Assembly: GCF_034259325.1 (NCBI RefSeq)
Contig: NZ_JAXIVS010000005.1
Location: 310,001-374,000, forward strand
Source of the DNA: Hyalangium ruber
GTDB taxonomy: Bacteria > Myxococcota > Myxococcia > Myxococcales > Myxococcaceae
Reading direction: 5' to 3'
DNA length: 64,000 nt
Positions 1 to 64,000 of the stretch are shown here, piece by piece. The notes beneath the pieces were generated by a model. That model had not been told where the DNA came from, searched no databases, and worked only from the letters and a program-made list of their open reading frames with translations. How positions within the stretch are numbered: position 1 is the stretch's first letter; each line of letters starts with the position of its first letter. Made by a program: the position numbers and the translations under genes.

Positions 1-1
1 G

Positions 2-2239
2 CTGGAGCGCAACTTCAACGCGCTGGTGCTGGACGACAACGGGCACCGGATCGTCGATGAGCAGGGCATCCCGCGGACCGAGCTCATCCCCGGGACCGAG
101 CAGCGCTACTTCGCCGATCAGCAGAGCTTCCAGTACCTGGGCAAGCTCACCTACCTCATCAACGAGGACCACAACGTGTCGGTGTCGGTGTCGGGCGCGC
201 CCTCCTCCGCGGGCGGCAACGGCCGCCTGGCCATCAGCGAGCGCACCGGTCTGCCCGAGACGGAGCGCTTCAACGGCCAGCTCGGCGCCCTCGCCACCCA
301 GCGCACCGCCAACAGCCTGGACACCAGCATCAAGCTGACCTCCTCCTTCCTGGAGAAGCGCCTGCTCTTCAACGTCACCGGCGGCTGGCACCACCAGGAC
401 GTCATCGTCCGCCCCATGGACGGCACCGTCGGCGGTAGCCAGGACGGCCTGTCGGGCGTCTCCAACGTCGACTGGCAGCGCACCACCCGCACCGTCACCT
501 TCGCGGACGTGGAGTACAGCCTGCCGTACCAGCACTCGATCTCCGAGTTCGAGGCCATTCCGGACCCCTCCATCTGTGACGTGGCCGCCGCCGACCCCAG
601 CGTGGCGCCGGATCCCGCGCGGGAGCCGACGCGCTGCCCGGTGCTCAACTACCTGACGGGCGGCCCGGGCCGTCTGGATGAGAGCTCGCTGGACCGCTAC
701 CAGGCCAAGGCCGTGGGCACGCTGCTGGTGAACGCCGCCGGCCAGCACAACTTCAAGGCGGGCGTGGACCTGGAGCACATGGTCTATGACCACATCCGCT
801 CGCTGTCGGGCCGCCGCATGTACCTGGAGGCGGATGACGGCAGCTACTTCCGCGACTTCCGCCAGTACGGCTACCTGCTCGGGCCGGACGAGGTGCTCGT
901 CCAGGACTTCCAGTCGGCGCTGTCCAAGTCCACCGCCGTCGGCGTCTTCGCGCAGGACAGCTGGAGCCTGTTCGACAACCGGGCCACGCTGAACGTGGGC
1001 GTGCGCTACGACACCCAGCGGCTCACCGGCGGCGACAAGCTGGCCCTGGTGCTGGGCAACCAGTGGTCGCCCCGCCTGGGCATCATCGTCGACCCCACCC
1101 GCAGCGGCCGCATGAAGCTCTTCGGCAGCTACGCGCGCTACTACGAGAGCGTCCCGCTGGACATGGTGGACCGCTCCTTCCCCGGCGAGCCGGGCCTGCG
1201 CTCGCGCCGGGACTCGACCCTGTGCAACCCGCTGGATCCCGCCCAGCAGCAGGGCATCTGCTCCAGCGACGAGTCGCGCCTGCCCTACCGCCCCGAGCTG
1301 GACTCCAACCGGCTGTGGGAGACCATCGGCGCTGGCGCCACCATCGTGGACCCCGACATCGAGCCCCAGTCCACGGACGAGTACGTGCTGGGCGGCGAGT
1401 ACGAGCTGTTCTCCAACGCGCGCCTGGGCCTCTCCTATACGCGGCGCTCCATCAACCGCGTGATCGAAGACATGAGCCGCGATGACGGCTCCACCTACTT
1501 CATCGGCAACCCGGGCTATGGCTTCGCCACGGACTTCGTGCTGCCCACGCGCAAGTACGACGCGGTGACGCTCTTCTTCCAGCGCAACTTCGCCGACCTG
1601 TGGCTGGCGCAGGTCAGCTACACGTGGTCCCGCCTGTACGGCAACTATGAGGGCCTGTTCCGCTCGGACAACGGACAGCTCGACCCGAACATCAACTCCG
1701 ACTTCGACCTGGTGTCGCTGCTGCCCAACCGCAAGGGCCTGCTGCCCGCCGACCGCACGCACCAGATCAAGGCGTTCGGCGCCCGGGAGTTCGTCATCCG
1801 TCCGGACCTGAGCCTCAACCTGGGCCTGTCCTACCGCGGCGTCTCCGGCACGCCCTACAGCTACCTCGGCGCGCACATCGACTACGGCGCGGCCCAGGCC
1901 TACATCCTGCCGCGTGGCTCCGGGGGCCGCCTGCCCTGGGTCCACCGCTTCGACAGCCGCCTGGCGCTCAACTACAAGCTCACGCGCGAGATGACCGCCT
2001 CGCTCAGCGTGGACGTGTTCAACCTCTTCAACTTCCAGACCGCCACGATGTACGACCAGAACTACACCTTCTCGGCCGTGCTCCCCATCGAGGGCGGCAC
2101 TCCGGCGGATCTGTCTGGAAAGCTGGTGGATCCGGACGGCAACCCGATCCCCGCGGAGGCGGTGAACAAGAACTTCGGCAAGCCCCTCGCCTACCAGTCG
2201 CCGCGCTCGTTCCGCTTCGGCGCCCGGGTGACGTTCTAG
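2..2239 (+). CDS. TonB-dependent outer-membrane receptor, 5' truncated by window edge
   Basis: Outer-membrane beta-barrel receptor that would import a ligand with energy from TonB. The frame is open from the second base of the window, so the signal peptide, any carboxypeptidase-like N-terminal domain and most of the plug lie outside; about 745 residues of barrel are seen. Repeated amphipathic strands such as VFAQDSWSLFDN and LNVGVRYDTQRL, many Tyr/Trp girdle residues and a C-terminal FRFGARVTF with final Phe are typical of these barrels. Two local Cys pairs (SIC...RCPV and TLCNP...GICSS) suggest disulfide-closed surface loops. The organisation resembles the large Oar-like receptors of myxobacteria. 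A small lipoprotein gene follows after 27 nt and is probably co-expressed. The ligand cannot be told from sequence. Confidence 0.9.
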   Translation: MERNFNALVLDDNGHRIVDEQGIPRTELIPGTEQRYFADQQSFQYLGKLTYLINEDHNVSVSVSGAPSSAGGNGRLAISERTGLPETERFNGQLGALATQRTANSLDTSIKLTSSFLEKRLLFNVTGGWHHQDVIVRPMDGTVGGSQDGLSGVSNVDWQRTTRTVTFADVEYSLPYQHSISEFEAIPDPSICDVAAADPSVAPDPAREPTRCPVLNYLTGGPGRLDESSLDRYQAKAVGTLLVNAAGQHNFKAGVDLEHMVYDHIRSLSGRRMYLEADDGSYFRDFRQYGYLLGPDEVLVQDFQSALSKSTAVGVFAQDSWSLFDNRATLNVGVRYDTQRLTGGDKLALVLGNQWSPRLGIIVDPTRSGRMKLFGSYARYYESVPLDMVDRSFPGEPGLRSRRDSTLCNPLDPAQQQGICSSDESRLPYRPELDSNRLWETIGAGATIVDPDIEPQSTDEYVLGGEYELFSNARLGLSYTRRSINRVIEDMSRDDGSTYFIGNPGYGFATDFVLPTRKYDAVTLFFQRNFADLWLAQVSYTWSRLYGNYEGLFRSDNGQLDPNINSDFDLVSLLPNRKGLLPADRTHQIKAFGAREFVIRPDLSLNLGLSYRGVSGTPYSYLGAHIDYGAAQAYILPRGSGGRLPWVHRFDSRLALNYKLTREMTASLSVDVFNLFNFQTATMYDQNYTFSAVLPIEGGTPADLSGKLVDPDGNPIPAEAVNKNFGKPLAYQSPRSFRFGARVTF

Positions 2240-2266
2240 GCACTGCCACCAGGAAAGGACGAACTC

Positions 2267-2914
2267 ATGACTCCACGAATCCTCGGGCTGGTGCTGGCCA
2301 CCGCCCTGACCGCCGGCTGCGACACGGAGCAGCCTCCCATCGGCTGCCCCGTGCAGAGCCTCGAGTGGGCCGCCACCTACAAGCCCAAGGGCCCCAGCAT
2401 CTGCTCGGTGAAGGTCGGCGAGCAGCTCGGCATCCAGAAGTTCTCCACGCCCACGGGCGACGAGCGGCTCGTCATCAAGCCGGAGACGCTCGCCAAGCTC
2501 GACGAGCAGGACCCGGAGCGCCTCTCGTACTCGCTGGGCGCGCTCGCCAAGTCGTCGGACGCCGAGGGCTTCTGCTCCGCCACCGACTTTCCCCCGACCG
2601 AGAAGCACGTGCCGGGCGGTGACGGCGTGGCCCCGCGGGACCTCGTCTACCAGTGGAACAACGTCCGGGTGCTGGCGACGCCGCGCGCCCCGGGCACGCA
2701 GATGGTGGCGGACCTGACGTACACCGAGAACGGTTGCACGGCGGAGTACGAGGTCTGGGGCATGTGGCCCAGCGTCTCGTGCGAGAACGAGGACGGAGAG
2801 CCGGACAACGACATCTGCCAGAACGCCGGCAGCATCAACCCGGACTTCTCCGTGACGTGCGAGCCCACACTGCGGCTCTGCGTCCCGACCCAGCGCCCGC
2901 CCTCCCTGCAGTAG
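2267..2914 (+). CDS. Cys-rich lipoprotein paired with the TonB receptor
   Basis: Not a family I recognise by name. The 215-residue product starts with a type II signal peptide (MTPRILGLVLATALTAGC, lipobox LTAGC), with Asp right after the lipid-bearing Cys. The mature part is about 195 residues with at least eight further cysteines (for example GCPVQ, SICSV, GFCSA, NGCTA, VSCEN, NDICQ, VTCEP, RLCVP), so it is probably a disulfide-stabilised periplasmic or surface domain. The ATG has a GGAAAGGA-type ribosome site just upstream and lies 27 nt after the receptor stop. The likely role is an accessory or substrate-capturing lipoprotein for that receptor; this is inferred from adjacency only. Confidence 0.8.
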   Translation: MTPRILGLVLATALTAGCDTEQPPIGCPVQSLEWAATYKPKGPSICSVKVGEQLGIQKFSTPTGDERLVIKPETLAKLDEQDPERLSYSLGALAKSSDAEGFCSATDFPPTEKHVPGGDGVAPRDLVYQWNNVRVLATPRAPGTQMVADLTYTENGCTAEYEVWGMWPSVSCENEDGEPDNDICQNAGSINPDFSVTCEPTLRLCVPTQRPPSLQ

Positions 2915-2936
2915 GCGGCCAGGCGGCCCGCGAATA

Positions 2937-2952
2937 GCAACCTTCTGGTTGC
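2937..2952. promoter_or_regulatory. Operator copy 1, GCAACC-N4-GGTTGC
   Basis: Perfect 6-bp dyad GCAACC-TTCT-GGTTGC, overlapping the 5' side of the likely -35 element of the SRPBCC/arsR operon. An identical dyad with another spacer lies 41 bp downstream (centre to centre), close to four helical turns. The best candidate binding protein is the ArsR repressor encoded at 3441-3794. Confidence 0.65.
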
Positions 2953-2977
2953 ACTTTGGACACCCTGTCCTTAAAGT
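2949..2977 (+). promoter_or_regulatory. Candidate sigma-70 promoter of the SRPBCC/arsR operon
   Basis: TTGCAC at 2949-2954 and TAAAGT at 2972-2977 are separated by 17 bp, a plausible -35/-10 pair with imperfect hexamers. The spacer contains a further dyad GGACA-CCC-TGTCC (2958-2970). The pair is embedded between two identical palindromes, so repressor on either would block polymerase. Confidence 0.45.
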
Positions 2978-2993
2978 GCAACCAGGAGGTTGC
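2978..2993. promoter_or_regulatory. Operator copy 2, GCAACC-N4-GGTTGC, covering the ribosome-binding site
   Basis: Perfect dyad GCAACC-AGGA-GGTTGC. Its spacer and right arm contain the AGGAGG ribosome site (2984-2989) for the ATG at 2996. Bound repressor would sit on the transcription start region, and the RNA could fold to hide the ribosome site. With copy 1 it forms a 21-bp inverted repeat with one mismatch (2937-2957 against 2973-2993). Confidence 0.65.
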
Positions 2994-2995
2994 AC

Positions 2996-3460
2996 ATGGC
3001 TGCCACGAACACCGACCGCATCGAGAAGAAGATCCTGCTGCGCGCTCCGCGCTCCCGCGTCTGGCGGGCAATCACGAATGCCGAGGAGTTCGGCCAGTGG
3101 TTCGGCGTGAAGCTCGCCAGCCCGTTCGCCCCCGGTGCTCGCGTTCAGGGCACCGTCACCAACCCGGGCTACGAGCACGTCAAGTTCGAGCTCACCGTCG
3201 AGCGGATGGAGCCCGAGCGACACTTCTCCTGGCGCTCGCACCCCCACCCCGTCGAGCCCGGGGCGGATTACTCCGCCGAGCCCACCACCCAGGTCATCTT
3301 CGAGCTGGAGGAGGTCCCCGGAGGAACGATGCTCACCCTGGTGGAGGCCGGCTTCGATCAGCTCCCGCTCGCGCGCCGCGCCGAGGCGTACCGAGGCAAC
3401 GAGGAGGGCTGGGGCATCCAGATGAAGAACATCGAGCGCTATGTCGGGCAGACCGCTTGA
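2996..3460 (+). CDS. SRPBCC (AHSA1/START-like) domain protein
   Basis: A 154-residue single-domain member of the Bet v1-like SRPBCC fold, in the AHSA1 group that often travels with ArsR regulators. Typical signatures are IEKKILLRAPRSRVWRAITNAEEFGQWFG near the N-terminus, an acidic/aromatic centre (RHFSWRSHP), and the terminal helix GWGIQMKNIERYV that closes the hydrophobic cavity. The ATG at 2996 is chosen over an upstream TTG because AGGAGG lies 6 nt before it. The gene overlaps the following arsR gene by 20 nt, so the two are co-translated. These proteins bind small hydrophobic ligands; the ligand here is unknown. Expression is probably controlled by the twin palindromes upstream. Confidence 0.88.
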   Translation: MAATNTDRIEKKILLRAPRSRVWRAITNAEEFGQWFGVKLASPFAPGARVQGTVTNPGYEHVKFELTVERMEPERHFSWRSHPHPVEPGADYSAEPTTQVIFELEEVPGGTMLTLVEAGFDQLPLARRAEAYRGNEEGWGIQMKNIERYVGQTA

Positions 3461-3794
3461 GGGCGGGGCGAACCCCTCCGAGCTGAACGCCTCCGCGCCC
3501 ATCTTCGCGGCCCTGGGGGACGAGACACGTCTGCGGCTCGTGTCGCGCCTGTGCGTGGAGGGGCCCATGTCCATCGCGCGGCTCAGTGACGGCTCGGGAG
3601 TCACTCGCCAGGCCATCACCAAGCACCTGCACGTGCTCGCCGATGCGGGGCTGGTGCGCGGCACGCGCCATGGCCGGGAGAGCCTCTGGGAGCTCGAGCC
3701 CCAGCGGCTGGAGGAGGCGCGTCGGTGCCTGGATCACATCTCGCGACAGTGGGATGAGGCGCTCGGCCGCCTGAAAGCGCTTGTCGAGGGTTAG
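3441..3794 (+). CDS. ArsR-family winged-helix transcriptional regulator
   Basis: A 117-residue winged-helix repressor. ALGDETRLRLVSRLC is the classic ArsR N-terminal helix, followed by the helix-turn-helix MSIARLSDGSGVTRQAITKHLHVLADAGLV and the wing RGTRHGRESLWELE. I see no Cys or His metal-site motif (no CxC), so it belongs to the non-metal, SRPBCC-linked ArsR type. The C-terminal helix (DHISRQWDEALGRLKALVEG) is amphipathic and probably forms the dimer. The start lies inside the SRPBCC gene. The natural target is the GCAACC-N4-GGTTGC pair upstream of the operon, giving autorepression; that is inferred from position and symmetry. Confidence 0.92.
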   Translation: MSGRPLEGGANPSELNASAPIFAALGDETRLRLVSRLCVEGPMSIARLSDGSGVTRQAITKHLHVLADAGLVRGTRHGRESLWELEPQRLEEARRCLDHISRQWDEALGRLKALVEG

Positions 3795-3837
3795 GGGCCC
3801 GCTGCCCTGGCTGGGAGCAAAACCGTATGATCGGGGC

Positions 3838-6800
3838 GTGAAACCGCCGAGTCCGTTACCCGCGGAGTACGAAGACGAGCTGCACCTCGCGTTGATCGAG
3901 GGAGTGCTGTCCCGGGAACAGCTGGAGCACCTGCGCGCGGAAGCCGTCCGCCTGGAGCGCAGCCCCCTGGAGCTGATGCTGGAGCGGGGGCAAGTCTCCC
4001 CCGAGACGCTCTCTTCGCTGCGAGAGGAGGTCCAGCGTCAGGCCCGAGCCGCCACCCAGGAGCCCGCCACCCAGAAGCCCGGGTCCTCCGCGCCCGCCAC
4101 TCCTTCGGAGCCGGTCTTCCCCCTGCCCCACTGGGACCGCTACCAGCCGGTGCGCTTCCTCGGCCAGGGCGGCATGGGCCAGGTGTTCCTCGCCTATGAC
4201 CCGCGGCTGCGCCGCAACGTGGCCCTCAAGTTCGTGCGCGATGGCACCCCCGAGCTCTCGCAGCGCTTCCTGTCCGAGGCGCGCGCCCAGGCCCGCGTCC
4301 ACCACGAGCGCGTGTGCGAGATGTACGAGGTGGGCGAGGTCCAGGGCCGGGCCTATATCGCCATGCAGTACGTGGAGGGCCGGCACCTGGGCCAGCTCGC
4401 CTCCGAGCTCACCCTGGAGCAGAAGATCCTGGTGATGAGGGACGTCGCCGAGGGCGTACACGCCGCCCACCGCGCCGGGCTCATCCACCGCGACCTGAAG
4501 CCCTCCAACATCCTCGTGGAGCGCACCGAGGACGGGGGCCTCAAGCCCTACGTCATGGACTTCGGCCTGGCGCGCGACTGGCGCGGGGAGAACACCGCCA
4601 CGGGCGCGGTGCTGGGCACGCCGCACTACATGGCCCCCGAGCAGGCCCGGGGCGAGGTGTCGCGCCTGGACCGGCGGGTGGACGTCTACAGCCTGGGGGC
4701 CACGCTCTATCAAGTGCTGGTGGGCCAGCCGCCCTTCTCCGGCATCAACGCCCTGGAGGTGGTCAGCCGCATCCAATCCGAGGAGCCCCGCTCGCCCCGG
4801 GCGCTGGACCCGGACATCCCGGTGGACCTGGAGGCCATCACCCTCAAGTGCCTGGAGAAGGAGCGCTCGGCCCGCTACGACTCGGCGCGGGCCCTGGCCG
4901 AGGACCTGGAGCGGTTCCTTGGCGGAGAGCCGGTGCAGGCACGGCCGGCCGGCGTCCTCTACCGGCTGCGCAAGAAGGTCCGCAAGCACCGCATCGCGGT
5001 GGCCCTGGGCTCCGCCGCGCTGCTGGTGGTGATGCTGGCCCTGGGGCAATCGGTGCTGGCCCGCCGCGAGGTGACGCTGCGCGAGCGCCTGTCCCGCCGC
5101 TTCACCGAGCTGGTGGAGCGCATCGAGGCCATGGCGCGCTACTCCGCCATGGCGCCGCTGCATGACACGCGCGGTGACCGGCAGGCCATCCTCTCGCGGA
5201 TGGGCGAGCTGGAGACTGAGGTGCGCCAGGGCGGCGCCCGCGCCGAGGGGCCAGGAAACTACGCCGTGGGGCGGGCCCTGCTCGCCCTGGGAGACACCGA
5301 GGGGGCGCGCGCGCAGCTCGAGTCCGCCTGGCAGCGCGGCTACCGCGAGGCGCGCGTGGCCTATGCGCTGGCGCTGGCGCTGGGCCAGCTCTACCAGGAG
5401 CACCTCCTGGAGGTGGAGCGCATCCGCAACGCGGATCAGCGCGAGGCCCGCCGCCGGGAGATCGAACGCCACTATCGGGATCCGGCCCTGGTCTATCTCC
5501 GCCAGAGCCAGGGGGCCGAGGAGCTGTCGCCCGAGTACGTGGCGGCGCTGCTGGCCTTCTACGAGGGCCGCTATGACGAGGCGCTGTCCGGCCTGGAGGC
5601 CATGCGGACCACGAACCCCTGGTTCTACGAGGCGCCCCTGCTGCGCGGCGACATCTTCCTGGCGCGCGCCCTGCAGCGAAAGGGCAATGGAGACCGCACC
5701 GGCGCGCTGGCGGACCTGGAGGCGGCGCGGCAGGCCCAGGCCGTGGCCGCCGACATCGGCGAGAGCCTGCCCGTCGTGTACTACGCGATGGCGCGCCTGG
5801 AGCACGCCTCCCTCGTCCTGGAGCTCTACGGCCAGGGAGAGATCGAACCGGCCTACCAGCGGGGCCTGGAGGCGCTGTCCCGCGCGCTCACCGCCTCGCC
5901 GGATCACTTCAAGTCCATGCTGGTGGAGTCGCGCCTCCACCGCCGCATGGCCGAGCAGCGCATCCAGCAGGGTGGTGAGGTGCAGCCCCTGCTGGACAAG
6001 GCCCTGGCCGCCACGCGCGCGGCGCAGGCGCTCGCGCCCGAGCACCCGTGGGTCCATATGGAGATGGCGCAGGTGCTCCGCCAGTGGGCGCGCTACCGCC
6101 AGGAGCACAGCGAGGACCCGGGCGAGCAGCTGCGACAGACCATCGAGTCCCTGGAGCGCATCAAGCCCGAGGACCGCGACTATGCCTTCCACCTCGAGCG
6201 AGGGCTGGCCTTCAAGGTGTGGGCGGACGCCGAGGAGCAGCGCGGCGAGGACTCGTTGCCCCGCCGGGGGCAGGCCATCGACGCCTACCTCGCGGCCATC
6301 CAGCTCGAGCCCGCGTACGCGGACGCCTGGATCAACCTCGGGACCGCGTACTTCAAGCGCGCCTCGTCCCCACGGGCCGGCGACGCCCATGGGGACCTGC
6401 AGAAGGCCCTGGAGGCGCTGGCGAAGGCGCGGAGCATCGACCCCGGCAACCATGTGACGTACTTCTACGAGGGCCAGGTGTACGAGACGCGGGCCCGGCG
6501 GAGCGCCAACCGGGACGCGCCCACCGAGCCGGACCTCTCGCAGGCCATCGAGATGTACCGCAAGGGGCAGGCCATCAACGGCAAGCTGCCCCAGTTCCCC
6601 AATGTCCTCGGCCTGGCGTTGGTGCTGCAGGCACAGCTGGTGTGGGACGAGGGAGGCGATGCCCTCCCGGTGCTGGATCAGGCCCAGGCGGCCTTCGAGC
6701 AGGCCCGTACCCTGGCTCCGCAGCAGGCTCACGCCTACAACAACCTCGGCGAGGTGCATGACTTCCGGGCGGCGTTCCTGAGAAGGAAGGGCGTCGATTC

Positions 6801-7449
6801 CATCCCGAGCGCCCGACTGGCCGTGGAGTTCTACCGGCAGGCGGTGGAGCGCGTCCCCCGCGACGCCGTCTTCTGGACGAACGTGGCCAAGGCGCACCAC
6901 ACCCTGGCCGTCGGGGTGGTGGAGTCCGGAAGGGATCCGACGGCGGACCTGGAGAAGGCCTCGGAGGCGCTGCGCCAGGCGCTCGAACTCAACCCTCGCC
7001 TGGGCTCCGCGCTGCGCTACCGGGCGGAGACTCGCGCGACCCGGGCCCGCTGGCTGGCGCGGCAGGGCAAGGCGCGCGGCGAGGACTTCGAGGCGGCCGC
7101 GCAGGCCTTCCAGCAAGCGCTGGAGATCAACCCCGACTGGCCCGAGTACCGCCTCGCCACGAGCGTGCTCCACCGCGACTGGGCGAAGTGGCTGGCGGCC
7201 GTGGGCGGCGATCCCGCTCCGCTGCTGCGCCAGAGCCTGACATTGGTGGATGAGACGCTGGCCCGGCGGTCCCAGTGGGCCCAGGCCCGCGCCACGAGGG
7301 CCAGCATCCTCCTGATGCTGGCGGACAGCCCGGCCCCCGCGGCGCAGCAAGAGGCATGGCGGACCGAGGCCCGATCGCAGCTGGATCAGGCGCTCGCCCG
7401 CAACCCCAACCTCATTCCAGAGTGGGGTGCCCTGCTCGCTTCACGCTAG
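3838..7449 (+). CDS. Membrane-anchored Ser/Thr protein kinase with C-terminal TPR array
   Basis: Hanks-type kinase of 1203 residues. A helical region of about 70 residues precedes the kinase domain (about 100-365). All key motifs are present: P-loop GQGGMGQVF, catalytic Lys in VALKF, HRDLKPSN near residue 217, DFGLA near 241 and APE. One membrane helix follows (IAVALGSAALLVVMLALG, about 386-405). The rest, to residue 1200, is an array of TPR-like helical pairs (ALELNPRLGSALRYRAETRA, ALEINPDWPEYRLAT), likely a protein-binding domain across the membrane. The GTG at 3838 is preferred to the open frame's first codon at 3781, which lies inside the arsR gene. The large antisense frame over this gene is only a GC-bias shadow. 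Substrate unknown. Confidence 0.92.
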   Translation: MKPPSPLPAEYEDELHLALIEGVLSREQLEHLRAEAVRLERSPLELMLERGQVSPETLSSLREEVQRQARAATQEPATQKPGSSAPATPSEPVFPLPHWDRYQPVRFLGQGGMGQVFLAYDPRLRRNVALKFVRDGTPELSQRFLSEARAQARVHHERVCEMYEVGEVQGRAYIAMQYVEGRHLGQLASELTLEQKILVMRDVAEGVHAAHRAGLIHRDLKPSNILVERTEDGGLKPYVMDFGLARDWRGENTATGAVLGTPHYMAPEQARGEVSRLDRRVDVYSLGATLYQVLVGQPPFSGINALEVVSRIQSEEPRSPRALDPDIPVDLEAITLKCLEKERSARYDSARALAEDLERFLGGEPVQARPAGVLYRLRKKVRKHRIAVALGSAALLVVMLALGQSVLARREVTLRERLSRRFTELVERIEAMARYSAMAPLHDTRGDRQAILSRMGELETEVRQGGARAEGPGNYAVGRALLALGDTEGARAQLESAWQRGYREARVAYALALALGQLYQEHLLEVERIRNADQREARRREIERHYRDPALVYLRQSQGAEELSPEYVAALLAFYEGRYDEALSGLEAMRTTNPWFYEAPLLRGDIFLARALQRKGNGDRTGALADLEAARQAQAVAADIGESLPVVYYAMARLEHASLVLELYGQGEIEPAYQRGLEALSRALTASPDHFKSMLVESRLHRRMAEQRIQQGGEVQPLLDKALAATRAAQALAPEHPWVHMEMAQVLRQWARYRQEHSEDPGEQLRQTIESLERIKPEDRDYAFHLERGLAFKVWADAEEQRGEDSLPRRGQAIDAYLAAIQLEPAYADAWINLGTAYFKRASSPRAGDAHGDLQKALEALAKARSIDPGNHVTYFYEGQVYETRARRSANRDAPTEPDLSQAIEMYRKGQAINGKLPQFPNVLGLALVLQAQLVWDEGGDALPVLDQAQAAFEQARTLAPQQAHAYNNLGEVHDFRAAFLRRKGVDSIPSARLAVEFYRQAVERVPRDAVFWTNVAKAHHTLAVGVVESGRDPTADLEKASEALRQALELNPRLGSALRYRAETRATRARWLARQGKARGEDFEAAAQAFQQALEINPDWPEYRLATSVLHRDWAKWLAAVGGDPAPLLRQSLTLVDETLARRSQWAQARATRASILLMLADSPAPAAQQEAWRTEARSQLDQALARNPNLIPEWGALLASR

Positions 7450-7805
7450 TTCGGCGAGACCTCGAGGCCTCCGTGGGAGCCGCCCGACTCCTCCGGATAC
7501 TCCGGGGGCCCGCCGGATTTCACCGGCAGATCAGGGGACACCGTGAACGGATAGGTGGCCGCGCTCGCGGTGGTGGACACCTCCTGGTTTGAGTAGGGCG
7601 TCAGGCTGCTGCCGTTGACCTGGAAGCTGCCCGTGTTCTGCAGGGGCGAGCTGTTATCCCAGGAGATCGTGTAGGTGGCCGGAATGTTGATCACCCGGAA
7701 GATCACCGTGTCTCCGGGTTTGACGACCGGCGGGACCGAGGGGGAGAGCGTAGGGGGATCGTACTTGACGCCCTCGTCGGTGAGATCGACGTACTGCGTA
7801 GCCAT
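7446..7805 (-). CDS. Small beta-sandwich-like hypothetical protein
   Basis: A 119-residue protein I cannot place in a named family. It starts MATQYVDLTDEG; the ATG at 7805 has GGAGG 7-8 nt upstream and is preferred over the longer open frame. The core (PGDTVIFRVINIPATYTISWDN...ATYPFTVSPDL) is rich in alternating hydrophobic and Thr/Ser residues, as in Ig-like or cupredoxin-like sandwiches, but no copper-binding His/Cys/Met set is seen. There is no signal peptide. The tail (GGPPEYPEESGGSHGG) is low-complexity. The stop overlaps that of the upstream kinase in convergent orientation. Confidence 0.75.
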   Translation of the reverse strand: MATQYVDLTDEGVKYDPPTLSPSVPPVVKPGDTVIFRVINIPATYTISWDNSSPLQNTGSFQVNGSSLTPYSNQEVSTTASAATYPFTVSPDLPVKSGGPPEYPEESGGSHGGLEVSPN

Positions 7806-8124
7806 GCGGACTGCCTCCGTTTTCCAGGTGAAACTGCAGGCAGCGTACCAGCGACCAAGTGCCTGCCCCCAGGGCTCCCTTCCCGCGCGGGAGGCGGCGC
7901 TGACGTGACAGCCCGTGCTGCGACACGTCAGTGACACGTCAGAACTCCCGGGTTGCGTCACATCGGGTGGAGGTTTACTCTTCCTTTCGACGCTTCCCGG
8001 CGTCTCTCATGATCTCCTCTCGCTAGCCCACGCTTTCCTCGACCGCTCCCCTCGCCCGGCAACCTGGCCGAGGCGTCGCCGTGAGCGTGTCCGCGCGCTA
8101 CGAGTCAACCTCTGGAGATCCTTT
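7806..8124. promoter_or_regulatory. Divergent intergenic region with repeated TGACGTG motifs
   Basis: A 319-bp gap between divergent genes. It holds a cluster of the heptamer TGACGTG: once forward (7901-7907) and twice on the other strand in an 11-bp tandem (CACGTCA at 7924-7930 and 7935-7941), plus a related GCGTCAC at 7955-7961. This spacing suggests an operator array for one or both flanking genes. No regulator gene lies next to it. Nothing else convincing is seen between 7962 and the ribosome site at 8114. Confidence 0.35.
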
Positions 8125-8664
8125 ATGAAAAAGCTCAAGTACCACGTCGCCAGCACCCTGGACGGCTTCATCGCCACCGAGCAGCACACCGCCGAAGCCT
8201 TCATGCAAGACCGGCTCGTGAAGGACAGCGAGCACGTCGCTGACTACCTCGCCTCCTTCGCGTCCTACGACACCGTGTTGATGGGCCGCCGCACCTACGA
8301 GGTCGGCCTGAAGCTGGGCGTAACGGACCCCTACCCGGCCCTGGAGACCTACGTCTTCTCGCACTCGATGAAGGAGAGCCCGAACCCACGGGTGAAGCTG
8401 ATCACCGAAGACAGCGTGGGCGTGGTCCGGCGGCTGAAGGAGCAACAGGGCAAGGACCTCTACCTGTGCGGCGGCGGAGAGTTCGCGGCCACGCTGCTCA
8501 CCGCGGGCCTCGTGGACGAGGTGCTCGTGAAGCTCAACCCCCTGCTCCTGGGCTCGGGGATCCCGCTGGCCACCCGGCTCAAAGAGGTGAAGAACCTCGA
8601 GCTGCTCTCCACCAAGGTCTACAAGAACGGAGTGGTGCTGCTGCGCTACTCCGTCCTTGGGTAG
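8125..8664 (+). CDS. Dihydrofolate reductase family protein (RibD C-terminal-like)
   Basis: A 179-residue NADPH-binding reductase of the RibD_C/DHFR superfamily. Signatures are the opening strand KLKYHVASTLDGFIA, the YDTVLMGRRTYEVGL helix, and the glycine-rich DLYLCGGGEFAATLLTAGLVDEVLVKLNPLLLGSGIPL core. The real start is the ATG at 8125 with GGAG 7 nt upstream; the open frame extends much further 5'. These stand-alone family members are usually not the essential folate DHFR, and the substrate is unknown. The gene ends 44 nt before the hybrid kinase and may be co-transcribed with it. Confidence 0.88.
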   Translation: MKKLKYHVASTLDGFIATEQHTAEAFMQDRLVKDSEHVADYLASFASYDTVLMGRRTYEVGLKLGVTDPYPALETYVFSHSMKESPNPRVKLITEDSVGVVRRLKEQQGKDLYLCGGGEFAATLLTAGLVDEVLVKLNPLLLGSGIPLATRLKEVKNLELLSTKVYKNGVVLLRYSVLG

Positions 8665-8708
8665 CGGGACGAAGCGGTATCCTGCCGCCCCACCCCAAGG
8701 GGCGCTTG

Positions 8709-11700
8709 ATGCTGCGGATCACCGGCTATGAGCTGGACGCTCAGCTTCACAGGAGCGTTCGAACCTGGGTCTACCGGGGCCGCCGCGAGAGCGACGGCCT
8801 GCCGGTCGTCCTCAAGCTGCTGGGAGAGGAGTATCCCAGCTTCGAGAACGCCAGCCGCTTCAAGCGCGAGTACGAGATCGGCCGGAGGGTCTCGGGAGAC
8901 GGGGCGGTGGAGGTGCTGGCCCTGGAGCCCGTGCGGAGCAGCTGGGCCATCGTGATGGAGGACAGGGGGGCCCGAACGCTCCGGGCCCTCCTCGAGGAGC
9001 GTCGACTGTCGCTGGAGGAGGCGCTTCGACTCGGCATCCGGCTGGCCGCCGCGCTGGCCGCGGTCCACCGACGGACCGTCATCCACAAGGACATCAACCC
9101 GTCCAACATCCTCGTCGAGCCCGTGAGCGAGGAAGTCCTGCTCATCGACTTCGGGCTGGCCTCGCTGCTGCCTCGGGAGAGCCCCAACCTGGTCAACCCG
9201 CACCAGCTCGAAGGCACGCTGCACTACATCTCTCCCGAGCAGACCGCGCGGATGAACCGCGCCATCGATCACCGCTCGGACCTGTACTCGCTGGGTGTCA
9301 CCCTCTACGAGATGTTGACGGGCCAGGTCCCGTTCACCTCCAAGGACGCCGTCGAGCTCGTCCACCTGCACATCGCCCAGCGGCCCGTGCCTCCGCACGA
9401 GCTGGAGCCGAGCCTGCCGCGTCCGATCTCGGACGTCGTGATGAAGCTGCTCACGAAGACCGCGGAGGATCGCTACCAGAGCGCGCTCGGGCTCAAGTCG
9501 GATCTGGAAGCCTGTCTCGGCGCATGGCGCGCGGGAGCCCGGGACGCTTCCCTGGGAGCGCTGGCGCTGCGCCCGGGCCAACATGACATCTCCATCCGGT
9601 TCCAAGTTCCGGAGAAGCTCTACGGCCGGGAGTCGCAGTTGGACGAGCTCATGCGGTCCTTCGAGCGGGCGACGCGCGGCAGGGCCGAGCTGGCGTTGGT
9701 GGGAGGTGACTCCGGCGTCGGCAAGAGCATGCTGGTCCACGAGCTCCAGCGGCCGGTGCTGGATCGCCGCGCCAACTACCTCTCCGGAAAGTTCGACCAG
9801 CTCCAGCGCGACCTTCCCTATGCGCCCCTGCTCCAGGCGCTCTCCGACTTCGTCCGACGGTTGCTGACCACGAGCGAGGAGGAGCTGGCACGCTGGCGCC
9901 AGCGGCTCGCCGAGGCCCTGGGCGAAAACGGCCGGGTGATCACCGACGTGCTCCCCCTGCTCGAACAGGTCCTCGGGCCCCAGCCGCCAGTGCCGGAGCT
10001 GAGCTCAAAGGAGGCGCAGCATCGCTTCCACCTCGTCTTCCAACGCTTCGTGATGGCCCTGGCCTCCGAGCAGCACCCCCTGGTCCTCTTCTTGGATGAC
10101 CTGCAGTGGGCCGACCTGCCTTCCCTGGAGCTGCTCCAGCTGCTCCTGACGGAACCTCGGCTCCAGCACCTGCTGCTCGTCTGCGCCTGGCGGGAGCGCG
10201 AGGTAGAGAGCACCCATCCCGTGCGGCTGATGCTGGAGGCGCTGGAGGCGGCAGGCACCCGGATCACCTCCATCTCCCTCTCGCCGCTCGAGCCCGCTCA
10301 CGTGGCCCAGCTCGTCGCGGACGCGCTCCGCTGCGGTCCCGACAGCTCGGCGCCGCTCGCGCAGTTGCTCTGGGAGCGCTCCGGAGGCAACCCCTTCTTC
10401 CTCGGGCAGCTCCTGCGCACGCTCTACGAAGACAGGCTCATCGACTTCTCGCCTGACGCGGCCAGGTGGGTATGGGACCTCGAGGCCATTCGCGCGCGCG
10501 GCCTGACCGATGACGTCATCGAGCTGATGACGGGCAAGCTCCAGCGGCTGCCTCCGCCGACGCAGGAGGCGCTGCGGCTGGCCGCGTGCATCGGCAACCG
10601 GTTCCAGCTCGCCTCCCTCGCCATCGTGCATGGCGTCACCCCCGCCCAGGCGGCCACCCGGCTGTACCCCGCCATCGAAGAGGGCCTCATCCTGCCCCTG
10701 GATGATCGCTGGCAGCTCGCGGAGCACGGGGGCGCCGTGGATGCCACGTACCGGTTCCTGCACGATCGCGTCCAGCAGGCCGCCTACACCCTCATCCCCG
10801 AGGAGGCGCGGGCGGAGCTCCACCTGCGCATCGCGCGGATGCTGCTGGCGAGTCTGGCACCCGAGCAGCTCGAGGAACGGCTCCTGGATGTCGTCCACCA
10901 GCTCAACCGGGGCTGCGCCCTCGTGACGGAGGAAGAGGAGCGCTACGAGGTGGCGCGGCTCAACCTCCTGGCGGGCAGGAAGGCCATGGCCTCGGCCGCC
11001 TTCGAGCCCGCGCTGCGCTACTTCTCCATGGGGCTCTCGCTCCTGCCGGAGGCCGCCTGGGACCAGCGCCACGCGCTGTGCCGGGAGCTGCATCTGGAGG
11101 CCATGGAGGCGGAGTACCTCAACGCCCACACTCAACAGGGCGATGCGCTCTCCGAGCTCGTGCTGGCCAGGACCCACGACGCCCTGGAGAAGACGAGGAT
11201 CTACGCCATCCGAATCACCTTCGCCTCGACGCGGGCCGATCTCGACCGAGCCATCGAGGACGGCTACACGGCCCTGGCCCTGCTGGGACTCGAGCAGCCC
11301 CGCAGCGTGGAGCTACCTACGTTCATGGAGCTGCTGGGCTCGGTCCAGGGCTTGATGGCGGGCTGGAGCAAGGAGGAACTCCTGAACCTGCCGCCCATGA
11401 CCGACCGCCGCTCTCTGGCGGCCTGTCAGGTGGCCATGTCGCTGATCCCCGCGCTCTACGTGAAGAACGGGCTGACCGCGATGGCGGTCTCCCTGGAGAT
11501 GCTGAAGCTGTGCCTGCGACATGGCCATGCGCCGGAGGCGCCCTACTTCCACGCCGACTATGCCGTGATCCACTCGACCCTCCTGGGCGATGTGGCCGCC
11601 GCCGCCACGCACAGCGAGCTCTTCCTGGAGCTGCTGGAGCGCATGAACGCGAAGCGGCTCAAGTCCAAGGTGTACCTGGTCAACGCGGCCTACATCCTCC

Positions 11701-14033
11701 ACTGGACGCGCCACCTCCGGGAGACATTGGCGCCGCTGAAGCAAGCCGTCCAGGCAGGGCTGGACAATGGGGACACGGCATTCGCGGCCTACTCGGTCAT
11801 CCACCTCACCACGAACCTCTTCTATGTCGGCCAGCCGCTCGACGAGGTGCTCCCGGAACATGAGCGCTATGTCGAGCTGATGAAGGCGCGACAGCTGCGG
11901 GTCGCCTCCTCCACCACCCGGTCCCTGCGGCAGCTCTGCCTCAACCTGATGGGCCGCTCCAAGGATCCCCGTCGCATGGTGGGCGACTCCTTCGACGAGG
12001 AGCTGGAGTTCGCCGAGCTCCAGGCCTACGGATACAACGCGGGCCTGGCGCAGCTCTACCTCCAGAAGCACCTGCTGGCCTGCCTCTTCCGCGACACGAA
12101 GTTGGCGCTCGAGACAGCTCGAGCAGCCGAGCCGTATTTCAGCAGCCAGCTCGGAGAGGTCTCCTACCTGCTCCACCACTTCCTCCAATCCCTGACGCTG
12201 CTCTCGGCGGCCGGAGGAGCATCCGAGACAGACCGGGCCCGCTTCCTCGCCAGGGTGGAGATAAATCAGGAGAATTTGAAGCGCTGGGCTGTGTACGCGC
12301 CCATGAACTCACTCCACCGGTATCAGTTGGTCGAGGCCGAGCGAGCTCGCGTGCGGGGAGACCTCCCCGCGGCGGCCCGGCTCTATGAGGAGGCGGCGGC
12401 GGGCGCGAAGAAGCAGGGCTACCTGAATGAGGAAGCCCTGTGCCACGAGCTCGCCGGAGAGTTCTTCCGCGCCATCGGCCGAGACCGGCTCGCGAACGAC
12501 AGCTTCCTGGAGGCGGCGACCGCGTACCGCCGCTGGGGTGCCGAGGCCAAGGTGGCCGATCTCGAGCAGCGCTACCCCGAGGCGTTCGAGCGGCAACGCG
12601 CCCTGGCGGAGGCCCGCAAGCCCCTGTCGAGCAGCTCTTCCTCCAGTGGCACGAGAGGCGACGAGCTGGATCTGGCCACCGTGCTCAAGGCCGCCAATGC
12701 CATCTCCGGCGAAATCCTTCTCGACCGGCTGCTGGAGCGGCTGATGCGGAGCGTGCTCGAGAACGCTGGCGCGCAGCGAGGTCTCCTCCTCCTGCCCCGG
12801 GGAGAACAGTGGATCATCGAGGCCGAGCAGCGGGTGGAGTCGGCCACCCCCTCCCGCCCCTCCGAGCCCGTGGAAGGCAGCACGCGGCTGGCGACGGCCA
12901 TCGTGTACTTCGTGGCGAGAACACGGGAGAGCGTCGTGCTGGACGATGCCTCCGTGGAGGGGCTCTTCACCCGGGAGCCCTACGTCCACGAACACAGCCT
13001 CCGCTCGGTCCTCTGCGTTCCCTTGCTCAACCAGGGCAAGCTGGTGGCCATCCTCTACCTCGAGAACAACCACACCGCGGGCGCCTTCACCGCCGGCAGG
13101 ATGGAGGTGCTGCGGCTGCTCTCCGCGCAGGCCGCGCTCTCCCTCCACAACGCGCTCCTCTACGCGCAACTGGAGGACTACAGCCGCACGCTCGAGCAGC
13201 GGGTGGAGGAACGCACGCGAGAGCTGCGCACCACCCAGAAGCAGCTCGTGGTCCAGGAGAAGCTGGCCTCCCTGGGAGCGCTCACCGCGGGCATTGCCCA
13301 CGAGCTGAAGAACCCCCTCCACTTCATCACCAACTTCGCGGAGCTGTCGGGAGAGTTCACGGCGGAGCTGGCGAAGGGCATCGCTTCCCCGCGGACTCCC
13401 GAGGCACAGGAGGAGCTGGGAGACGTCCTCTCACAGCTTCAGCAGAGCGTGTCGAAGATCCAGGAGCACGGCCAGCGGGCCAGCCAGATCATCAATGGCA
13501 TGTTGATGCACGCGCGGGAGTTCTCTGGCGCGAAGGCCCCCGCCGACCTCAACGCCGTGCTCGCGGAGAGCTTCGAGCTGGGCTACCGCGGGTTCCGCGC
13601 CAAGGTGCCCACCTTCGAGCTGACGCTCCAGACGGACTACGATCCGACCCTCGGCGAGGTCGAGGTGGCGGCCCCGGAGCTCAGCCGCGTGTTCATCAAC
13701 GCTGTCGACAATGCATGTTACGCCTTGCAACGAAAGAAACATGCAATGGGAGACAGCTTCTCTCCCAAGCTGGAGATCCGTACCCGGGATGTCGGAGAGC
13801 ACGTGGAGGTGCGGGTGCGTGATAACGGCACGGGCATCCCCGAGGAGCTCCTTGGAAAGGTGTTCAACCCGTTCTTCACCACCAAGCCCGCGGGCGAGGG
13901 AACGGGGCTCGGGCTCTCGCTCAGCCACGACATCATCGTCGGAGGCCACCAGGGCCGCATCCTCGTGGAATCCGTAGAGGGTGAATTCACCGAGCTGCGC
14001 GTCGAACTGCCAAAGCGTGAGACTCCGGACTGA
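8709..14033 (+). CDS. Trifunctional Ser/Thr kinase - AAA ATPase - GAF - histidine kinase
   Basis: A 1774-residue signalling hybrid. Residues about 1-275 are a Hanks-type kinase with HKDINPSNILVE (the catalytic loop reads HKD rather than HRD, from residue 126), LIDFGLA and SPEQ; its nucleotide loop is degenerate. Residues about 300-600 are a STAND/PknK-like ATPase with Walker A GDSGVGKS (about 333-340) and Walker B LVLFLDDLQWAD. A long helical TPR-like region follows to about 1300, then a GAF domain (about 1320-1490), a coiled coil (LEQRVEERTRELRTTQKQL) and a HisKA helix with phospho-acceptor in AGIAHELKNPLH (about His1531). It ends in a HATPase domain with DNGTGIPEE, FFTTKPAGEGTGLGLS. No receiver domain is attached or adjacent, so the partner is encoded elsewhere. 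No membrane segments are apparent. Confidence 0.93.
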   Translation: MLRITGYELDAQLHRSVRTWVYRGRRESDGLPVVLKLLGEEYPSFENASRFKREYEIGRRVSGDGAVEVLALEPVRSSWAIVMEDRGARTLRALLEERRLSLEEALRLGIRLAAALAAVHRRTVIHKDINPSNILVEPVSEEVLLIDFGLASLLPRESPNLVNPHQLEGTLHYISPEQTARMNRAIDHRSDLYSLGVTLYEMLTGQVPFTSKDAVELVHLHIAQRPVPPHELEPSLPRPISDVVMKLLTKTAEDRYQSALGLKSDLEACLGAWRAGARDASLGALALRPGQHDISIRFQVPEKLYGRESQLDELMRSFERATRGRAELALVGGDSGVGKSMLVHELQRPVLDRRANYLSGKFDQLQRDLPYAPLLQALSDFVRRLLTTSEEELARWRQRLAEALGENGRVITDVLPLLEQVLGPQPPVPELSSKEAQHRFHLVFQRFVMALASEQHPLVLFLDDLQWADLPSLELLQLLLTEPRLQHLLLVCAWREREVESTHPVRLMLEALEAAGTRITSISLSPLEPAHVAQLVADALRCGPDSSAPLAQLLWERSGGNPFFLGQLLRTLYEDRLIDFSPDAARWVWDLEAIRARGLTDDVIELMTGKLQRLPPPTQEALRLAACIGNRFQLASLAIVHGVTPAQAATRLYPAIEEGLILPLDDRWQLAEHGGAVDATYRFLHDRVQQAAYTLIPEEARAELHLRIARMLLASLAPEQLEERLLDVVHQLNRGCALVTEEEERYEVARLNLLAGRKAMASAAFEPALRYFSMGLSLLPEAAWDQRHALCRELHLEAMEAEYLNAHTQQGDALSELVLARTHDALEKTRIYAIRITFASTRADLDRAIEDGYTALALLGLEQPRSVELPTFMELLGSVQGLMAGWSKEELLNLPPMTDRRSLAACQVAMSLIPALYVKNGLTAMAVSLEMLKLCLRHGHAPEAPYFHADYAVIHSTLLGDVAAAATHSELFLELLERMNAKRLKSKVYLVNAAYILHWTRHLRETLAPLKQAVQAGLDNGDTAFAAYSVIHLTTNLFYVGQPLDEVLPEHERYVELMKARQLRVASSTTRSLRQLCLNLMGRSKDPRRMVGDSFDEELEFAELQAYGYNAGLAQLYLQKHLLACLFRDTKLALETARAAEPYFSSQLGEVSYLLHHFLQSLTLLSAAGGASETDRARFLARVEINQENLKRWAVYAPMNSLHRYQLVEAERARVRGDLPAAARLYEEAAAGAKKQGYLNEEALCHELAGEFFRAIGRDRLANDSFLEAATAYRRWGAEAKVADLEQRYPEAFERQRALAEARKPLSSSSSSSGTRGDELDLATVLKAANAISGEILLDRLLERLMRSVLENAGAQRGLLLLPRGEQWIIEAEQRVESATPSRPSEPVEGSTRLATAIVYFVARTRESVVLDDASVEGLFTREPYVHEHSLRSVLCVPLLNQGKLVAILYLENNHTAGAFTAGRMEVLRLLSAQAALSLHNALLYAQLEDYSRTLEQRVEERTRELRTTQKQLVVQEKLASLGALTAGIAHELKNPLHFITNFAELSGEFTAELAKGIASPRTPEAQEELGDVLSQLQQSVSKIQEHGQRASQIINGMLMHAREFSGAKAPADLNAVLAESFELGYRGFRAKVPTFELTLQTDYDPTLGEVEVAAPELSRVFINAVDNACYALQRKKHAMGDSFSPKLEIRTRDVGEHVEVRVRDNGTGIPEELLGKVFNPFFTTKPAGEGTGLGLSLSHDIIVGGHQGRILVESVEGEFTELRVELPKRETPD

Positions 14034-14111
14034 ACCCTGCCCGGCGGTCCCTTGGTGAGACGCCGATCCCCCTGGCTATCTTGGCGCGTTTCCCGCCACG
14101 CAAGGGGCTGA

Positions 14112-14993
14112 ATGGTCATGTTGGATTCCCAGGTACGTGACTCCTCCGAGGCAACCTTCGAGACACTCACCGAGAAGGAGTTCGCCGAACGCCGACAAGC
14201 CGAAGGGGTGCGCGTCATCCACCACGGCGGTCATTATTGGGAGCAGATCGGCGCTCCCGGCTTCTTCCAGCCCGTCCACCTGTTGGCGCGCCTGAAGCCC
14301 GAAGAGGCCACCCGGCCCACGCCGCTGAGCTGGGGCTACCGGGCGGCGCTGACCCCGGAGGCCGCGGGCGCCGCGAACGGCACCGTCCCCGTGGTGAAGC
14401 TCTCGAACCTGGAGAGCTACGATCTCAACAGCCTCTCCTCCAATCGGAGGAACAAGCTCCGCAAGTGCCAACGGCTCGTCCGGATCGTCCAGCTCACCGG
14501 CCCCGCGCTCCTGCTGGAGCAGGGCTACGAGCTGGTCGTCGACGCGCTCTCACGCACCCAGCACAAGAAGATCCCCACGCGGGAGCGCTACCACTCCGAC
14601 GCGAAGCGATACTTCCGGGGCAAGCACTGGTGCGTCCTCGCGGGACTGATCGACGGCAAGCTCGGGGGCTACCTCGACGGCCACGTGGTGGACGGTATCG
14701 CGTATGGGCTCAACGCGTACTACGCCTCGTGGGCCCTGCCGACCAACATCTCGACCGGCCTCATCTTCGAGTTCGCTCAGATTTGTCGCAGGCTCGCGAA
14801 GGTTCACACGCTCGTGGGTGGCCTCGACTCACGCGAGGCTCCCAAGCTGAATCAGTTCAAGGATGATCTCGGATACGTGGTGGAACATGTCCCCATCAAA
14901 TGGGACATGAATCCGCTCGCGCAGGCCTTCATCCGCTGGCAGCGCCCGCACGCGTATTATCGACTCACGGGGTCGGCCGCCGACCCGAACTGA
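14112..14993 (+). CDS. FemAB/GNAT-type acyltransferase 1 of the exopolysaccharide locus
   Basis: A 293-residue acyl-CoA N-acyltransferase-fold protein. The core LSSNRRNKLRKCQRLVRI is the basic 'NxRRxIRK'-like helix seen in FemAB-like enzymes, followed by GKHWCVLAGLIDGKLGGYLDGHVVDGIAYGLNAYYASW, a GNAT-like beta-sheet with a small-molecule pocket. AAGGGG precedes the ATG closely. The start could be shifted two codons to an internal ATG. The family transfers amino acids or acyl groups to peptidoglycan or sugars. Its position at the head of a polysaccharide cluster, with two related enzymes at 26655 and 30976, suggests the polymer as substrate. Confidence 0.75.
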   Translation: MVMLDSQVRDSSEATFETLTEKEFAERRQAEGVRVIHHGGHYWEQIGAPGFFQPVHLLARLKPEEATRPTPLSWGYRAALTPEAAGAANGTVPVVKLSNLESYDLNSLSSNRRNKLRKCQRLVRIVQLTGPALLLEQGYELVVDALSRTQHKKIPTRERYHSDAKRYFRGKHWCVLAGLIDGKLGGYLDGHVVDGIAYGLNAYYASWALPTNISTGLIFEFAQICRRLAKVHTLVGGLDSREAPKLNQFKDDLGYVVEHVPIKWDMNPLAQAFIRWQRPHAYYRLTGSAADPN

Positions 14994-15029
14994 GAGTGGG
15001 AGCGGCCAACCCGTCTCAATTGTCCTGAC

Positions 15030-15100
15030 GTGCAATCGGAATTTGATTTGTAGACACACGTTCCATTGCACCGTGAACGCACTCCAGCGTTCCCATTGCA
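15030..15100. promoter_or_regulatory. Dyad-rich region upstream of the lyase-like lipoprotein gene
   Basis: In an AT-richer gap there is an imperfect inverted repeat GTGCAATCGGAA (15030-15041) / TTCCATTGCAC (15061-15071). A third TTCCCATTGCA copy lies at 15090-15100 and a 6-bp dyad GAACGC/GCGTTC at 15075-15092. The repeated ATTGCA elements look like regulator sites for the gene starting at 15150. No promoter hexamers stand out. Confidence 0.35.
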
Positions 15101-15149
15101 GAGGGGCCATCCGGGCAGTCGGCCGGTGGTCTCTTCAGGACAATCATTG

Positions 15150-16448
15150 ATGCTGGATTTCAGTCATCGCAGCACCCGCGGCCTGGCCATGGCCTCGCTC
15201 CTGTCCCTGTCCCTCCTGACCGCAGTGGCTTGTGATCCCAACGCCGCCGGCATGGAGGAGTACACCGGCGAGGAGACCGCCCCCACCACCGCCGAGGAGA
15301 TCGCCTCGGAGGTCCCCGGTGGGAGCATCGAAGCGAACTCCGATGAAACCCCTGCGGCAGCCAATGGAGAGCTGGCCCAGGACATGGCCTCGGAGCCCGA
15401 CGTCACGACGCAGGCGCTGCCCTCGGGCATGCGCACCGTGGCGCAGTGGGAGACGCTGTTCCTGGGCCGTTGGAACACCGAGCACACGGGCGACTTCCTG
15501 CCCAAGAGCAAGTCGCTCGATAGCTGGCAGTTCTACAACCTCGCCTATGGCATCGACGGCAACACCGCGATGTACCGTGCCACGGGCAAGACGCAGTACC
15601 TCGACCGCGCCCTGCTCTACGTCAACAACGTAGTGGCCAACGCCAAGGTCTCCTCGTCGCTGCCCAGGAGCCAGTACAAGGACTCGTACCTGGGCTGGGC
15701 TTCGGCTCGCTCGGACACCCTGGGCCAGGAAGTGCCGCTGTTCGAGAGCTACTGCTGGCGCTATGTCACTCGCCTGCTGCGCGTCATCCGTGAGACGCCT
15801 GCTCTCTACGGCAACGCCACCTACCGCTCGCAGTACGACCGCCTGCTTGCCTTCACCGAGCGGAACATGTTCGAGAAGTGGCTCAAGCGCGGCGCCAACG
15901 CCAACATCTATCGCGTCAACACGCACATGGCTTCGCACTGGGCGTACATGGCGATGGATCTGTCTCGCATGACCACGGACGCGACGAAGAAGGCCACCTA
16001 CCTGACGGTCTTCAACAACATCAACCGCAAGCTGCCGAACTACTCGACCGGTCTGCGCGGGCAGATGCGCACCAGCCCGATCAACGCGACGGCCTACTAC
16101 TGGGATGACAACTGGGGCTCCATCGCGCGCCCTGGCCAGGACGTGGCCCACGGCAACGGTGTGATGGCGTACATCGTCGAGGCCCGTGACGCGGGCATGG
16201 AGTGGACGGATACGGACATCCGCGCCTTCACCGCGACGCTCAACAGCGTGATCTGGCCCTCGGCCAGCCGTTACGCCGCCTACGTCGACGGCTCGGGCAG
16301 CGGCACGGGCTGGTTCAACGACGGCCTGATGAAGCTGGGCCGCTACAACGCCGCCCTGCAGAAGCGGCTCGAGGCGCACGGCGTCGGCCGCAACACCCAG
16401 TACTACGGGAACGGCGCGCTCAACGCCCGCATCCTGTCCGGCACCTAG
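15150..16448 (+). CDS. Lipoprotein with (alpha/alpha) toroid fold, polysaccharide lyase-like
   Basis: A 432-residue exported lipoprotein with signal peptide and lipobox (LLSLSLLTAVAC). An acidic Thr/Ala-rich spacer follows (EEYTGEETAPTTAEEIASEVPGG). The main domain from about residue 95 has repeated helical hairpins rich in Trp/Tyr/Asn (WQFYNLAYGIDGNTAMYRATG, NTHMASHWAYMAMD, YYWDDNWGSIARPGQDVAHGNGVMAYI). This is the pattern of alpha/alpha-toroid polysaccharide lyases and glycosidases, with His, Tyr, Asp and Asn candidates for the active site. I cannot assign a CAZy family. The ATG at 15150 has AGGAC 9 nt upstream; the longer open frame has no ribosome site. In this locus it may trim or release the secreted polymer. 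Confidence 0.72.
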   Translation: MLDFSHRSTRGLAMASLLSLSLLTAVACDPNAAGMEEYTGEETAPTTAEEIASEVPGGSIEANSDETPAAANGELAQDMASEPDVTTQALPSGMRTVAQWETLFLGRWNTEHTGDFLPKSKSLDSWQFYNLAYGIDGNTAMYRATGKTQYLDRALLYVNNVVANAKVSSSLPRSQYKDSYLGWASARSDTLGQEVPLFESYCWRYVTRLLRVIRETPALYGNATYRSQYDRLLAFTERNMFEKWLKRGANANIYRVNTHMASHWAYMAMDLSRMTTDATKKATYLTVFNNINRKLPNYSTGLRGQMRTSPINATAYYWDDNWGSIARPGQDVAHGNGVMAYIVEARDAGMEWTDTDIRAFTATLNSVIWPSASRYAAYVDGSGSGTGWFNDGLMKLGRYNAALQKRLEAHGVGRNTQYYGNGALNARILSGT

Positions 16449-16465
16449 GCAGCGAACAAATGCCC

Positions 16466-16495
16466 CCCCCTCCCGCCCTAGGGCGCGGGAGGGGG
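16466..16495 (+). terminator. Strong hairpin after the lipoprotein gene
   Basis: Perfect 11-bp stem CCCCCTCCCGC / GCGGGAGGGGG (16466-16476, 16485-16495) with an 8-nt loop, 17 nt after the stop. There is no T-tract, so it may act as an attenuator or RNA-stabilising end rather than a classical terminator. Confidence 0.5.
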
Positions 16496-16564
16496 ACGGT
16501 GAGCAGGCTCCGGGGTGGTGCCGGGTCAAGCGCCCGGCCCCTCCCCTCCACTCAGGAGTCCTGC

Positions 16565-17716
<1,152 letters not shown>

Positions 17717-17753
17717 GCCCGCCGCCGATCGCTCCCGTGTCGAGGCCGCCCCT

Positions 17754-18422
17754 TCAGCGCCGGGTGGCGGCCTGGCTCGGCGCGGGTTGCGGCCCCGCAT
17801 GCGCGGCGTTGCCCAGGAACTCGAACATCGTCGCGTCTCCCGCGTAGGAGATGCCCTGGCGCTGCACCACGCGAAGCACCGTCAGCGCGAGGATCTTCAC
17901 GTCCAGCGCCACGCTCCAGTTGTCCACGTACCAGACGTCGAGCCGGAAGCGCTCATCCCAGCCCAGGGCGTTGCGCCCGTTCACCTGTGCCCAGCCGGTG
18001 ATGCCGGGCAGCACGTCGTGGCGCCGCGCCTGCTCGGCGGAGTAGCGCGTCAGGTACTCCACCAGCAGCGGGCGCGGCCCCACCAGGCTCATGTCACCGC
18101 GAAGCACGTTCCAGAGCTGGGGGAGCTCGTCCAGGCTCGCCGAGCGCAGGAACTGCCCCACTCGGGTGATGCGCTGGGCATCCGGGAGCGGCTTGCCCTC
18201 CGCGTCGTGCGCGCTGAGCATGGTGCGGAACTTCACGAGCTGGAACGACCTCCCTCCGCGGCCCGGACGCACCTGTCGGAAGAAGATGGGCCTGCCCATC
18301 GAGGCCCAGACGAGCAGCGCCGTGACCGCCATCACCGGCGCCAGGCACACCAGCCCCAAGGCCGCGGCCAGCCGGTCCATGCACCGCTTGAGGAACAACC
18401 CCGCTCCAACCTGTCTCTGCAT
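17754..18422 (-). CDS. pglC: PglC-like initiating phosphoglycosyl transferase
   Basis: A 222-residue monotopic phosphoglycosyl transferase that would load the first sugar-1-phosphate of the repeat unit on undecaprenyl phosphate. An N-terminal hydrophobic re-entrant helix (LGLVCLAPVMAVTALLVW) is followed by FFRQVRPGRGGRSFQLVKFRTM, the catalytic Asp-Glu in SLDELPQLWNVLRGDMSLVG, PRPLLVEYL, and GITGWAQVNGRNAL. The lack of the large CoA-binding N-terminal region of WbaP-type enzymes, and close similarity along its length to Campylobacter PglC as I recall it, favour diNAc-bacillosamine phosphate as donor. It is the last gene of the minus-strand operon, 170 nt after wzx. Confidence 0.88.
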   Translation of the reverse strand: MQRQVGAGLFLKRCMDRLAAALGLVCLAPVMAVTALLVWASMGRPIFFRQVRPGRGGRSFQLVKFRTMLSAHDAEGKPLPDAQRITRVGQFLRSASLDELPQLWNVLRGDMSLVGPRPLLVEYLTRYSAEQARRHDVLPGITGWAQVNGRNALGWDERFRLDVWYVDNWSVALDVKILALTVLRVVQRQGISYAGDATMFEFLGNAAHAGPQPAPSQAATRR

Positions 18423-18592
18423 GTGTTCGCGCTCCCCTGTTCAGCCCGAAGTCGATCGCCACGCGCTCGCGCGGCCGGCGCCGCTCACAGCAGGCGGCGC
18501 CGGGCCACACGAAGCGCGCAGGAACGTAGGGGCCCTCCCTGAACACTCACCACTGCCCCCGGAGCCGCAGCCGTGTGTCCGCGAGAGGGCTC

Positions 18593-19891
18593 CTACCCGC
18601 CCTCCACCGAGACGGCTTCCTGGAGTCCCAGTCGCCTCCACACCCGAAAGGTGAGCCACGCGCTGGCGCCCAGCTCGACGAGCCAGCCCAGCGCCAGCGC
18701 CCACGCCGCCCCCACCGGGCCCACCGTGGGCACCCACCAGGCGCTCCCCAGCCCGACCACCACCACGGAGGCCACGAGCATCAACGCCTGCGCCTTCAGC
18801 TCTCGCGCCGCCGTGAGCCCGATCTGGAGGCTCACGCAGACGTACTCCAGCCCGGCGGCCACCATGAGCCAGACGAACAGGTCCAGATTCTGCGCGTACT
18901 CGGCGCCATAGAAGAGTGTCAGCGCCCAGCGCCCGAGCAGCGCGGAGCCGATGATGGCACAGACACCCACCAGCGCCGACCCTCCCGCCAGCCCCATGAG
19001 CGCGCGGCCATAGCGGCGCTGATCTCCCTCCGTGTGGTAGCGCCCCAGCCGAGGCGTCACCGCCTGCCCGAGCGCGAAGACCACCCGGCCCCCCAGCATC
19101 GTGAAGTACGCGAGCGCGGCGTACATGCCCAGCTCCGCCTGGCCGAAGTGCGCCTCCAGCAAGTAGCGGGGCACGTTGGGGCGCAGCGAGCTCAGCAGCG
19201 CGGTGATGCCGAGCGCGTAGGCGAGCCCCAGCAGGCTCTTCAGGCGCACGCCCTGCTCCCGCCACCGCGTCCGCCACAGCAGGCGCCAGGGCCCCACGCC
19301 GCCGAACTCCCTCCGGTACGCGGGCGCGTCGAAGACGAAGAGCACGATGGCCCAGGAGAACCCCAGGGCCGCGGCCGCGAGGACCGCGCTGGCGGTCACC
19401 TGGAGCGCGACCACCACCAGCACCACCGAGAGCACGCTCTTGACGATGAGCGAGCGGGCGGCGAGGCCCATCTGCTCCTTCTGGTGCATGGCGCCGTAGA
19501 ACACCTCACTGAGGGCCTCGAAGCCCTTGGCCAGCGCCAGCAGCGCGATGACGAGGCTCACACGCGCCGAGTACCCCGCCACCAGCGCGATGGCGCAGCA
19601 GAGCACCACGCCCCCCAGCACGTTGAGCACCATCAGCCCGAGGTAGTGCTCGAAGCCGTAGGCGCTCCGGGCGTCGGTGGCCTGGAGGTTGCGCATCTGC
19701 ATCCGCGCCAGGAGCATCACCGGGGCGGTGATGGCCAGGCCCAGGGCGAACTCGCCCAGCATCTCCATCGTGCCGAGCCGGGCGCACGCCACCAGCACGC
19801 CCCACTGGGCGAAGCCGTACATGAGCCCGGCCGAGAGCGTCCACGCGAAGTTCCCCCCTACCGTCTTCCGTGGCTTCGAGGTGGGGTTCAC
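18593..19891 (-). CDS. wzx: Wzx-type lipid-linked oligosaccharide flippase
   Basis: A 432-residue polytopic membrane protein of the MATE/MurJ/Wzx superfamily. About 12 hydrophobic segments are visible, from NFAWTLSAGLMYGFAQWGVLVACA to VGAAWALALGWLVELGASAWL. It would move the und-PP-linked repeat unit across the inner membrane. The GTG start at 19891 overlaps the stop of the upstream glycosyltransferase in a GTGA, so the two are translationally coupled; the 59 codons upstream of it in the open frame are antisense-like filler. It lies directly between GT4 and pglC, as expected for a Wzx/Wzy pathway. Confidence 0.87.
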   Translation of the reverse strand: MNPTSKPRKTVGGNFAWTLSAGLMYGFAQWGVLVACARLGTMEMLGEFALGLAITAPVMLLARMQMRNLQATDARSAYGFEHYLGLMVLNVLGGVVLCCAIALVAGYSARVSLVIALLALAKGFEALSEVFYGAMHQKEQMGLAARSLIVKSVLSVVLVVVALQVTASAVLAAAALGFSWAIVLFVFDAPAYRREFGGVGPWRLLWRTRWREQGVRLKSLLGLAYALGITALLSSLRPNVPRYLLEAHFGQAELGMYAALAYFTMLGGRVVFALGQAVTPRLGRYHTEGDQRRYGRALMGLAGGSALVGVCAIIGSALLGRWALTLFYGAEYAQNLDLFVWLMVAAGLEYVCVSLQIGLTAARELKAQALMLVASVVVVGLGSAWWVPTVGPVGAAWALALGWLVELGASAWLTFRVWRRLGLQEAVSVEGG

Positions 19892-21105
19892 GCCTTGCCC
19901 ACCGCCCGCTGCAGCACCTCGGCGAGCCGGCGGGCCGCGGAGTCCGCGGAGAAGCGCTCCCGGCCGAGCTGTCCCGCCCGCGCGCCCGCCTCGGCGAGCC
20001 ACTGGGGATCGCGAAGCCTCCAGGCCAACTGCGCCGCGCCGGCGGCCACGTCCTTGGGAGGCAGGCACAGGCCGAACTGCTCCCGCTCGAGGAGCTCCGC
20101 CTGCCAGCCGCCGTAGTTGAGCGCCAGCGGGCGCCCGGCGGCGAGCGCGTCGAAGAACTTGTTGGCCGAGTTGTCCTGCATGCCCGGCACGTCGGTGAAG
20201 AGCGAGGTGGCGATGGTGGCCGCCGAGAGCACCGCGGGCACCTCCGCCTTGGGCACGCTGGGCAGGAAGAAGAGGTTGCGGTCACGCACCCCGAGCAGAT
20301 CGGCGAGCGCGTGCAGGGCGCCCTCCTCCCGTCCCTGCCCCATGATGACGAAGCGCACCTCCGGGTCGCGCGGCAGCATCTCCGCCGCGAGCCGGACGAG
20401 GTAGTCCACCCCGTTCACCAGGCCCAGGGTGCCCGCGTAGAGGACCATGGGCCGATCCCCGAGCCACGGGTACTTCTGGCGGAACTCCGCGCCCGCGGTG
20501 ACGGGGACCTGGAAGCGCTCCGGATCGCACAGGTTCGGAATGACGGTGATCTTCTCCGAGGACACGCCGGCCGCCTCCACGCCGGCCTTCATGCCCGGCG
20601 AGAGCGCGACGATGTGCGCCGCGCCCGCGTAGGCGGCCTTCTCCAGCAACTGGGCGGCGAGGATGGCCGGACGGCTCTTGATGGCACCCACGGCGATGGG
20701 GATGGCGGGCCAGAGATCGCGCACCTCGAAGACCATGGGCTTGCTCTTCAGGCGCGAGGCGAGGATGCCGGGGACGGCGATGGTCAGCGGCGTGCTCGTG
20801 GCGAAGACCACGTCGCCCTCGAGCTGCATCGCCCGCTGGGCGGCGCCGACGGCGAAGTGGCCGAAGGCGCGCATCCGGTCGGAGTACTTCATCGAGTTGG
20901 AGTACGGCACCGGCAGCCAATGCACGCGGATGCCGCTCTCGTTCGTCTCGCGCCAGCCCTTGGTGTTCGCGGCGGGCTCGGTGTCCGAGGTCACCATGTG
21001 GACCTCATGCCCCATGCCCACCAGGCGGCGGGCGAGCTCGTAGGAGCGGGTACCGCCATGCATCGAGGGCGTGGTGAAGTACTGATGGAGGTAGATGATC
21101 TTCAT
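19888..21105 (-). CDS. GT4-family glycosyltransferase (WbuB-like)
   Basis: A 405-residue GT-B glycosyltransferase, the only one in this locus. The N-terminal KIIYLHQYFTTPSMHGGTRSYELARRLVGMGHEVHMVTS and the middle FEVRDLWPAIPIAVGAI are hallmarks of the WbuB/WcfI subgroup, which add amino sugars to lipid-linked acceptors. The C-terminal half has the nucleotide-sugar site (VLYAGTLGLVNGVDYLV, MQDNSANKFFDALAAGRPL), with E replaced by D in the usual EX7E region. AAGGAG precedes the ATG and lies in the wzy 3' end (1 nt between genes). A single transferase implies a very short repeat unit or further transferases elsewhere. Confidence 0.9.
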   Translation of the reverse strand: MKIIYLHQYFTTPSMHGGTRSYELARRLVGMGHEVHMVTSDTEPAANTKGWRETNESGIRVHWLPVPYSNSMKYSDRMRAFGHFAVGAAQRAMQLEGDVVFATSTPLTIAVPGILASRLKSKPMVFEVRDLWPAIPIAVGAIKSRPAILAAQLLEKAAYAGAAHIVALSPGMKAGVEAAGVSSEKITVIPNLCDPERFQVPVTAGAEFRQKYPWLGDRPMVLYAGTLGLVNGVDYLVRLAAEMLPRDPEVRFVIMGQGREEGALHALADLLGVRDRNLFFLPSVPKAEVPAVLSAATIATSLFTDVPGMQDNSANKFFDALAAGRPLALNYGGWQAELLEREQFGLCLPPKDVAAGAAQLAWRLRDPQWLAEAGARAGQLGRERFSADSAARRLAEVLQRAVGKA

Positions 21106-21106
21106 T

Positions 21107-22333
21107 TCACGTAGCTCCTTGAACGGCGGGGTAGGCAGAAGAAGAGGTGCAGGCGGCCATCACCATCAGCAGGAAGAGCGCCCGGGTGTCGTAGAGGTCT
21201 CCGCTGGACTGGCTGCCGAGCAGCATCAGCACCACCGCGCCGACGGTCGCCCCGTCGATGTCGCGCCAGCCCCGGAAGACCGAGCGGAGGAAGGCGAGCA
21301 GGACCCACGCCAGGAGCACCAGGCCCAGCGCGCCGCCCTCGCAGAACACCTCGAGGAAGAGGTTGTGGGGGTAGACTCCCAGCCCCAGGGCCGGGAACGC
21401 CGCGAGCCCCGCGCCCGCCACCGGGTTGTCGAGCCCGAGCTCGTACGCGGCGGCATACAGGGACTCGCGTCCCGACAGGTACACCTTGCTCTCCGAGTCG
21501 CTGCTGCCCGCGTACTTCAGGGTCAGCCGCAGGAAGCGCTCCTCCATGGAGCGATTCAGCGCCTTGCCAAGGGGCGAGAGCGTGGTGGCCACCGCGAAGG
21601 CCGCCGTGGCCAGCACCGACAAGAGGACGAAGCGGCGCAGCGGCACACGCGCCACCACGAGGAAGGTCGCGACGCCCGCGATGATGGCGGCCGTGCCCCC
21701 GCGCGAGCCGGTGAGCAGCGCCAGGAGCACCCCGGTGGCCGCCAGCGGAATCCACAGCCAGGCCTGCCCCCGTCGGTACCAGAAATAGAGAGCCCCCAGC
21801 GCGAGCAGCCCCATGAGCCGGGCGAAGATGTTCGGCCCGCCTCCCAGCACGGCCAGCCGCGCGCCGCCGCCGTCGCCCAGCAGCTGGCGCACCCCGGTGA
21901 GGGCCAGCAGGGCCGTGGCCGCGACCACCACCGCCCAGAAGGCATCCAGCACCCGCTCCGCCCGCTGGCGGAGCGCGGCGAGCCCGAAGCCCACGCTCAT
22001 CACCACGACCAGGACGAGCTCGTAGAGCTTGCCCAGGGCGAAGCCCACGTCGGGGGCCCAGAGCGCGCTGACGCACAGGTAGCCAAAGAACAGCAGGAGC
22101 GCCATCGAGAGCCGTGGGTCGAGCCGGCTCTCTCCCGGCCGCGTCGCGCGGTGGGCACGGTGGACCAGCCCCATGGTCGCGAGCACCAGCCCGCCCATGA
22201 CGATCCACAGCCGCAGCTCGAGGAAGGGGTCCGGCTGGGGGCTCGTGGAGGCCAGCCGGTGGAAGCCCCAACGGCCCGCGAGCACGTAGAGCGCGGCGAT
22301 GAAGCCCAGTCCTGCGCATCGGATCCAGCTCAC
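21107..22333 (-). CDS. wzy: Wzy-type polysaccharide polymerase (O-antigen ligase/polymerase family)
   Basis: A 408-residue polytopic membrane protein with about 11-12 helices and the signature periplasmic loop between the last helices: GRESLYAAAYELGLDNPVAGAGLAAFPAL...YPHNLFLEVFCEGGALGL. The G-R-E-S and H-N-L-F-L-E motifs define the Wzy_C/O-antigen ligase family. Wzy and WaaL cannot be told apart by motif, but the position between wzc and the transferase gene, next to wzx, favours polymerase. The GTG start has GGAG 7 nt upstream, 20 nt after the wzc stop. Confidence 0.85.
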   Translation of the reverse strand: MSWIRCAGLGFIAALYVLAGRWGFHRLASTSPQPDPFLELRLWIVMGGLVLATMGLVHRAHRATRPGESRLDPRLSMALLLFFGYLCVSALWAPDVGFALGKLYELVLVVVMSVGFGLAALRQRAERVLDAFWAVVVAATALLALTGVRQLLGDGGGARLAVLGGGPNIFARLMGLLALGALYFWYRRGQAWLWIPLAATGVLLALLTGSRGGTAAIIAGVATFLVVARVPLRRFVLLSVLATAAFAVATTLSPLGKALNRSMEERFLRLTLKYAGSSDSESKVYLSGRESLYAAAYELGLDNPVAGAGLAAFPALGLGVYPHNLFLEVFCEGGALGLVLLAWVLLAFLRSVFRGWRDIDGATVGAVVLMLLGSQSSGDLYDTRALFLLMVMAACTSSSAYPAVQGAT

Positions 22334-22353
22334 GGGTTGGCTCCAGCCTGCGC

Positions 22354-24576
22354 TCAGCTCACGGTGGGGTATTCGTACTGGTAGATGCCGCGCACGGCGC
22401 GACCCGACGGCGAGCGCGGCACGCCATTGAAGACGACGCCCTGCACCGAGACGCCGTCCTGCGAGAGCCGGGTGAGGGCCGCGGCGACCTCGCGCAGCGG
22501 ATGAGCGCCCGCGCGCACCACCGCGAGGTTCACCCCCGCCTGCCGGCCCACCAGCGCCGCGTCGGTCACCGCCAGGATGGGCGGCGTGTCGAGGAGGACG
22601 AGGTCGTACGCGAGCGACATCCGCGCCACGAGCGTCTTGAATGCATCGCCCAGCAGCAGCTCGGCGGGGTTGGAGGGCAGCGCGCCGGTGGGCAGGAAGA
22701 ACAGGCTCTGGTCAGGAACCTGGACCACGGACTGCTCCAACGTGAGCGCGCCTTCGAGCACCTCGGCGAGACCACGCGAGCGCGCGACACCGAAGCAGCG
22801 GTGGAGCCCGCCCCCGCGCAGGTTGGCGTCCACGAGCAGGACACGCTTGCCGGAGTCCGCCAGCACCCAGGCGAGGTTGGCGGAGACGAAGGACGCGCCC
22901 ACCCCTGGACTCGTCCCAGTGATGGCGATCACGTTGTTGGGCGCGTCCTCCAGGACCATCTGGAGCCGGGTCCGCAGGCTCCGCAAGCTCTCGGTGGCCA
23001 GGTCGTGCGGGCGGGTCCGCGCCAGGATGGTGGGCCCCTCGGAGTCCGCTCCCCGCTTGCGCCGCGCCCGCCGCGACGGGGCTTCGCCCAGGGGCACGGT
23101 GGCATAGACCGGGACTCCCAGCGCCGCCTCGAGCGCCGCCGGATCCGAGATGCCCCTATGGAGCGCCTGCCGGGTGAAGGCGAACGCGACACCGAGCGTC
23201 AGCCCCAGCACCAGGCTGACCGCGAGCACGCCCGGCTTGCTGGGCCGCACCGGCAGCCGTGTCACCACGGGCTCATCGAGGATGCGCGCGTTGCCGACGA
23301 TGCTCGACTTCAGCACCCGGTACTCCTGGGCCTTGTTGTTGAGCTGGATGTAGAGCTCGTTGGCGACGTTCACGTCCCGCACGAGCCGGGCCGCGGTGAG
23401 CTCCGCGTCCGGCAGGCCCTTGAGCTTGGCGTTGAGGGCCGTCCGATCGGCCCGGAGCCGCGCCAGCTTGCTGCTCATGGCGTTGAGCACCGGGTGGTTC
23501 TGGGTGAAGCGCTGCCGCAGCTCGGAGCGCTCCAGCGTCAGCTCCGAGATCGCCTTCTCCACGTCGACGCTTCGCTCCAGGATCGCCTGGGCCTCCAGCC
23601 CCAGGTCGACGCTCCCCTTCCCCGCGCGGTGGGCGCTCAGGGCCGCCTCCGCGCGCTCCAGCTCCTTGCGCAGGCCGGGAAGCTGCGTGTCGAGGAACGC
23701 CAGCGTTTGCTCGACCTCCTCGCTCCGACGCTCGACGTTGTGGCGAACGTAGTGCTTCGAGATGGCCGTGAGGATCGCGGAGATCTCCACCGGGTCCCTG
23801 CCCTCCAGCGACACGGAGAGGACTCCCGTGTTGAGGCCCTTCTCCACCGGGCGCAGCGCGCGCTGGAGCCCCTCCACCACCTCGAGGCGGGAGCGGCGGG
23901 TCACCCAGAACTGTGTCCCCGGGCGGGCCTGGAGCTCCGAGACGAGCAGCTCCACCCGCAGCACCGAGTCCGGAGCCGAGGCGGCCGGGACGCCGACGTT
24001 TCCGCTGAGCAGCGGCTGGGAGTCCGGGTCCAGGAGCGTGTACGTACCGCCCTCCCCCGTCACGAGCTGAAGGGGGATGTCCTCCAGCTCGCGCGGCACG
24101 CTCACCCGCTCCACCTGGATGCGCTCGCCACCCCAGGCGAACCGCTCCAGGGCCCACGGGGGCTCGGCGATGCCCGCCTCCTCATGGCCGCGGGCCAGCG
24201 CCGCTCCCAGCAGTGGGAAGTAGCGCGGCGTGGCGGACACCTCCAAGCGCAGCTCGTCGATGACCTTGCCCAGCAAGGCGCGCGAGCCGAGCAGCTCGAT
24301 CTCGGTGGGCGCCTCCCCCGAGAAGTCCGCGAGCAGCGCTCCCAGCTCGCCCAGGGGATTGGCCTTCTTCTCGATCTGGAGGACGGCATGGGCCCGGTAG
24401 ATGGGCGTCGCGGCCGCCATGTAGAGCAGCCCCACGCCCAGCGTCAGGACCATGGTCGCGACGATCGACCCGCGGTGCTCCTGCAGGATGCCCAGGTAGC
24501 GCCCCAGATCGAGTTCGTCATCTGGAGATCCCGGCCTGGAACTGGCGGGTGCCTTGCGATGAGAGGTGCGAGTCAT
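22354..24576 (-). CDS. wzc: Wzc-like co-polymerase with altered BY-kinase P-loop
   Basis: A 740-residue polysaccharide co-polymerase. The Wzz domain carries two membrane helices (about 37-57 and 440-460) around a large coiled-coil periplasmic part (EEVEQTLAFLDTQLPGLRKELERAEAALSAHR). A cytoplasmic tyrosine-kinase-like domain follows. Its Walker A reads GTSPGVGA at 554-561, so the invariant Lys is Ala561. Walker A' reads VDANLR with Asn585 where Asp is usual, while Walker B LVLLDTPP (Asp663) is kept. The C-terminus still has a Tyr cluster (IYQYEYPTVS). ATP hydrolysis and autophosphorylation are therefore doubtful. The ATG overlaps the wza stop in ATGA. It controls chain length and links Wzy to Wza. 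Confidence 0.9.
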   Translation of the reverse strand: MTRTSHRKAPASSRPGSPDDELDLGRYLGILQEHRGSIVATMVLTLGVGLLYMAAATPIYRAHAVLQIEKKANPLGELGALLADFSGEAPTEIELLGSRALLGKVIDELRLEVSATPRYFPLLGAALARGHEEAGIAEPPWALERFAWGGERIQVERVSVPRELEDIPLQLVTGEGGTYTLLDPDSQPLLSGNVGVPAASAPDSVLRVELLVSELQARPGTQFWVTRRSRLEVVEGLQRALRPVEKGLNTGVLSVSLEGRDPVEISAILTAISKHYVRHNVERRSEEVEQTLAFLDTQLPGLRKELERAEAALSAHRAGKGSVDLGLEAQAILERSVDVEKAISELTLERSELRQRFTQNHPVLNAMSSKLARLRADRTALNAKLKGLPDAELTAARLVRDVNVANELYIQLNNKAQEYRVLKSSIVGNARILDEPVVTRLPVRPSKPGVLAVSLVLGLTLGVAFAFTRQALHRGISDPAALEAALGVPVYATVPLGEAPSRRARRKRGADSEGPTILARTRPHDLATESLRSLRTRLQMVLEDAPNNVIAITGTSPGVGASFVSANLAWVLADSGKRVLLVDANLRGGGLHRCFGVARSRGLAEVLEGALTLEQSVVQVPDQSLFFLPTGALPSNPAELLLGDAFKTLVARMSLAYDLVLLDTPPILAVTDAALVGRQAGVNLAVVRAGAHPLREVAAALTRLSQDGVSVQGVVFNGVPRSPSGRAVRGIYQYEYPTVS

Positions 24577-25694
24577 TGGGCCTGGAAGATGACGGATCTG
24601 TCACCAATATCTATCGTCTGCCAGAGCAGCTGAACTGTTGGCTGGATTTGACTGATGATTCGGTTCCAGCGCGTCAAGTTGTGCGGCGAGACGAACACCA
24701 CGTCATGGGGTTGAAGTTGGAATTGCGTTGCAAGCAACAGAGCATCCGGCGACTGGGCATCGAGTTTATAGATGGTAGGCCTGTCGAAGTTCCCACGGAT
24801 GACATAGAGCTTCGCTGGATTGGATGTGATTGGGTCGAAGCCCTCGGTATCTCCAATGGCTTCCGCGAGCGTCATCCGCCCCTTCACCATGATGCGCGAG
24901 GAAGGCTTGCGGACCTCGCCGAGCACGAAGACCTTGTTACGGCTGCGGTCGGCGACGTGGAGGATGTCGCCGTCCTGCAGGAGCCAGTTCTGGCTGATGT
25001 CTCCCTCCTCATAGAGGGCCTGCAGATCGAGGGTGAAGGTCTTACCGCCCCGGGTGAGCGTGACGTTGCGCAGGTCCGCCTCCAGGGTGAGCCCCCGCGC
25101 CTGGCTGATGGCGTCCTGCACCCGCAGCGGCACGTCCGTGATGGGGATGGTGCTGGGCGCGGTGACCTCGCCGGTGACCTGGACCTTCTGCCCCCGGAAG
25201 CCCACCACGCGCACGTCGAGCTGCGGCCGCTCGATGACATCGGCCAGCCGCTGGGTCAGCAGCTCCCGCACCTCGCGCAGCGTCTTGCCTCCGACCTGGA
25301 TGACGCCCGCGTGGGGAAAGAACATCGTCCCGTCGGCCGCCACGGGGTGGCCGGTGGCCTCGGCGGACCGGAACTCGCCCGCGGGGATGGTGAGCTCGGG
25401 GTGGTCCCAGACGATGACGCTCAGCACGTCATGCGGGGTGATCCGGTAGTAGTAGTCCGCCGCGATCTGCGCCAGCGGATCCTGTTTCGGCTCGGGCCGT
25501 GCCTTCTCGCGCGCCGCTTGTTGCTTGCCTAGCAGTGCCGCATCGATCGTGACGATCTCGAACGCGTTATCAGGGCCCCCGTCTGCCTTTCCCTCGTACC
25601 GATCCCGGAACGCATCCTCGTCCATATACATACCCGGGCCCCACGCGCATGCACTCGCGCACAACATCCCTGCCAGTAGCAGGACGTGCCTCAT
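24573..25694 (-). CDS. wza: Wza-like outer-membrane polysaccharide export lipoprotein
   Basis: A 373-residue OPX protein: signal peptide with lipobox (LLLAGMLCASAC), the poly-export domain (YYYRITPHDVLSVIVWDHPELTIPAGEF...HPVAADGTMFFPHAGVIQVGGKTLREVRELL) and two SLBB domains (VQVTGEVTAPSTIPITDVPLRVQDAI; VFVLGEVRKPSSRIMVKGRMTLAEAI). The ending HDVVFVSPHNLTRWNRIISQIQPTVQLLW would be the membrane-spanning amphipathic helix of the Wza pore. The ATG at 25694 (GGAGG 6 nt upstream) is preferred over a TTG two codons earlier. A possible promoter lies in the 136-bp gap upstream (TTGTTG-16-TATTTC on the minus strand), though this is weak. Confidence 0.93.
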   Translation of the reverse strand: MRHVLLLAGMLCASACAWGPGMYMDEDAFRDRYEGKADGGPDNAFEIVTIDAALLGKQQAAREKARPEPKQDPLAQIAADYYYRITPHDVLSVIVWDHPELTIPAGEFRSAEATGHPVAADGTMFFPHAGVIQVGGKTLREVRELLTQRLADVIERPQLDVRVVGFRGQKVQVTGEVTAPSTIPITDVPLRVQDAISQARGLTLEADLRNVTLTRGGKTFTLDLQALYEEGDISQNWLLQDGDILHVADRSRNKVFVLGEVRKPSSRIMVKGRMTLAEAIGDTEGFDPITSNPAKLYVIRGNFDRPTIYKLDAQSPDALLLATQFQLQPHDVVFVSPHNLTRWNRIISQIQPTVQLLWQTIDIGDRSVIFQAQ

Positions 25695-25830
25695 GGACAA
25701 CCTCCGGGCTCAAGGCCGTGCGGATTGTTCGGCTCCGAGGGAGGATGTGCAAACCCGTGATCAACTCAGCGACGGGTCGGTGTCTGGAATGAAATAGGCA
25801 GCCAGCGCCGGACAACAATTCCCCTGCCCC

Positions 25831-26478
25831 TCAGGGCTGGGTAATCACTCGCGCCGGCACTCCGACCGCCACCACGCGAGGCGGCAGATCGCCGAGGACC
25901 ACCGCGCCCGCCCCCACCACCGCTTCATCCCCCACGGCTTTGCCTGGCAGGACGGAGGCGCCAAGGCCCAGGTGCGCCAGGGCGCCGATGCGCACCGCGC
26001 CGCCGAGCGTCGCGTTGGGCGAGAGGTGGGCGAACTCACCCACCTCGCAGTCGTGCTCGACGATGGCGCCGCTGTTGATGATCGCCCCCGTTCCCACCTG
26101 GGCGTCCGGGTTGATGACGGCCTGGGCCATGACCACTGCCCCGGCGCCGACGCGGGCGGACTCGGCCACGGCGGCCGTCGGGTGGATCAAGGTGGCCAGC
26201 GTCAGCTCCAGCCGCTCGCACAGCGCGGAGATGCGGCGCCGCGCGTGGTTGTCTCCCACGCCCAGCGCGACGAGGATCTCCGAGCGATGCGCTTCGAGCC
26301 AGGCGGCCCCGCCGAGAACAGGAAGGCCAAGCACCCTGCTGCCTTCCGGCATCGCATCATCGACGAAGCCGACCACGACCAGGCCACACAGCAAGGCGAT
26401 GTCGGCGACCACCTTGCCGTGGCCACCGCAGCCATAAACGACCAGCCTGGGCTTTGCGCGCTCGTTCGGCACTGGCAT
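25831..26478 (-). CDS. pglD: PglD-like UDP-4-amino-sugar N-acetyltransferase
   Basis: A 215-residue left-handed beta-helix acetyltransferase. The N-terminal Rossmann-like nucleotide-sugar part (RLVVYGCGGHGKVVADIALLCG) and the hexapeptide repeats (ARVGAGAVVMAQAVINPDAQVGTGAIINSGAIVEH) match the PglD/NeuD group. The proposed catalytic base is the His in IVEHDCEVGEFAHLSP, and the tail VAVGVPARVI is typical. It would use acetyl-CoA to acetylate the 4-amino group made by the aminotransferase at 16565. It is the first gene of the minus-strand unit. A divergent gene starts 176 nt away, so a two-way promoter region is expected at 26479-26654, but I see no clear hexamers there. Confidence 0.9.
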   Translation of the reverse strand: MPVPNERAKPRLVVYGCGGHGKVVADIALLCGLVVVGFVDDAMPEGSRVLGLPVLGGAAWLEAHRSEILVALGVGDNHARRRISALCERLELTLATLIHPTAAVAESARVGAGAVVMAQAVINPDAQVGTGAIINSGAIVEHDCEVGEFAHLSPNATLGGAVRIGALAHLGLGASVLPGKAVGDEAVVGAGAVVLGDLPPRVVAVGVPARVITQP

Positions 26479-26654
26479 TCACCGATTTGAAAGCTGTCAC
26501 CTGGGGGCGGTTTTCGCACCTTCTACAAGTACATCTGCCCCGCATCGCCCAGCGCACAACACCCTTATGCCCTGGGGGGAATAACAACACGCTTGCCTCT
26601 ATGACTAGTCTCCCGAGGTACGGCAAGAGAGCACGGGACCTGGGGGGCCGCTGG

Positions 26655-27608
26655 ATGACGACAATGGTGAAACTAAGGGCCGTCTTGGTCCCTGACGAGG
26701 GGAAATCGGCGCAGTCGGAGGACTACTTCCGCTCAGCCCACCACCTGCGCGCCGAGGGCGTGACGCACACCCTGGTCATCGACGGAGGCGAGGGCAGATC
26801 GCTGCGGCTGCCGCTCATCGTTCGAGTCATCGAGGGCACACCGTACCGCGACGCCGTCTCGCCCTATGGCTTCCCCAGCGGGGTGCAGGCCGGGTTGAGC
26901 GAGCTGCCCAAGGACGCGGTGGACTGGCAGGGCAGCGAGCTGGTCAGCATCTTCGTGCGAGACCGCGTCTCCCGCCCTCCCTGCTTCGCGGGAGGCACGC
27001 CGCGCAACGAGGTGTTCTTCGTCGATCCCCGCCTGCCCATCCGCTTCCGGGAGACGCACCGCCGGCACGTGCGGCGCAACCTCCGGGAGGGCTTCGTGAG
27101 CACCTGCCACGCGGCGCGGGAGACGTCGCCCGAGGAGCGCGAGGGCTTCAAGGCGGTCTACCGGCAGACCATGGTCCGCGATCGGGCCAGCGCCCGGTAC
27201 TTCTTCTCGGATGCGTACTTCGAGGAGCTGTTCTCTTCCCCATCCGCATGGCTCGCCACGACGCGCGCCCCGGAGGGACAGATCGCCTCCTCGGCGCTCG
27301 GCGTCACCAGCGACGGCGTGCTGCACTACTACCTCGGAGGGACGGCGGACGCGTACCTGGCGCGCTCGCCGGCCAAGAACGTGCTGGCGACGCTCGCCGA
27401 GCTGGGCACCCAGCTCGGGCTCGCCTTCAACCTGGGGGGCGGCATGCAGCCGGGTGACAGCCTCGAGGACTTCAAGCGGGGCTTCGCCAACACGAGCGCC
27501 CGCCTCTACACCCATGAGATCATCTGCGAGCCGTCGGTGTATGCCCGCCTCTCGGAGGGCCACACCGACGGAAACTACTTCCCGGCCTACCGCGCGAAGC
27601 TGCGCTGA
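26655..27608 (+). CDS. FemAB/GNAT-type acyltransferase 2
   Basis: A 317-residue protein of the FemAB-like acyltransferase group. RFRETHRRHVRRNLREGFVST is the characteristic basic helix (HRRxxRRNLR). It is followed by FKAVYRQTMVRDRASARYFFSDAYFEELF and the C-terminal GNAT sheet with GVLHYYLGGTADAYLARSPAKNVLATLAELGTQLGLAFNLGGGMQPGDSLEDFKRGF. Some family members transfer amino acids from aminoacyl-tRNA. The ATG at 26655 has a G-rich ribosome site 8 nt upstream; the open frame extends 5' across the divergent promoter. The 3' end overlaps the convergent pglF-like gene by 22 nt. Confidence 0.82.
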   Translation: MTTMVKLRAVLVPDEGKSAQSEDYFRSAHHLRAEGVTHTLVIDGGEGRSLRLPLIVRVIEGTPYRDAVSPYGFPSGVQAGLSELPKDAVDWQGSELVSIFVRDRVSRPPCFAGGTPRNEVFFVDPRLPIRFRETHRRHVRRNLREGFVSTCHAARETSPEEREGFKAVYRQTMVRDRASARYFFSDAYFEELFSSPSAWLATTRAPEGQIASSALGVTSDGVLHYYLGGTADAYLARSPAKNVLATLAELGTQLGLAFNLGGGMQPGDSLEDFKRGFANTSARLYTHEIICEPSVYARLSEGHTDGNYFPAYRAKLR

Positions 27609-29539
27609 TCGCTCACGGCCGCGCTCTTGAGGGGAATCGCGCCCGGCGTATACGTGGGGATGAGCTCGCAGAGGGAGCGCTTCACGCCGAAGTCGTCACC
27701 CACCTGCGCCGCCAACCCGAGCCGCTCGAGCTGGACGTGGAAGTCCGCGGGCGGCGCCGGGCTCTGGGCCACCTTGATGCGGTTGCGGACCTGCTGGGTG
27801 AGCTCCTCCTCCTCGCTCAGCAGCGTCTCCTCGAGCTTCTCGCCCGGCCGCAGCCCCGTGAAGACGATGGGGATGTCCTTGCCGGGCACCAGGCCCGCCA
27901 TGGTGATGAGGTTCGCGGCCAGCTCGGCGATGCGCACCGGGGCGCCCATGTCGAGGATGCAGAGCTCGCCGTAGCCTCCCAGCCCCGCCAGCACCACGAG
28001 GCCCACCGCCTCGGGGATCGTCATGAAGTAGCGGGTGCAGTCCGGGTGCGTCACCGTGACCGGCCCCCCGCGCTGGATCTGCTGCTTGAACAGCGGCACC
28101 ACGCTGCCCGCCGAGCCCAGCACGTTGCCGAACCGGACGGCGGTGAACGCCGTGCGCGACTTCGCCGCCACGTCCCGGATGACCATCTCCGCCAGCCGCT
28201 TGGAGGCCCCCATCACCGAGGAGGGGTGGACCGCCTTGTCGGTGGAGATGAGCACGAAGCGCTCCGCGCCACAGGCGTCCGCCATGCGCGCGACGTTCCG
28301 GGTGCCGAAGACGTTGTTCTTGATGGCCTCCTCGGGCGAGTCCTCCATCAGCGGCACGTGCTTGTGGGCGGCCGCGTGGAATACGTACTGCGGCGCGTGC
28401 TCCTTGCCGAGGCGCATCAGCCGATCCACGTCCCGGATGTCCGCCACGATGGAGCTCACCGGGAGCTGGGGGTAGCGCTCCTGCAGGTGGCGCACGAGGA
28501 AGTAGAGCTCGTTCTCGTTGATGTCGAGCAGCGCGAGCGAGGCGGGCGCGTGCCCCGCCACCTGGCGTGCGATCTCGCTGCCGATGGAGCCCGCCGCCCC
28601 GGTGATGAGGATGCGGCGGCCGACGATGAGCCGGTGTACTTCCTCGCGGTCGAACGAGATCGCGTCCCGGGGCAGCAGGTCCTCCGGGCTGAGGTCATGC
28701 AGCATCGCGGCGGTGATCTTCTGATCGAGGTAGGCGAACGAGGCGGGGATGATCTTGAAGCTCACGCTCTGGTGCTTGCACAGGCCCAGGATGCTCCGGA
28801 TGCGGTCGGGGGACAGGCGGGGGATGGCGATGAGCACATGGCTCACGCGGTGCTTCGTCACCAGCTCCGGCAGCGCCTCGATGGCACCGAGCACCCGCTT
28901 GCCGTTGAGGAAGGTGCCGTGCTTGCCGGGATCGTCGTCCACCAGACCGACGACGTGCCAGGGGCTGTCCGAGGTGCTCAGCAGATCGCGCAGCAGGAGG
29001 TCTCCCGCGCTGCCAGCCCCGACGACGATCGTCCGCTTCACCCCCTGCGCCCGCGAGCGCTGCTGATCGAGGTACCACAGCCGCGCCAGTCGCGGCGCGA
29101 AGCGGTGGACCCCCATCAGGGCCGTGGTGAAGAAGAACTCGATGGTGACCACCGAGCGTGGCAGGGGATCGAGGAAGAAGAAGGAGCGTGCCGCCTCGAA
29201 CACGATGGTGGCGATCGCATTGGCCAGAATGAGCCGGCCCGCTTCCGTGAGGCCGGAGCTGCGGAAGCTCCAGCGGTGCAGCCGGAACCAGACCAGGGTG
29301 GCCAGGCGCACCGCGAGCAGCAGCGGCAGGCTGCGCTCCAGCGCCCCCTGCCACCGCTCGGGCAGCTGCCCATCGAAGCGCAGCACCACCGCCCAGAAGA
29401 GCGCGCCCGCGGTGATCGCCGCGTCCAGCAACAGCATGAGCAACGAGCGCAGCCCTGGAGACCGCCGCAGGCGACCTTCTACCGGATCCCCTGAACGCAC
29501 GACCCCAGGCAGATCACTTCCGTACACCTCTTGCGCCAT
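27587..29539 (-). CDS. pglF: PglF-like nucleotide-sugar 4,6-dehydratase (membrane-bound, FlaA1/CapD family)
   Basis: A 650-residue enzyme expected to convert UDP-GlcNAc to the 4-keto-6-deoxy sugar. It has four N-terminal membrane helices (about 30-180), a CoA_binding_3/Rossmann domain (TIVVGAGSAGDLLLRDLL) and the catalytic SDR domain with ILITGAAGSIGSEIARQ, VFHAAAHKHVPLMEDSP and STDKAVHPSSVMGASKR. In the last motif Met replaces the usual catalytic Tyr (MxxxK), as known for WbpM/PglF. The C-terminal FTGLRPGEKLEETLL is conserved. The start at 29539 follows a GGGGGAGAG ribosome site. It supplies the substrate for the aminotransferase and PglD. Confidence 0.92.
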   Translation of the reverse strand: MAQEVYGSDLPGVVRSGDPVEGRLRRSPGLRSLLMLLLDAAITAGALFWAVVLRFDGQLPERWQGALERSLPLLLAVRLATLVWFRLHRWSFRSSGLTEAGRLILANAIATIVFEAARSFFFLDPLPRSVVTIEFFFTTALMGVHRFAPRLARLWYLDQQRSRAQGVKRTIVVGAGSAGDLLLRDLLSTSDSPWHVVGLVDDDPGKHGTFLNGKRVLGAIEALPELVTKHRVSHVLIAIPRLSPDRIRSILGLCKHQSVSFKIIPASFAYLDQKITAAMLHDLSPEDLLPRDAISFDREEVHRLIVGRRILITGAAGSIGSEIARQVAGHAPASLALLDINENELYFLVRHLQERYPQLPVSSIVADIRDVDRLMRLGKEHAPQYVFHAAAHKHVPLMEDSPEEAIKNNVFGTRNVARMADACGAERFVLISTDKAVHPSSVMGASKRLAEMVIRDVAAKSRTAFTAVRFGNVLGSAGSVVPLFKQQIQRGGPVTVTHPDCTRYFMTIPEAVGLVVLAGLGGYGELCILDMGAPVRIAELAANLITMAGLVPGKDIPIVFTGLRPGEKLEETLLSEEEELTQQVRNRIKVAQSPAPPADFHVQLERLGLAAQVGDDFGVKRSLCELIPTYTPGAIPLKSAAVSDQRSFAR

Positions 29540-29774
29540 TGGCTCTCCCCCCTGTGACGAGCGGACAGAGGGTGGAGAGGGAGCAAGCCAGTTTAAAGTT
29601 GCCCTGGAGAGCAGGGACTTTGATGCAAGGGCGCGTGTGCTCCCGCCCCGAAGGTCCATTCCAGCGGTTTCGTGTTCCCCCTCGGCCAGGGAGCCCCTGC
29701 GTACGATGCAGTTCCGGCGCTCTCACCCCAAAACCTCGGCCGCCTTTCGCGGTCCATCCCAATGGGGGAAGAAC

Positions 29775-31019
29775 ATGTCCTGGTCTCGATGGTTCCCGGT
29801 GCTCCTGGGTGTCTTGCTGCTTCCTGGTTTCGTACAGGTCGCGGAGGCGGGTTGTACCTATTCGGCCTGCACCAATACGACGGCGGTCGATCACACCTTC
29901 AGCGCTGGCACGCGATGGACGTTCAATATCCAGACATGCCCGTGTGAGGGATTGGTGATCTCCTCGGCGACCTTCACGCCCAAGGGGGGCACTCCCCGCC
30001 TGGTGCTCAACAGAGGCAGCATCGCGGAGATCCACGTTCCCTACCTGGCTGGCACTCCGCGCTTCCTGGACATCTCCGAGTCCACGAGCGGGCTCGGCCC
30101 CAACGCCATTCCCTTGACCGCGGCGGAGTGCGCGGGCGGCACGCTGCTGGCTGGCAACCGTGTCTGCAAGAACATCGAACATCACGACTACGCCTGGAAG
30201 TATTTCAACACCCACCAGCACAGCGAGAATGTCTCGGTGTACATGGCCTCGCAGTTGGGTGAGTACACCTACGTCAACCTGTGGGAGTTTCACGACACAG
30301 GTGTCATCGAGCCTCGGCTGGGGCTCACGGGCCGGCTCCAGATCGTCTCGCCGGGCGCGGGCTATGCCCCCTATGGCGGCCGCATGAACCCGCAGTCGGA
30401 GGCGACTCCGCTGATCGGGCTCTCGCACATGCACAACATCTACTACCGGCTCGACTTCGATCTGGCGGGCGCGGGCAATGACGCCGTTGAGCAGCTCAGC
30501 TTCCAGCCCTCGAACGTGGCGTCACCGAACGCCTCCTGCGCCACGCCCGGGCAGTGCGCCGTCAACGTGGTGACGCCCATCCTCACCGAGGCGGCGCAGG
30601 ACTTCGTCCCCACCGCCTACACGAGCTGGCGCGTCTACGACAAGCTCATCAACAACAGCGACGGCCGGAAGATTGGCTATGAGATCGTCCCCGACGTCCA
30701 CGGCGTGTGGAGCGGCATGACGGCCGGGTCGGAGCCCTGGTCCTCTCACGAGATGTTCGTCACCCGCTTCGCTGGGTGCGAGAGCCTCGCGGTGGGCAAC
30801 GTCCCGCCCCACATCGCCCCCTCGTGTACCTCGGTGCCCTCCCACGTGAGCGCGATGGTCAACGGGCAGTCCGTGGACGGGCAGGACGTGGTGCTCTGGT
30901 ACGTCAACCGGCACCTGCACAAGCCGCGTGACGAGGATCAGGTCAACATGCCCATCGAGTGGATGCACTTCGAGATCAAGCCGAGCAGCTTCCACCACAA
31001 GAGCCCGCTGGAGCTGTAA
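29775..31019 (+). CDS. Secreted copper amine oxidase, catalytic domain only
   Basis: A 414-residue exported protein (signal peptide MSWSRWFPVLLGVLLLPGFVQVAEA) that aligns with the C-terminal catalytic domain of copper/topaquinone amine oxidases, which turn primary amines into aldehydes with H2O2 and NH3. The conserved N-terminal CPCEGLVIS strand, VPYLAGTPRFLDISESTSGLG (catalytic-base Asp99), the loop Cys pair, copper ligands His218 and His220 (SHMHNIYYRLDFDL) and third ligand His398 (MPIEWMHFEIKP) are all present. The cofactor Tyr would be Tyr164 in GEYTY; family consensus is N-Y-(D/E)-Y, so both flanking residues differ. The usual N-terminal D2/D3 domains (about 200 residues) are absent. ATG 29775 follows GGGGGAAG. 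The 235-bp gap before it is a divergent promoter region with pglF. Confidence 0.85.
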   Translation: MSWSRWFPVLLGVLLLPGFVQVAEAGCTYSACTNTTAVDHTFSAGTRWTFNIQTCPCEGLVISSATFTPKGGTPRLVLNRGSIAEIHVPYLAGTPRFLDISESTSGLGPNAIPLTAAECAGGTLLAGNRVCKNIEHHDYAWKYFNTHQHSENVSVYMASQLGEYTYVNLWEFHDTGVIEPRLGLTGRLQIVSPGAGYAPYGGRMNPQSEATPLIGLSHMHNIYYRLDFDLAGAGNDAVEQLSFQPSNVASPNASCATPGQCAVNVVTPILTEAAQDFVPTAYTSWRVYDKLINNSDGRKIGYEIVPDVHGVWSGMTAGSEPWSSHEMFVTRFAGCESLAVGNVPPHIAPSCTSVPSHVSAMVNGQSVDGQDVVLWYVNRHLHKPRDEDQVNMPIEWMHFEIKPSSFHHKSPLEL

Positions 31020-32109
31020 TGCTCCCGATCGCCGCCGGTGGGGCCCGGTAGGCCGGGAAGAAGGCCCCGGTGAACTCCTGGGCGTGGTAGCGACTCCAGC
31101 TCTCGACCAGCCGGGCATACACGGCCGGCTGGTGGATCTTCCTGCCGAGGTTGAGCGCCAACGTGCCCTCGGGGTTGAAGCGGTGCTTGAACTGGAAGAG
31201 CGAGTCGCGGCCCCGGTGCCCTCCTCCCAGGTGGAAGGTACGCAGCCCGGCTCGCCGGGCCCACAGCGCCAACTGGTGGAACTGGAAGACGTTGGGCCCC
31301 AGGTGCAGTGACGCCTCTTCCGAGGCCCCCAGGTGGTAGACGAGCGCGTCCCCCTCGCGCAGGCACAGCGCGGCGGAGATCATCCGCCCGTCGAGGAAGA
31401 CCGCGCCCAGCAGGGCGCTCGAGCCGAAGCACGCGAACAGCCGCTCCAGGTACTGCGTCGAGAAATAGAAGTACGGAAGCGCCTGCAGCTTGTCCATCGT
31501 CGCGCGGTAGAGGCGATAGAAGACCTCGAGGTGTTCGAGCGCCTCGGGCCCGGCGAGCACACGGAACTCCAGCCCGTTCTTCAGCGCCTTGCGGATGTTC
31601 CGCTGGTGGTTGGCGTGGTAGCGGTCGAGCAGCTCCTCCTCCGTCAGGGAGAGATCCATGAAGACGGTCTCCCGATCGAAGGTGATGTCCATCGTCCCCC
31701 CGAGGTGCCGGTGGTTGCCCAGCAGCGGGTGGAAGCGGACGAACTCGCTGACGATGTTGGCGCCGCGGCAGTACGCCTCGAACTCCGCCCGGAAGGCCCG
31801 AAGCACCAGCTCGCGGGGCTCCGCGCAGAGCGGACCTCCGTAGCCGTAGGTGGGGCTGATGATGTCGTACCAGTCCCCTTCGAGCCGTGCGTCCCCAAAG
31901 AAGGGCAGCCCCCGGATCGGCCTGCGGATGAAGGCGTAGCAAACCCTGTTGCCCACCCTATCCGAGTACGCGAAGAGGAAGGGGTCGCCATCCCCCATGC
32001 AGCGGCAGAGCTCCGCATAGGCGTGGAGATAGTAGACGTCCTTGAGTGAAAGCTGCGCGTACGCGGATGCCCACCGCTCTGGCTCTGAGAACGAGATGAT
32101 CTCGTGCAT
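30976..32109 (-). CDS. FemAB/GNAT-type acyltransferase 3
   Basis: A 377-residue FemAB-like protein, the most complete of the three in this locus, with two GNAT-like halves. DRYHANHQRNIRKALKNGLEFRV is the family's NxRxxIRKA helix. FYRLYRATMDKLQALPYFYFSTQYLERLF and LVYHLGASEEASLHLGPNVFQFHQLALWARRAGLRTFHLGGG match 'lipid II:glycine glycyltransferase-like' proteins. The ATG at 32109 follows GAGAGGGG; a GTG six codons earlier is less likely. The 3' end overlaps the amine oxidase gene by 44 nt in convergent orientation. Substrate unknown; aminoacylation or acylation of the exported polymer is the contextual guess. Confidence 0.82.
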   Translation of the reverse strand: MHEIISFSEPERWASAYAQLSLKDVYYLHAYAELCRCMGDGDPFLFAYSDRVGNRVCYAFIRRPIRGLPFFGDARLEGDWYDIISPTYGYGGPLCAEPRELVLRAFRAEFEAYCRGANIVSEFVRFHPLLGNHRHLGGTMDITFDRETVFMDLSLTEEELLDRYHANHQRNIRKALKNGLEFRVLAGPEALEHLEVFYRLYRATMDKLQALPYFYFSTQYLERLFACFGSSALLGAVFLDGRMISAALCLREGDALVYHLGASEEASLHLGPNVFQFHQLALWARRAGLRTFHLGGGHRGRDSLFQFKHRFNPEGTLALNLGRKIHQPAVYARLVESWSRYHAQEFTGAFFPAYRAPPAAIGSITAPAGSCGGSCSA

Positions 32110-32200
32110 GGGAAGTCCCCTCTCCACGCCAGTGTGGAGCAGGCGGGCGGCCAGCAGTCAGGCCCCCAGGTCTCGGGGGATCTGCGACCACTGAACAGTC

Positions 32201-33430
32201 CTACTCCGAGCGCATGGCCTCCACGGGATCCAACCGGGCGGCCCGCGCCGCCGGGTAGATGCCGAACACCAGCCCCACCAGGGAGCTCATCCCCAGCGCC
32301 AGCGCCACCGCCCACAGCGGCACCACCGTGGGGAAGCCCAGCATCCACCGGCCCAGGAAGGCCAGCCCGAACCCCAGCGCCACGCCGATGACACCGCCCA
32401 CCAGCGAGAGGATCACCGCCTCGATGGCGAACTGCCCCAGGATGCGCCACTTGCGCGCCCCCAGCGCCTTGCGGATGCCGATCTCTCGCGTCCGCTCCGT
32501 CACCGACACCAACATGATGTTGAGGATGCCGATGCCGCCCACCACCAGCGACAGCAGGCACACGCCGAAGCCCGCGATGCTGATGACCACCGAGAGCTGG
32601 TTGAACGTCTGCGTCATCGACTCGTTGGTGTGGATCTCGAAGTTGCTCTCATCGAGCGGGCCCACGTCCCGCCGGCGCCGCAGCAGGTTCGTCACCTCGT
32701 CCTGCGCCTTCTGCACCTGCGTGGCCTCGGTCGCCTGGATGTTGATGTCCAGCGAGCGGGCCTTGCCGTAGAGCTGCTGGAAGGACTTCAGCGGCATGAT
32801 GACGAGGTTGTCCATGCTCATCATCCCCAGGAAGCTGCCGCGCCGCTGCAGCACCCCGATGATGGTGAAGGGCCGGCCCTTGATGCGGATCTCGTGGTTG
32901 ATCGGATTGGCGCCCGGGAACAGGCTCTCCGCCACGTCCACGCCCACCACCGCCACGGGGCGCCCGTCCACCGTCTCCGTCGTGCCGAAGAAGCGTCCGG
33001 AGGCCACGGAGATACCGCTGGTGTCCACGTACTCGGGCGTGGCGCCGTAGACGCGCACCGTGGGCCGTGTCTCCTCGGAGGCCGTGGCGATCTTCTGGCC
33101 GCCCTCGTCATCCGCCGCCGCCACCGCGCTCACCGAGGGGCATGACTCCTCGATGGCGTGCGCGTCCTCCAGCGTCAGGTTGGGCCGCTTGGCGTACTTC
33201 TGCCAGTTGAAGCGCCCGAAACCCGAGGGCCACTTCGTCGCCTGGAAGGTGTTGGCCCCCAGCTGCGACAGGTCCTTGTTCACCTTGGTGCGCAGGCCCT
33301 CGATGAGGGCCATCATGGTGATGACCGTGGTGACGCCGATGACGATGCCCAGCAGCGTCAGCAGCGAGCGCAGCGGGTTGCCCAGGAACGTGCCCAGGGC
33401 CAGGCGGATGTTGTCGAGAATGGCACGCAT
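32201..33430 (-). CDS. MacB/FtsX-type ABC transporter permease 2
   Basis: A 409-residue permease with MacB topology: N-terminal helix (LRSLLTLLGIVIGVTTVITMMALIEGL), a periplasmic MacB_PCD domain (about residues 45-240), then three membrane helices containing the FtsX motif [35 protein letters not shown]. It ends ARLDPVEAMRSE. It is the last gene of the efflux operon, 9 nt after permease 1. Two different permeases after one ATPase suggest a heterodimeric MacB-like pump with the ATPase as a separate chain. Confidence 0.92.
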   Translation of the reverse strand: MRAILDNIRLALGTFLGNPLRSLLTLLGIVIGVTTVITMMALIEGLRTKVNKDLSQLGANTFQATKWPSGFGRFNWQKYAKRPNLTLEDAHAIEESCPSVSAVAAADDEGGQKIATASEETRPTVRVYGATPEYVDTSGISVASGRFFGTTETVDGRPVAVVGVDVAESLFPGANPINHEIRIKGRPFTIIGVLQRRGSFLGMMSMDNLVIMPLKSFQQLYGKARSLDINIQATEATQVQKAQDEVTNLLRRRRDVGPLDESNFEIHTNESMTQTFNQLSVVISIAGFGVCLLSLVVGGIGILNIMLVSVTERTREIGIRKALGARKWRILGQFAIEAVILSLVGGVIGVALGFGLAFLGRWMLGFPTVVPLWAVALALGMSSLVGLVFGIYPAARAARLDPVEAMRSE

Positions 33431-33439
33431 GGGTCCGGC

Positions 33440-34680
33440 TCACTCGTAACGGAGTGCCTCCACGGGATCCAGGTTCGCCGCGCGGGCCGCCGGCCAGATG
33501 CCGAACAGCAGCCCCACGATGGCCGCGAAGCCCACGCCGGCCACTACCGTGAGCGGCTGCACCTCCGCCGCCAGCGGCGTGATGAGCGACACCACCTTCG
33601 CCGTGCCCAGCCCCACCACCGTCCCCAGCCCGCCGCCCACCGCCGACACGGCCGAGGCCTCCATGAGGAACTGGAACACGATCGTCTGCTTGCGCGCTCC
33701 CAGCGCCCGGCGGATGCCGATCTCCCGCGTCCGCTCGCGCACCGACACCAGCATGATGTTCATGATGCCGATGCCGCCCACCAGCAGGGTGATGAGGCCC
33801 ACGCCCACCGCCACGCCGTACAGCGCGCCGGTGAGCTGCTGGTAGGTGTTGGCCAGCATCTCCGGCCGGTTGATGGAGAAGTCGTCCGGCGCGTCCGGCG
33901 CCGTCCCTCGCACACGGCGCATGATTCCGATGAGCTGATCCTCGGCGCGCCGCACCTCCTCGGCGCTGGCCACCGCGATGGCGATGCTGAACGGGCGCTG
34001 CTTGCCGAACGCCGCGTAGAACGTCTTGAAAGGCACCATCACGATGAGATCCTGGTTGTTGTCCAGGAGCTTGCCCTTGCGCGACAGCGTGCCCACCACC
34101 TGGAAGGGCCGGCCCTCCACGCGGATCGTCTGCCCCAGCGGGCTCACGCCCGGGAAGAGCCCCTCCGCCACGTCCGCGCCCAGCACGGCCACTGGTCGCG
34201 TCGTCTCGTTGTCCGACTCGGTGATGAAGCGACCCGTCGTCACCTCATACCCCGAGATGGTGAGGTACTCGTTCGTCACCCCGTTGACGCCCACCGTGGA
34301 AAGCTGCTCCTCGCCGTGAGACACGTCCGCTCCGCGCCCCACCACCGGCGAGATGGCGGTGATGAAGCTCGACTGGGCGCGGATCTGCTCCACCTGCGGC
34401 AGGGTGAAGTTCTTGCGGTTGCGGTACAGCCACCAGTCCCCGCGCATCACCCACGGGAACTTGGAGACCTGGAGCGTGTTGGCGCCGATGGTGGCCAGCT
34501 GCCGATCGAAGGAGGAGTTGAGGCCCTGGATGATGCCCACGATGGCCAACAGCGTGGCCACGCCAATGCCGATGCCCACCGTGGTGAGCACCGTGCGCAT
34601 CCGGTTGGCCTTCAGCGAGAAGAGCGCGATGCGCGCCCCCTCCATCACGTCCACCCGGAAGACATCCACCCGAGACTTGC

Positions 34681-34684
<4 letters not shown>
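33440..34684 (-). CDS. MacB/FtsX-type ABC transporter permease 1
   Basis: A 414-residue paralogue of the next gene with the same layout: first helix in [27 protein letters not shown], a periplasmic MacB_PCD domain, and the FtsX core [39 protein letters not shown], ending [12 protein letters not shown]. The ATG overlaps the ATPase stop codon (ATGA). The periplasmic domain differs enough from permease 2 to suggest distinct contacts with the adaptor. Confidence 0.92.
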
Positions 34685-35438
<754 letters not shown>

Positions 35439-35442
<4 letters not shown>

Positions 35443-36707
35443 GACTTGCGCCCATCCTTCATGGCACCCGGGCCGTCCTGCGCGGGCTCGCTCACCGCGG
35501 CCCCGTTCTCCAGCTCCTTGGAGAGGGTGCGGTAGGGGCCCTCCACCACGCGCCACCCATCCTCCACGCCCTCGAGGATCTCCAGCTCCGTGTCCGAGGC
35601 GATGCCCGTGCGCACCCGGCGCACCTGCGTCTTGTTGTCCTCCGTCACCCGGAAGACGACCTTGGCCAGGGACTCCGTCTTGCGACGGGCCGTCAGCCCC
35701 CCACCCTCCACCGGCGCCTTGTAGTCCGGCAGGCTCTTCTCCGAGCGCACCGTCACCGCCTGGATGGGCACCAGCAGCGCGTCGTTGTGCGTCTCGGCGG
35801 CGATGCGCACTTCGGCGCTCATGCCCGGCAGCACGCCCGGAGGCCGCGAGTCCAGCGCCACGGTGACCGGGAACGTCGTCACCTCCGCCTCCGTGCCCGG
35901 GTTCTTGATGGTGGCCTTCTGGGCGATCTCCACCACCGAGCCCGTGTACGACTCGCCCTCCAGCGCATCCAGCGTCACCTCGGAGGGCTGGCCCGGCTTG
36001 AGGTGGACCACCTCGTGCTCGCCCACCTCGATCTTCACCTCCATGGCGCTCAGCGCGGCGATGATCATCACCACGTCCTCGGAGAAGTCCGAGCCACGCA
36101 CGCGCTCACCCACCTCGCGCGACAGTTCGATCACATTGCCGTCGATGGGCGAGGTGAGCGTGGTGTTGGACAGGTTGCTGGCCGCCTCGTCATAGACGGC
36201 GGAGGCCTGGGCGAAGCGCTGCCGCGCCGCCGCCACGCGCGCCTCGGCCGTGTCCTTGGCGGCCCGGAGCTGATCCAGCTCCGCGCCTGAAGCGAGCCCC
36301 TTACCCACCAGCCCCTCCACGCGCCCGTACTCGGCGGCGGAGCGCTGGGCCTCCACCTCGGAGACCTGCACCTCGGCCTTCGACGCGCTCTGGGAGGCCA
36401 GCGCCTGCTTCACCGCAGCCTCGAAGCGCCGCCGGTCGATGCGCCCCAGCACCTGGCCCTTCGTCACCCGGTCTCCGTCCTTCACCAGCAGCTCGATCAG
36501 ATCTCCGGACAGGTTGGAGGAGATCTTCACGGTGGTGGCCGCCTGCACCTTGCCCGCCCCCGTAATGGTGCGGGTGATGGAGCCCTTGCGGACCTTGGCC
36601 ACCTGCACCTCGACCGAGGGGGGCGGCCGGGTCCTCAAGCCTCCCGCCGTGATGGCCGCGGCTCCGAGGAACAGCACTCCAGCAATGACCGCCTTCCACC
36701 ACTTCAT
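35439..36707 (-). CDS. HlyD/MacA-type periplasmic adaptor
   Basis: A 422-residue membrane-fusion protein linking the inner-membrane ABC unit to the TolC channel. It has an N-terminal membrane anchor ([18 protein letters not shown]), a split lipoyl domain ([33 protein letters not shown] ... [16 protein letters not shown]), a coiled-coil hairpin (about 90-200, [32 protein letters not shown]) and a beta-barrel/membrane-proximal domain. The tail ([17 protein letters not shown]) is polar. The ATG overlaps the tolC stop in ATGA. Confidence 0.92.
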
Positions 36708-38041
36708 TTGGATTCTCCCGGGCTCAGCAAGCCCATGGCCCGCGTGACAGCAAAGCGGGCGACTTCCACAGTGACTCGGCTCTCCAACAACGCCAGCTCC
36801 GCCTGAGTGAGCTTGAGCTGCGCGTCGCGCACCTCCAGCGTCGAGCCGGCGCCCGCCTTGAAGCGCTCCTCGGCCAGCGCCAGACTCTGGGCGGCCGCCT
36901 CCCGGTTGTCGGCGGAGAGCTTCGCGGCGGAGATCTGCACCTCCAGCGCCACCAGCGTCCGCCGCACCTCGGCCTCGAGCTCGCGCTCGCTCTGCGCCAG
37001 ATTCAACTCCGCCGTGCGCACCGAGGCCGCCGCCCGGCTCACCTCGGCTCGCGAGGAGAGGCCGGTGAAGATGTCCCACTGCAGCACCACCGCGCCTCTC
37101 AGCGTGTGCTGCAACCGAGGCTCGGTATAGAAGACGTCCGCGCTGGGATCGCTGCGCGAGTACGCGCCCTGGGCCAACAGCCGCGGGAGGTAGCCCGCGC
37201 GGGCGACATCCTTGCCCAGGGAGGCGGCGCGCACCTGTTGCTGCAGCGCCTGGATGAGGGGGCGGCGCTGACGGGCCTCGTTCAGCGCCACCTCGAGGGC
37301 CGGCGCGGGCGCGGGCTCCTGCGTGAGGGTGGCCGGCGGCTGGGCCTCTAGCGCCTCGGCGCCGGGGCGAGCCAGCCAGATGGCCAGCTGCGCCTGGTCC
37401 TGCGCGAGCTGCGAGCGGCGCTGCAGCAGGCTGATGCGGTCATTGCCCAGGTTCACCAGCGCGGAGAGCTCCTCGCCCCGCCCCACGCGGCCCGCCTCGA
37501 AGAGGGCCCGGGCGCGCTCCAGCTGCTCCTCGCTGCGGCGCACGGTGGCCTCCAGCACCTGGATGGTGGCCTGCGAGCGATAGAGGGTGAAGAAGCGGTT
37601 GATGGCCTCCAGCTCCGAGGCATCCGCCTGCTCCAGGGCCTGGCCCCGGGTGGCCTCCGCGGTCGCGCCGCTCTGCTCCAGCAGCTTCCAGCGCGCCCGG
37701 TCATAGATGATCTGCGAGATGGACAGGGTCAGATCGAAGCCGCCACGGCTGGTGGGGGCGACCTCTCTGGGCTCCTGGACGCAGTTTTCCCCGGAAGGAT
37801 CGCAGAAGGTGTTCACGATGCGCTGCCGGCCGAGGAGCGTACCGCCCGCGCTGGTGTTGAAGTCCACCTGGGGCAGCAGCGGCGCGCGGGACAGGTTCAC
37901 CTGCTGCTCGGCGCGCTCCAGATCGAGCAGCGACAGCAGCGCCTGGGTGTTCTTGCGCCCCTCGGTGCGCGCCTGGTCCAGGGTGATGGGGGTGGCGGCC
38001 GGAACGACGGCCACCCAGGCCGCGATCAACAGTGCGTTCAT
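36704..38041 (-). CDS. TolC-family outer-membrane efflux channel
   Basis: A 445-residue outer-membrane factor with a signal peptide (MNALLIAAWVAVVPAATP) and two OEP repeats of long amphipathic helices (TLDQARTEGRKNTQALLSLLDLERAEQQVNLSRAPLLPQVDF; ALEVALNEARQRRPLIQALQQQVRAASLGKDVARAGYLPRL). A short Cys-containing loop (NTFCDPSGENCVQEP) may be a surface loop with a disulfide. The ATG overlaps the YIP1 gene stop (ATGA). Substrate is unknown; lipids, peptides or siderophores are all possible for MacAB-like pumps. Confidence 0.92.
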   Translation of the reverse strand: MNALLIAAWVAVVPAATPITLDQARTEGRKNTQALLSLLDLERAEQQVNLSRAPLLPQVDFNTSAGGTLLGRQRIVNTFCDPSGENCVQEPREVAPTSRGGFDLTLSISQIIYDRARWKLLEQSGATAEATRGQALEQADASELEAINRFFTLYRSQATIQVLEATVRRSEEQLERARALFEAGRVGRGEELSALVNLGNDRISLLQRRSQLAQDQAQLAIWLARPGAEALEAQPPATLTQEPAPAPALEVALNEARQRRPLIQALQQQVRAASLGKDVARAGYLPRLLAQGAYSRSDPSADVFYTEPRLQHTLRGAVVLQWDIFTGLSSRAEVSRAAASVRTAELNLAQSERELEAEVRRTLVALEVQISAAKLSADNREAAAQSLALAEERFKAGAGSTLEVRDAQLKLTQAELALLESRVTVEVARFAVTRAMGLLSPGESK

Positions 38042-38769
38042 TTCCCACCTCCCATGCCCGGTCCGCCAGCCATGCCGGCCATGATTCCCGGCAGGCCGAT
38101 GAGGAACACCCCCACGAACATGGCGTAGAGCACCACGGCCAGCAGCAGCGCGCGGCCGCGGCGCATGCCCGTGGCGGAGGAGAAGCCCAGCGCCATCAAC
38201 CCCACGCTCCAGAGGTTGAAGAAGTCCACCGCCTTGAGCGCTCCCCGGAGCTTGGGCGACAGCCCCTCGAGCATCGCCAGGCTGGAGGGCACCAGGCTCT
38301 CCACCTGGGTCTCGCTCAGGGAGTACTGCGCGGAGGCGCACGCGGCGAAGATGAGATGGAAGAGGGCGATGGGCAGCATGGCGATGGCCGCCACCGCCAT
38401 CATCCGGCCAAAGGCCGCCGGCGCGCCAAACAGCCACGCGGTGAGCCACAGCACCGCGGCCAGCAGCAGCACCTGCAGCGGCATGACGAAGACGCCCTTG
38501 GCGATGCCCCCCACCAGCGCCTTGCGCGAGGTGGTCTGGATCTCATCGGCCACCTCGCTCTCCGAGTACCGGGTCAGCTCGCCGGTCATCTGGAGCTTTT
38601 GAATGACCGCGGGTGCCGCGTTCCAGCGCAGGGCGAAGGACACCCCGGACAGCGAGACACACAGGCACAGCATCACCAGGGGCCACACCCACCGGCGGGC
38701 TTCGATGGCGGCCCCCATCCCATCGATCGGATCGACGAGGACGCGGGCCGGTTGGGCGAGAGAAGTCAT
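38038..38769 (-). CDS. YIP1-family integral membrane protein
   Basis: A 243-residue protein with a cytoplasmic N-terminus and about five hydrophobic helices (WPLVMLCLCVSLSGVSFAL, VFVMPLQVLLLAAVLWLTAWLFGA, MMAVAAIAMLPIALFHLIF, VDFFNLWSVGLMALGFS, ALLLAVVLYAMFVGVFLIGLPGIM), the YIP1 pattern. The tail MAGMAGGPGMGGGK is Gly/Met-rich. It is the first gene of the six-gene efflux operon and is coupled to tolC by a 4-nt overlap. Its role is unclear; it may help assemble or localise the pump. A GTG seven codons upstream is an alternative start and neither has a good ribosome site. Confidence 0.85.
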   Translation of the reverse strand: MTSLAQPARVLVDPIDGMGAAIEARRWVWPLVMLCLCVSLSGVSFALRWNAAPAVIQKLQMTGELTRYSESEVADEIQTTSRKALVGGIAKGVFVMPLQVLLLAAVLWLTAWLFGAPAAFGRMMAVAAIAMLPIALFHLIFAACASAQYSLSETQVESLVPSSLAMLEGLSPKLRGALKAVDFFNLWSVGLMALGFSSATGMRRGRALLLAVVLYAMFVGVFLIGLPGIMAGMAGGPGMGGGK

Positions 38770-38973
38770 AAGTTCGAGAGGTTCGGGCACTTTACGACGG
38801 GTGCCCCCAGGTCATTGCGTGAGCCACCGGGTTTGGGCGCCGAACAAGCGAGCAACCTGGCGCATTCCGTGGATTCGGGGGGTTAGCCCTACCTTGTAGC
38901 GCCCTGTAGCAGAAATTTTGCCGCCAGGATCGGGAGGGTGTATTTGCTCGGCAGCCCGCTTGCCGGAGCCTCA

Positions 38974-41508
38974 ATGGTCGATAGCACGGATCTCGCGCAG
39001 GTACTCCACGAGGCGAAGGACATTGCGCAGAGCGTCGCACAGAAGCTCAGCTCCGCGCATGTGTTGCTCGCGCTCTTCACCGTGGACAACCCCGCGCAAG
39101 TTCTCCTGAGGGAGAAGGGTGTCGATGAGGACGGGCTGCTGGAGCGCATGACGGGTGCGCCCACGGAGGAGGAGCACCTCGTCCGGGACCTGTGTCAGCG
39201 CGCCCGCGTCATCGCCCAGCAGTGTGACTCGCGCGAGGCGGACTGCCTGCACCTGCTCATCGCCTTCGCCCGGGTGCGGTGCGCGGCCAACGACTTGCTG
39301 GCCCAGGCGGGCGTGGACCTCATCGGCCTGCGCACCACGGCGCTCTCCTACTTCACCAGCGGGCGCATGCCGCGCAAGCTGCAGCAGTCGAGCCGGGCGC
39401 AGCCTCCGCATGCGCTGGGTTCGCGCTATCCGCTGGGTCGCCCCCTGGGTGCCCCGCCCTCTCCCCTGCCCCAGGCCGCCGTGGCCTTGAGCCTGCCCCG
39501 GCCCACGCCGAGCCGGCCTTCGATGCCGGCGCTCTCGCCACGGGACCTCATTGATGAGGACGAGGGTCGGGACGAGGCGCCGGTCGCCGCGGAGCCTGCT
39601 CCCCAGGCGCCCGTGGCACGGGCCATTCCGGTGCCTCCCGCGCCGGCCTCCCTGCTGCCCCAGGCGCGCCCCGCGCTGCCGACGCCGGCGCCACTGTCGA
39701 CGACGAAGCCGGGCTCGCTGGCGCTGGATGCCAAGCAGTACCCGCTGCTCACCTCGCTGGGCCGCAACCTGAGCGTGCTGGCCCAGGAGGGCAAGCTGGA
39801 CCCCGTGGTGGGCCGCGCCAAGGAGATGGAGGAGGTCATCGACATCCTCGGCAAGCGGCGCACCAACAACCCGTGCCTGCTGGGCGAGGCGGGCGTGGGC
39901 AAGACGGCGGTGGTGGAGGGCGTGGCGCAGCAGCTGGTGACGCTGCGCGGAACGCTGGCGACCAAGGTCCTGGTGGAGCTGGACATGGCCTCGCTGGTGG
40001 CGGGCACGCAGCTGCGCGGCTCCTTCTCCGAGAAGCTCAACGCGCTGAAGGACGAGGTGCGCAAGGCGGACGGGCGCGTGGTGGTCTTCATCGATGAGAT
40101 CCACACGCTGGTGGGCGCGGGCTCCACGGGCGAGGGCCCGCAGGATGCGGCCAACGAGCTGAAGACGGCGATGGCGCGCGGGGAGTTCCCCTGCATCGGC
40201 GCGACGACGCACGATGAGTTCCGCAAGTTCATCACGAACGATCCCGCGCTGGAGCGCCGCTTCACGCCGGTGGTGGTGAACGAGCCCTCGGTGCCGGAGA
40301 CGGTGGAGATCCTCAAGGGCGTGATTGGCCGGTACGAGGAGCACCACGGGCTGCAGTACGCGCCCGAGGCGCTGGAGGCGGCCGCGTCCCTGGCGTCTCG
40401 CTACGTGACGGACCGCTTCATGCCAGACAAGGCGATCTCCGTGGCGGACCTTGCGGGCTCGCGCTGCCACCGCGAGGGCAAGGCGACGGTGGAGCCGGCG
40501 GACGTGGCGCGCGTGGTGGCGAAGCTGGCGGGCGTGCCCGAGGAGCGGCTGCTGCTCAATGACTCGGCGCGGCTGCTCAGCCTGGAGACGGACCTCGCCG
40601 GGCGCGTCATCGGCCACGAGGACGCGGTGAGCCGCATCGCCCGGGTCATCCGGCGCAACTACGCGGGCTTCGCCTCGCGGCGCCCCATGGGCTCGTTCTT
40701 GTTCCTGGGCCCCACGGGCGTGGGCAAGACGGAGATGGCGCGGGCGCTGGCCGAGGTGCTGTTCGGCAACCGCGACGCGCTGGTGCGGCTGGACATGAGC
40801 GAGATGTCCGAGTCGCACGGGGTGTCGCGGCTCATCGGCTCACCGGCCGGCTACGTGGGCTATGGCGAGGGTGGCCAGCTCAGCGAGCCGGTGCGTCGGC
40901 GCCCCTCCTCGGTGGTGGTGCTGGACGAAATCGAAAAGGCGCACCGCGAGGTGCAGATGCTCCTGCTCCAGGTGCTGGAGGAGGGCCGACTCACGGACGG
41001 CAAGGGCCGGCACATCGACTTCTCGAACACGGTCGTCATCATGACGACGAACCTGGGCGCCGAGGCATTCTCGCGCACGGGGCGCGCGCTGGGGTTCGGC
41101 GCGGATGCGGGCGCCGGGGGCCAGAGCGACATGGACATGGCCAGCAGCACGGCGCGCAAGGCCCTGCCGCCGGAGCTGTGGAACCGCATCGACGAGCGGC
41201 TGCCGTTCCGCCCGCTGCGCGAGGGCGAGGTGGCGCGGATCGCCACACTGCTGCTCAACGAGAGCAGCAAGCGGCTCGCGACGGAGCGCGGCATCGAATA
41301 CGTGGCGGGCGAGGATGTGGTGAGCCACCTGCTGAAGTCGGGCGGGTTCGATCCGCAGCTGGGCGCCCGACCGATGCGTCAGGTGGTGCAGCGGCTGGTG
41401 GAAGGGCCGCTGGCCGAGCGCATCCTCCTGGGCGAGTTCGTCGCGGGAGACCGGGTGCGGGTGGCGGTGCAGGACAGCCAGCTCGCCTTCCAGCTCGAGA
41501 CCGTCTGA
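38974..41508 (+). CDS. ClpA/ClpC-like AAA+ unfoldase with Pro/Ala-rich linker
   Basis: An 844-residue Hsp100 protein. An N-terminal Clp repeat domain (about 1-145) is joined by a Pro/Ala-rich linker (about 150-245) to two AAA+ modules. D1 has Walker A GEAGVGKTAVVEG (about 304) and VVVFIDEIHTLVGAG; D2 has GPTGVGKTEMA (about 579) and VVVLDEIEKAHREV. There is no ClpB-type M-domain between them. The D2 loop GRALGFGAD resembles the ClpP-docking (I/L)GF loop of ClpC, so it may deliver substrates to ClpP rather than act as a disaggregase. The ATG at 38974 (GGAG nearby) is preferred to a GTG twelve codons earlier. Confidence 0.9.
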   Translation: MVDSTDLAQVLHEAKDIAQSVAQKLSSAHVLLALFTVDNPAQVLLREKGVDEDGLLERMTGAPTEEEHLVRDLCQRARVIAQQCDSREADCLHLLIAFARVRCAANDLLAQAGVDLIGLRTTALSYFTSGRMPRKLQQSSRAQPPHALGSRYPLGRPLGAPPSPLPQAAVALSLPRPTPSRPSMPALSPRDLIDEDEGRDEAPVAAEPAPQAPVARAIPVPPAPASLLPQARPALPTPAPLSTTKPGSLALDAKQYPLLTSLGRNLSVLAQEGKLDPVVGRAKEMEEVIDILGKRRTNNPCLLGEAGVGKTAVVEGVAQQLVTLRGTLATKVLVELDMASLVAGTQLRGSFSEKLNALKDEVRKADGRVVVFIDEIHTLVGAGSTGEGPQDAANELKTAMARGEFPCIGATTHDEFRKFITNDPALERRFTPVVVNEPSVPETVEILKGVIGRYEEHHGLQYAPEALEAAASLASRYVTDRFMPDKAISVADLAGSRCHREGKATVEPADVARVVAKLAGVPEERLLLNDSARLLSLETDLAGRVIGHEDAVSRIARVIRRNYAGFASRRPMGSFLFLGPTGVGKTEMARALAEVLFGNRDALVRLDMSEMSESHGVSRLIGSPAGYVGYGEGGQLSEPVRRRPSSVVVLDEIEKAHREVQMLLLQVLEEGRLTDGKGRHIDFSNTVVIMTTNLGAEAFSRTGRALGFGADAGAGGQSDMDMASSTARKALPPELWNRIDERLPFRPLREGEVARIATLLLNESSKRLATERGIEYVAGEDVVSHLLKSGGFDPQLGARPMRQVVQRLVEGPLAERILLGEFVAGDRVRVAVQDSQLAFQLETV

Positions 41509-41551
41509 GCCCTCAGCCGGGAAGGAGTCCCCTTTCCCGACGGGCGCTGGG

Positions 41552-41580
41552 CAAACCTGTCAGACAACCAGACAGGTTTG
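41552..41580. terminator. Perfect 10-bp inverted repeat after the clp gene
   Basis: CAAACCTGTC (41552-41561) and GACAGGTTTG (41571-41580) with a 9-nt loop, 43 nt after the clp stop and about 100 nt before the next ATG. There is no T-run, so it is either a weak terminator or an operator; position allows both. Confidence 0.4.
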
Positions 41581-41682
41581 GCGGAAGCGCCACCGGGGCG
41601 GCCTTGGGGCGAACCCCACTGTCCTCCCGGAGTTGCGGGGTTTTCCCAGTGACGAAGACCGATGGCTGCTAAGGTCGGGCCC

Positions 41683-42537
41683 ATGGCCACGCAGCGTCCG
41701 AGGGTCGTGGTGGTGGGCTCGGGTCGGCTTGGAGGCGCTCTCGCGCTCTCCCTCGCCGCCCGCCGCTGGCCCGTGCGAGTCCTCAGCCGCACCGAGGAGG
41801 GGCGCCGCCGCGCCCAGGCGCTCGGGCTGAAGCCGGCCACGCCCCAGGACCTGGCCCAGGCGCGAGTAGCGCTGCTCTGCGTTCCGGACAAGGCCGTGTC
41901 CGAAGTGGCCCGAGAGCAGGCGCGGACGCTCGGCAAGGGCGCGGCGCTGGTGCATTGCGCGGGCGCCCTGTCGCTTCAGGCGCTGGGGGCTCCGCGAGGC
42001 CGGGCGACGGGCTCGTTCCACCCGCTCTGCGCCGTGTCGGACCCGAGGGACTCGCTGGCGGGGCACGCCGTGGCGATCAGCACCCGCTCCCGCGCCTTGA
42101 AGGCCGTGCTCCAGCGGATGGCGAAGGACCTGGAGCTGAGCGTGCTGCATGTCCCCGAAGCGCGACGCGCCGCCTACCACGCGGGGGCCGTGTTGAGCGC
42201 GGGAGGCGCTGTGGCGCTCATGGCCACGGCGGTGGAAGCCATGGAGCACGCGGGCGTGTCCGCGGACCAAGCGCTCGCGGCGCTGCTGCCCCTGATGCGC
42301 TCGGCGCTGCGAGGAATGGAGGCCCGAGGCCTGGCGGGCGGGCTCACGGGCCCCGTGGTTCGGGGTGACGCGCCGGTGGTCGCGGCCCATCTCCAGGCGC
42401 TCCCGGAGGAGGTGGCGCCGGTGTACCGCCTGCTCTCGCTTCAAGCGCTGCGACTGGCCGAACCGCGACTTTCTCCCGAGGCTCGCGTGGCCCTCGCGAA
42501 GCTCCTCCAAGTCTCCCCTGGGAGGCGACGGCCATGA
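41683..42537 (+). CDS. Rossmann-fold DUF2520 protein
   Basis: A 284-residue two-domain protein. The N-terminal NADP-binding Rossmann domain (RVVVVGSGRLGGALALSLAARRWPVRVLSR; ALLCVPDKAVSEVA) resembles ketopantoate or F420-dependent reductases. The C-terminal DUF2520 helical domain follows (FHPLCAVSDPRDSLAGHAVAI; YHAGAVLSAGGAVALMATAVEAME; GGLTGPVVRGDAPVVAAHL). The reaction is not known. A start at 41662 is also possible; 41683 has AAGG upstream. Its stop overlaps the next start in ATGA. Confidence 0.88.
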   Translation: MATQRPRVVVVGSGRLGGALALSLAARRWPVRVLSRTEEGRRRAQALGLKPATPQDLAQARVALLCVPDKAVSEVAREQARTLGKGAALVHCAGALSLQALGAPRGRATGSFHPLCAVSDPRDSLAGHAVAISTRSRALKAVLQRMAKDLELSVLHVPEARRAAYHAGAVLSAGGAVALMATAVEAMEHAGVSADQALAALLPLMRSALRGMEARGLAGGLTGPVVRGDAPVVAAHLQALPEEVAPVYRLLSLQALRLAEPRLSPEARVALAKLLQVSPGRRRP

Positions 42538-43826
42538 AGCTCACGAAGCTCCAGATCCACAAGTACCGGGGCGTGGCGCCTGGCACCGAGCTCCTGTTCA
42601 GCCCGTCGCTCAACCTGGTGCTGGGCAACAACGGTACGGGCCGGACGACGCTGCTGGAATTGCTCTCGATCGTCCTCTGCTCGGACTTCTCGGGGCTGGG
42701 TCAGGAGGAGTTCTCGCTGGAGTACGATCTCGAGCTGCCGGGAATGGACATCCACGTCACCGCGCGCAATGAGAGGCGCACGGGCCCCGTGCAGTTGGAG
42801 GGGGGCCTCGGCGACAACGCGGCGCTCTCCCGGCTCCGCGCGAAGGAGGCTCCTCCGGTCTTCGAGCCGCTGATCGAAGCGGCGCTGCGGCTCGAGGCAC
42901 CGGACTCGCAGGTGGTGGTGCGCGCCAACGCCTCGGGCCTGTTCTGCGAGGTGGACGGCCAATCCGCCTACGCGCGGCGCATGCAGTGGTCGGTGCTGGA
43001 TCGCTCCGTGTGGACGCTGATCTTCATGGTGGCCCAGTTCATCGCCCCGGAGGTGAAGGACCGGCTCAAGGAGCTGCTGCGCCGCACCTTCCTGCTGGGC
43101 CCCTCTCGCTTCGACGAGGCGCTGGGGATGTTCGAGCACATCGGCACCATCCGGTACGCCATGGAGATGCGCGCCGGAGAGGTGTTCCCATTGGGGCTCA
43201 TGGCGCTGCCCACGTGGATGCCGGGATGGCTGCGCGCGAGGGTGGAGCGGGAGTCTCCCGGCACGGTCATCGAGTTCCCGCACCACGAGCTGGAGGGGAA
43301 CTTCCTGGGGCGGTTCGTCTCGCTCGCCGGGTTTGCCTCCGGGAAGCTCCGAGTGGAGGTGCTGGAGAAGCGAACGTTCGAGGACGGGGGACGACTGGGG
43401 TTCGGCCAGTTCGGCTTCCAGTTCACCCGGAAGGACGGGACGGAGCTGACCCAGGCGCAGCTGGGCCACGGACAGAAGCGGCTGCTCTCCTTCCTGTACT
43501 ACCTGGATGTGAATGAGGACTTCGCCGTCGCCGACGAGCTGGCCAACGGGCTTCAGCCCCGCTGGGTCGAGGCGTGCCTGCGGGAGATTGGCGGGCGGCA
43601 AGCGTTCCTCACGAGCCAGAACCCGCTGCTGTTCGAGTACATCTCCTTCGCGTCCACCGGAGACATTCGCGCCTCGCTCATCCACTGCGACATCGGGCTG
43701 AGAGCGGGCCGCGAGTGGCTCGTCTGGACCCACCCCACGGGAGAGAGCGCCGAGCGGCTCTACGAAGCGATCCGTGCGAGACAGCGCCCCCTCGGAGAGC
43801 TGCTCCGCGCTCACGGCTTGTGGTGA
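42534..43826 (+). CDS. AAA ATPase (SMC/RecF-like) with P-loop Lys replaced by Arg
   Basis: A 430-residue AAA_21/ABC-ATPase-like protein. The start MKLTKLQIHKYRGVAPGTELLFSPSLNLVLGNNGTGRTTLLELLS is the typical OLD/RecF/SMC-type head, but Walker A reads GNNGTGRTT with Arg37 where Lys is nearly invariant. The signature-like region TQAQLGHGQKRLLSFLYYL and Walker B-like FAVADELANGLQPRW remain, followed by FLTSQNPLLFEYI as the H/D-loop. The ATG is fused to the DUF2520 stop, so the two proteins probably act together. No nuclease domain (TOPRIM) is present. Function unknown; an ATP-binding switch is possible. Confidence 0.82.
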   Translation: MKLTKLQIHKYRGVAPGTELLFSPSLNLVLGNNGTGRTTLLELLSIVLCSDFSGLGQEEFSLEYDLELPGMDIHVTARNERRTGPVQLEGGLGDNAALSRLRAKEAPPVFEPLIEAALRLEAPDSQVVVRANASGLFCEVDGQSAYARRMQWSVLDRSVWTLIFMVAQFIAPEVKDRLKELLRRTFLLGPSRFDEALGMFEHIGTIRYAMEMRAGEVFPLGLMALPTWMPGWLRARVERESPGTVIEFPHHELEGNFLGRFVSLAGFASGKLRVEVLEKRTFEDGGRLGFGQFGFQFTRKDGTELTQAQLGHGQKRLLSFLYYLDVNEDFAVADELANGLQPRWVEACLREIGGRQAFLTSQNPLLFEYISFASTGDIRASLIHCDIGLRAGREWLVWTHPTGESAERLYEAIRARQRPLGELLRAHGLW

Positions 43827-43829
43827 GTG

Positions 43830-44144
43830 TCAGGGTTTCCGAAGCGCCGGGCCCCGCCCCCGCACCGCGCTCCAGACAGCGAGAATGAGGACTGCAGCCT
43901 CCTCGGCATCATGGGCGTAATAGAGGTGGTAGCGCGTCCTCGGCATGAGGAGCCTGCGGACCCCCGTGACGCGAGGGTGCGGATAGCGTCGCCCGAGTTC
44001 CGGCAGCTCCGCGAGCAAGCGAAGCGCGGTCGTCAGCTCCGCTTCGAGAAGTTCCGGAGCCGTAGGACGGTGGATTCTCCACCACTCCGCCGCCTCGAGC
44101 GCCTGGGCTTGCGCTCGAGGCGTAAAAAAGACCCGAAGCGTCAT
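43830..44144 (-). CDS. RelE/ParE-family toxin
   Basis: A 104-residue protein of the RelE/ParE fold: VFFTPRAQAQALEAAEWWRIHRPTAPELLEAELTTALRLLAELPELGRRYP, then VRRLLMPRTRYHLYYAHDAEEAAVLILAVW. The RYHLYY strand followed by the hydrophobic VLILAVW strand is typical of ParE-like gyrase poisons. The ATG overlaps the antitoxin stop (ATGA). It sits convergent to, and 3 nt from, the AAA gene. It was probably acquired as a cassette. Confidence 0.87.
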   Translation of the reverse strand: MTLRVFFTPRAQAQALEAAEWWRIHRPTAPELLEAELTTALRLLAELPELGRRYPHPRVTGVRRLLMPRTRYHLYYAHDAEEAAVLILAVWSAVRGRGPALRKP

Positions 44145-44371
44145 TTCATCGAGCGCAGCTTCGCCAGGACCTCTTCCGCAGCGACCCGCTTGCCCGCCCG
44201 CGCCTCGTCCCACGACTCGGACAGCGCCTCGTGAAGCGCCGACCGCTCCTCCTCGCTCAGCTCATCGCCCAGATCCGCGGCGACCAGTTCCAGGGCAGTC
44301 CCTTCCGGCAGCTCGGTCGGTACATCGAGGACCAAGCGACCGTTTCGGACTTCCGCCTTGAGCGTGGCCAT
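44141..44371 (-). CDS. Antitoxin partner of the RelE/ParE toxin
   Basis: A 76-residue acidic protein (MATLKAEVRNGRLVLDVPTELPEGTALELVAAD...EALSESWDEARAGKRVAAEEVLAKLR). The N-terminal beta-strands GRLVLDVPTELPEGT resemble AbrB/addiction-module DNA-binding strands, and the C-terminal helix with DEARAGKRVAAEEVLA is like toxin-wrapping tails of the Phd/ParD types. Order antitoxin-toxin with a 4-nt overlap is the classic type II arrangement. It would bind its own promoter in the 43-bp gap upstream. Confidence 0.85.
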   Translation of the reverse strand: MATLKAEVRNGRLVLDVPTELPEGTALELVAADLGDELSEEERSALHEALSESWDEARAGKRVAAEEVLAKLRSMK

Positions 44372-44414
44372 ACGCGGATCCTAATGCGCGGGAGGAGCGG
44401 CGACAAACACGCCG

Positions 44415-45740
44415 CTAGCTGGTGAGGATGATGCGCCCGCCCTGCATCGCGCGGCGCACCAGCGCCAGCGCCTGCTCGGAGGCGGCCTCCGCCTCCGTCA
44501 GCCGGCGCAGGCACAGCATGCCCTGCCCCGTCGTCACCGCGCGCTTGAGGTCCGTCAGCAGCAACATCGCCGCGTTCATCATCTCCTTGCCCTGCGGAGT
44601 CTCCTGCGCCGGCTTGCCCGCCTTGTCCGACAGGTACTGCGAGAAGCGCTTCACCACGTCCGCCGTCTTGTCCGCGTCGAACTGCTCCAGCAGCCCCTTG
44701 ATGCGCGCCGGGTTCACCTGGATCAACCGCAGCGCCCCCACCTTCGCGAACGCCGGGTGCGCCAGCCCGATCTCCGACATCTCGAACGCACCCAGCAGCC
44801 CCTCCTCCGGCGCCTGGTGCGCGTGCGGCACCACGTCCACGAAGAGCGCCAGCGGATCCGCACCCTGCTTGAACGCCTCCACCTCATCCTCGTCCAGCGG
44901 CGGGAACTGCGCCGGCACGCCGATGAACAGCAGCGGCAGGACGATCTCTCCCCAGAACTCCTCGGGCGCGCAGCCCGTGCCACCCGACGTCGCCACCATG
45001 TGCGCCATCAGCTCCGCCAGCCGCGGCGCGCGCTCGGCCTGCTCACCCAGGCTCTTGCCCGGCTCCAGCCGCTGCAGCGACATGACGATCTGCCCCTCGA
45101 ACTGCTCGCGGGCCTCCTTCGGCAGCGGCGGCTGCGTGCGCCCCAGCGCGTCCTTCACGTCCCGCGCCAGCGCGTCCGGCTTCGAGTCCATCGTGCTCTG
45201 CGCCTTGGCCGGATCCAGCACCACGAACTGCAGGAAGCCCGGATCGAACAGCCGCTGGTAGTCCGCGGGCCCCAGCTTGGGCTGCCCCCCACCCAGCGAC
45301 ATGGCCGGGTTGGCGCCGAAGCGCGCCTGCCCCAGCGAGCGACGGATGTCGGCCGACAGATCCTCCAGCCGCGTCAGCTTGCCCTGAGCCAGCGCATCCA
45401 TCGTCGCCCCGAACGGCGACAGCATGATGATGGCATCGGGGAAGCCCAGCGTGGCGCCCTCGGGCGAGTCACGGTTGGGGAACCAGAAGGCCTGGTGCTC
45501 GCCGGCCATGCGCGCCGCGAAGGCCCCCGAGATGCCCAGCGCCATCGCCTGGTGCTCGGGCCGGTTCACCTGGAACGGGCCCCCGAGCAGCTTCGCGAGC
45601 GACTTCTCCACCTCGGCCCACGGAGTGGTGAGCAGATCCACGGGCTTGCCCTCGACCTTCTCGAGAGCAGCCGCGAGCTGGGCCTGGGCCTGGAAGACGT
45701 GCTGGGGAACAGGGTGCGTCTGCGGGGCGGGTTGGGACAT
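44415..45740 (-). CDS. Hypothetical protein, no family recognised
   Basis: A 441-residue soluble protein with no signal peptide or membrane helix. It starts with a helical segment (HVFQAQAQLAAALEKVEGKPVDLLTTPWAEVEKSLAKLL), has a Pro/Gly-rich middle (FWFPNRDSPEGATLGFPDAIIMLSPFGATMDALAQGK) and a C-terminal helical part (ADVVKRFSQYLSDKAGKPAQETPQGKEMMNAAMLLLTDLKRAV). Codon use is like its neighbours. It may be myxobacteria-specific. It is divergent from the large lipoprotein gene at 45829, with 88 bp between them. Confidence 0.8.
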   Translation of the reverse strand: MSQPAPQTHPVPQHVFQAQAQLAAALEKVEGKPVDLLTTPWAEVEKSLAKLLGGPFQVNRPEHQAMALGISGAFAARMAGEHQAFWFPNRDSPEGATLGFPDAIIMLSPFGATMDALAQGKLTRLEDLSADIRRSLGQARFGANPAMSLGGGQPKLGPADYQRLFDPGFLQFVVLDPAKAQSTMDSKPDALARDVKDALGRTQPPLPKEAREQFEGQIVMSLQRLEPGKSLGEQAERAPRLAELMAHMVATSGGTGCAPEEFWGEIVLPLLFIGVPAQFPPLDEDEVEAFKQGADPLALFVDVVPHAHQAPEEGLLGAFEMSEIGLAHPAFAKVGALRLIQVNPARIKGLLEQFDADKTADVVKRFSQYLSDKAGKPAQETPQGKEMMNAAMLLLTDLKRAVTTGQGMLCLRRLTEAEAASEQALALVRRAMQGGRIILTS

Positions 45741-45828
45741 GTCGAATCCTGGAGAGAGGAATGCGTGGGCGTCCCCTTACCGTGAAATTCGTGCCCTTGG
45801 CCACGATTTGTACCCCTAGGATGCCCAC

Positions 45829-48800
45829 ATGCACACGCTTCGTCGCTCGCCCGGGGCTGTGGCACTCGCCTGCCTGATGCTCGTGGCCACCGGGTGTGCC
45901 TCCGTCTCACCTCGGTTTTCCCAGGAGGTCCAGGCCTCCTTCGCCCGGGATGAGATGCGCAAGCTGACGACGCGCTCCATGGAGCTGTACTACCCGGAGC
46001 ACCTGAAGCCCTCGGCATTGCGCATCGCGGCACGCGTGGAGGCCTGCGTGGACCGGCTCCGGGAGCTGTCCTGGAGCAAGCGCCCGCGAGACCGACTGCT
46101 CATCTACCTGACGAGCGCGGGCTTCAACAACGCGTACGTCCAGCCGGACGCCGCCAACCTGCCGCAGCAGATGGTGATGCCCACGCACATGAGCATCGAG
46201 CTGTTCCACCTGATGGACCTGGGACAGACGGCGCTGGGCGACGTGGGGTGCCACGAGGCCGTCCACTACGTGCAGATGCAGCAGGAGGAGGGCCTCTGGA
46301 AGGGCATCAACTTCACCACCGGCGGCATCATCCAGCCCAACGTCTTCACCGAGTCCTGGTTCCTGGAGGGGCTGGCCACCTACTACGAGGGCCAGTTCGA
46401 TCGGGAGACGGGCCGGCCGCACAGCCCCATCTGGCGCGGGTGGTTCGAGTCGGTGGCGCAGGAGCGCGAGGGCGACCTGAACCCGGGCCACCTGTCGCCC
46501 GAGCAGCGGCAGGTGGAGCCGTTTGGCGGCAACTACCTCACGGGCAGTCACTTCATCGCCTGGCTGGCCCGCACCTACGGTGAGAAGAAGCTGTGGGAGC
46601 TGGTGCATGAGCAGGGCAGCTCGTGGCTGCCTCCCCTCGGCGTCACGCTGCGCTTCAAGGGCGTGTACGGGAAGACGATCGGCGGGCTGTTCGACGAGTA
46701 CAGCGCGGCGCTGAAGAAGGAGCTGGTGCGCCGCGAGCGCCCGGCCTCGCAGGCGGTGCTGATGCCGGAGGTGGGGTACTTCGCGCGCATGGCCAGCTCG
46801 CCGGCGGATGGCGCGCTCGCGCTCGTCCACGTCGGGCTGGAGCAGACGAGCCACCTGACGGTGCTCGAGCGTGACGGCTCGGAGCGCTTCTCACGGGGCC
46901 TCACCCTGCTGATGCCGGGGCGTGAGTGGATCGTCAGCAACCCGTCCGTCATGAGCGGCCTGTCCTTCACTCGCGATGGAGCCCTGCTCTACCTGGTGGC
47001 CGCGGACGTGGACAGCCAAGGGGCGTACCTGTCCCGGCTGTGGCGGGTGGACGCGCGCACCGGCGAGGTGCTGCACACCTGGGAGATCCAGGACGGCATG
47101 GGCGGCGGAGTCACCCCGGACGGCACGGGCTACGTCTTCGTGGACGTACAGGGCGACAGCGCGAACCTCGTGCGCATGGACCTGGAGTCGGGCCGGAAGG
47201 AGCCGCTCACCCGCTTCGAGGGGCACGTCTCCCTGGGAGCGCCGGCGGTGTCTCAGGACGGCACGCGTGTGGTGTTCTCGATGCGTGGGCCGAACGGGTG
47301 GGATCTCGCGCTGCGCGGGGCGGACGGGACCGTGCGCTGGCTCACCCAGGATGGCCTCTTCAACTACTCGCCCCGGTGGGTGGATGACGATCAGGTCCTG
47401 TTCCTGCGCGAGCACGAAGGGCGGCTCCAGGCGCACGTGCTCCGGCTGTCCAGCGGCGAGCAACTGCGCGTCACCGACGCCCCGCACCTGGTGATGGACG
47501 CGCAGCCCACGGGTGATGGGCACGTGGCGTTCCTCAACCGCCAGGGGTACGGCTTCACGCTCGACCGCGCCCCGTTCACGCCAGTGGCGGAGGCTGCTCC
47601 ACGAACAGCCCAGGCCTCGGCGCCTGCTCCCGCCGAGCCTCCCGAGGCCGCGCCTCCCCCTGCTCCGGCGGAGCCTGAAGCGGTGGCCGCGCCCGAGGCT
47701 CCTCCTGCCGTACCGCCCGCGCCCGCCCCCGCTCCCGACGCTTTCACCGAGTTCCCGCCGGCCCTGCCTCCCCCGGAAGCGCCCGCTCCCGAGGCCCCCG
47801 AGGCGCCTCCCGCCGAGCCGCCCGCCCTCGAGGCGCCTCCCGCCCCAGCCGACACGGCTCCGCTCGCTGAGGCCCCCGCGTCACCGCCAGCCGAGGACCC
47901 CGTGGCCGTGCCGCCACCCGCGCCCGGCAAGGAGGTGGAGGTCCTCTCCGACGAGCCCTACTCTTCGCTCGAGCGACTCCACGTGCCCGAGCTGCGCATC
48001 CCGCTCGTCCTCGCCTATCAGGACACGGACACCGAGAAGCTGGCGGTGGTCGGCCTGGTCTCGCTCTCGGGACAGGATCGGCTGGGCTTCCACGCTTGGT
48101 CGATCAACGCCTCCTTCGACACGAGCGCCGGCAACCCGAGCGTCTCGGCCAGCTACGGCAACGCCGCGCTCGCCCCCTGGTACGTGCTGACCTCCGCGGC
48201 GTACGGAGAGTCGGACACGGAGCGCGATCTCCAAGGGGTGATCTCCGCCACGCGGAGCTTCTGGACGACGCCGGTGGCGTTCAGCCTCCTGGGCCTGCGG
48301 CGCCAGTACCTCAATGCGAACCAGCCTCGGCTGCTCACCTCGATCTTCGGGCCGGAGGTGGCCACGGCCTACTTCGCCGGAGAGGGCACCTCCTACGGCG
48401 GCACCCAGAAGGGGCTCGGGCTGTCGCTGTCCGCGGCGGTCTATCCCAAGTCCTTCGGCACCGACGACACCCTGGGTGACATCCGCGCCGGGGTGGACAC
48501 CTACTTCGGCGGACTGCCCGGGCTGGGCGCGGACAACCTCCAGGTGTCCATCCGAGGCCGCTTCCTGCCGGGCGCTCCCGATGGGCTGCTCGAGGTGGGA
48601 GGCATCGCCCAGGGAAACCCGCTGTACCAATCCCGCGACACGACCGGCGCTCCCGGCCTGGGGCGCCAGTACGAGCCGGGCCTCGCCTTCACCGAGTACC
48701 TGCGCGGCTACGAGGACGTCACCCTCCGCGCCAAACACGTCGTCATCGGCGACGCCCGCTACCGCTACCGCTTCATCATCGACCACGGCTGGGCGTCCAC

Positions 48801-49041
48801 GCTCTACCTGCTGCCCTCGCTCTTCGTGAGCCAGTTCGAGGTGGAGGGCTTCGGCTCCTGGGCTCGCACGGACTTCCGGGACAACTTCCGGGCGGTGGGC
48901 GGCGCGGCGCGGCTCCAGCTCACCCTCGGGCAACTGCTGCCCATCGGCCTCTACTACCAATACGCCTACCGCTTCGAGCCACCGGTGAACTCGCGCGGCG
49001 CGCTCATCCGGGAGTTGCACCTCATCGGACTGTCGCTCTAA
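45829..49041 (+). CDS. Lipoprotein fusing a gluzincin protease, beta-propeller, Pro-rich linker and beta-barrel
   Basis: A 1070-residue lipoprotein (lipobox LMLVATGC). Residues about 40-300 form a peptidase MA-like domain with zinc motif HEAVH (142-146) and a third ligand Glu180 in ESWFLEGLATYYEGQ, as in gluzincins. Residues about 300-580 contain TolB/WD40-like blades (FTRDGALLYLVAADVDSQGAYLSRLWRVD; VSQDGTRVVFSMRGPNGWDLALR). Residues about 588-700 are a Pro/Ala/Glu-rich linker (over 100 residues of PAPAEPPEAA type). The last 350 residues look like an outer-membrane beta-barrel or surface-antigen domain ending LIRELHLIGLSL. The combination would place a protease tethered at the outer membrane. 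Its stop overlaps nadD's stop in convergent orientation. Confidence 0.85.
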   Translation: MHTLRRSPGAVALACLMLVATGCASVSPRFSQEVQASFARDEMRKLTTRSMELYYPEHLKPSALRIAARVEACVDRLRELSWSKRPRDRLLIYLTSAGFNNAYVQPDAANLPQQMVMPTHMSIELFHLMDLGQTALGDVGCHEAVHYVQMQQEEGLWKGINFTTGGIIQPNVFTESWFLEGLATYYEGQFDRETGRPHSPIWRGWFESVAQEREGDLNPGHLSPEQRQVEPFGGNYLTGSHFIAWLARTYGEKKLWELVHEQGSSWLPPLGVTLRFKGVYGKTIGGLFDEYSAALKKELVRRERPASQAVLMPEVGYFARMASSPADGALALVHVGLEQTSHLTVLERDGSERFSRGLTLLMPGREWIVSNPSVMSGLSFTRDGALLYLVAADVDSQGAYLSRLWRVDARTGEVLHTWEIQDGMGGGVTPDGTGYVFVDVQGDSANLVRMDLESGRKEPLTRFEGHVSLGAPAVSQDGTRVVFSMRGPNGWDLALRGADGTVRWLTQDGLFNYSPRWVDDDQVLFLREHEGRLQAHVLRLSSGEQLRVTDAPHLVMDAQPTGDGHVAFLNRQGYGFTLDRAPFTPVAEAAPRTAQASAPAPAEPPEAAPPPAPAEPEAVAAPEAPPAVPPAPAPAPDAFTEFPPALPPPEAPAPEAPEAPPAEPPALEAPPAPADTAPLAEAPASPPAEDPVAVPPPAPGKEVEVLSDEPYSSLERLHVPELRIPLVLAYQDTDTEKLAVVGLVSLSGQDRLGFHAWSINASFDTSAGNPSVSASYGNAALAPWYVLTSAAYGESDTERDLQGVISATRSFWTTPVAFSLLGLRRQYLNANQPRLLTSIFGPEVATAYFAGEGTSYGGTQKGLGLSLSAAVYPKSFGTDDTLGDIRAGVDTYFGGLPGLGADNLQVSIRGRFLPGAPDGLLEVGGIAQGNPLYQSRDTTGAPGLGRQYEPGLAFTEYLRGYEDVTLRAKHVVIGDARYRYRFIIDHGWASTLYLLPSLFVSQFEVEGFGSWARTDFRDNFRAVGGAARLQLTLGQLLPIGLYYQYAYRFEPPVNSRGALIRELHLIGLSL

Positions 49042-49604
49042 GGCTTGCCCAGGCCGTAGAGCCCTGCCTCACGCGCGTAGTCGAGCACCCGGCCCGGAAC
49101 GAACTCCCCGGGCAGCTCTCCGCGCGTGAGCATGTCGCGGATCTGCGTGGAGGACACCTCCGCCAGCGGCGGCCCCACCGTCCCCGAGGCCGGATACCCC
49201 GCCCGGTACAGCACCAGCACCCGTACCATCTGCTGGATTCGATCGAAGCTCTTCCAGTTCGGCAGGTCCTTCAGGATGTCCGAGCCGATGATCAGCGAGA
49301 AGCGGATGTCCGGGTGCTTCTCCACCAGGTACCCCAGCGTCTCCACCGTGTATCCGGCCCCGCCGCGCTCGGCCACCTCCTGCTCCACGCGGCTCGTCTT
49401 CATCCAGCCCGAGGTGTCCTCGCACATCACCTCGCACATCCGCACGCGGTGCTCGAAGGACGTCAGCGCCTTGCCGAACGGGTGCTGGTAGGCCGGCATC
49501 AGCCACAGCTCGTCCATGCCCTGCGTGGCGCGCACGTAGTGGGCCGCCATCAAGTGTCCGACGTGGGGCGGATTGAACGAACCTCCCAGCAGCGCGACCT
49601 TCAA
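49038..49604 (-). CDS. nadD: Nicotinate-nucleotide adenylyltransferase
   Basis: The 188-residue NAD biosynthesis enzyme NadD, which adenylylates nicotinate mononucleotide. The nucleotidyltransferase motifs GGSFNPPHVGHLMAAHY (HxGH) and SSTQIRDML (SxTxxR) are intact, as is FSLIIGSDILKDLPNWKSFDRI. I choose the TTG at 49604 because GAGG lies 5 nt upstream, giving the usual LKVALLGGSF start; a GTG two codons earlier is also in frame. It follows the phosphoesterase-like gene almost without gap. Confidence 0.95.
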   Translation of the reverse strand: MKVALLGGSFNPPHVGHLMAAHYVRATQGMDELWLMPAYQHPFGKALTSFEHRVRMCEVMCEDTSGWMKTSRVEQEVAERGGAGYTVETLGYLVEKHPDIRFSLIIGSDILKDLPNWKSFDRIQQMVRVLVLYRAGYPASGTVGPPLAEVSSTQIRDMLTRGELPGEFVPGRVLDYAREAGLYGLGKP

Positions 49605-49611
49605 GGCCACC

Positions 49612-50283
49612 TCACTTCACTGACAGCTTCGTCCCACGCCCAAGCTGGAGCTCCTTCGGCTCGAGCACCACCTGCCCATCCAGCCGGAAGGCCGTGAAGC
49701 GCAGGTTGTTGCCCTCGGCCTTCTCCAGCAGCCCACACGTCTGCTCCGCCGCGCCCGCAAGCCTCCCGGGCGTCACGAAGTAGCGCGGGCCGATCTGCAC
49801 CACCTTCGGCTCCGGCTCCTTGCCGTGGATGAAGATCGTCGCGTTGAGCAGATCCTCGCGCGTCAGATCGTTCTTGTCGTGGACGAGGCAGCACAGCGCG
49901 TCCCCCACCATGTCCAACAGCTTCCGGGGGATGTTCGGATCCATGTACTGGAGGCAGTCGCGCTCGGGCACCCGCGAGAAGCGCTCCAGCACCAGCCGGC
50001 GATCCTCCTCCGAGCTGACGTCCGCGGGCGCCTCGCCGAAGGCGGGCGGGCGCGGCAGCGAGTCCTTGGAGGACAGCCACTGCGTCACGTCGGCCAGGAA
50101 GTCCAGGTCCGAGTACTCGCGCCCACCGCGGGACTTCTCCCGCCGATCGAGGATCCACGCATCCAGATCGGTGTAGCGCGCACCGGCGAAGACGAAGCGG
50201 CGGGCACCCTTCGCCCGCAACAGCTCATACGCCGCGTCGAACGCGGCGAGATCGCCATGGCTGTCCGAGAGAACGCCGATCAC
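49612..50283 (-). CDS. Metallophosphoesterase-like protein, partly degenerate
   Basis: A 223-residue protein starting VIGVLSDSHGDLAAFDAAYELLRAKGARRFVFAG, the first motif (DxH) of calcineurin-like phosphoesterases. The usual second motif GDxxD is replaced (AGARYTDLD), and no clear GNHE is visible; a late His pair (LVHDK, IHGKEPE) may take part in the fold. It could be a modified phosphodiesterase or a regulatory homologue. The GTG at 50283 begins right at the conserved strand. It sits in the operon with namZ (13 nt upstream) and nadD. Confidence 0.7.
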   Translation of the reverse strand: MIGVLSDSHGDLAAFDAAYELLRAKGARRFVFAGARYTDLDAWILDRREKSRGGREYSDLDFLADVTQWLSSKDSLPRPPAFGEAPADVSSEEDRRLVLERFSRVPERDCLQYMDPNIPRKLLDMVGDALCCLVHDKNDLTREDLLNATIFIHGKEPEPKVVQIGPRYFVTPGRLAGAAEQTCGLLEKAEGNNLRFTAFRLDGQVVLEPKELQLGRGTKLSVK

Positions 50284-50296
50284 GTTAGGCCCACAC

Positions 50297-51481
50297 TCAA
50301 GCGTACAGCAGGAAGGGCTTCCTTTGCTTCTGGAAGGCTTCGGTCTGGGCCGAGAACCCCTCCAGGAGCCGATCCAGCGGCCAGCCCTCCTCCATCCCCC
50401 GGCGCACCTGATCCGTGCCACACAGCAGGTCGAAGGCCGGCACATCCTCCACGAACTCGTAGGCGTCCGCGCGCCAGGCGAACTTGCCCCCGCTCACGTC
50501 CCGCACCGCCTGGAAGATGGCGATGCCCGTGCGCAGCGCCTGGAAGGCCTGCCGGTCCGTGACGTGGATGAAGGCCCCGTTGCAGGACTCGCCCCGGAAC
50601 TTGTCGAAGGTAGGAGTGAAACCCACCGGTCGGAAGGCGACGCCCGGAAGGCGCTCTTTCTCCAGCCGCGCCACCAGCGCCTCCGCGTCCAGCCAGGGGG
50701 CGCCGAACTGCTCGAAGGGGCGGCAGGTGCCCCGGCCCTCGGAGACGTTGGTGCCCTCGCCCAGGCACATGCCCGGGTAGACGAGCGCCGTGTCCGGGGT
50801 GGGCATGTTGGGCGAGGGCGAGAGGAAGGGCAGCCCGGTGTCGGACCAGTACATCTCCCGGCGCCAGCCCTCGCACGGCACCACCGTCAGCGCACAGCCG
50901 ATGCCGAACTCCGCGTTGAAGAGCTGGGCCAGCTCGCCCGCCGTCATGCCGTGGCGGTTGGGCAGCGGGTAGAGCCCCACGAAGGAGCGGTAGCGCTCGC
51001 CCACGAGGTTCCCCTCGAGCTGGGTGCCGCCCAGGGGGTTGGGCCGATCCAGCACGTAGAAGGGAATGCGGGCCTGGGCCGCCGCCTTCATGGCCAGCGC
51101 CATGGTGTAGACGTAGGTGTAGTAGCGACTGCCCACGTCCTGGATGTCGAAGACGAGCGCCTCCAGCCCGGTGAGCCACTCGGGCCGAGGCGACAGCGAC
51201 TCGAAGGTGGAGCCGTAGAGGCTGTGGACGGGCACGCCCGTCTTGCGGTCCCGCGCCTCGCCCACGGCCACCATGTACTGGGCCTCGCCGCGGATTCCGT
51301 GCTCGGGGCCGAAGAGCGCCCCCAGCGTCACCCCGGGCGTCTGCGCCAGCAGGTCCGCGAGGTGGCGGAAGCGCGAGTCCACACTCGTGGGGTTGACGAT
51401 CGCCCCCACTTTCCGGCCCTTCAGCGCGGAGAAGCCCTGCTCCACCCACACATCCAGTCCCGTCTTCACCTTGCTCACCAT
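50297..51481 (-). CDS. namZ: Exo-beta-N-acetylmuramidase NamZ-like (DUF1343, GH171)
   Basis: A 394-residue DUF1343 protein, the family of exo-acting N-acetylmuramidases that release MurNAc from peptidoglycan fragments. Motifs: GRKVGAIVNPTSVD, GALFGPEHGIRGEAQ, EALVFDIQDVGSRYYTYVYTM (acidic active-site region), FYVLDRPNPLGGTQLEGN, NRHGMTAGELAQLFN, YPGMCLGEGTNVSEGRGTCRPFEQFGAPW. There is no signal peptide, so it acts in the cytosol or is exported by an unknown way; characterised members are usually secreted or periplasmic. It could recycle imported prey or own muropeptides. Confidence 0.9.
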   Translation of the reverse strand: MVSKVKTGLDVWVEQGFSALKGRKVGAIVNPTSVDSRFRHLADLLAQTPGVTLGALFGPEHGIRGEAQYMVAVGEARDRKTGVPVHSLYGSTFESLSPRPEWLTGLEALVFDIQDVGSRYYTYVYTMALAMKAAAQARIPFYVLDRPNPLGGTQLEGNLVGERYRSFVGLYPLPNRHGMTAGELAQLFNAEFGIGCALTVVPCEGWRREMYWSDTGLPFLSPSPNMPTPDTALVYPGMCLGEGTNVSEGRGTCRPFEQFGAPWLDAEALVARLEKERLPGVAFRPVGFTPTFDKFRGESCNGAFIHVTDRQAFQALRTGIAIFQAVRDVSGGKFAWRADAYEFVEDVPAFDLLCGTDQVRRGMEEGWPLDRLLEGFSAQTEAFQKQRKPFLLYA

Positions 51482-51516
51482 CGCTCTCCTACCCTGCGTT
51501 GAGTCACCCTCGGGCC

Positions 51517-52815
51517 TCAGTTTCCGCCCAGGCGCTTGAGCGCGTTCTTCGCGGCGCGCTTCGAGTCACACTTGAAACCACTGAGCAGCCCCGAGCCCCC
51601 GTCATCCCCCGGCCCGCCGTCCTCCGCCAGGTCTTCCAGCTCCCCCCGCGCGCTCTTCAGCCGCAGCTCGCCGATCGTGCTCGCGGCATCCGAGCGCACG
51701 CGGCAGTCCGGGTGCTCCAGCAGCTCGGTGAGCCGGTCCTCCGCCTTGCCGCTGCCCGCCTTCGCGGCCGCCGCGTAGCTCTCCATCGCGTTGTTCAGGT
51801 TGCCGAACGCCTCATGGAGCTGCCCGAGGAGGTAGTTCCGGCGCGCCGGCTCCTTCTCCTCCATGATGAGCTTGAGCGCATCATCTCCCCGCGACTTGCG
51901 CTCGGAGGGCGAGGCCTTCCTCACCTGGGCGATGGCGCGATCCGTGGACGAGCCCCCCAGGGCCACCACCGCCATGCCCAGCAGCACCGCCAGCGCCCCC
52001 ATGCCGAGCGCCAGGCGCGGCCCGGTCGTCCCGGCGGGCAGGCGGGAGCGCACCCCTGGGGGCAGGCGCTCCGGCAAGCCGTGGAGGAGCCGCGAGGCCC
52101 CGGCCAGGGCTCTTCCCCCCAGGCTCCGGGCCTGGGAGCCCAGCGCTCCGGCGCGCTGCCCGAGCACGGCGGGCCCGGAGAGCTCCGCCCCCATCGCCCC
52201 CGCGTCCATGACGCGCGAGAGGGCCATGTTGCCGAAGGGCGGCCCCTCCTGCGGCACGCCCGCCGGGCTCGGCAGCGGCACCACGGGGGCCTCCATGCGG
52301 TAGGGCCCCTTGGGCACGCGGAAGACGCGGATCTTCCCGGGGATGCCCTTGAGCTCGAAGGCGCCTACCTCCTGTGAGGGCACCTCCGCCTTGTTCATGG
52401 CGAGGTAGACGGCCTCGGTGAAGTACACCTCGCCCGCCTCGGCCAGCCCCTCCACGCGCGAGGCGATGTTCACCGGCTCGCCGAAGACGTCACTGGCCTC
52501 GACGCGCACCTCGCCCACGTTGATGGCCACGCGCACATCGAGCCGCTCGTTCTCGGTCGCCGAGCGGTTGTACTGCCAAAGCCGATCCTGGATGGCCACG
52601 CCGCTGAGCACCGCCTGGGTGGGCGACTCGAAGGTGACGAGGAACGCGTCGCCAATAGACTTCAGGATGCGCCCGCCGAACGCCTTGAACAGCGGCGCGA
52701 GGAGATCATGGTGCACCTGGAGCAGGCGCTGATTCTCCTCATGGGTCTGCCGGCTGGTTCGCTCGGTGAAGCCCTTGATGTCGGTGAAAACGATGGCGAG
52801 GTTGGCGGTCTTCAA
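51517..52815 (-). CDS. Class III adenylate/guanylate cyclase with C-terminal anchor and helical tail
   Basis: A 432-residue protein. Residues 1-170 are a class III cyclase domain (LAIVFTDIKGFTERTSRQT with metal-binding Asp, FGGRILKSIGDAFLVTFES, VRVAINVGEVRVEASDVFGEPVNIASRVEGLAEAGEVYFTEAV). A Pro/Ala/Gly-rich spacer leads to one membrane helix (LALGMGALAVLLGMAVVALGG, about 270-290) and a C-terminal helical region with HEAT/TPR-like segments (LGQLHEAFGNLNNAMESYAAAAKAGSGKAEDRLTELLEHPDCRVRSDAASTIGELRL). The start is a TTG; no better ribosome site is seen. It would make cAMP (or cGMP) near the membrane. Confidence 0.9.
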   Translation of the reverse strand: MKTANLAIVFTDIKGFTERTSRQTHEENQRLLQVHHDLLAPLFKAFGGRILKSIGDAFLVTFESPTQAVLSGVAIQDRLWQYNRSATENERLDVRVAINVGEVRVEASDVFGEPVNIASRVEGLAEAGEVYFTEAVYLAMNKAEVPSQEVGAFELKGIPGKIRVFRVPKGPYRMEAPVVPLPSPAGVPQEGPPFGNMALSRVMDAGAMGAELSGPAVLGQRAGALGSQARSLGGRALAGASRLLHGLPERLPPGVRSRLPAGTTGPRLALGMGALAVLLGMAVVALGGSSTDRAIAQVRKASPSERKSRGDDALKLIMEEKEPARRNYLLGQLHEAFGNLNNAMESYAAAAKAGSGKAEDRLTELLEHPDCRVRSDAASTIGELRLKSARGELEDLAEDGGPGDDGGSGLLSGFKCDSKRAAKNALKRLGGN

Positions 52816-52876
52816 GGCGCGCGCAGTGTATGCGGCGGAGATCCAGGCGCAATCGGCCCGTGCCCTGCCCGTCCTC

Positions 52877-53572
52877 CTATCGACGGGACGGCTTGAGGGA
52901 GCGCATGCGGCGCGGGGATGGGGGCTCCAGCGTCTTCCGGAGCTGCTCGGCGAGCCGCTGCCTGCCCGTCCGCTCGTAGAACTCCGCCAGCTTCCGCGTC
53001 ACCTGAACGTTGCCTGGCTGCTGCTCGCGGGCGATGCGCAGCTCCTTCTCGGCGTCCGCCACCCGCTCTTGCTGCTCGAGAATCCCGGCCAGCAGGAGGC
53101 GCACCTGTACCCACTCCGGGCGGGCCTTGGTGAGCAGCCGGTAGTGCAGCTCGGCCTTGAGGAGGTCTCCCTGGGCGGCCCACAGGCCACCGAGCCGGAA
53201 GCGGGCCTCCTCGTAAGAAGGGCGATAGAGCAGCGCCACCTCGTACTCCTGGGCGGCGAGCAGGGGTCGGCCCCGCTCCTCCCAGAGCAGCCCGCGCAGG
53301 TAGTGGGCCCGGGGATTCTCGGGGGCCAGCGCGGTGGCGACGTCCAGGTGGGCTTCGGCTCGGTCCAGCTCCCCGCCCAGCTTGAGGAGCAGGCGCGCGG
53401 CCTCCATCCGGGGCAGTTCCCAGGCGGGCCAGGTGTTAGTGAGGGACTCCACGTCTACGAGCGCTCCCGCGCTGTCCCCCGCCTCTTCTTTCGCGAGGGC
53501 CTGCGTCAGGGACTCGCTCGGGGGCGCGTCCCTGGCGCCCGCCAACACGCCCACCAGGATGAGCCACACCAT
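52877..53572 (-). CDS. Exported TPR protein
   Basis: A 231-residue protein with a short N-terminal hydrophobic segment (MVWLILVGVLAGARDAPP) suggesting export, then about five TPR helical pairs (AEAHLDVATALAPENPRAHYLRGLLWEERGRPLLAAQEYEVALLYRPSYEEARFRLGGLWAAQGDLLKAELHYRLL). The basic tail (SPRRMRSLKPSRR) may contact membranes or nucleic acid. The ATG at 53572 is chosen to fit the signal peptide. It is divergent from mutS2, with 73 bp between. Confidence 0.85.
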   Translation of the reverse strand: MVWLILVGVLAGARDAPPSESLTQALAKEEAGDSAGALVDVESLTNTWPAWELPRMEAARLLLKLGGELDRAEAHLDVATALAPENPRAHYLRGLLWEERGRPLLAAQEYEVALLYRPSYEEARFRLGGLWAAQGDLLKAELHYRLLTKARPEWVQVRLLLAGILEQQERVADAEKELRIAREQQPGNVQVTRKLAEFYERTGRQRLAEQLRKTLEPPSPRRMRSLKPSRR

Positions 53573-53645
53573 GGGCGGCTGATAACAGAGCGGGCCTCTT
53601 CCCTTCAATGTTCCCTTGACGGCCAAACGGCCAGGCACGAAACCC

Positions 53646-56045
53646 ATGTCCGTGCAGATTGCTCAACGAACCCTCGAGGATCTCGGCTTCGCGCAGGTGC
53701 TTAGCGCGCTGGCCCACCGCTGTCGGACCGCTCCCGGAAAGGAGCGCGCCTCAGCCCGCCCCTTCCTGGACACCGAGGACCAGGTCGCCGATGCGCTCTC
53801 CCTCGTCGGCGAGGCCCGCAGCCTCGCCCAGGAGCAGTTCTCCCTCCCCTTGGGAGGGGTGAGCGACCTGAGAGACGCGGTGAACCGGGCCTCCAAGGGC
53901 GGCATGCTGGAGCCCCGGGATTTGATCGCCTCCGCGCAGCTGCTCTATGCCTTTGCCCGCACCCGCGAGGCGCTGGAGGAGCGAGAGGAGGCCGTACCGA
54001 TGATGGCGACGCTCTCGCGCCGCCTGCCGATGCTGGAGGCGCTCGCGTCTCGCATCGACCGCAGCTTCGAGCCGGACGGGACGATCTCCGACCGGGCCAG
54101 CCCGGACCTGAAGGAGGCCCGGGACCGGGCCAGCGGGCTGCACCGTCGCATCAAGAGCCGGCTGGACGAGCTGCTCCACGACGAGGGCTTCATCCCCAAG
54201 CTGCGCGAGAACTACTACACGCTGCGCAACGGGCGGTACGTGGTGCCGGTGGTGTCCAACTACCGGGGCGAGGTGCCCGGCATCGTCCACAACGCGAGCC
54301 AGACGGGGCAGACGCTCTTCATCGAGCCGCAGGCGATGGTGGGCCTGGGCAACGACCTCGCGATTGCCCAGTCGGTGGTGGCCGAGGAGGAGCGGCGAAT
54401 CCTCCAGGAGCTATCGAACCAGCTGGGCAAGGAGTCCGACCGCGTCCTGGAGGGGCTGGAGGCGGTAGCGGAGCTGGACGAGGCGGAAGGCGCGGCGCTG
54501 CTGGCGGCGGACCTGGATGCGACGACGCCGGAGTTCAAGGGCGTGGAGGAGCTGACGCTGCGGCTCCTGCGCCACCCGCTGCTGGCGCTCAAGGGCACGG
54601 AGGTGGTGCCCAACGACGTGCTGCTGTCGGGCGAGGCGCGGGCGCTGGTGGTGTCCGGCCCGAACGCGGGCGGCAAGACGGTGACGCTGACGGCGGTGGG
54701 GCTGTGCTCGCTGATGCTGCGCTGCGGCCTTCAGATCCCGGTGTCGGCCGGCTCGCGGATGCCGCTCTATCGCTCGGTCCATTCCACGGTGGGTGACTCG
54801 CAGGACCTGGCGCAGGGCCTGTCCACCTTCAGCGGCCACGTGGCGATGCTGCGCGACATCACCGCGACGGTGAGCAAGGGCTCGGTGGTGCTGATCGACG
54901 AGATCGCCGCGGACACGGATCCGCGTGAGGGCGCGGCGATCGCCATCGCGGTGCTGGAGGAGCTGATCGAGAAGGGCGCGGTGGTGCTGGTAACGACGCA
55001 CCTGGAGGAGCTCAAGGCGCTGGCGCACATGGACAAGCGCTTCCTCAACGCGCGGGTGGGCTTCGATGCGAAGAAGATGGCGCCCACGTACCGGCTGCAG
55101 CTGGGCGCGGCGGGAGCCTCCTCGGCGATCGAGGTGGCGGCGCGCATGGGGCTGCCGGCGCACATCTGCCAGCGCGCGAGGGACTTGTCGCTGAACGCGG
55201 GCGGCCCCTTGGCCAAGGCGCTGGCAGCGGCCGAGGAGGAGCGGCGCAAGCTGTCCGAGGAGCTGGATCGGGCGCGAGCGGACGCGGCGGCGGTGGAGAA
55301 GCTGCGCAAGGAGCTGGAGGCGCAGAAGCAGGCCTTCGAGCGGGACCGCAAGGAGAAGATGCTGCGCTTCAACGAGGACGTGGCGGCGGCGAGCGAGCAC
55401 GCGGCATCGGAGGTGAAGGAGCTGCTCCAGGCGCTGCGGGCGCAGTCGAACGAGAAGGCGGCGCAGGAGGCGCGGGCGGCGCTGCAGCAGCGGGCGGAGG
55501 AGGCGGCGCAGCGGGCGAAGGAGGCGCGGGCGGAGCTGTACCAGGTGGTGGCGCCAGCGCCGGCGACGCTCAAGGTGGGGGCGTGGGTGCGGCACTCGGG
55601 GTTCGACAAGGACGTGGAGATCCTCGAGCTGCACGGGGACGAGGCGCTGGTGGCGGCGGGGGTGCTGAAGATGCGGGTGCCGGTGACGGAGCTGTCGGGC
55701 TCGCGCACGGCGAAGCCGCAGCAGAAGTTCCCGGAGCGCAACAAGCAGGAAGTGGCGATGAAGAAGGCCACGGCAGTGGCGCCCGCGGAGATCAAGGCGA
55801 CGAACTTCCGCTGCGACGTGCGCGGCATGCGAGCGGACGAGGCGCTGACGGAGGTGGAAGAGTTCCTCGACCAGGGCATGCGCAGCGGCGAGGAAGCGGC
55901 GCTCATCATCCACGGCCACGGGACGGGGGCGCTGAAGCAAGCCATCCGTGACTACCTGGCCAACTCGCCCTACATCCGCATGTTCCGCCCGGGCGAGAGC
56001 CACGAGGGCGGCGACGGCGTCACGGTGGTGGCACTGCGCGCGTAG
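53646..56045 (+). CDS. mutS2: MutS2 with C-terminal Smr domain
   Basis: A 799-residue MutS2, without mismatch-recognition domains I/II. The ATPase has Walker A GPNAGGKTVTLTAVG, the motif STFSGHVAMLRDI and Walker B VVLIDEIAADTDPREGAAIA. A long coiled coil follows (about 520-650, EEERRKLSEELDRARADAAAVEKLRKELEAQKQ), then a KOW-like patch and the Smr nuclease domain with CDVRGMRADEALTEVEEFLD and HGHGTGALKQAIRDYL. In other bacteria MutS2 acts in suppressing recombination or in rescuing collided ribosomes. ATG 53646 has a moderate ribosome site. It is followed 6 nt after the stop by a tRNA-like minihelix, then a strong terminator. Confidence 0.95.
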   Translation: MSVQIAQRTLEDLGFAQVLSALAHRCRTAPGKERASARPFLDTEDQVADALSLVGEARSLAQEQFSLPLGGVSDLRDAVNRASKGGMLEPRDLIASAQLLYAFARTREALEEREEAVPMMATLSRRLPMLEALASRIDRSFEPDGTISDRASPDLKEARDRASGLHRRIKSRLDELLHDEGFIPKLRENYYTLRNGRYVVPVVSNYRGEVPGIVHNASQTGQTLFIEPQAMVGLGNDLAIAQSVVAEEERRILQELSNQLGKESDRVLEGLEAVAELDEAEGAALLAADLDATTPEFKGVEELTLRLLRHPLLALKGTEVVPNDVLLSGEARALVVSGPNAGGKTVTLTAVGLCSLMLRCGLQIPVSAGSRMPLYRSVHSTVGDSQDLAQGLSTFSGHVAMLRDITATVSKGSVVLIDEIAADTDPREGAAIAIAVLEELIEKGAVVLVTTHLEELKALAHMDKRFLNARVGFDAKKMAPTYRLQLGAAGASSAIEVAARMGLPAHICQRARDLSLNAGGPLAKALAAAEEERRKLSEELDRARADAAAVEKLRKELEAQKQAFERDRKEKMLRFNEDVAAASEHAASEVKELLQALRAQSNEKAAQEARAALQQRAEEAAQRAKEARAELYQVVAPAPATLKVGAWVRHSGFDKDVEILELHGDEALVAAGVLKMRVPVTELSGSRTAKPQQKFPERNKQEVAMKKATAVAPAEIKATNFRCDVRGMRADEALTEVEEFLDQGMRSGEEAALIIHGHGTGALKQAIRDYLANSPYIRMFRPGESHEGGDGVTVVALRA

Positions 56046-56051
56046 AACCAA

Positions 56052-56082
56052 GAGGACACGGGTTCAAGTCCCGTTCTCCTCG
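56052..56082 (+). repeat. tRNA T-arm/acceptor-like minihelix, copy 1
   Basis: GAGGA-C-ACGGG-TTCAAGT-CCCGT-TC-TCCTCG. A T-arm with the canonical 7-nt TTCAAGT loop and 5-bp stem is stacked directly on a 5-bp acceptor-like stem (GAGGA/TCCTC). The 26 bases 56057-56082 recur with one mismatch at 57151-57176. No D-arm or anticodon arm is present. Confidence 0.55.
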
Positions 56083-56091
56083 TTAATGGAG

Positions 56092-56132
56092 GGGCCTGGA
56101 ATCGAGAGGGAAACCTCAAAGATTCCAGGCCC
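56092..56132 (+). terminator. Terminator-like hairpin after mutS2
   Basis: Perfect 12-bp stem GGGCCTGGAATC (56092-56103) / GATTCCAGGCCC (56121-56132). The loop contains an inner GAGG-GAAA-CCTC hairpin, and CTTCGCCTTTT follows. Good candidate terminator for mutS2. Confidence 0.6.
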
Positions 56133-56616
56133 TTCGCCTTTTCAGCCAGCAGGCTGATCGCCGCGTCCTTGGCTGCCGGTGACAGTGCCGGAGCCACTGG
56201 GTGGTGGAACGGTGTTACCGAGCGCGCTGGTCGATGGACGGCCGAGCGGGCTGGTTGATGGCCTCTGGCCTCGCCGAGAACCCGAGGCGGCTCGAGGCCC
56301 TGCGGCCGCCGGGTGGGGCCCATCGGGCAGCATTGCGCCGCCTCGGGTTCCCGGCGAAATGCTAACCATGGATTCGGCCAGGGATCTGGCCGAATCCGCG
56401 CCTCTTCTGCATCATTTTTCACCTCGCCGGCTCATATAAAATTGAGGGGGACCTGCTCGGCCCACGAAATTGAATCGCGACGTTTCGAGGCCCCTCTCGT
56501 GCTGTGTCAGGGAGCAATCCAACTGCTCCTTATGACCAAGAACCCTCCGAGGAGGGGTGGCACACACCCCTTCCCGGCAAGACGTCCCACAGCCCGTAGT
56601 ATGGAGATTGGCTCTC
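56133..56616. other. Non-coding stretch dense in stem-loops
   Basis: No supported gene. Several perfect inverted repeats follow one another. GAACCCGAGGCGGC/GCCGCCTCGGGTTC (56278-56291, 56337-56350) is a 14-bp stem. GGATTCGGCCAG/CTGGCCGAATCC closes a 4-nt loop at 56370-56397. GGAGCA/TGCTCC lies at 56511-56529 and GGGGTG/CACCCC at 56554-56570. A TATAAA lies at 56435-56440 in a locally AT-richer patch. It may hold a structured RNA, an mRNA leader of the following gene, or remnants of insertions. Confidence 0.4.
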
Positions 56617-56874
56617 ATGAAGAACCCCGCATTTCGTCTGACCCTTGCGGTTTTCGCGATGTTCGGTGCGGTTGCTTGCGGTCCCGGCAACGATGAGGTC
56701 CGTCCGCCCCCAGCGAACGACCCTTCCGTCGAGTTCTTTGCTTCCGAGAGCACCAACGTCGAGGCCGAGGCGACGAGTTGCTCTTCCAGAGACGGCAAAA
56801 AGGACTGCTACTGCGCCCCTGGCGCCTCCTGCTGGCGCACTGAGAACAGCTGCGGCTGCTCAGGTGGTACCTAA
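56617..56874 (+). CDS. Cys-rich mini-lipoprotein
   Basis: An 85-residue lipoprotein: signal peptide MKNPAFRLTLAVFAMFGAVAC with lipobox GAVAC, an acidic linker (NDEVRPPPANDPSVEFFASESTNVEAEA) and a C-terminal knot-like segment with six cysteines in about 30 residues (CSSRDGKKDCYCAPGASCW, then SCGC). No family is recognised. Gly after the lipid Cys favours outer-membrane sorting. GGAG is 10 nt upstream. Codon use is less GC-biased than neighbours. It lies between the two tRNA-like repeats, so it could be cargo or a relic of an insertion. Confidence 0.65.
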   Translation: MKNPAFRLTLAVFAMFGAVACGPGNDEVRPPPANDPSVEFFASESTNVEAEATSCSSRDGKKDCYCAPGASCWRTENSCGCSGGT

Positions 56875-57203
56875 TGAGTTAGCGAGACGAAGGCGGCCCT
56901 GAAGAAGCCACGAGCCGAAGCGCTACTGTTCGGCGAACTGAAGAACGGCAGCGTCGCCCGGTTCGCAACTGGACGAATCCTGGGGAACTGTGCGCCCTTT
57001 GTTCCATCTCCAAAATGTCTCCAAGACTGGAGGGGACTCCAGGCGACAGGCGAAACTGGCGAGGACTGCTCCGTGGATTCGAAGTGCCTGGATCCACGCA
57101 CGATTCAGCGAAAGGCGTGTGCCGTCGCGGGGTTTGGGGCACCCCTCGTCCACGGGTTCAAGTCCCGTACTCCTCGCCAATCCCCTTTGAGAGCAACCCC
57201 GTC
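56875..57203. other. Gap holding a tRNA-like element
   Basis: A 329-bp gap. Its second half is taken up by the structured element at 57061-57179. The first half (56875-57060) shows no supported gene. Short open frames here carry strings produced by translating tRNA 3' ends and are rejected. Confidence 0.4.
57061..57179 (+). ncRNA. Oversized tRNA-like structure ending in CCA
   Basis: The 3' part has a canonical T-arm (ACGGG-TTCAAGT-CCCGT, 57152-57168), acceptor strand ACTCCTC, G and encoded CCA (57177-57179). At the 5' end GAGGACT (57061-57067) pairs with the acceptor at 6 of 7 positions. Between them lie CGTGGAT/ATCCACG (57072-57078, 57092-57098), GCGA/TCGC, and GGGGT-TTGGGGC-ACCCC (57129-57145), which looks like an anticodon arm with GGG (Pro). 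At 119 nt it is too long for a normal tRNA, so it is a tRNA relic or a tRNA-like RNA. Confidence 0.4.
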
Positions 57204-58712
57204 TTACTCCTTCTCCGATGTTGGTTGTGGCAGACGTGAATACGACGGTAGGTAGCAGTGTCCCTTCCACTCGTATCCGTTCTCTGCGCAAGGTGATTTG
57301 ACGTTGCCTAGCCGGATCCAGCATCCCCCGTTGATGCTTTCTTCTAACGGCAACTTGCACTGCGGGGCTTTGCGCTGCCCTTGAAGCGGATCTTTGGGCA
57401 TGGGCAAACCAATGATCTCTTGGCCCGAAGGAGCATACGGTGTGACTATAGCCGAGGTGATCATGGAGTTACCCATGGCAGCGGTGCCACCATCCGCCGT
57501 TTCCTCACCAGAGATGGGCTGAGGTCTCATCAATCCCGTACGCTCACGCATCTGCCATAAGGGCCAACTCGCCACCAGCAACATCACGAACCCTCCGAGT
57601 AGACCGAGTCCCAGAGAGTCTGCCCACCTCGATATGGCCTCCCGCGCGCACAGGCCCATTGAGCGAATATACGCCCTCCTCATTCCCCCGGCCTCCGCCG
57701 GCCTCTTGGATTCATCCCAGCTTGCAGCGTCACTCGGTGCGGCGATGTTCTCCAATTCCAAGTCACGCAAACATGGGCGCTTGGTAACGGATTCCGTCTG
57801 CGCCTGCTCTGCCGTTTGCTCCAGCACTTCAGCCAGCTCGCGTGCGGTCCTGCGGTCCTTGGGCTTCACGGATAGTATGCGCAGTATGAGTGCTTTGAGT
57901 TGCGGCTCTACACTCAGTTTGAGCGAATGCCACGAGCGAGAATCGCTGCCCTCTTCCTGGCCGCAGCCCTCACTGACCTCCTCATCGCAGTCCCTGGACG
58001 GCGGGTACTCGCGCGTTACCAGCCGATAGGCAGTAACTCCCAGCGCGAATACGTCATCGGCCGGCTGGGCCACATAGGGCGCAACGGCCTGGCCGTGAAA
58101 GTGTCGAGCGAACCGCCGAGCCTCTGGACTACGGTAGACAGGAGTCCCTGGCGGCAAGGTTTCCCGCGTAAGAGGAATCGCCCCTGCGTAGTGCCCCGCC
58201 CCGAAGTCCGTGAGGAAGGCCCGACCATCCGCCAGCCTCACCAGCACGTTGCTGCCCTTGACGTCCCGATGCACGCCTCCAACGAAATGCGTCGCTTCCA
58301 GCGCTCGCGCCACCTGCGCCAACACTCGACGCACTTCCTTCGCCGAAGGGTTGAGCACACTTGCCCACGTGTACAGCGGCAAGCCCTCCACCCACTCCAT
58401 GACGAAGTACGGGTAGCTGGCACCTGAAGGGGACCGCCAGTGCCCATGCCCGAGCAGGCTGGGCACGTTCGGATGATCAATGCGCGACAGTAGCTCCACT
58501 TCCCGCACGAAGCGCGCATCCCCCGGGTGAGCAGCCATCTTCAAAGCGACGAGCCCTGCCTCCTCGTCCCCCACCCTTACGGCGCTATACACCGTGCCGT
58601 AGGTTCCGTGTCCCCTCCAGTCCCTCAGCTCCCACATCCCCACGCGCATCCCCGGCGGGAGCGAGGTGGAGTTCAGTCTCAGCGCGGCCCATCTCTCCAT
58701 GGCGTTCGCCAT
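57204..58712 (-). CDS. Orphan Ser/Thr kinase with membrane helix and Cys-containing C-terminus
   Basis: A 502-residue Hanks-type kinase. P-loop GHGTYGTVY, Lys in LVALKMAAH, catalytic VHRDVKGSNVLV, DFGAGHYAG (DFG kept) and SPEA in place of APE are present, so activity is likely. Residues about 275-360 are a polar spacer, one membrane helix lies at about 378-398 (LGLGLLGGFVMLLVASWPLW), and the outer part ends in a Cys-bearing segment (PQCKLPLEESINGGCWIRL...SPCAENGYEWKGHCYLP) with a likely disulfide pattern. Codon use is somewhat less GC-extreme than in the housekeeping part of the window, in keeping with an accessory origin. No partner is apparent. Confidence 0.85.
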   Translation of the reverse strand: MANAMERWAALRLNSTSLPPGMRVGMWELRDWRGHGTYGTVYSAVRVGDEEAGLVALKMAAHPGDARFVREVELLSRIDHPNVPSLLGHGHWRSPSGASYPYFVMEWVEGLPLYTWASVLNPSAKEVRRVLAQVARALEATHFVGGVHRDVKGSNVLVRLADGRAFLTDFGAGHYAGAIPLTRETLPPGTPVYRSPEARRFARHFHGQAVAPYVAQPADDVFALGVTAYRLVTREYPPSRDCDEEVSEGCGQEEGSDSRSWHSLKLSVEPQLKALILRILSVKPKDRRTARELAEVLEQTAEQAQTESVTKRPCLRDLELENIAAPSDAASWDESKRPAEAGGMRRAYIRSMGLCAREAISRWADSLGLGLLGGFVMLLVASWPLWQMRERTGLMRPQPISGEETADGGTAAMGNSMITSAIVTPYAPSGQEIIGLPMPKDPLQGQRKAPQCKLPLEESINGGCWIRLGNVKSPCAENGYEWKGHCYLPSYSRLPQPTSEKE

Positions 58713-58780
58713 CCTACCTCAGGGGTGGCTTGGCAGCACGGGGCTCGTTGGGTCCGGCAGGAGCTTTCGCACGTAAGACA

Positions 58781-58820
58781 GCGGCACCGCGCCCCCAATC
58801 ATCCAGGAATACGGTGCCGC
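58781..58820 (-). terminator. Hairpin downstream of the eroded gene
   Basis: GCGGCACCG (58781-58789) pairs perfectly with CGGTGCCGC (58812-58820) across a 22-nt loop. On the minus strand it lies just after the stop at 58838 and may end its transcript; no T-run. Confidence 0.35.
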
Positions 58821-58837
58821 CGTTCATGCATCAGGAC

Positions 58838-59500
58838 TCACACTACAGGCTGCGCCTTCTCTACCTCCTTCTCCCTACGCACGAGGTTGGCCTGGGCCTG
58901 CAGCGCCTTGATCAACTTGTCCAACTGCTCCAGCGGGATGCCCCTGAAGTCGAGCACCGTCCTGCCCTCGTGGTTGCGCACCTGCACCCGGATAGGCTCG
59001 CCCTTGGCGAAGTTGCCCGTCACCGCATTCAGGTACCGGTCCGCGAGCACCAGGTCCGCAGGCGGCAGCGGCTTGCTGGAGGCGGGCTTGCGCCTGCGTT
59101 GGATTGACTTACGCATGTCCGCCACGCTGCACTCGGCGAAGAGATTGGACGTCACCGTGCCATTCTTCCCCGGCACTTCAATGGAGGTGGTTCCCGGCTC
59201 CTCGTGGTTCACCTTGATCCCTGCGGCCACCTTGTAAGTCAGCAGCAGGTAGAGACGGGTGACGCCGAAGTGGTTGCAGTGGACCAGCGTGAAGGCGTGC
59301 GCCACCGCCCCGTACATGGACAGAGCCGAGAGCGACACCTCGCGCACGTTCTTGCTGAAGTACTCCTGGGCGTTCTTGTACTCCGCTGCCTCCGCCAACT
59401 GGTGCGCCACCACGTAGTTGTAGAGCTGGCCCATGCGGTAGTGGTTCGCCGTCTCCTCTCCCAGGAGCTTGAGGAGGCACAGTCCAAGAACGTGGACTCC
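58838..59500 (-). pseudogene. Hypothetical gene, N-terminally eroded by repeats
   Basis: The frame encodes about 210 residues of protein-like sequence: LCLLKLLGEETANHYRMGQLYNYVVAHQLAEAAEYKNAQEYFSKN, SALSMYGAVAHAFTLVHCNHFGVTRLYLLLTYKVAAGIKVNHEEPGTTSIEVPGK, then a Lys/Arg-rich and a helical tail. Upstream the frame runs straight into tandem hairpin repeats at 59482-59617, whose translation is not protein-like, and no ATG or GTG with a ribosome site is found before residue 42 of the open frame. The first in-frame ATG (59434) lacks a ribosome site and would cut into conserved-looking sequence. I therefore read it as a 5'-truncated gene. No family recognised. The 5' boundary is approximate. Confidence 0.5.
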
Positions 59501-59519
59501 CCCGTCCAAGAACGTGGAC
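59482..59519. repeat. Tandem dyad repeat A, two copies
   Basis: GTCCAAGAACGTGGAC occurs at 59482-59497 and 59504-59519 (period 22), each a short dyad with arms GTCCA/TGGAC. Both are followed by C-rich spacers. Confidence 0.75.
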
Positions 59520-59527
59520 TGCCCCCC

Positions 59528-59617
59528 AGCCTTCCAACTGGTTGGAACGGGCCCCACAGCCTTCCAACTGGTTGGAACGGGCCCCCCCAGCCTTCCAACC
59601 GGTTGGAACGGGCCCCC
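59528..59617. repeat. Tandem dyad repeat B, three copies
   Basis: AGCCTTCCAACTGGTTGGAA plus ACGGGCCCC is repeated three times with periods of 30 and 31 (unit starts 59528, 59558, 59589). The third copy reads CC for CT in the centre. The arms TTCCAAC/GTTGGAA form a 7-bp hairpin with a 2-nt centre. There are no spacers of varied sequence, so it is not a CRISPR array. Confidence 0.8.
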
Positions 59618-59821
59618 CTTCGACGCAACGTAGAGGTTCTGCAGCGGCGCTCAGGGTCAGGAACGTGCCCGCCCTCTGGACGGGGAGTTTCTCACTCTGC
59701 GGGACGAGGGCTACCCTAGGGATGAGCGGGCACCGAGGCAGGGACGGGAACTGCTGATGCAGGTGTCCGCGAACCCCGCGATTGACGAGCCAGTCATAGC
59801 CCCCCTGTAATCGCGAGTGGT

Positions 59822-59850
59822 GCTCCCGACGCGCGGGAGCCCTGGCCAGG
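59822..59850 (+). promoter_or_regulatory. Hairpin plus palindrome at the toxin ribosome site
   Basis: GCTCCCG-ACGCG-CGGGAGC (59822-59840) is directly followed by the palindrome CCTGGCCAGG (59841-59850), whose end overlaps the AGGAG ribosome site (59848-59852) of the toxin gene at 59860. A further dyad CGCGATT/AATCGCG lies at 59777-59815. The rest of the 302-bp gap before the toxin gene shows nothing clear. Confidence 0.4.
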
Positions 59851-59859
59851 AGACTCCAC

Positions 59860-61290
59860 ATGCGGCGCTGGGCGATAGTGCTGCTGTTCGCGTTCCTCGC
59901 GGGGTGCAGCGCCTCAACGAGGGTCGTCCGCTTGGATACAGGCCCAGGCGAGTCCAGCGTCCACCTACCTCGTCGAGATGTGGAGCCAGTGGAGGTGAGC
60001 GAAAAGCAGTTCAAGCAAGCTGTAGCGAAATACACCCCCTCTGTGCCAGTCGTGGAACGCCCTCTAGCGCACGCCCGATTGCTGTTCGGAGTGCCCGAGC
60101 GAAGCGGCTGGTACCGGTACGAAAGCATGAGCCAGCGGCTCATTCCCTCTGCGCCGGGGAGCCACCAGAACCTGCGTCTGTTGCCAGAGGATGCGGAGTT
60201 GAAGCGCCGCTACCTGCTTTGGTGCGAACGGACCTGGGGCCCAGGAGATTGCCTGCGCCTGCTGACGGACAAGCCCTTTCTGGAGGGTGACGCCAAGTAC
60301 GCCTTGGCGATGGCGATCGCCCAGAGCAAGGTATTAGGCGCCATGAAGAAAGAACTCGCTCAGTTGGTGAGCCCCCAGGCCGTGGTGGCCACGCTCGTCG
60401 GGGGGCTCACCATGTACGCCATCTTGTTGGCGCTGCCCGAGCCAGTGAGTAAGGGCGTGGCCGCGCTGCTGACAGTGGGGGCCATGGCGTACTTAGGCTG
60501 GGACACGGTGTGGCGGCTGATCGATGGATGGCTGGTGCTGATGAAGGAGGTGGATCGCGCCACTGCCTTCGATGACATCTCCGCGTCCGGAGAGAAGTTC
60601 GGGGATGTGATGGGAGAGAAGGCGGCCCGTGCGTTCGTCATGCTGGCCACCGTGGCGATGGGGAGCACGGCGGCGGGCATGGCAACGACCCTGCCGAAGC
60701 TGCCAGGGGCCAGGCAGGCCGCAGTCGTGGCTGAGACGCAGCTGAACATCCGATTGACGGCCCCTGCGCTGGCTCAGGTGGAATCAGTCGCCCTCAGTGC
60801 CGAGGGTGTCACCATCGCGCTGGCCCCCAACGCCGTGGCCATGACGACGCGCGACAGTTCAGGTGGCAAGACTGGCGCGAAGGCCACGCCGAACCGCCCC
60901 GGCGGGCCAGGGGAATGGGTCCAAGCGGGCGAAGGCATGTCCGAACAGGCGCGCCGCTACCAAGCGCAGGTGACGGGCGCCCCTGAAGGCTACGTCTACC
61001 GCGTCAAGCTGGGGAACAAAGACGTGAAATTCGACGGCTTTGACCTAGGGGGCTTGATCGAGACCAAGGCCACCGGCTACGCGCAGTGGATCACCAAGAA
61101 GCTAGACTTTCTGCCGACCTTCCAGGGACGTGAGCAGATGCTCGAGCAGGCAAAGCGCCAGTTCGAAGCCGCCAATGGAACGCCCATCCGGTGGATCGTC
61201 GCCGAGGAGAAGCTCGCGAGGGCACTCAGATTGCTCTTCGAGAAAGAGGGGCTCCCCATCGAAGTCATCCATGTTCCCCCAGTTCCGTAA
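59860..61290 (+). CDS. SitA-type lipoprotein toxin with Tox-REase-5 nuclease domain
   Basis: A 476-residue polymorphic toxin. A type II signal peptide gives lipid-bearing Cys16 (LLFAFLAGC) with Ser next to it, suited to the outer membrane. A conserved-type N-terminal region (about 20-165) and two hydrophobic stretches (about 173-215, PQAVVATLVGGLTMYAILLAL and AALLTVGAMAYLGW) precede an Ala-rich linker. The last 110 residues match the Tox-REase-5 fold: YVYRVKLGNKDVKFDGFDLGGLIETKATGY, with PD-(D/E)xK-type residues Asp392/Asp395, Glu401 and Lys403, and IRWIVAEEKLARALRLLFEKEGLPIEVIHVP at the end. In Myxococcus, SitA lipoprotein toxins pass between cells by TraA/B outer-membrane exchange. AGGAG is 7 nt before the ATG. 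The cognate immunity gene follows after 14 nt. Confidence 0.85.
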   Translation: MRRWAIVLLFAFLAGCSASTRVVRLDTGPGESSVHLPRRDVEPVEVSEKQFKQAVAKYTPSVPVVERPLAHARLLFGVPERSGWYRYESMSQRLIPSAPGSHQNLRLLPEDAELKRRYLLWCERTWGPGDCLRLLTDKPFLEGDAKYALAMAIAQSKVLGAMKKELAQLVSPQAVVATLVGGLTMYAILLALPEPVSKGVAALLTVGAMAYLGWDTVWRLIDGWLVLMKEVDRATAFDDISASGEKFGDVMGEKAARAFVMLATVAMGSTAAGMATTLPKLPGARQAAVVAETQLNIRLTAPALAQVESVALSAEGVTIALAPNAVAMTTRDSSGGKTGAKATPNRPGGPGEWVQAGEGMSEQARRYQAQVTGAPEGYVYRVKLGNKDVKFDGFDLGGLIETKATGYAQWITKKLDFLPTFQGREQMLEQAKRQFEAANGTPIRWIVAEEKLARALRLLFEKEGLPIEVIHVPPVP

Positions 61291-61304
61291 GGGGTAGACA
61301 ATCG

Positions 61305-62027
61305 ATGATAGAGAACCATTACGCCGCCTCCTATTGGCTCGCCCGGCCCGAATCCGCCGAGGCTTGCGCACGCCGTGCGGAGCATTTCTTCCATCTCCTC
61401 GGGCGCTGCGACCCGGCATGGACTCGCTGGTATGAGAAGGCAGATTCCTTCGAGGAAGCGCGCAAACTCCAGTTCCGCACGGATGCGCCGAGCTTCCAGC
61501 AGTTGTTCGCTCAGGAAGAGAATCACTTCGGTGACCGCTTCTCGTTCCACCTGTGGACGGGCGACACCCTTCACGAAACGTCCATCATTGACGGAACGTG
61601 TGGTTCATCCTCCTCCCGGCTTGCATCCAACTGCGTGCTCACCCCCCACAATGAAGGTTTCGTCGGGGACCGGGTACTAACCGCTCCTGCCATGACCGAG
61701 GTGCTGCGTGCCATGGCCTTAGCCTGGGAGCCAGAATGGGGGATCGCTACGTCCGATGCGCACCGTCAGCTGGCGGTGAAGGGGTTCCCACACCCAGGCA
61801 CCTTCGTAGGCTGGGTCATGTACTTCTCGCGGCTGCGAGGCACTGTGCCCCCACTGCCTGCTCCCGTGAGTATCGAACCCGTGGAGGGTAAGGGAACCCT
61901 CGTCACCCTCACCCCCGAGCGATTCACCGCCTCCAACCCAGAGCACGTCGCGCTGGCCGCTCGCGTCCACGAGTTGTTGAATCGAGCCGGGCTGCTACGA
62001 CCGTTGCAGCCCTGGCCGGCAGGGTGA
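61305..62027 (+). CDS. Imm52-family immunity protein for the upstream toxin
   Basis: A 240-residue cytosolic protein, no signal peptide. YAASYWLARPESAEACARRAEHFFHLLGRCDPAWTRWYEKADSFEEARKLQF is characteristic of Imm52, the immunity family usually paired with Tox-REase-5 toxins. It also contains HLWTGDTLHETSIIDGTCGSSSSRLASNCVLT and GFPHPGTFVGWVMYFSRLRGTVPPLP. AAGGGG lies 10 nt before the ATG, 14 nt after the toxin stop. It would bind and block the nuclease domain in the producer and its kin. GC content is a little lower than in the flanking genes. Confidence 0.85.
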   Translation: MIENHYAASYWLARPESAEACARRAEHFFHLLGRCDPAWTRWYEKADSFEEARKLQFRTDAPSFQQLFAQEENHFGDRFSFHLWTGDTLHETSIIDGTCGSSSSRLASNCVLTPHNEGFVGDRVLTAPAMTEVLRAMALAWEPEWGIATSDAHRQLAVKGFPHPGTFVGWVMYFSRLRGTVPPLPAPVSIEPVEGKGTLVTLTPERFTASNPEHVALAARVHELLNRAGLLRPLQPWPAG

Positions 62028-62035
62028 ATTCAGCC

Positions 62036-62425
62036 CTACTCTGCGTCTTTGAGGAAGTTCTCGTAGGTTGCGGCATCCATGAGACTGCTCAACTGCTTCG
62101 CATCCGAGACCTCGAGCTCGATGAACCACCCGTCTCCATAGGGCTCCTGATTCACCAACTCCGGATCTTCGACGATGCCCTCGTTGATGGTCACCACCTT
62201 GCCTGCCACGGGGGCAAATACCTCGGCCACGGCCTTGACGGACTCGACGGTGCCAATCTCGTCTTCGGCGGCGAAGGTGTCACCCACCTTGGGCAGTTCC
62301 ACGTACACGACATCGCCCAGTTGCCTCTGCGCGAAATCCGTGAGGCCGACCCTCACCCTGTTGTTACCTGCCGGCAACACCCACTCATGCTCCTTGGTGT
62401 ACTTCAGTTCCTTAGGAACAGTCAC
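62036..62425 (-). CDS. gcvH: Glycine cleavage system H protein
   Basis: A 129-residue lipoyl carrier of the glycine cleavage complex. It has TVPKELKYTKEHEWVLPAGNNRVRVGLTDFAQRQLGDVVYVELPKVGD at the N-terminus and the lipoylation Lys in GTVESVKAVAEVFAPVAGKVV, then NQEPYGDGWFIELEV. The GTG at 62425 is chosen (ribosome site GGAGAGG about 10 nt away); a GTG three codons earlier sits on the ribosome site. The partner genes gcvT and gcvP are not next to it, which is less usual. Its stop is 9 nt from the end of the immunity gene (convergent). Confidence 0.95.
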   Translation of the reverse strand: MTVPKELKYTKEHEWVLPAGNNRVRVGLTDFAQRQLGDVVYVELPKVGDTFAAEDEIGTVESVKAVAEVFAPVAGKVVTINEGIVEDPELVNQEPYGDGWFIELEVSDAKQLSSLMDAATYENFLKDAE

Positions 62426-62485
62426 GATCAGCACCCCTCTCCGGTGATGGAGGTAGAAGAGGGCAGGAGCATAAGCATGGGAGCT

Positions 62486-63022
62486 TCACCGAGCGGATCG
62501 AAAATCCGCGCCGAGCAGCTTGTAGTAGACGGCCGTGCCATCCAACGTGCCAGCCCCGTTCCGGGCGTACTCGGGAATCACTCCCACGCGGATCCAGCCC
62601 AAGGATTGATAGAGCCGCTCGGCGGAGTCCCCTTCCCGCGTGTCCAGCACCAGGGTGCGCTTGCCCTGCTCCCGGGCCCGCGCCTCCACGGCGCGCATGA
62701 GCGCTGCCCCCAGGCCTCGGCGGCGGAAGGCCGAGTGGACCAGCACCCGGGACACCTCGGCCCGGTGGCGAGCGTTGGCCTTTCCTGCCTCCACCAGCTG
62801 CGCCGTCCCTGCCACCCGGCCCTCCACCCAGGCCAGGGCCAGGCTGCGTCTGCCCGCGACCAGGTCCTCCCGCACGCCTTCCCAGTAGGCCCGAGCCTCG
62901 GATTCCTCCAGCGGTGGCAGGAAGCCCACCGAGGCCCCACCGTCCACTGCGTCCCTCAGCAGCTCCACCAGGGCCTCCCGGTAGGACTCGGCTTCCGTGG
63001 CATCCACGAAGCGGATCTCCAT
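62486..63022 (-). CDS. GNAT-family N-acetyltransferase
   Basis: A 178-residue GNAT enzyme. MEIRFVDATEAESYREALVELLRDAVDGGASVGFLPPL begins the fold. The acetyl-CoA site is VSRVLVHSAFRRRGLGAALMRAVEARAREQGKRTLVLDTREGDSAERLYQSLGW (R/QxxGxG/A as RRRGLGAAL), and the tail RVGVIPEYARNGAGTLDGTAVYYKLL is typical of GNATs acting on small amines or antibiotics. The start 63022 has GGAAG nearby; an ATG eleven codons upstream is also possible. Substrate unknown. Confidence 0.88.
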   Translation of the reverse strand: MEIRFVDATEAESYREALVELLRDAVDGGASVGFLPPLEESEARAYWEGVREDLVAGRRSLALAWVEGRVAGTAQLVEAGKANARHRAEVSRVLVHSAFRRRGLGAALMRAVEARAREQGKRTLVLDTREGDSAERLYQSLGWIRVGVIPEYARNGAGTLDGTAVYYKLLGADFRSAR

Positions 63023-63099
63023 CGGGCTTCCAGCGTTCACGACCATGGATTCCATTTTCGCAGCGCCCCCAACCCGGGCGCCAGGGAGGACGTGTCGCC

Positions 63100-63825
63100 C
63101 TACCCTATCGAGCCGGTGTCCTGGAGCCCCTTGCGCAGCGAGTCCAGGAGCTCGGGTGGATCCCCCTCGCGAAAGCCCGCGAGCCCCGCCTCGAAGTCGG
63201 CACGAGATCCGGCGGCGTCCCCCATCCGGGCCCGCAGCGCCCCTCGATCGCGGAGCAGCTCCGGGTCCACCGAGTCCTCCTGTTCCGAGGCGATCGCGTC
63301 GGTGAGATCCTGGATGGCCTCCTCCAGCCGGCCCAGCCGAGCCCGCGCCTGGGCGCGCTGCTGAAGCAGCCAGGGGTTGCCCGGGTCCTCGGACAGGGCC
63401 CGGGTCCAGTCGCGCTCGGCCTCGGCGTGACGCTCGAGCGCCCGGAGGGACTCGGCGCGCTTCGCATAGAGGATGAGCAGCTTGCGGTGCCCTACCGACT
63501 CCACCATGTTGAAGTCCGCCACCGCCTCCACGTGACGGCCCAGCCGGGCGAGCGTAAGGGCCCGCTGGAGCCGCGTCGTCAGGTGCCCCGGCGCCAGTTC
63601 CAGGACGCGATCGAACCAGGGCAGCGCCTCCGCGGGAGCACGCCCCCAGATGCCGAGCGTCAACGCCATCTCCAGCAGCACCCGGATCTGCGTCGGGTGG
63701 GCCTCGGCCAGCTGCCGGATCAAGGCCAGCGCCATCTCGTAGCGCCCGCCACGCCTCAGGCGATCCACCTCGCGAAGCGGCGCGGCCAGCTCCGGCAGCC
63801 ACGGAATGCGTCCCTTGTGCGCCAA
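63100..63825 (-). CDS. TPR-repeat protein
   Basis: A 241-residue cytosolic protein composed of about six TPR-like pairs (ALALIRQLAEAHPTQIRVLLEMALTLGIWGRAPAEALPWFDRVLELAPGHLTTRLQRALTLARLGRHVEAVADFNMVE; AERDWTRALSEDPGNPWLLQQRAQARARLGRLEEAIQDL). TTG start with GGAGG 9 nt upstream. No catalytic domain; probably a scaffold. Confidence 0.87.
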   Translation of the reverse strand: MAHKGRIPWLPELAAPLREVDRLRRGGRYEMALALIRQLAEAHPTQIRVLLEMALTLGIWGRAPAEALPWFDRVLELAPGHLTTRLQRALTLARLGRHVEAVADFNMVESVGHRKLLILYAKRAESLRALERHAEAERDWTRALSEDPGNPWLLQQRAQARARLGRLEEAIQDLTDAIASEQEDSVDPELLRDRGALRARMGDAAGSRADFEAGLAGFREGDPPELLDSLRKGLQDTGSIG

Positions 63826-63858
63826 ACCCCGCGTCCTCCCTCAACGGCATCCTGCCGG

Positions 63859-64000
63859 GTGCAGGGCTCCCGGGATAGGCCGTTGCACGACTATGAGCTG
63901 CACGAGAGCGCCGAGCATCCCGGCTTCGTTCGGGCCCAGTCCGGCCGCTTCGCCGCGAAATGCTCGCGTCCAGGCTGTTCATCGAACGGCCTGCGCATCA
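63859..64000 (+). CDS. Start of a gene cut by the right window edge
   Basis: A frame open to the edge that begins at GTG 63859 or TTG 63883 and reads ...[39 protein letters not shown]. The composition is protein-like, but the ribosome site is weak and only about 47 residues are visible. It is too short to assign. Confidence 0.35.

Follow-up and report, generated by a model that had tools for sequence, protein, structure and literature searches.

The window (the whole 64,000-nt stretch of DNA analysed) carries a polysaccharide export cluster specifying Wza, Wzc, a Wzy-type protein, a glycosyltransferase, PglD, PglF and two FemAB-type proteins, and within it, on the plus strand, lies a gene for a short copper amine oxidase (nt 29,775–31,019). 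A PglF-type polysaccharide dehydratase gene (nt 27,587–29,659, minus strand; PF02719, E = 6.9e-104) is divergent from the oxidase gene, and a gene annotated as a FemAB-type acetyltransferase (nt 30,976–32,127, minus strand) is convergent with it and overlaps it by 44 nt, an arrangement already noted in the preliminary description of this DNA. Both neighbours are treated here as lying outside the oxidase system. The first FemAB-type gene of the cluster matches only the Acetyltransf_6 domain. The open reading frame of the oxidase, its coordinates and its length of 414 aa were all confirmed, and the choice of start codon is backed both by the alignment of ten N-termini and by a purine-rich sequence, GGGGGAAG, that ends 3 nt before it. 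Open frames are also present on the minus strand of the same interval.

The oxidase matches a single Pfam family, Cu_amine_oxid (PF01179, E = 3.6e-36), over residues 47–411 and 384 of the 407 model positions. Its score of 125.4 bits, against a curated cut-off of 27, places it among proteins with the catalytic (D4) domain, and it was the only PF01179 match found in the 10.77-Mb genome. Two primary-amine-oxidase models of NCBIfam were matched far under their cut-offs. Among solved structures, 38 distinct sequences were matched (E up to 1), the best being phenylethylamine oxidase (AGAO; E = 7.8e-16). Neither the window protein nor the two orthologs tested gave a match to the N2 or N3 domains, whereas the same search returned N2- and N3-type matches in all three full-length relatives. 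Together with the PF01179 match and a profile–profile alignment that holds the catalytic positions in register (see below), this bears out the earlier view of a catalytic-domain-only copper amine oxidase without D2 and D3. AlphaFold2 modelling from six sequences (the window protein and five orthologs) returned a pLDDT of 37.8.

Residues 1–25 (nt 29,775–29,849, plus strand) form a probable Sec signal peptide, recognised by eye from a basic residue, a hydrophobic stretch and the sequence A-E-A before residue 26. Among the ten orthologs (the window protein included) A25 is invariant, while A23 and E24 are conserved at 90% or more. Ten cysteines are likewise invariant. C119 and C131 of the window protein fall opposite AGAO cysteines that form a disulfide in that enzyme. 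The invariant cysteines and the signal-like N-terminus fit export of the protein, which had previously been called secreted; the signal-like N-terminus stands, and export itself is best described as probable. The spacing between the catalytic base and the cofactor precursor is about 20 residues shorter than in full-length forms, and just before the base there is a net loss of five residues relative to them (a seven-column gap and a two-residue insertion).

A profile of the ten orthologs was aligned with a profile of eleven full-length relatives from the phylum (99.9% over 349 columns). The alignment pairs Asp99 (nt 30,069–30,071) with the invariant Asp that serves as catalytic base, Tyr90 (nt 30,042–30,044) with the Tyr of the V-P-Y sequence of the family, Tyr164 with the precursor of the cofactor, His218 and His220 (nt 30,426–30,434) with the HxH copper ligands, and His382 (nt 30,918–30,920) with the distal His, all on the plus strand. 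No variation occurs among the ten orthologs at any of these six residues (D99, Y90, Y164, H218, H220, H382) or at Y166. The earlier assignments of Asp99, Tyr164, His218 and His220 thus hold, and that of His398 as the third copper ligand does not, since this residue falls opposite a Gly in the full-length profile and the other nine orthologs have Ser there; His382 takes its place. Tyr90 is taken as the residue that hydrogen-bonds the quinone, V-P-Y being where the family carries this Tyr. A review of the family describes a Tyr with that function (PMC3382800).

The cofactor motif, E163-Y164-T165-Y166 (nt 30,261–30,272, plus strand), is in register with the N-Y-D-Y of the full-length relatives, E163 aligning with the family Asn and T165 with the family Asp. 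Position 163 varies between E, Q, A and T among the ten orthologs, and at position 165 nine have T and one has M, so that the earlier report of an atypical E-Y-T-Y is sound as regards the departure from N-Y-D-Y but its Glu does not characterise the clade. The consensus around the precursor is given in the same review as T-x-x-N-Y-D/E, with the Asn called strictly conserved (PMC3382800). All ten orthologs instead have Q-L-G-[EQAT]-Y-[TM]-Y, in which the consensus Thr is replaced by Q, and on this account the oxidase is filed as a variant rather than a standard member of the family. By alignment, both residues that flank the precursor Tyr are changed across one myxobacterial clade.

The window oxidase resembles AGAO and the E. 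coli primary amine oxidase in its near-complete D4 domain, the precursor Tyr, the Asp base, the V-P-Y Tyr, and the HxH pair with a distal His. It differs from full-length relatives in lacking N2 and N3, in an identity of only about 25% and in the replacement of the motif Asn and Asp/Glu, and the loss of about five residues (net) before the base and the ten invariant cysteines set it apart from bacterial copper amine oxidases. Full-length oxidases of the same phylum (L027–L032, L063 and L065–L067) have the same catalytic residues as the short form but are encoded by open frames of 645–778 aa, carry N-Y-D-Y and form a separate group in the tree; at L028–L032 the N-terminus, read by eye, resembles a lipobox. 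The tree includes 13 full-length rows, and N-Y-(D/E)-Y is present in 11 of them; the remaining two carry N-Y-I-Y (L068, a 721-aa open frame of genome G136) and H-Y-D-Y. The last is encoded on a plasmid of Leisingera caerulea (L107, nt 2293–4209), is annotated as hypothetical and retains both N2 and N3.

More distant relatives were found on plasmids. They include a protein of Variovorax sp. WDL1 (P0002; plasmid 3, L108, nt 1505–3094), annotated as hypothetical and encoded next to a galactose-oxidase-like gene, a divergent amine-oxidase-like protein of Nonomuraea (L120, nt 2797–4371), and a hypothetical protein of Microvirga ossetica (L119, nt 2755–4575) in which an amine-oxidase-like part is followed by F-Y-P-[IL]-N-N-Q-type repeats. 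In all three the precursor Tyr and the three His align, while the motif is broken (W-Y-R-Y for N-Y-D-Y in the first two, A-Y-H-I in the third), the base Asp is unaligned, and N- or C-terminal parts differ; their branches are very long, which makes their placement in the tree unsure. Plasmid pMPI of Deinococcus radiodurans carries an amine-oxidase fragment (L117, nt 2480–3370) that has no annotated gene, begins just before an N-Y-D-Y and lies downstream of IS4-like transposase genes. The plasmid regions were chosen by eye (7 from the 85 records that match the window protein, 2 from the 5 that match the Variovorax protein), so no motif frequency follows from them.

Nine orthologs, 59–64% identical to the window protein, were detected. 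The short form is carried by 10 of 96 genomes of the family, including that of the window, and a further 6 of the 96 showed only a 27–31% match to the full-length form. An alignment-based search of 195 genomes of the phylum returned no further short forms. PF01179 was matched in 22 of these 195, comprising 10 short forms, 10 full-length forms with N-Y-D-Y, the full-length L068 with N-Y-I-Y, and L078, which is at a contig end and in which no motif was seen. Each of the 22 genomes gave one match only and none has both forms, but with 10 and 12 carriers among 195 genomes this lack of co-occurrence says little. The spread by genus is patchy (2/16, 2/4, 2/7 and 3/27 genomes in four genera, plus the window genome, the sole member of its genus among the 96). 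Among genome contigs, the alignment search gave named short-form loci in two Corallococcus, Hyalangium versicolor, Pyxidicoccus caerfyrddinensis and P. fallax, names that point to Myxococcaceae in the broad GTDB sense as the family surveyed, and a scan with the single window protein gave no match. No relatives were found in the viral contigs scanned, nor in phage records queried with the Variovorax relative only.

In a tree of 26 rows (midpoint-rooted, with long-branch warnings for the atypical rows), the short form is a single clade with support of 100/100, and its stem measures 1.36 changes per site. The dN/dS ratios of all 45 ortholog pairs range from 0.20 to 0.78, as estimated by a simple counting method that is heuristic for such G+C-rich genes, and are 0.54 (L019/L020), 0.49 (L024/L025) and 0.32 (L018/L023) for close pairs. 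Only 2 of 32 neighbouring frames, themselves called by a heuristic, had a higher ratio than the oxidase in the three close pairs (0/8, 1/11 and 1/13). These figures point to a constraint on the oxidase that is moderate to loose. Its faster evolution than nearly all of its neighbours fits many exported proteins, and also fits a relaxed function.

In the copper amine oxidase family, Cu(II) and O2 convert the precursor Tyr to topaquinone, and the enzyme then oxidises primary amines to aldehydes with the release of H2O2. The reading we prefer for the window protein, with a probability of roughly 55%, is a stand-alone, exported oxidase of primary amines that has only the D4 catalytic domain left. 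After export, copper and O2 would turn Tyr164 into topaquinone, either at a low rate or with the aid of compensating residues, and the enzyme would convert R-CH2-NH2 to an aldehyde, NH3 and H2O2, acting independently of the adjacent polysaccharide genes. That a working quinone is formed on a single D4 domain lacking the flanking Asn and Asp/Glu is proposed more tentatively, at a little below even odds.

Published mutants of two model enzymes bear directly on this. The N381A mutant of AGAO still made topaquinone, with biogenesis reduced to 1/180 and kcat to 1/160 (PMC9491219), so an enzyme of this family can lose the Asn and still make the cofactor. In HPAO, N404A contained only 5–10% topaquinone, N404D halved the rate, and Glu406Gln slowed topaquinone formation by an order of magnitude (PMC3382800). 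The equivalents of HPAO 404 and 406 are both changed in the window clade, which counts against the preferred reading. From the mutant data, the clade would have a slow site, or compensating residues, or have left topaquinone chemistry; the first two are jointly ranked above the third because the base, the V-P-Y Tyr and all ligands are kept.

The third outcome, in which the Tyr164–copper site no longer makes topaquinone and the protein is a copper binder, or an oxidase using another cofactor or chemistry on the old fold, is unlikely but is the strongest of the alternatives. Both flanking residues that tune biogenesis are gone clade-wide and position 163 drifts between E, Q, A and T; changes at these sites cost the model enzymes from 2-fold (N404D) to 180-fold (PMC3382800, PMC9491219); W-Y-R-Y or A-Y-H-I stands at the motif in other distant relatives; and the oxidase evolves faster than 30 of the 32 neighbouring frames compared. 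Against this, Tyr164, the base, Tyr90 and the three His are invariant in the ten orthologs, and a pure copper binder would need neither the base nor Tyr90.

If the protein is an exported amine oxidase, as preferred here, its amine channel should be wide, since both D2 and D3 are missing and W-S-W-R has been lost ahead of the base, and bulky amines (peptidyl lysine, or polyamines on a surface) would then be its likeliest substrates. The residues of the amine channel named in the family review include HPAO positions 155 and 156 (PMC3382800). These positions would lie in the missing domains, hence the predicted open channel. A bacterial copper amine oxidase is also tied to a possible peptide substrate in graspetide group 41, the clusters of which are described as co-occurring with such an enzyme (PMC13097080); compared by description only, the window oxidase differs in that no neighbour family is common to all ten loci (frames of at least 80 aa). 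The same lack of a conserved partner gene, which might have pointed to a specialised polymer pathway, would suit a scavenger of small amines, or a source of H2O2 in predation, with free amines rather than polymers as the substrate. Bacterial members of the family usually oxidise small amines, and aromatic amines are named as substrates of the E. coli enzyme (PMC4640556). Neither an aldehyde dehydrogenase nor an amine transporter is present among the nine annotated neighbours, however, and loss of N2 and N3 would be unexpected in a small-amine enzyme, so this role is rated less likely again than the loss of topaquinone.

The genomic setting of the nine orthologs was compared with that of the window. 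Their loci fall into five contexts that differ from that of the window oxidase, and tblastn at 1e-4 gave no match there to any of eight proteins of the polysaccharide cluster (4.5–19.5 kb each, 158,991 bases). The sole tblastn matches there besides the oxidase were to the ABC-transporter ATPase of the window, at two of the nine. By gene calling, two families other than the oxidase are common to unlike contexts, one sensor-kinase-like by eye (four loci, two contexts) and the other the ABC ATPase (three loci, two contexts). PglF was matched at 1e-150 in 28 of 92 genomes, and the 27 loci in other genomes showed no oxidase next to it (flanks up to 1.5 kb). Seven of the nine ortholog genomes are within the 92 (G053 and G068 are outside), and all seven have PglF, never beside the oxidase. 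In six it is on a different contig, a separation that in these drafts is only as good as the contigs (the oxidase contig of G024 is only 4.5 kb), and in G034 PglF is at 10.78 Mb and the oxidase at 1.54 Mb of a single 12.35-Mb contig. Four relatives (L082, L085, L089 and L092) have the order FemAB1, PglF, PglD, FemAB2. The window shows a local rearrangement of this order (nt 25,831–32,127), with PglD beyond FemAB1 and the oxidase in the slot of PglD between PglF and FemAB2.

At the loci compared there is no conserved linkage of the oxidase with polysaccharide genes. With linkage absent elsewhere and PglD in the corresponding slot of four relatives, the convergent overlap is most likely an accident of this genome, and the polysaccharide genes appear to be chance neighbours. 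The preliminary description put forward that the enzyme serves the adjacent polysaccharide or coat system by oxidising matrix amines to aldehydes and so cross-linking the matrix. This role is very improbable given the 0/9 ortholog loci with cluster proteins, the 0/27 PglF loci with the oxidase and the seven genomes in which the two genes are apart, even though the oxidase sits within a genuine export cluster here, is probably exported and could act on a matrix while unlinked. The likeness to lysyl oxidase (LOX, with lysine tyrosylquinone) consists only of this proposed reaction, and LOX is described as non-homologous to the topaquinone enzymes (PMC3382800).

The oxidase may instead be expressed on its own. 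A stretch of about 108 bp precedes it (nt 29,667–29,774, plus strand); blastn and alignment show that several orthologs share a conserved counterpart even though their contexts are unlike. The L018 and L024 copies match over 109 nt (76%, E = 1.3e-15) and those of L022 and L024 over 91 nt (72.5%, E = 1.5e-8), these E-values referring to a tiny sequence set, while L019 matches L024 over only 33 nt. In the longer matches similarity ends near −108. The copy in the window gave no blastn match to the ortholog stretches, and in a multiple alignment it partly resembles them. Such conservation in unlike contexts suggests that the oxidase carries its own promoter, and it is probably transcribed from this upstream stretch. 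In some orthologs AAC is followed about 15 nt on by GCGGTC, with a spacing of 14 nt in the window; L018 has ACC instead of AAC, and L019 and L020 are without GCGGTC. CorE sites are described as AAC plus a G 16–18 nt away (PMC3107203), and by analogy there is a hint of a CorE-type, copper-responsive promoter. More generally, the stretch in the window and at L018–L026 is possibly a promoter of the ECF type. A search for RNA families over nt 25,800–32,200 found nothing.

Among the matches listed from open-licence literature, in titles and abstract openings, there was no description of a copper amine oxidase that is D4-only or lacks the Asn. The role of the Asn before the precursor Tyr has been worked out on damaged mutants. 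A natural clade that lacks both the Asn and its partner, with the other catalytic residues kept, offers a direct test of what self-assembly of the cofactor needs. If the proposed reading is correct, there would be an alternative set of residues for cofactor self-assembly, and D2 and D3 would be dispensable; the protein would be an oxidase of about 43 kDa with an open active site and macromolecular lysine as a substrate. Should it prove active, this single-domain form would in addition offer a compact scaffold for the oxidation of protein amines.
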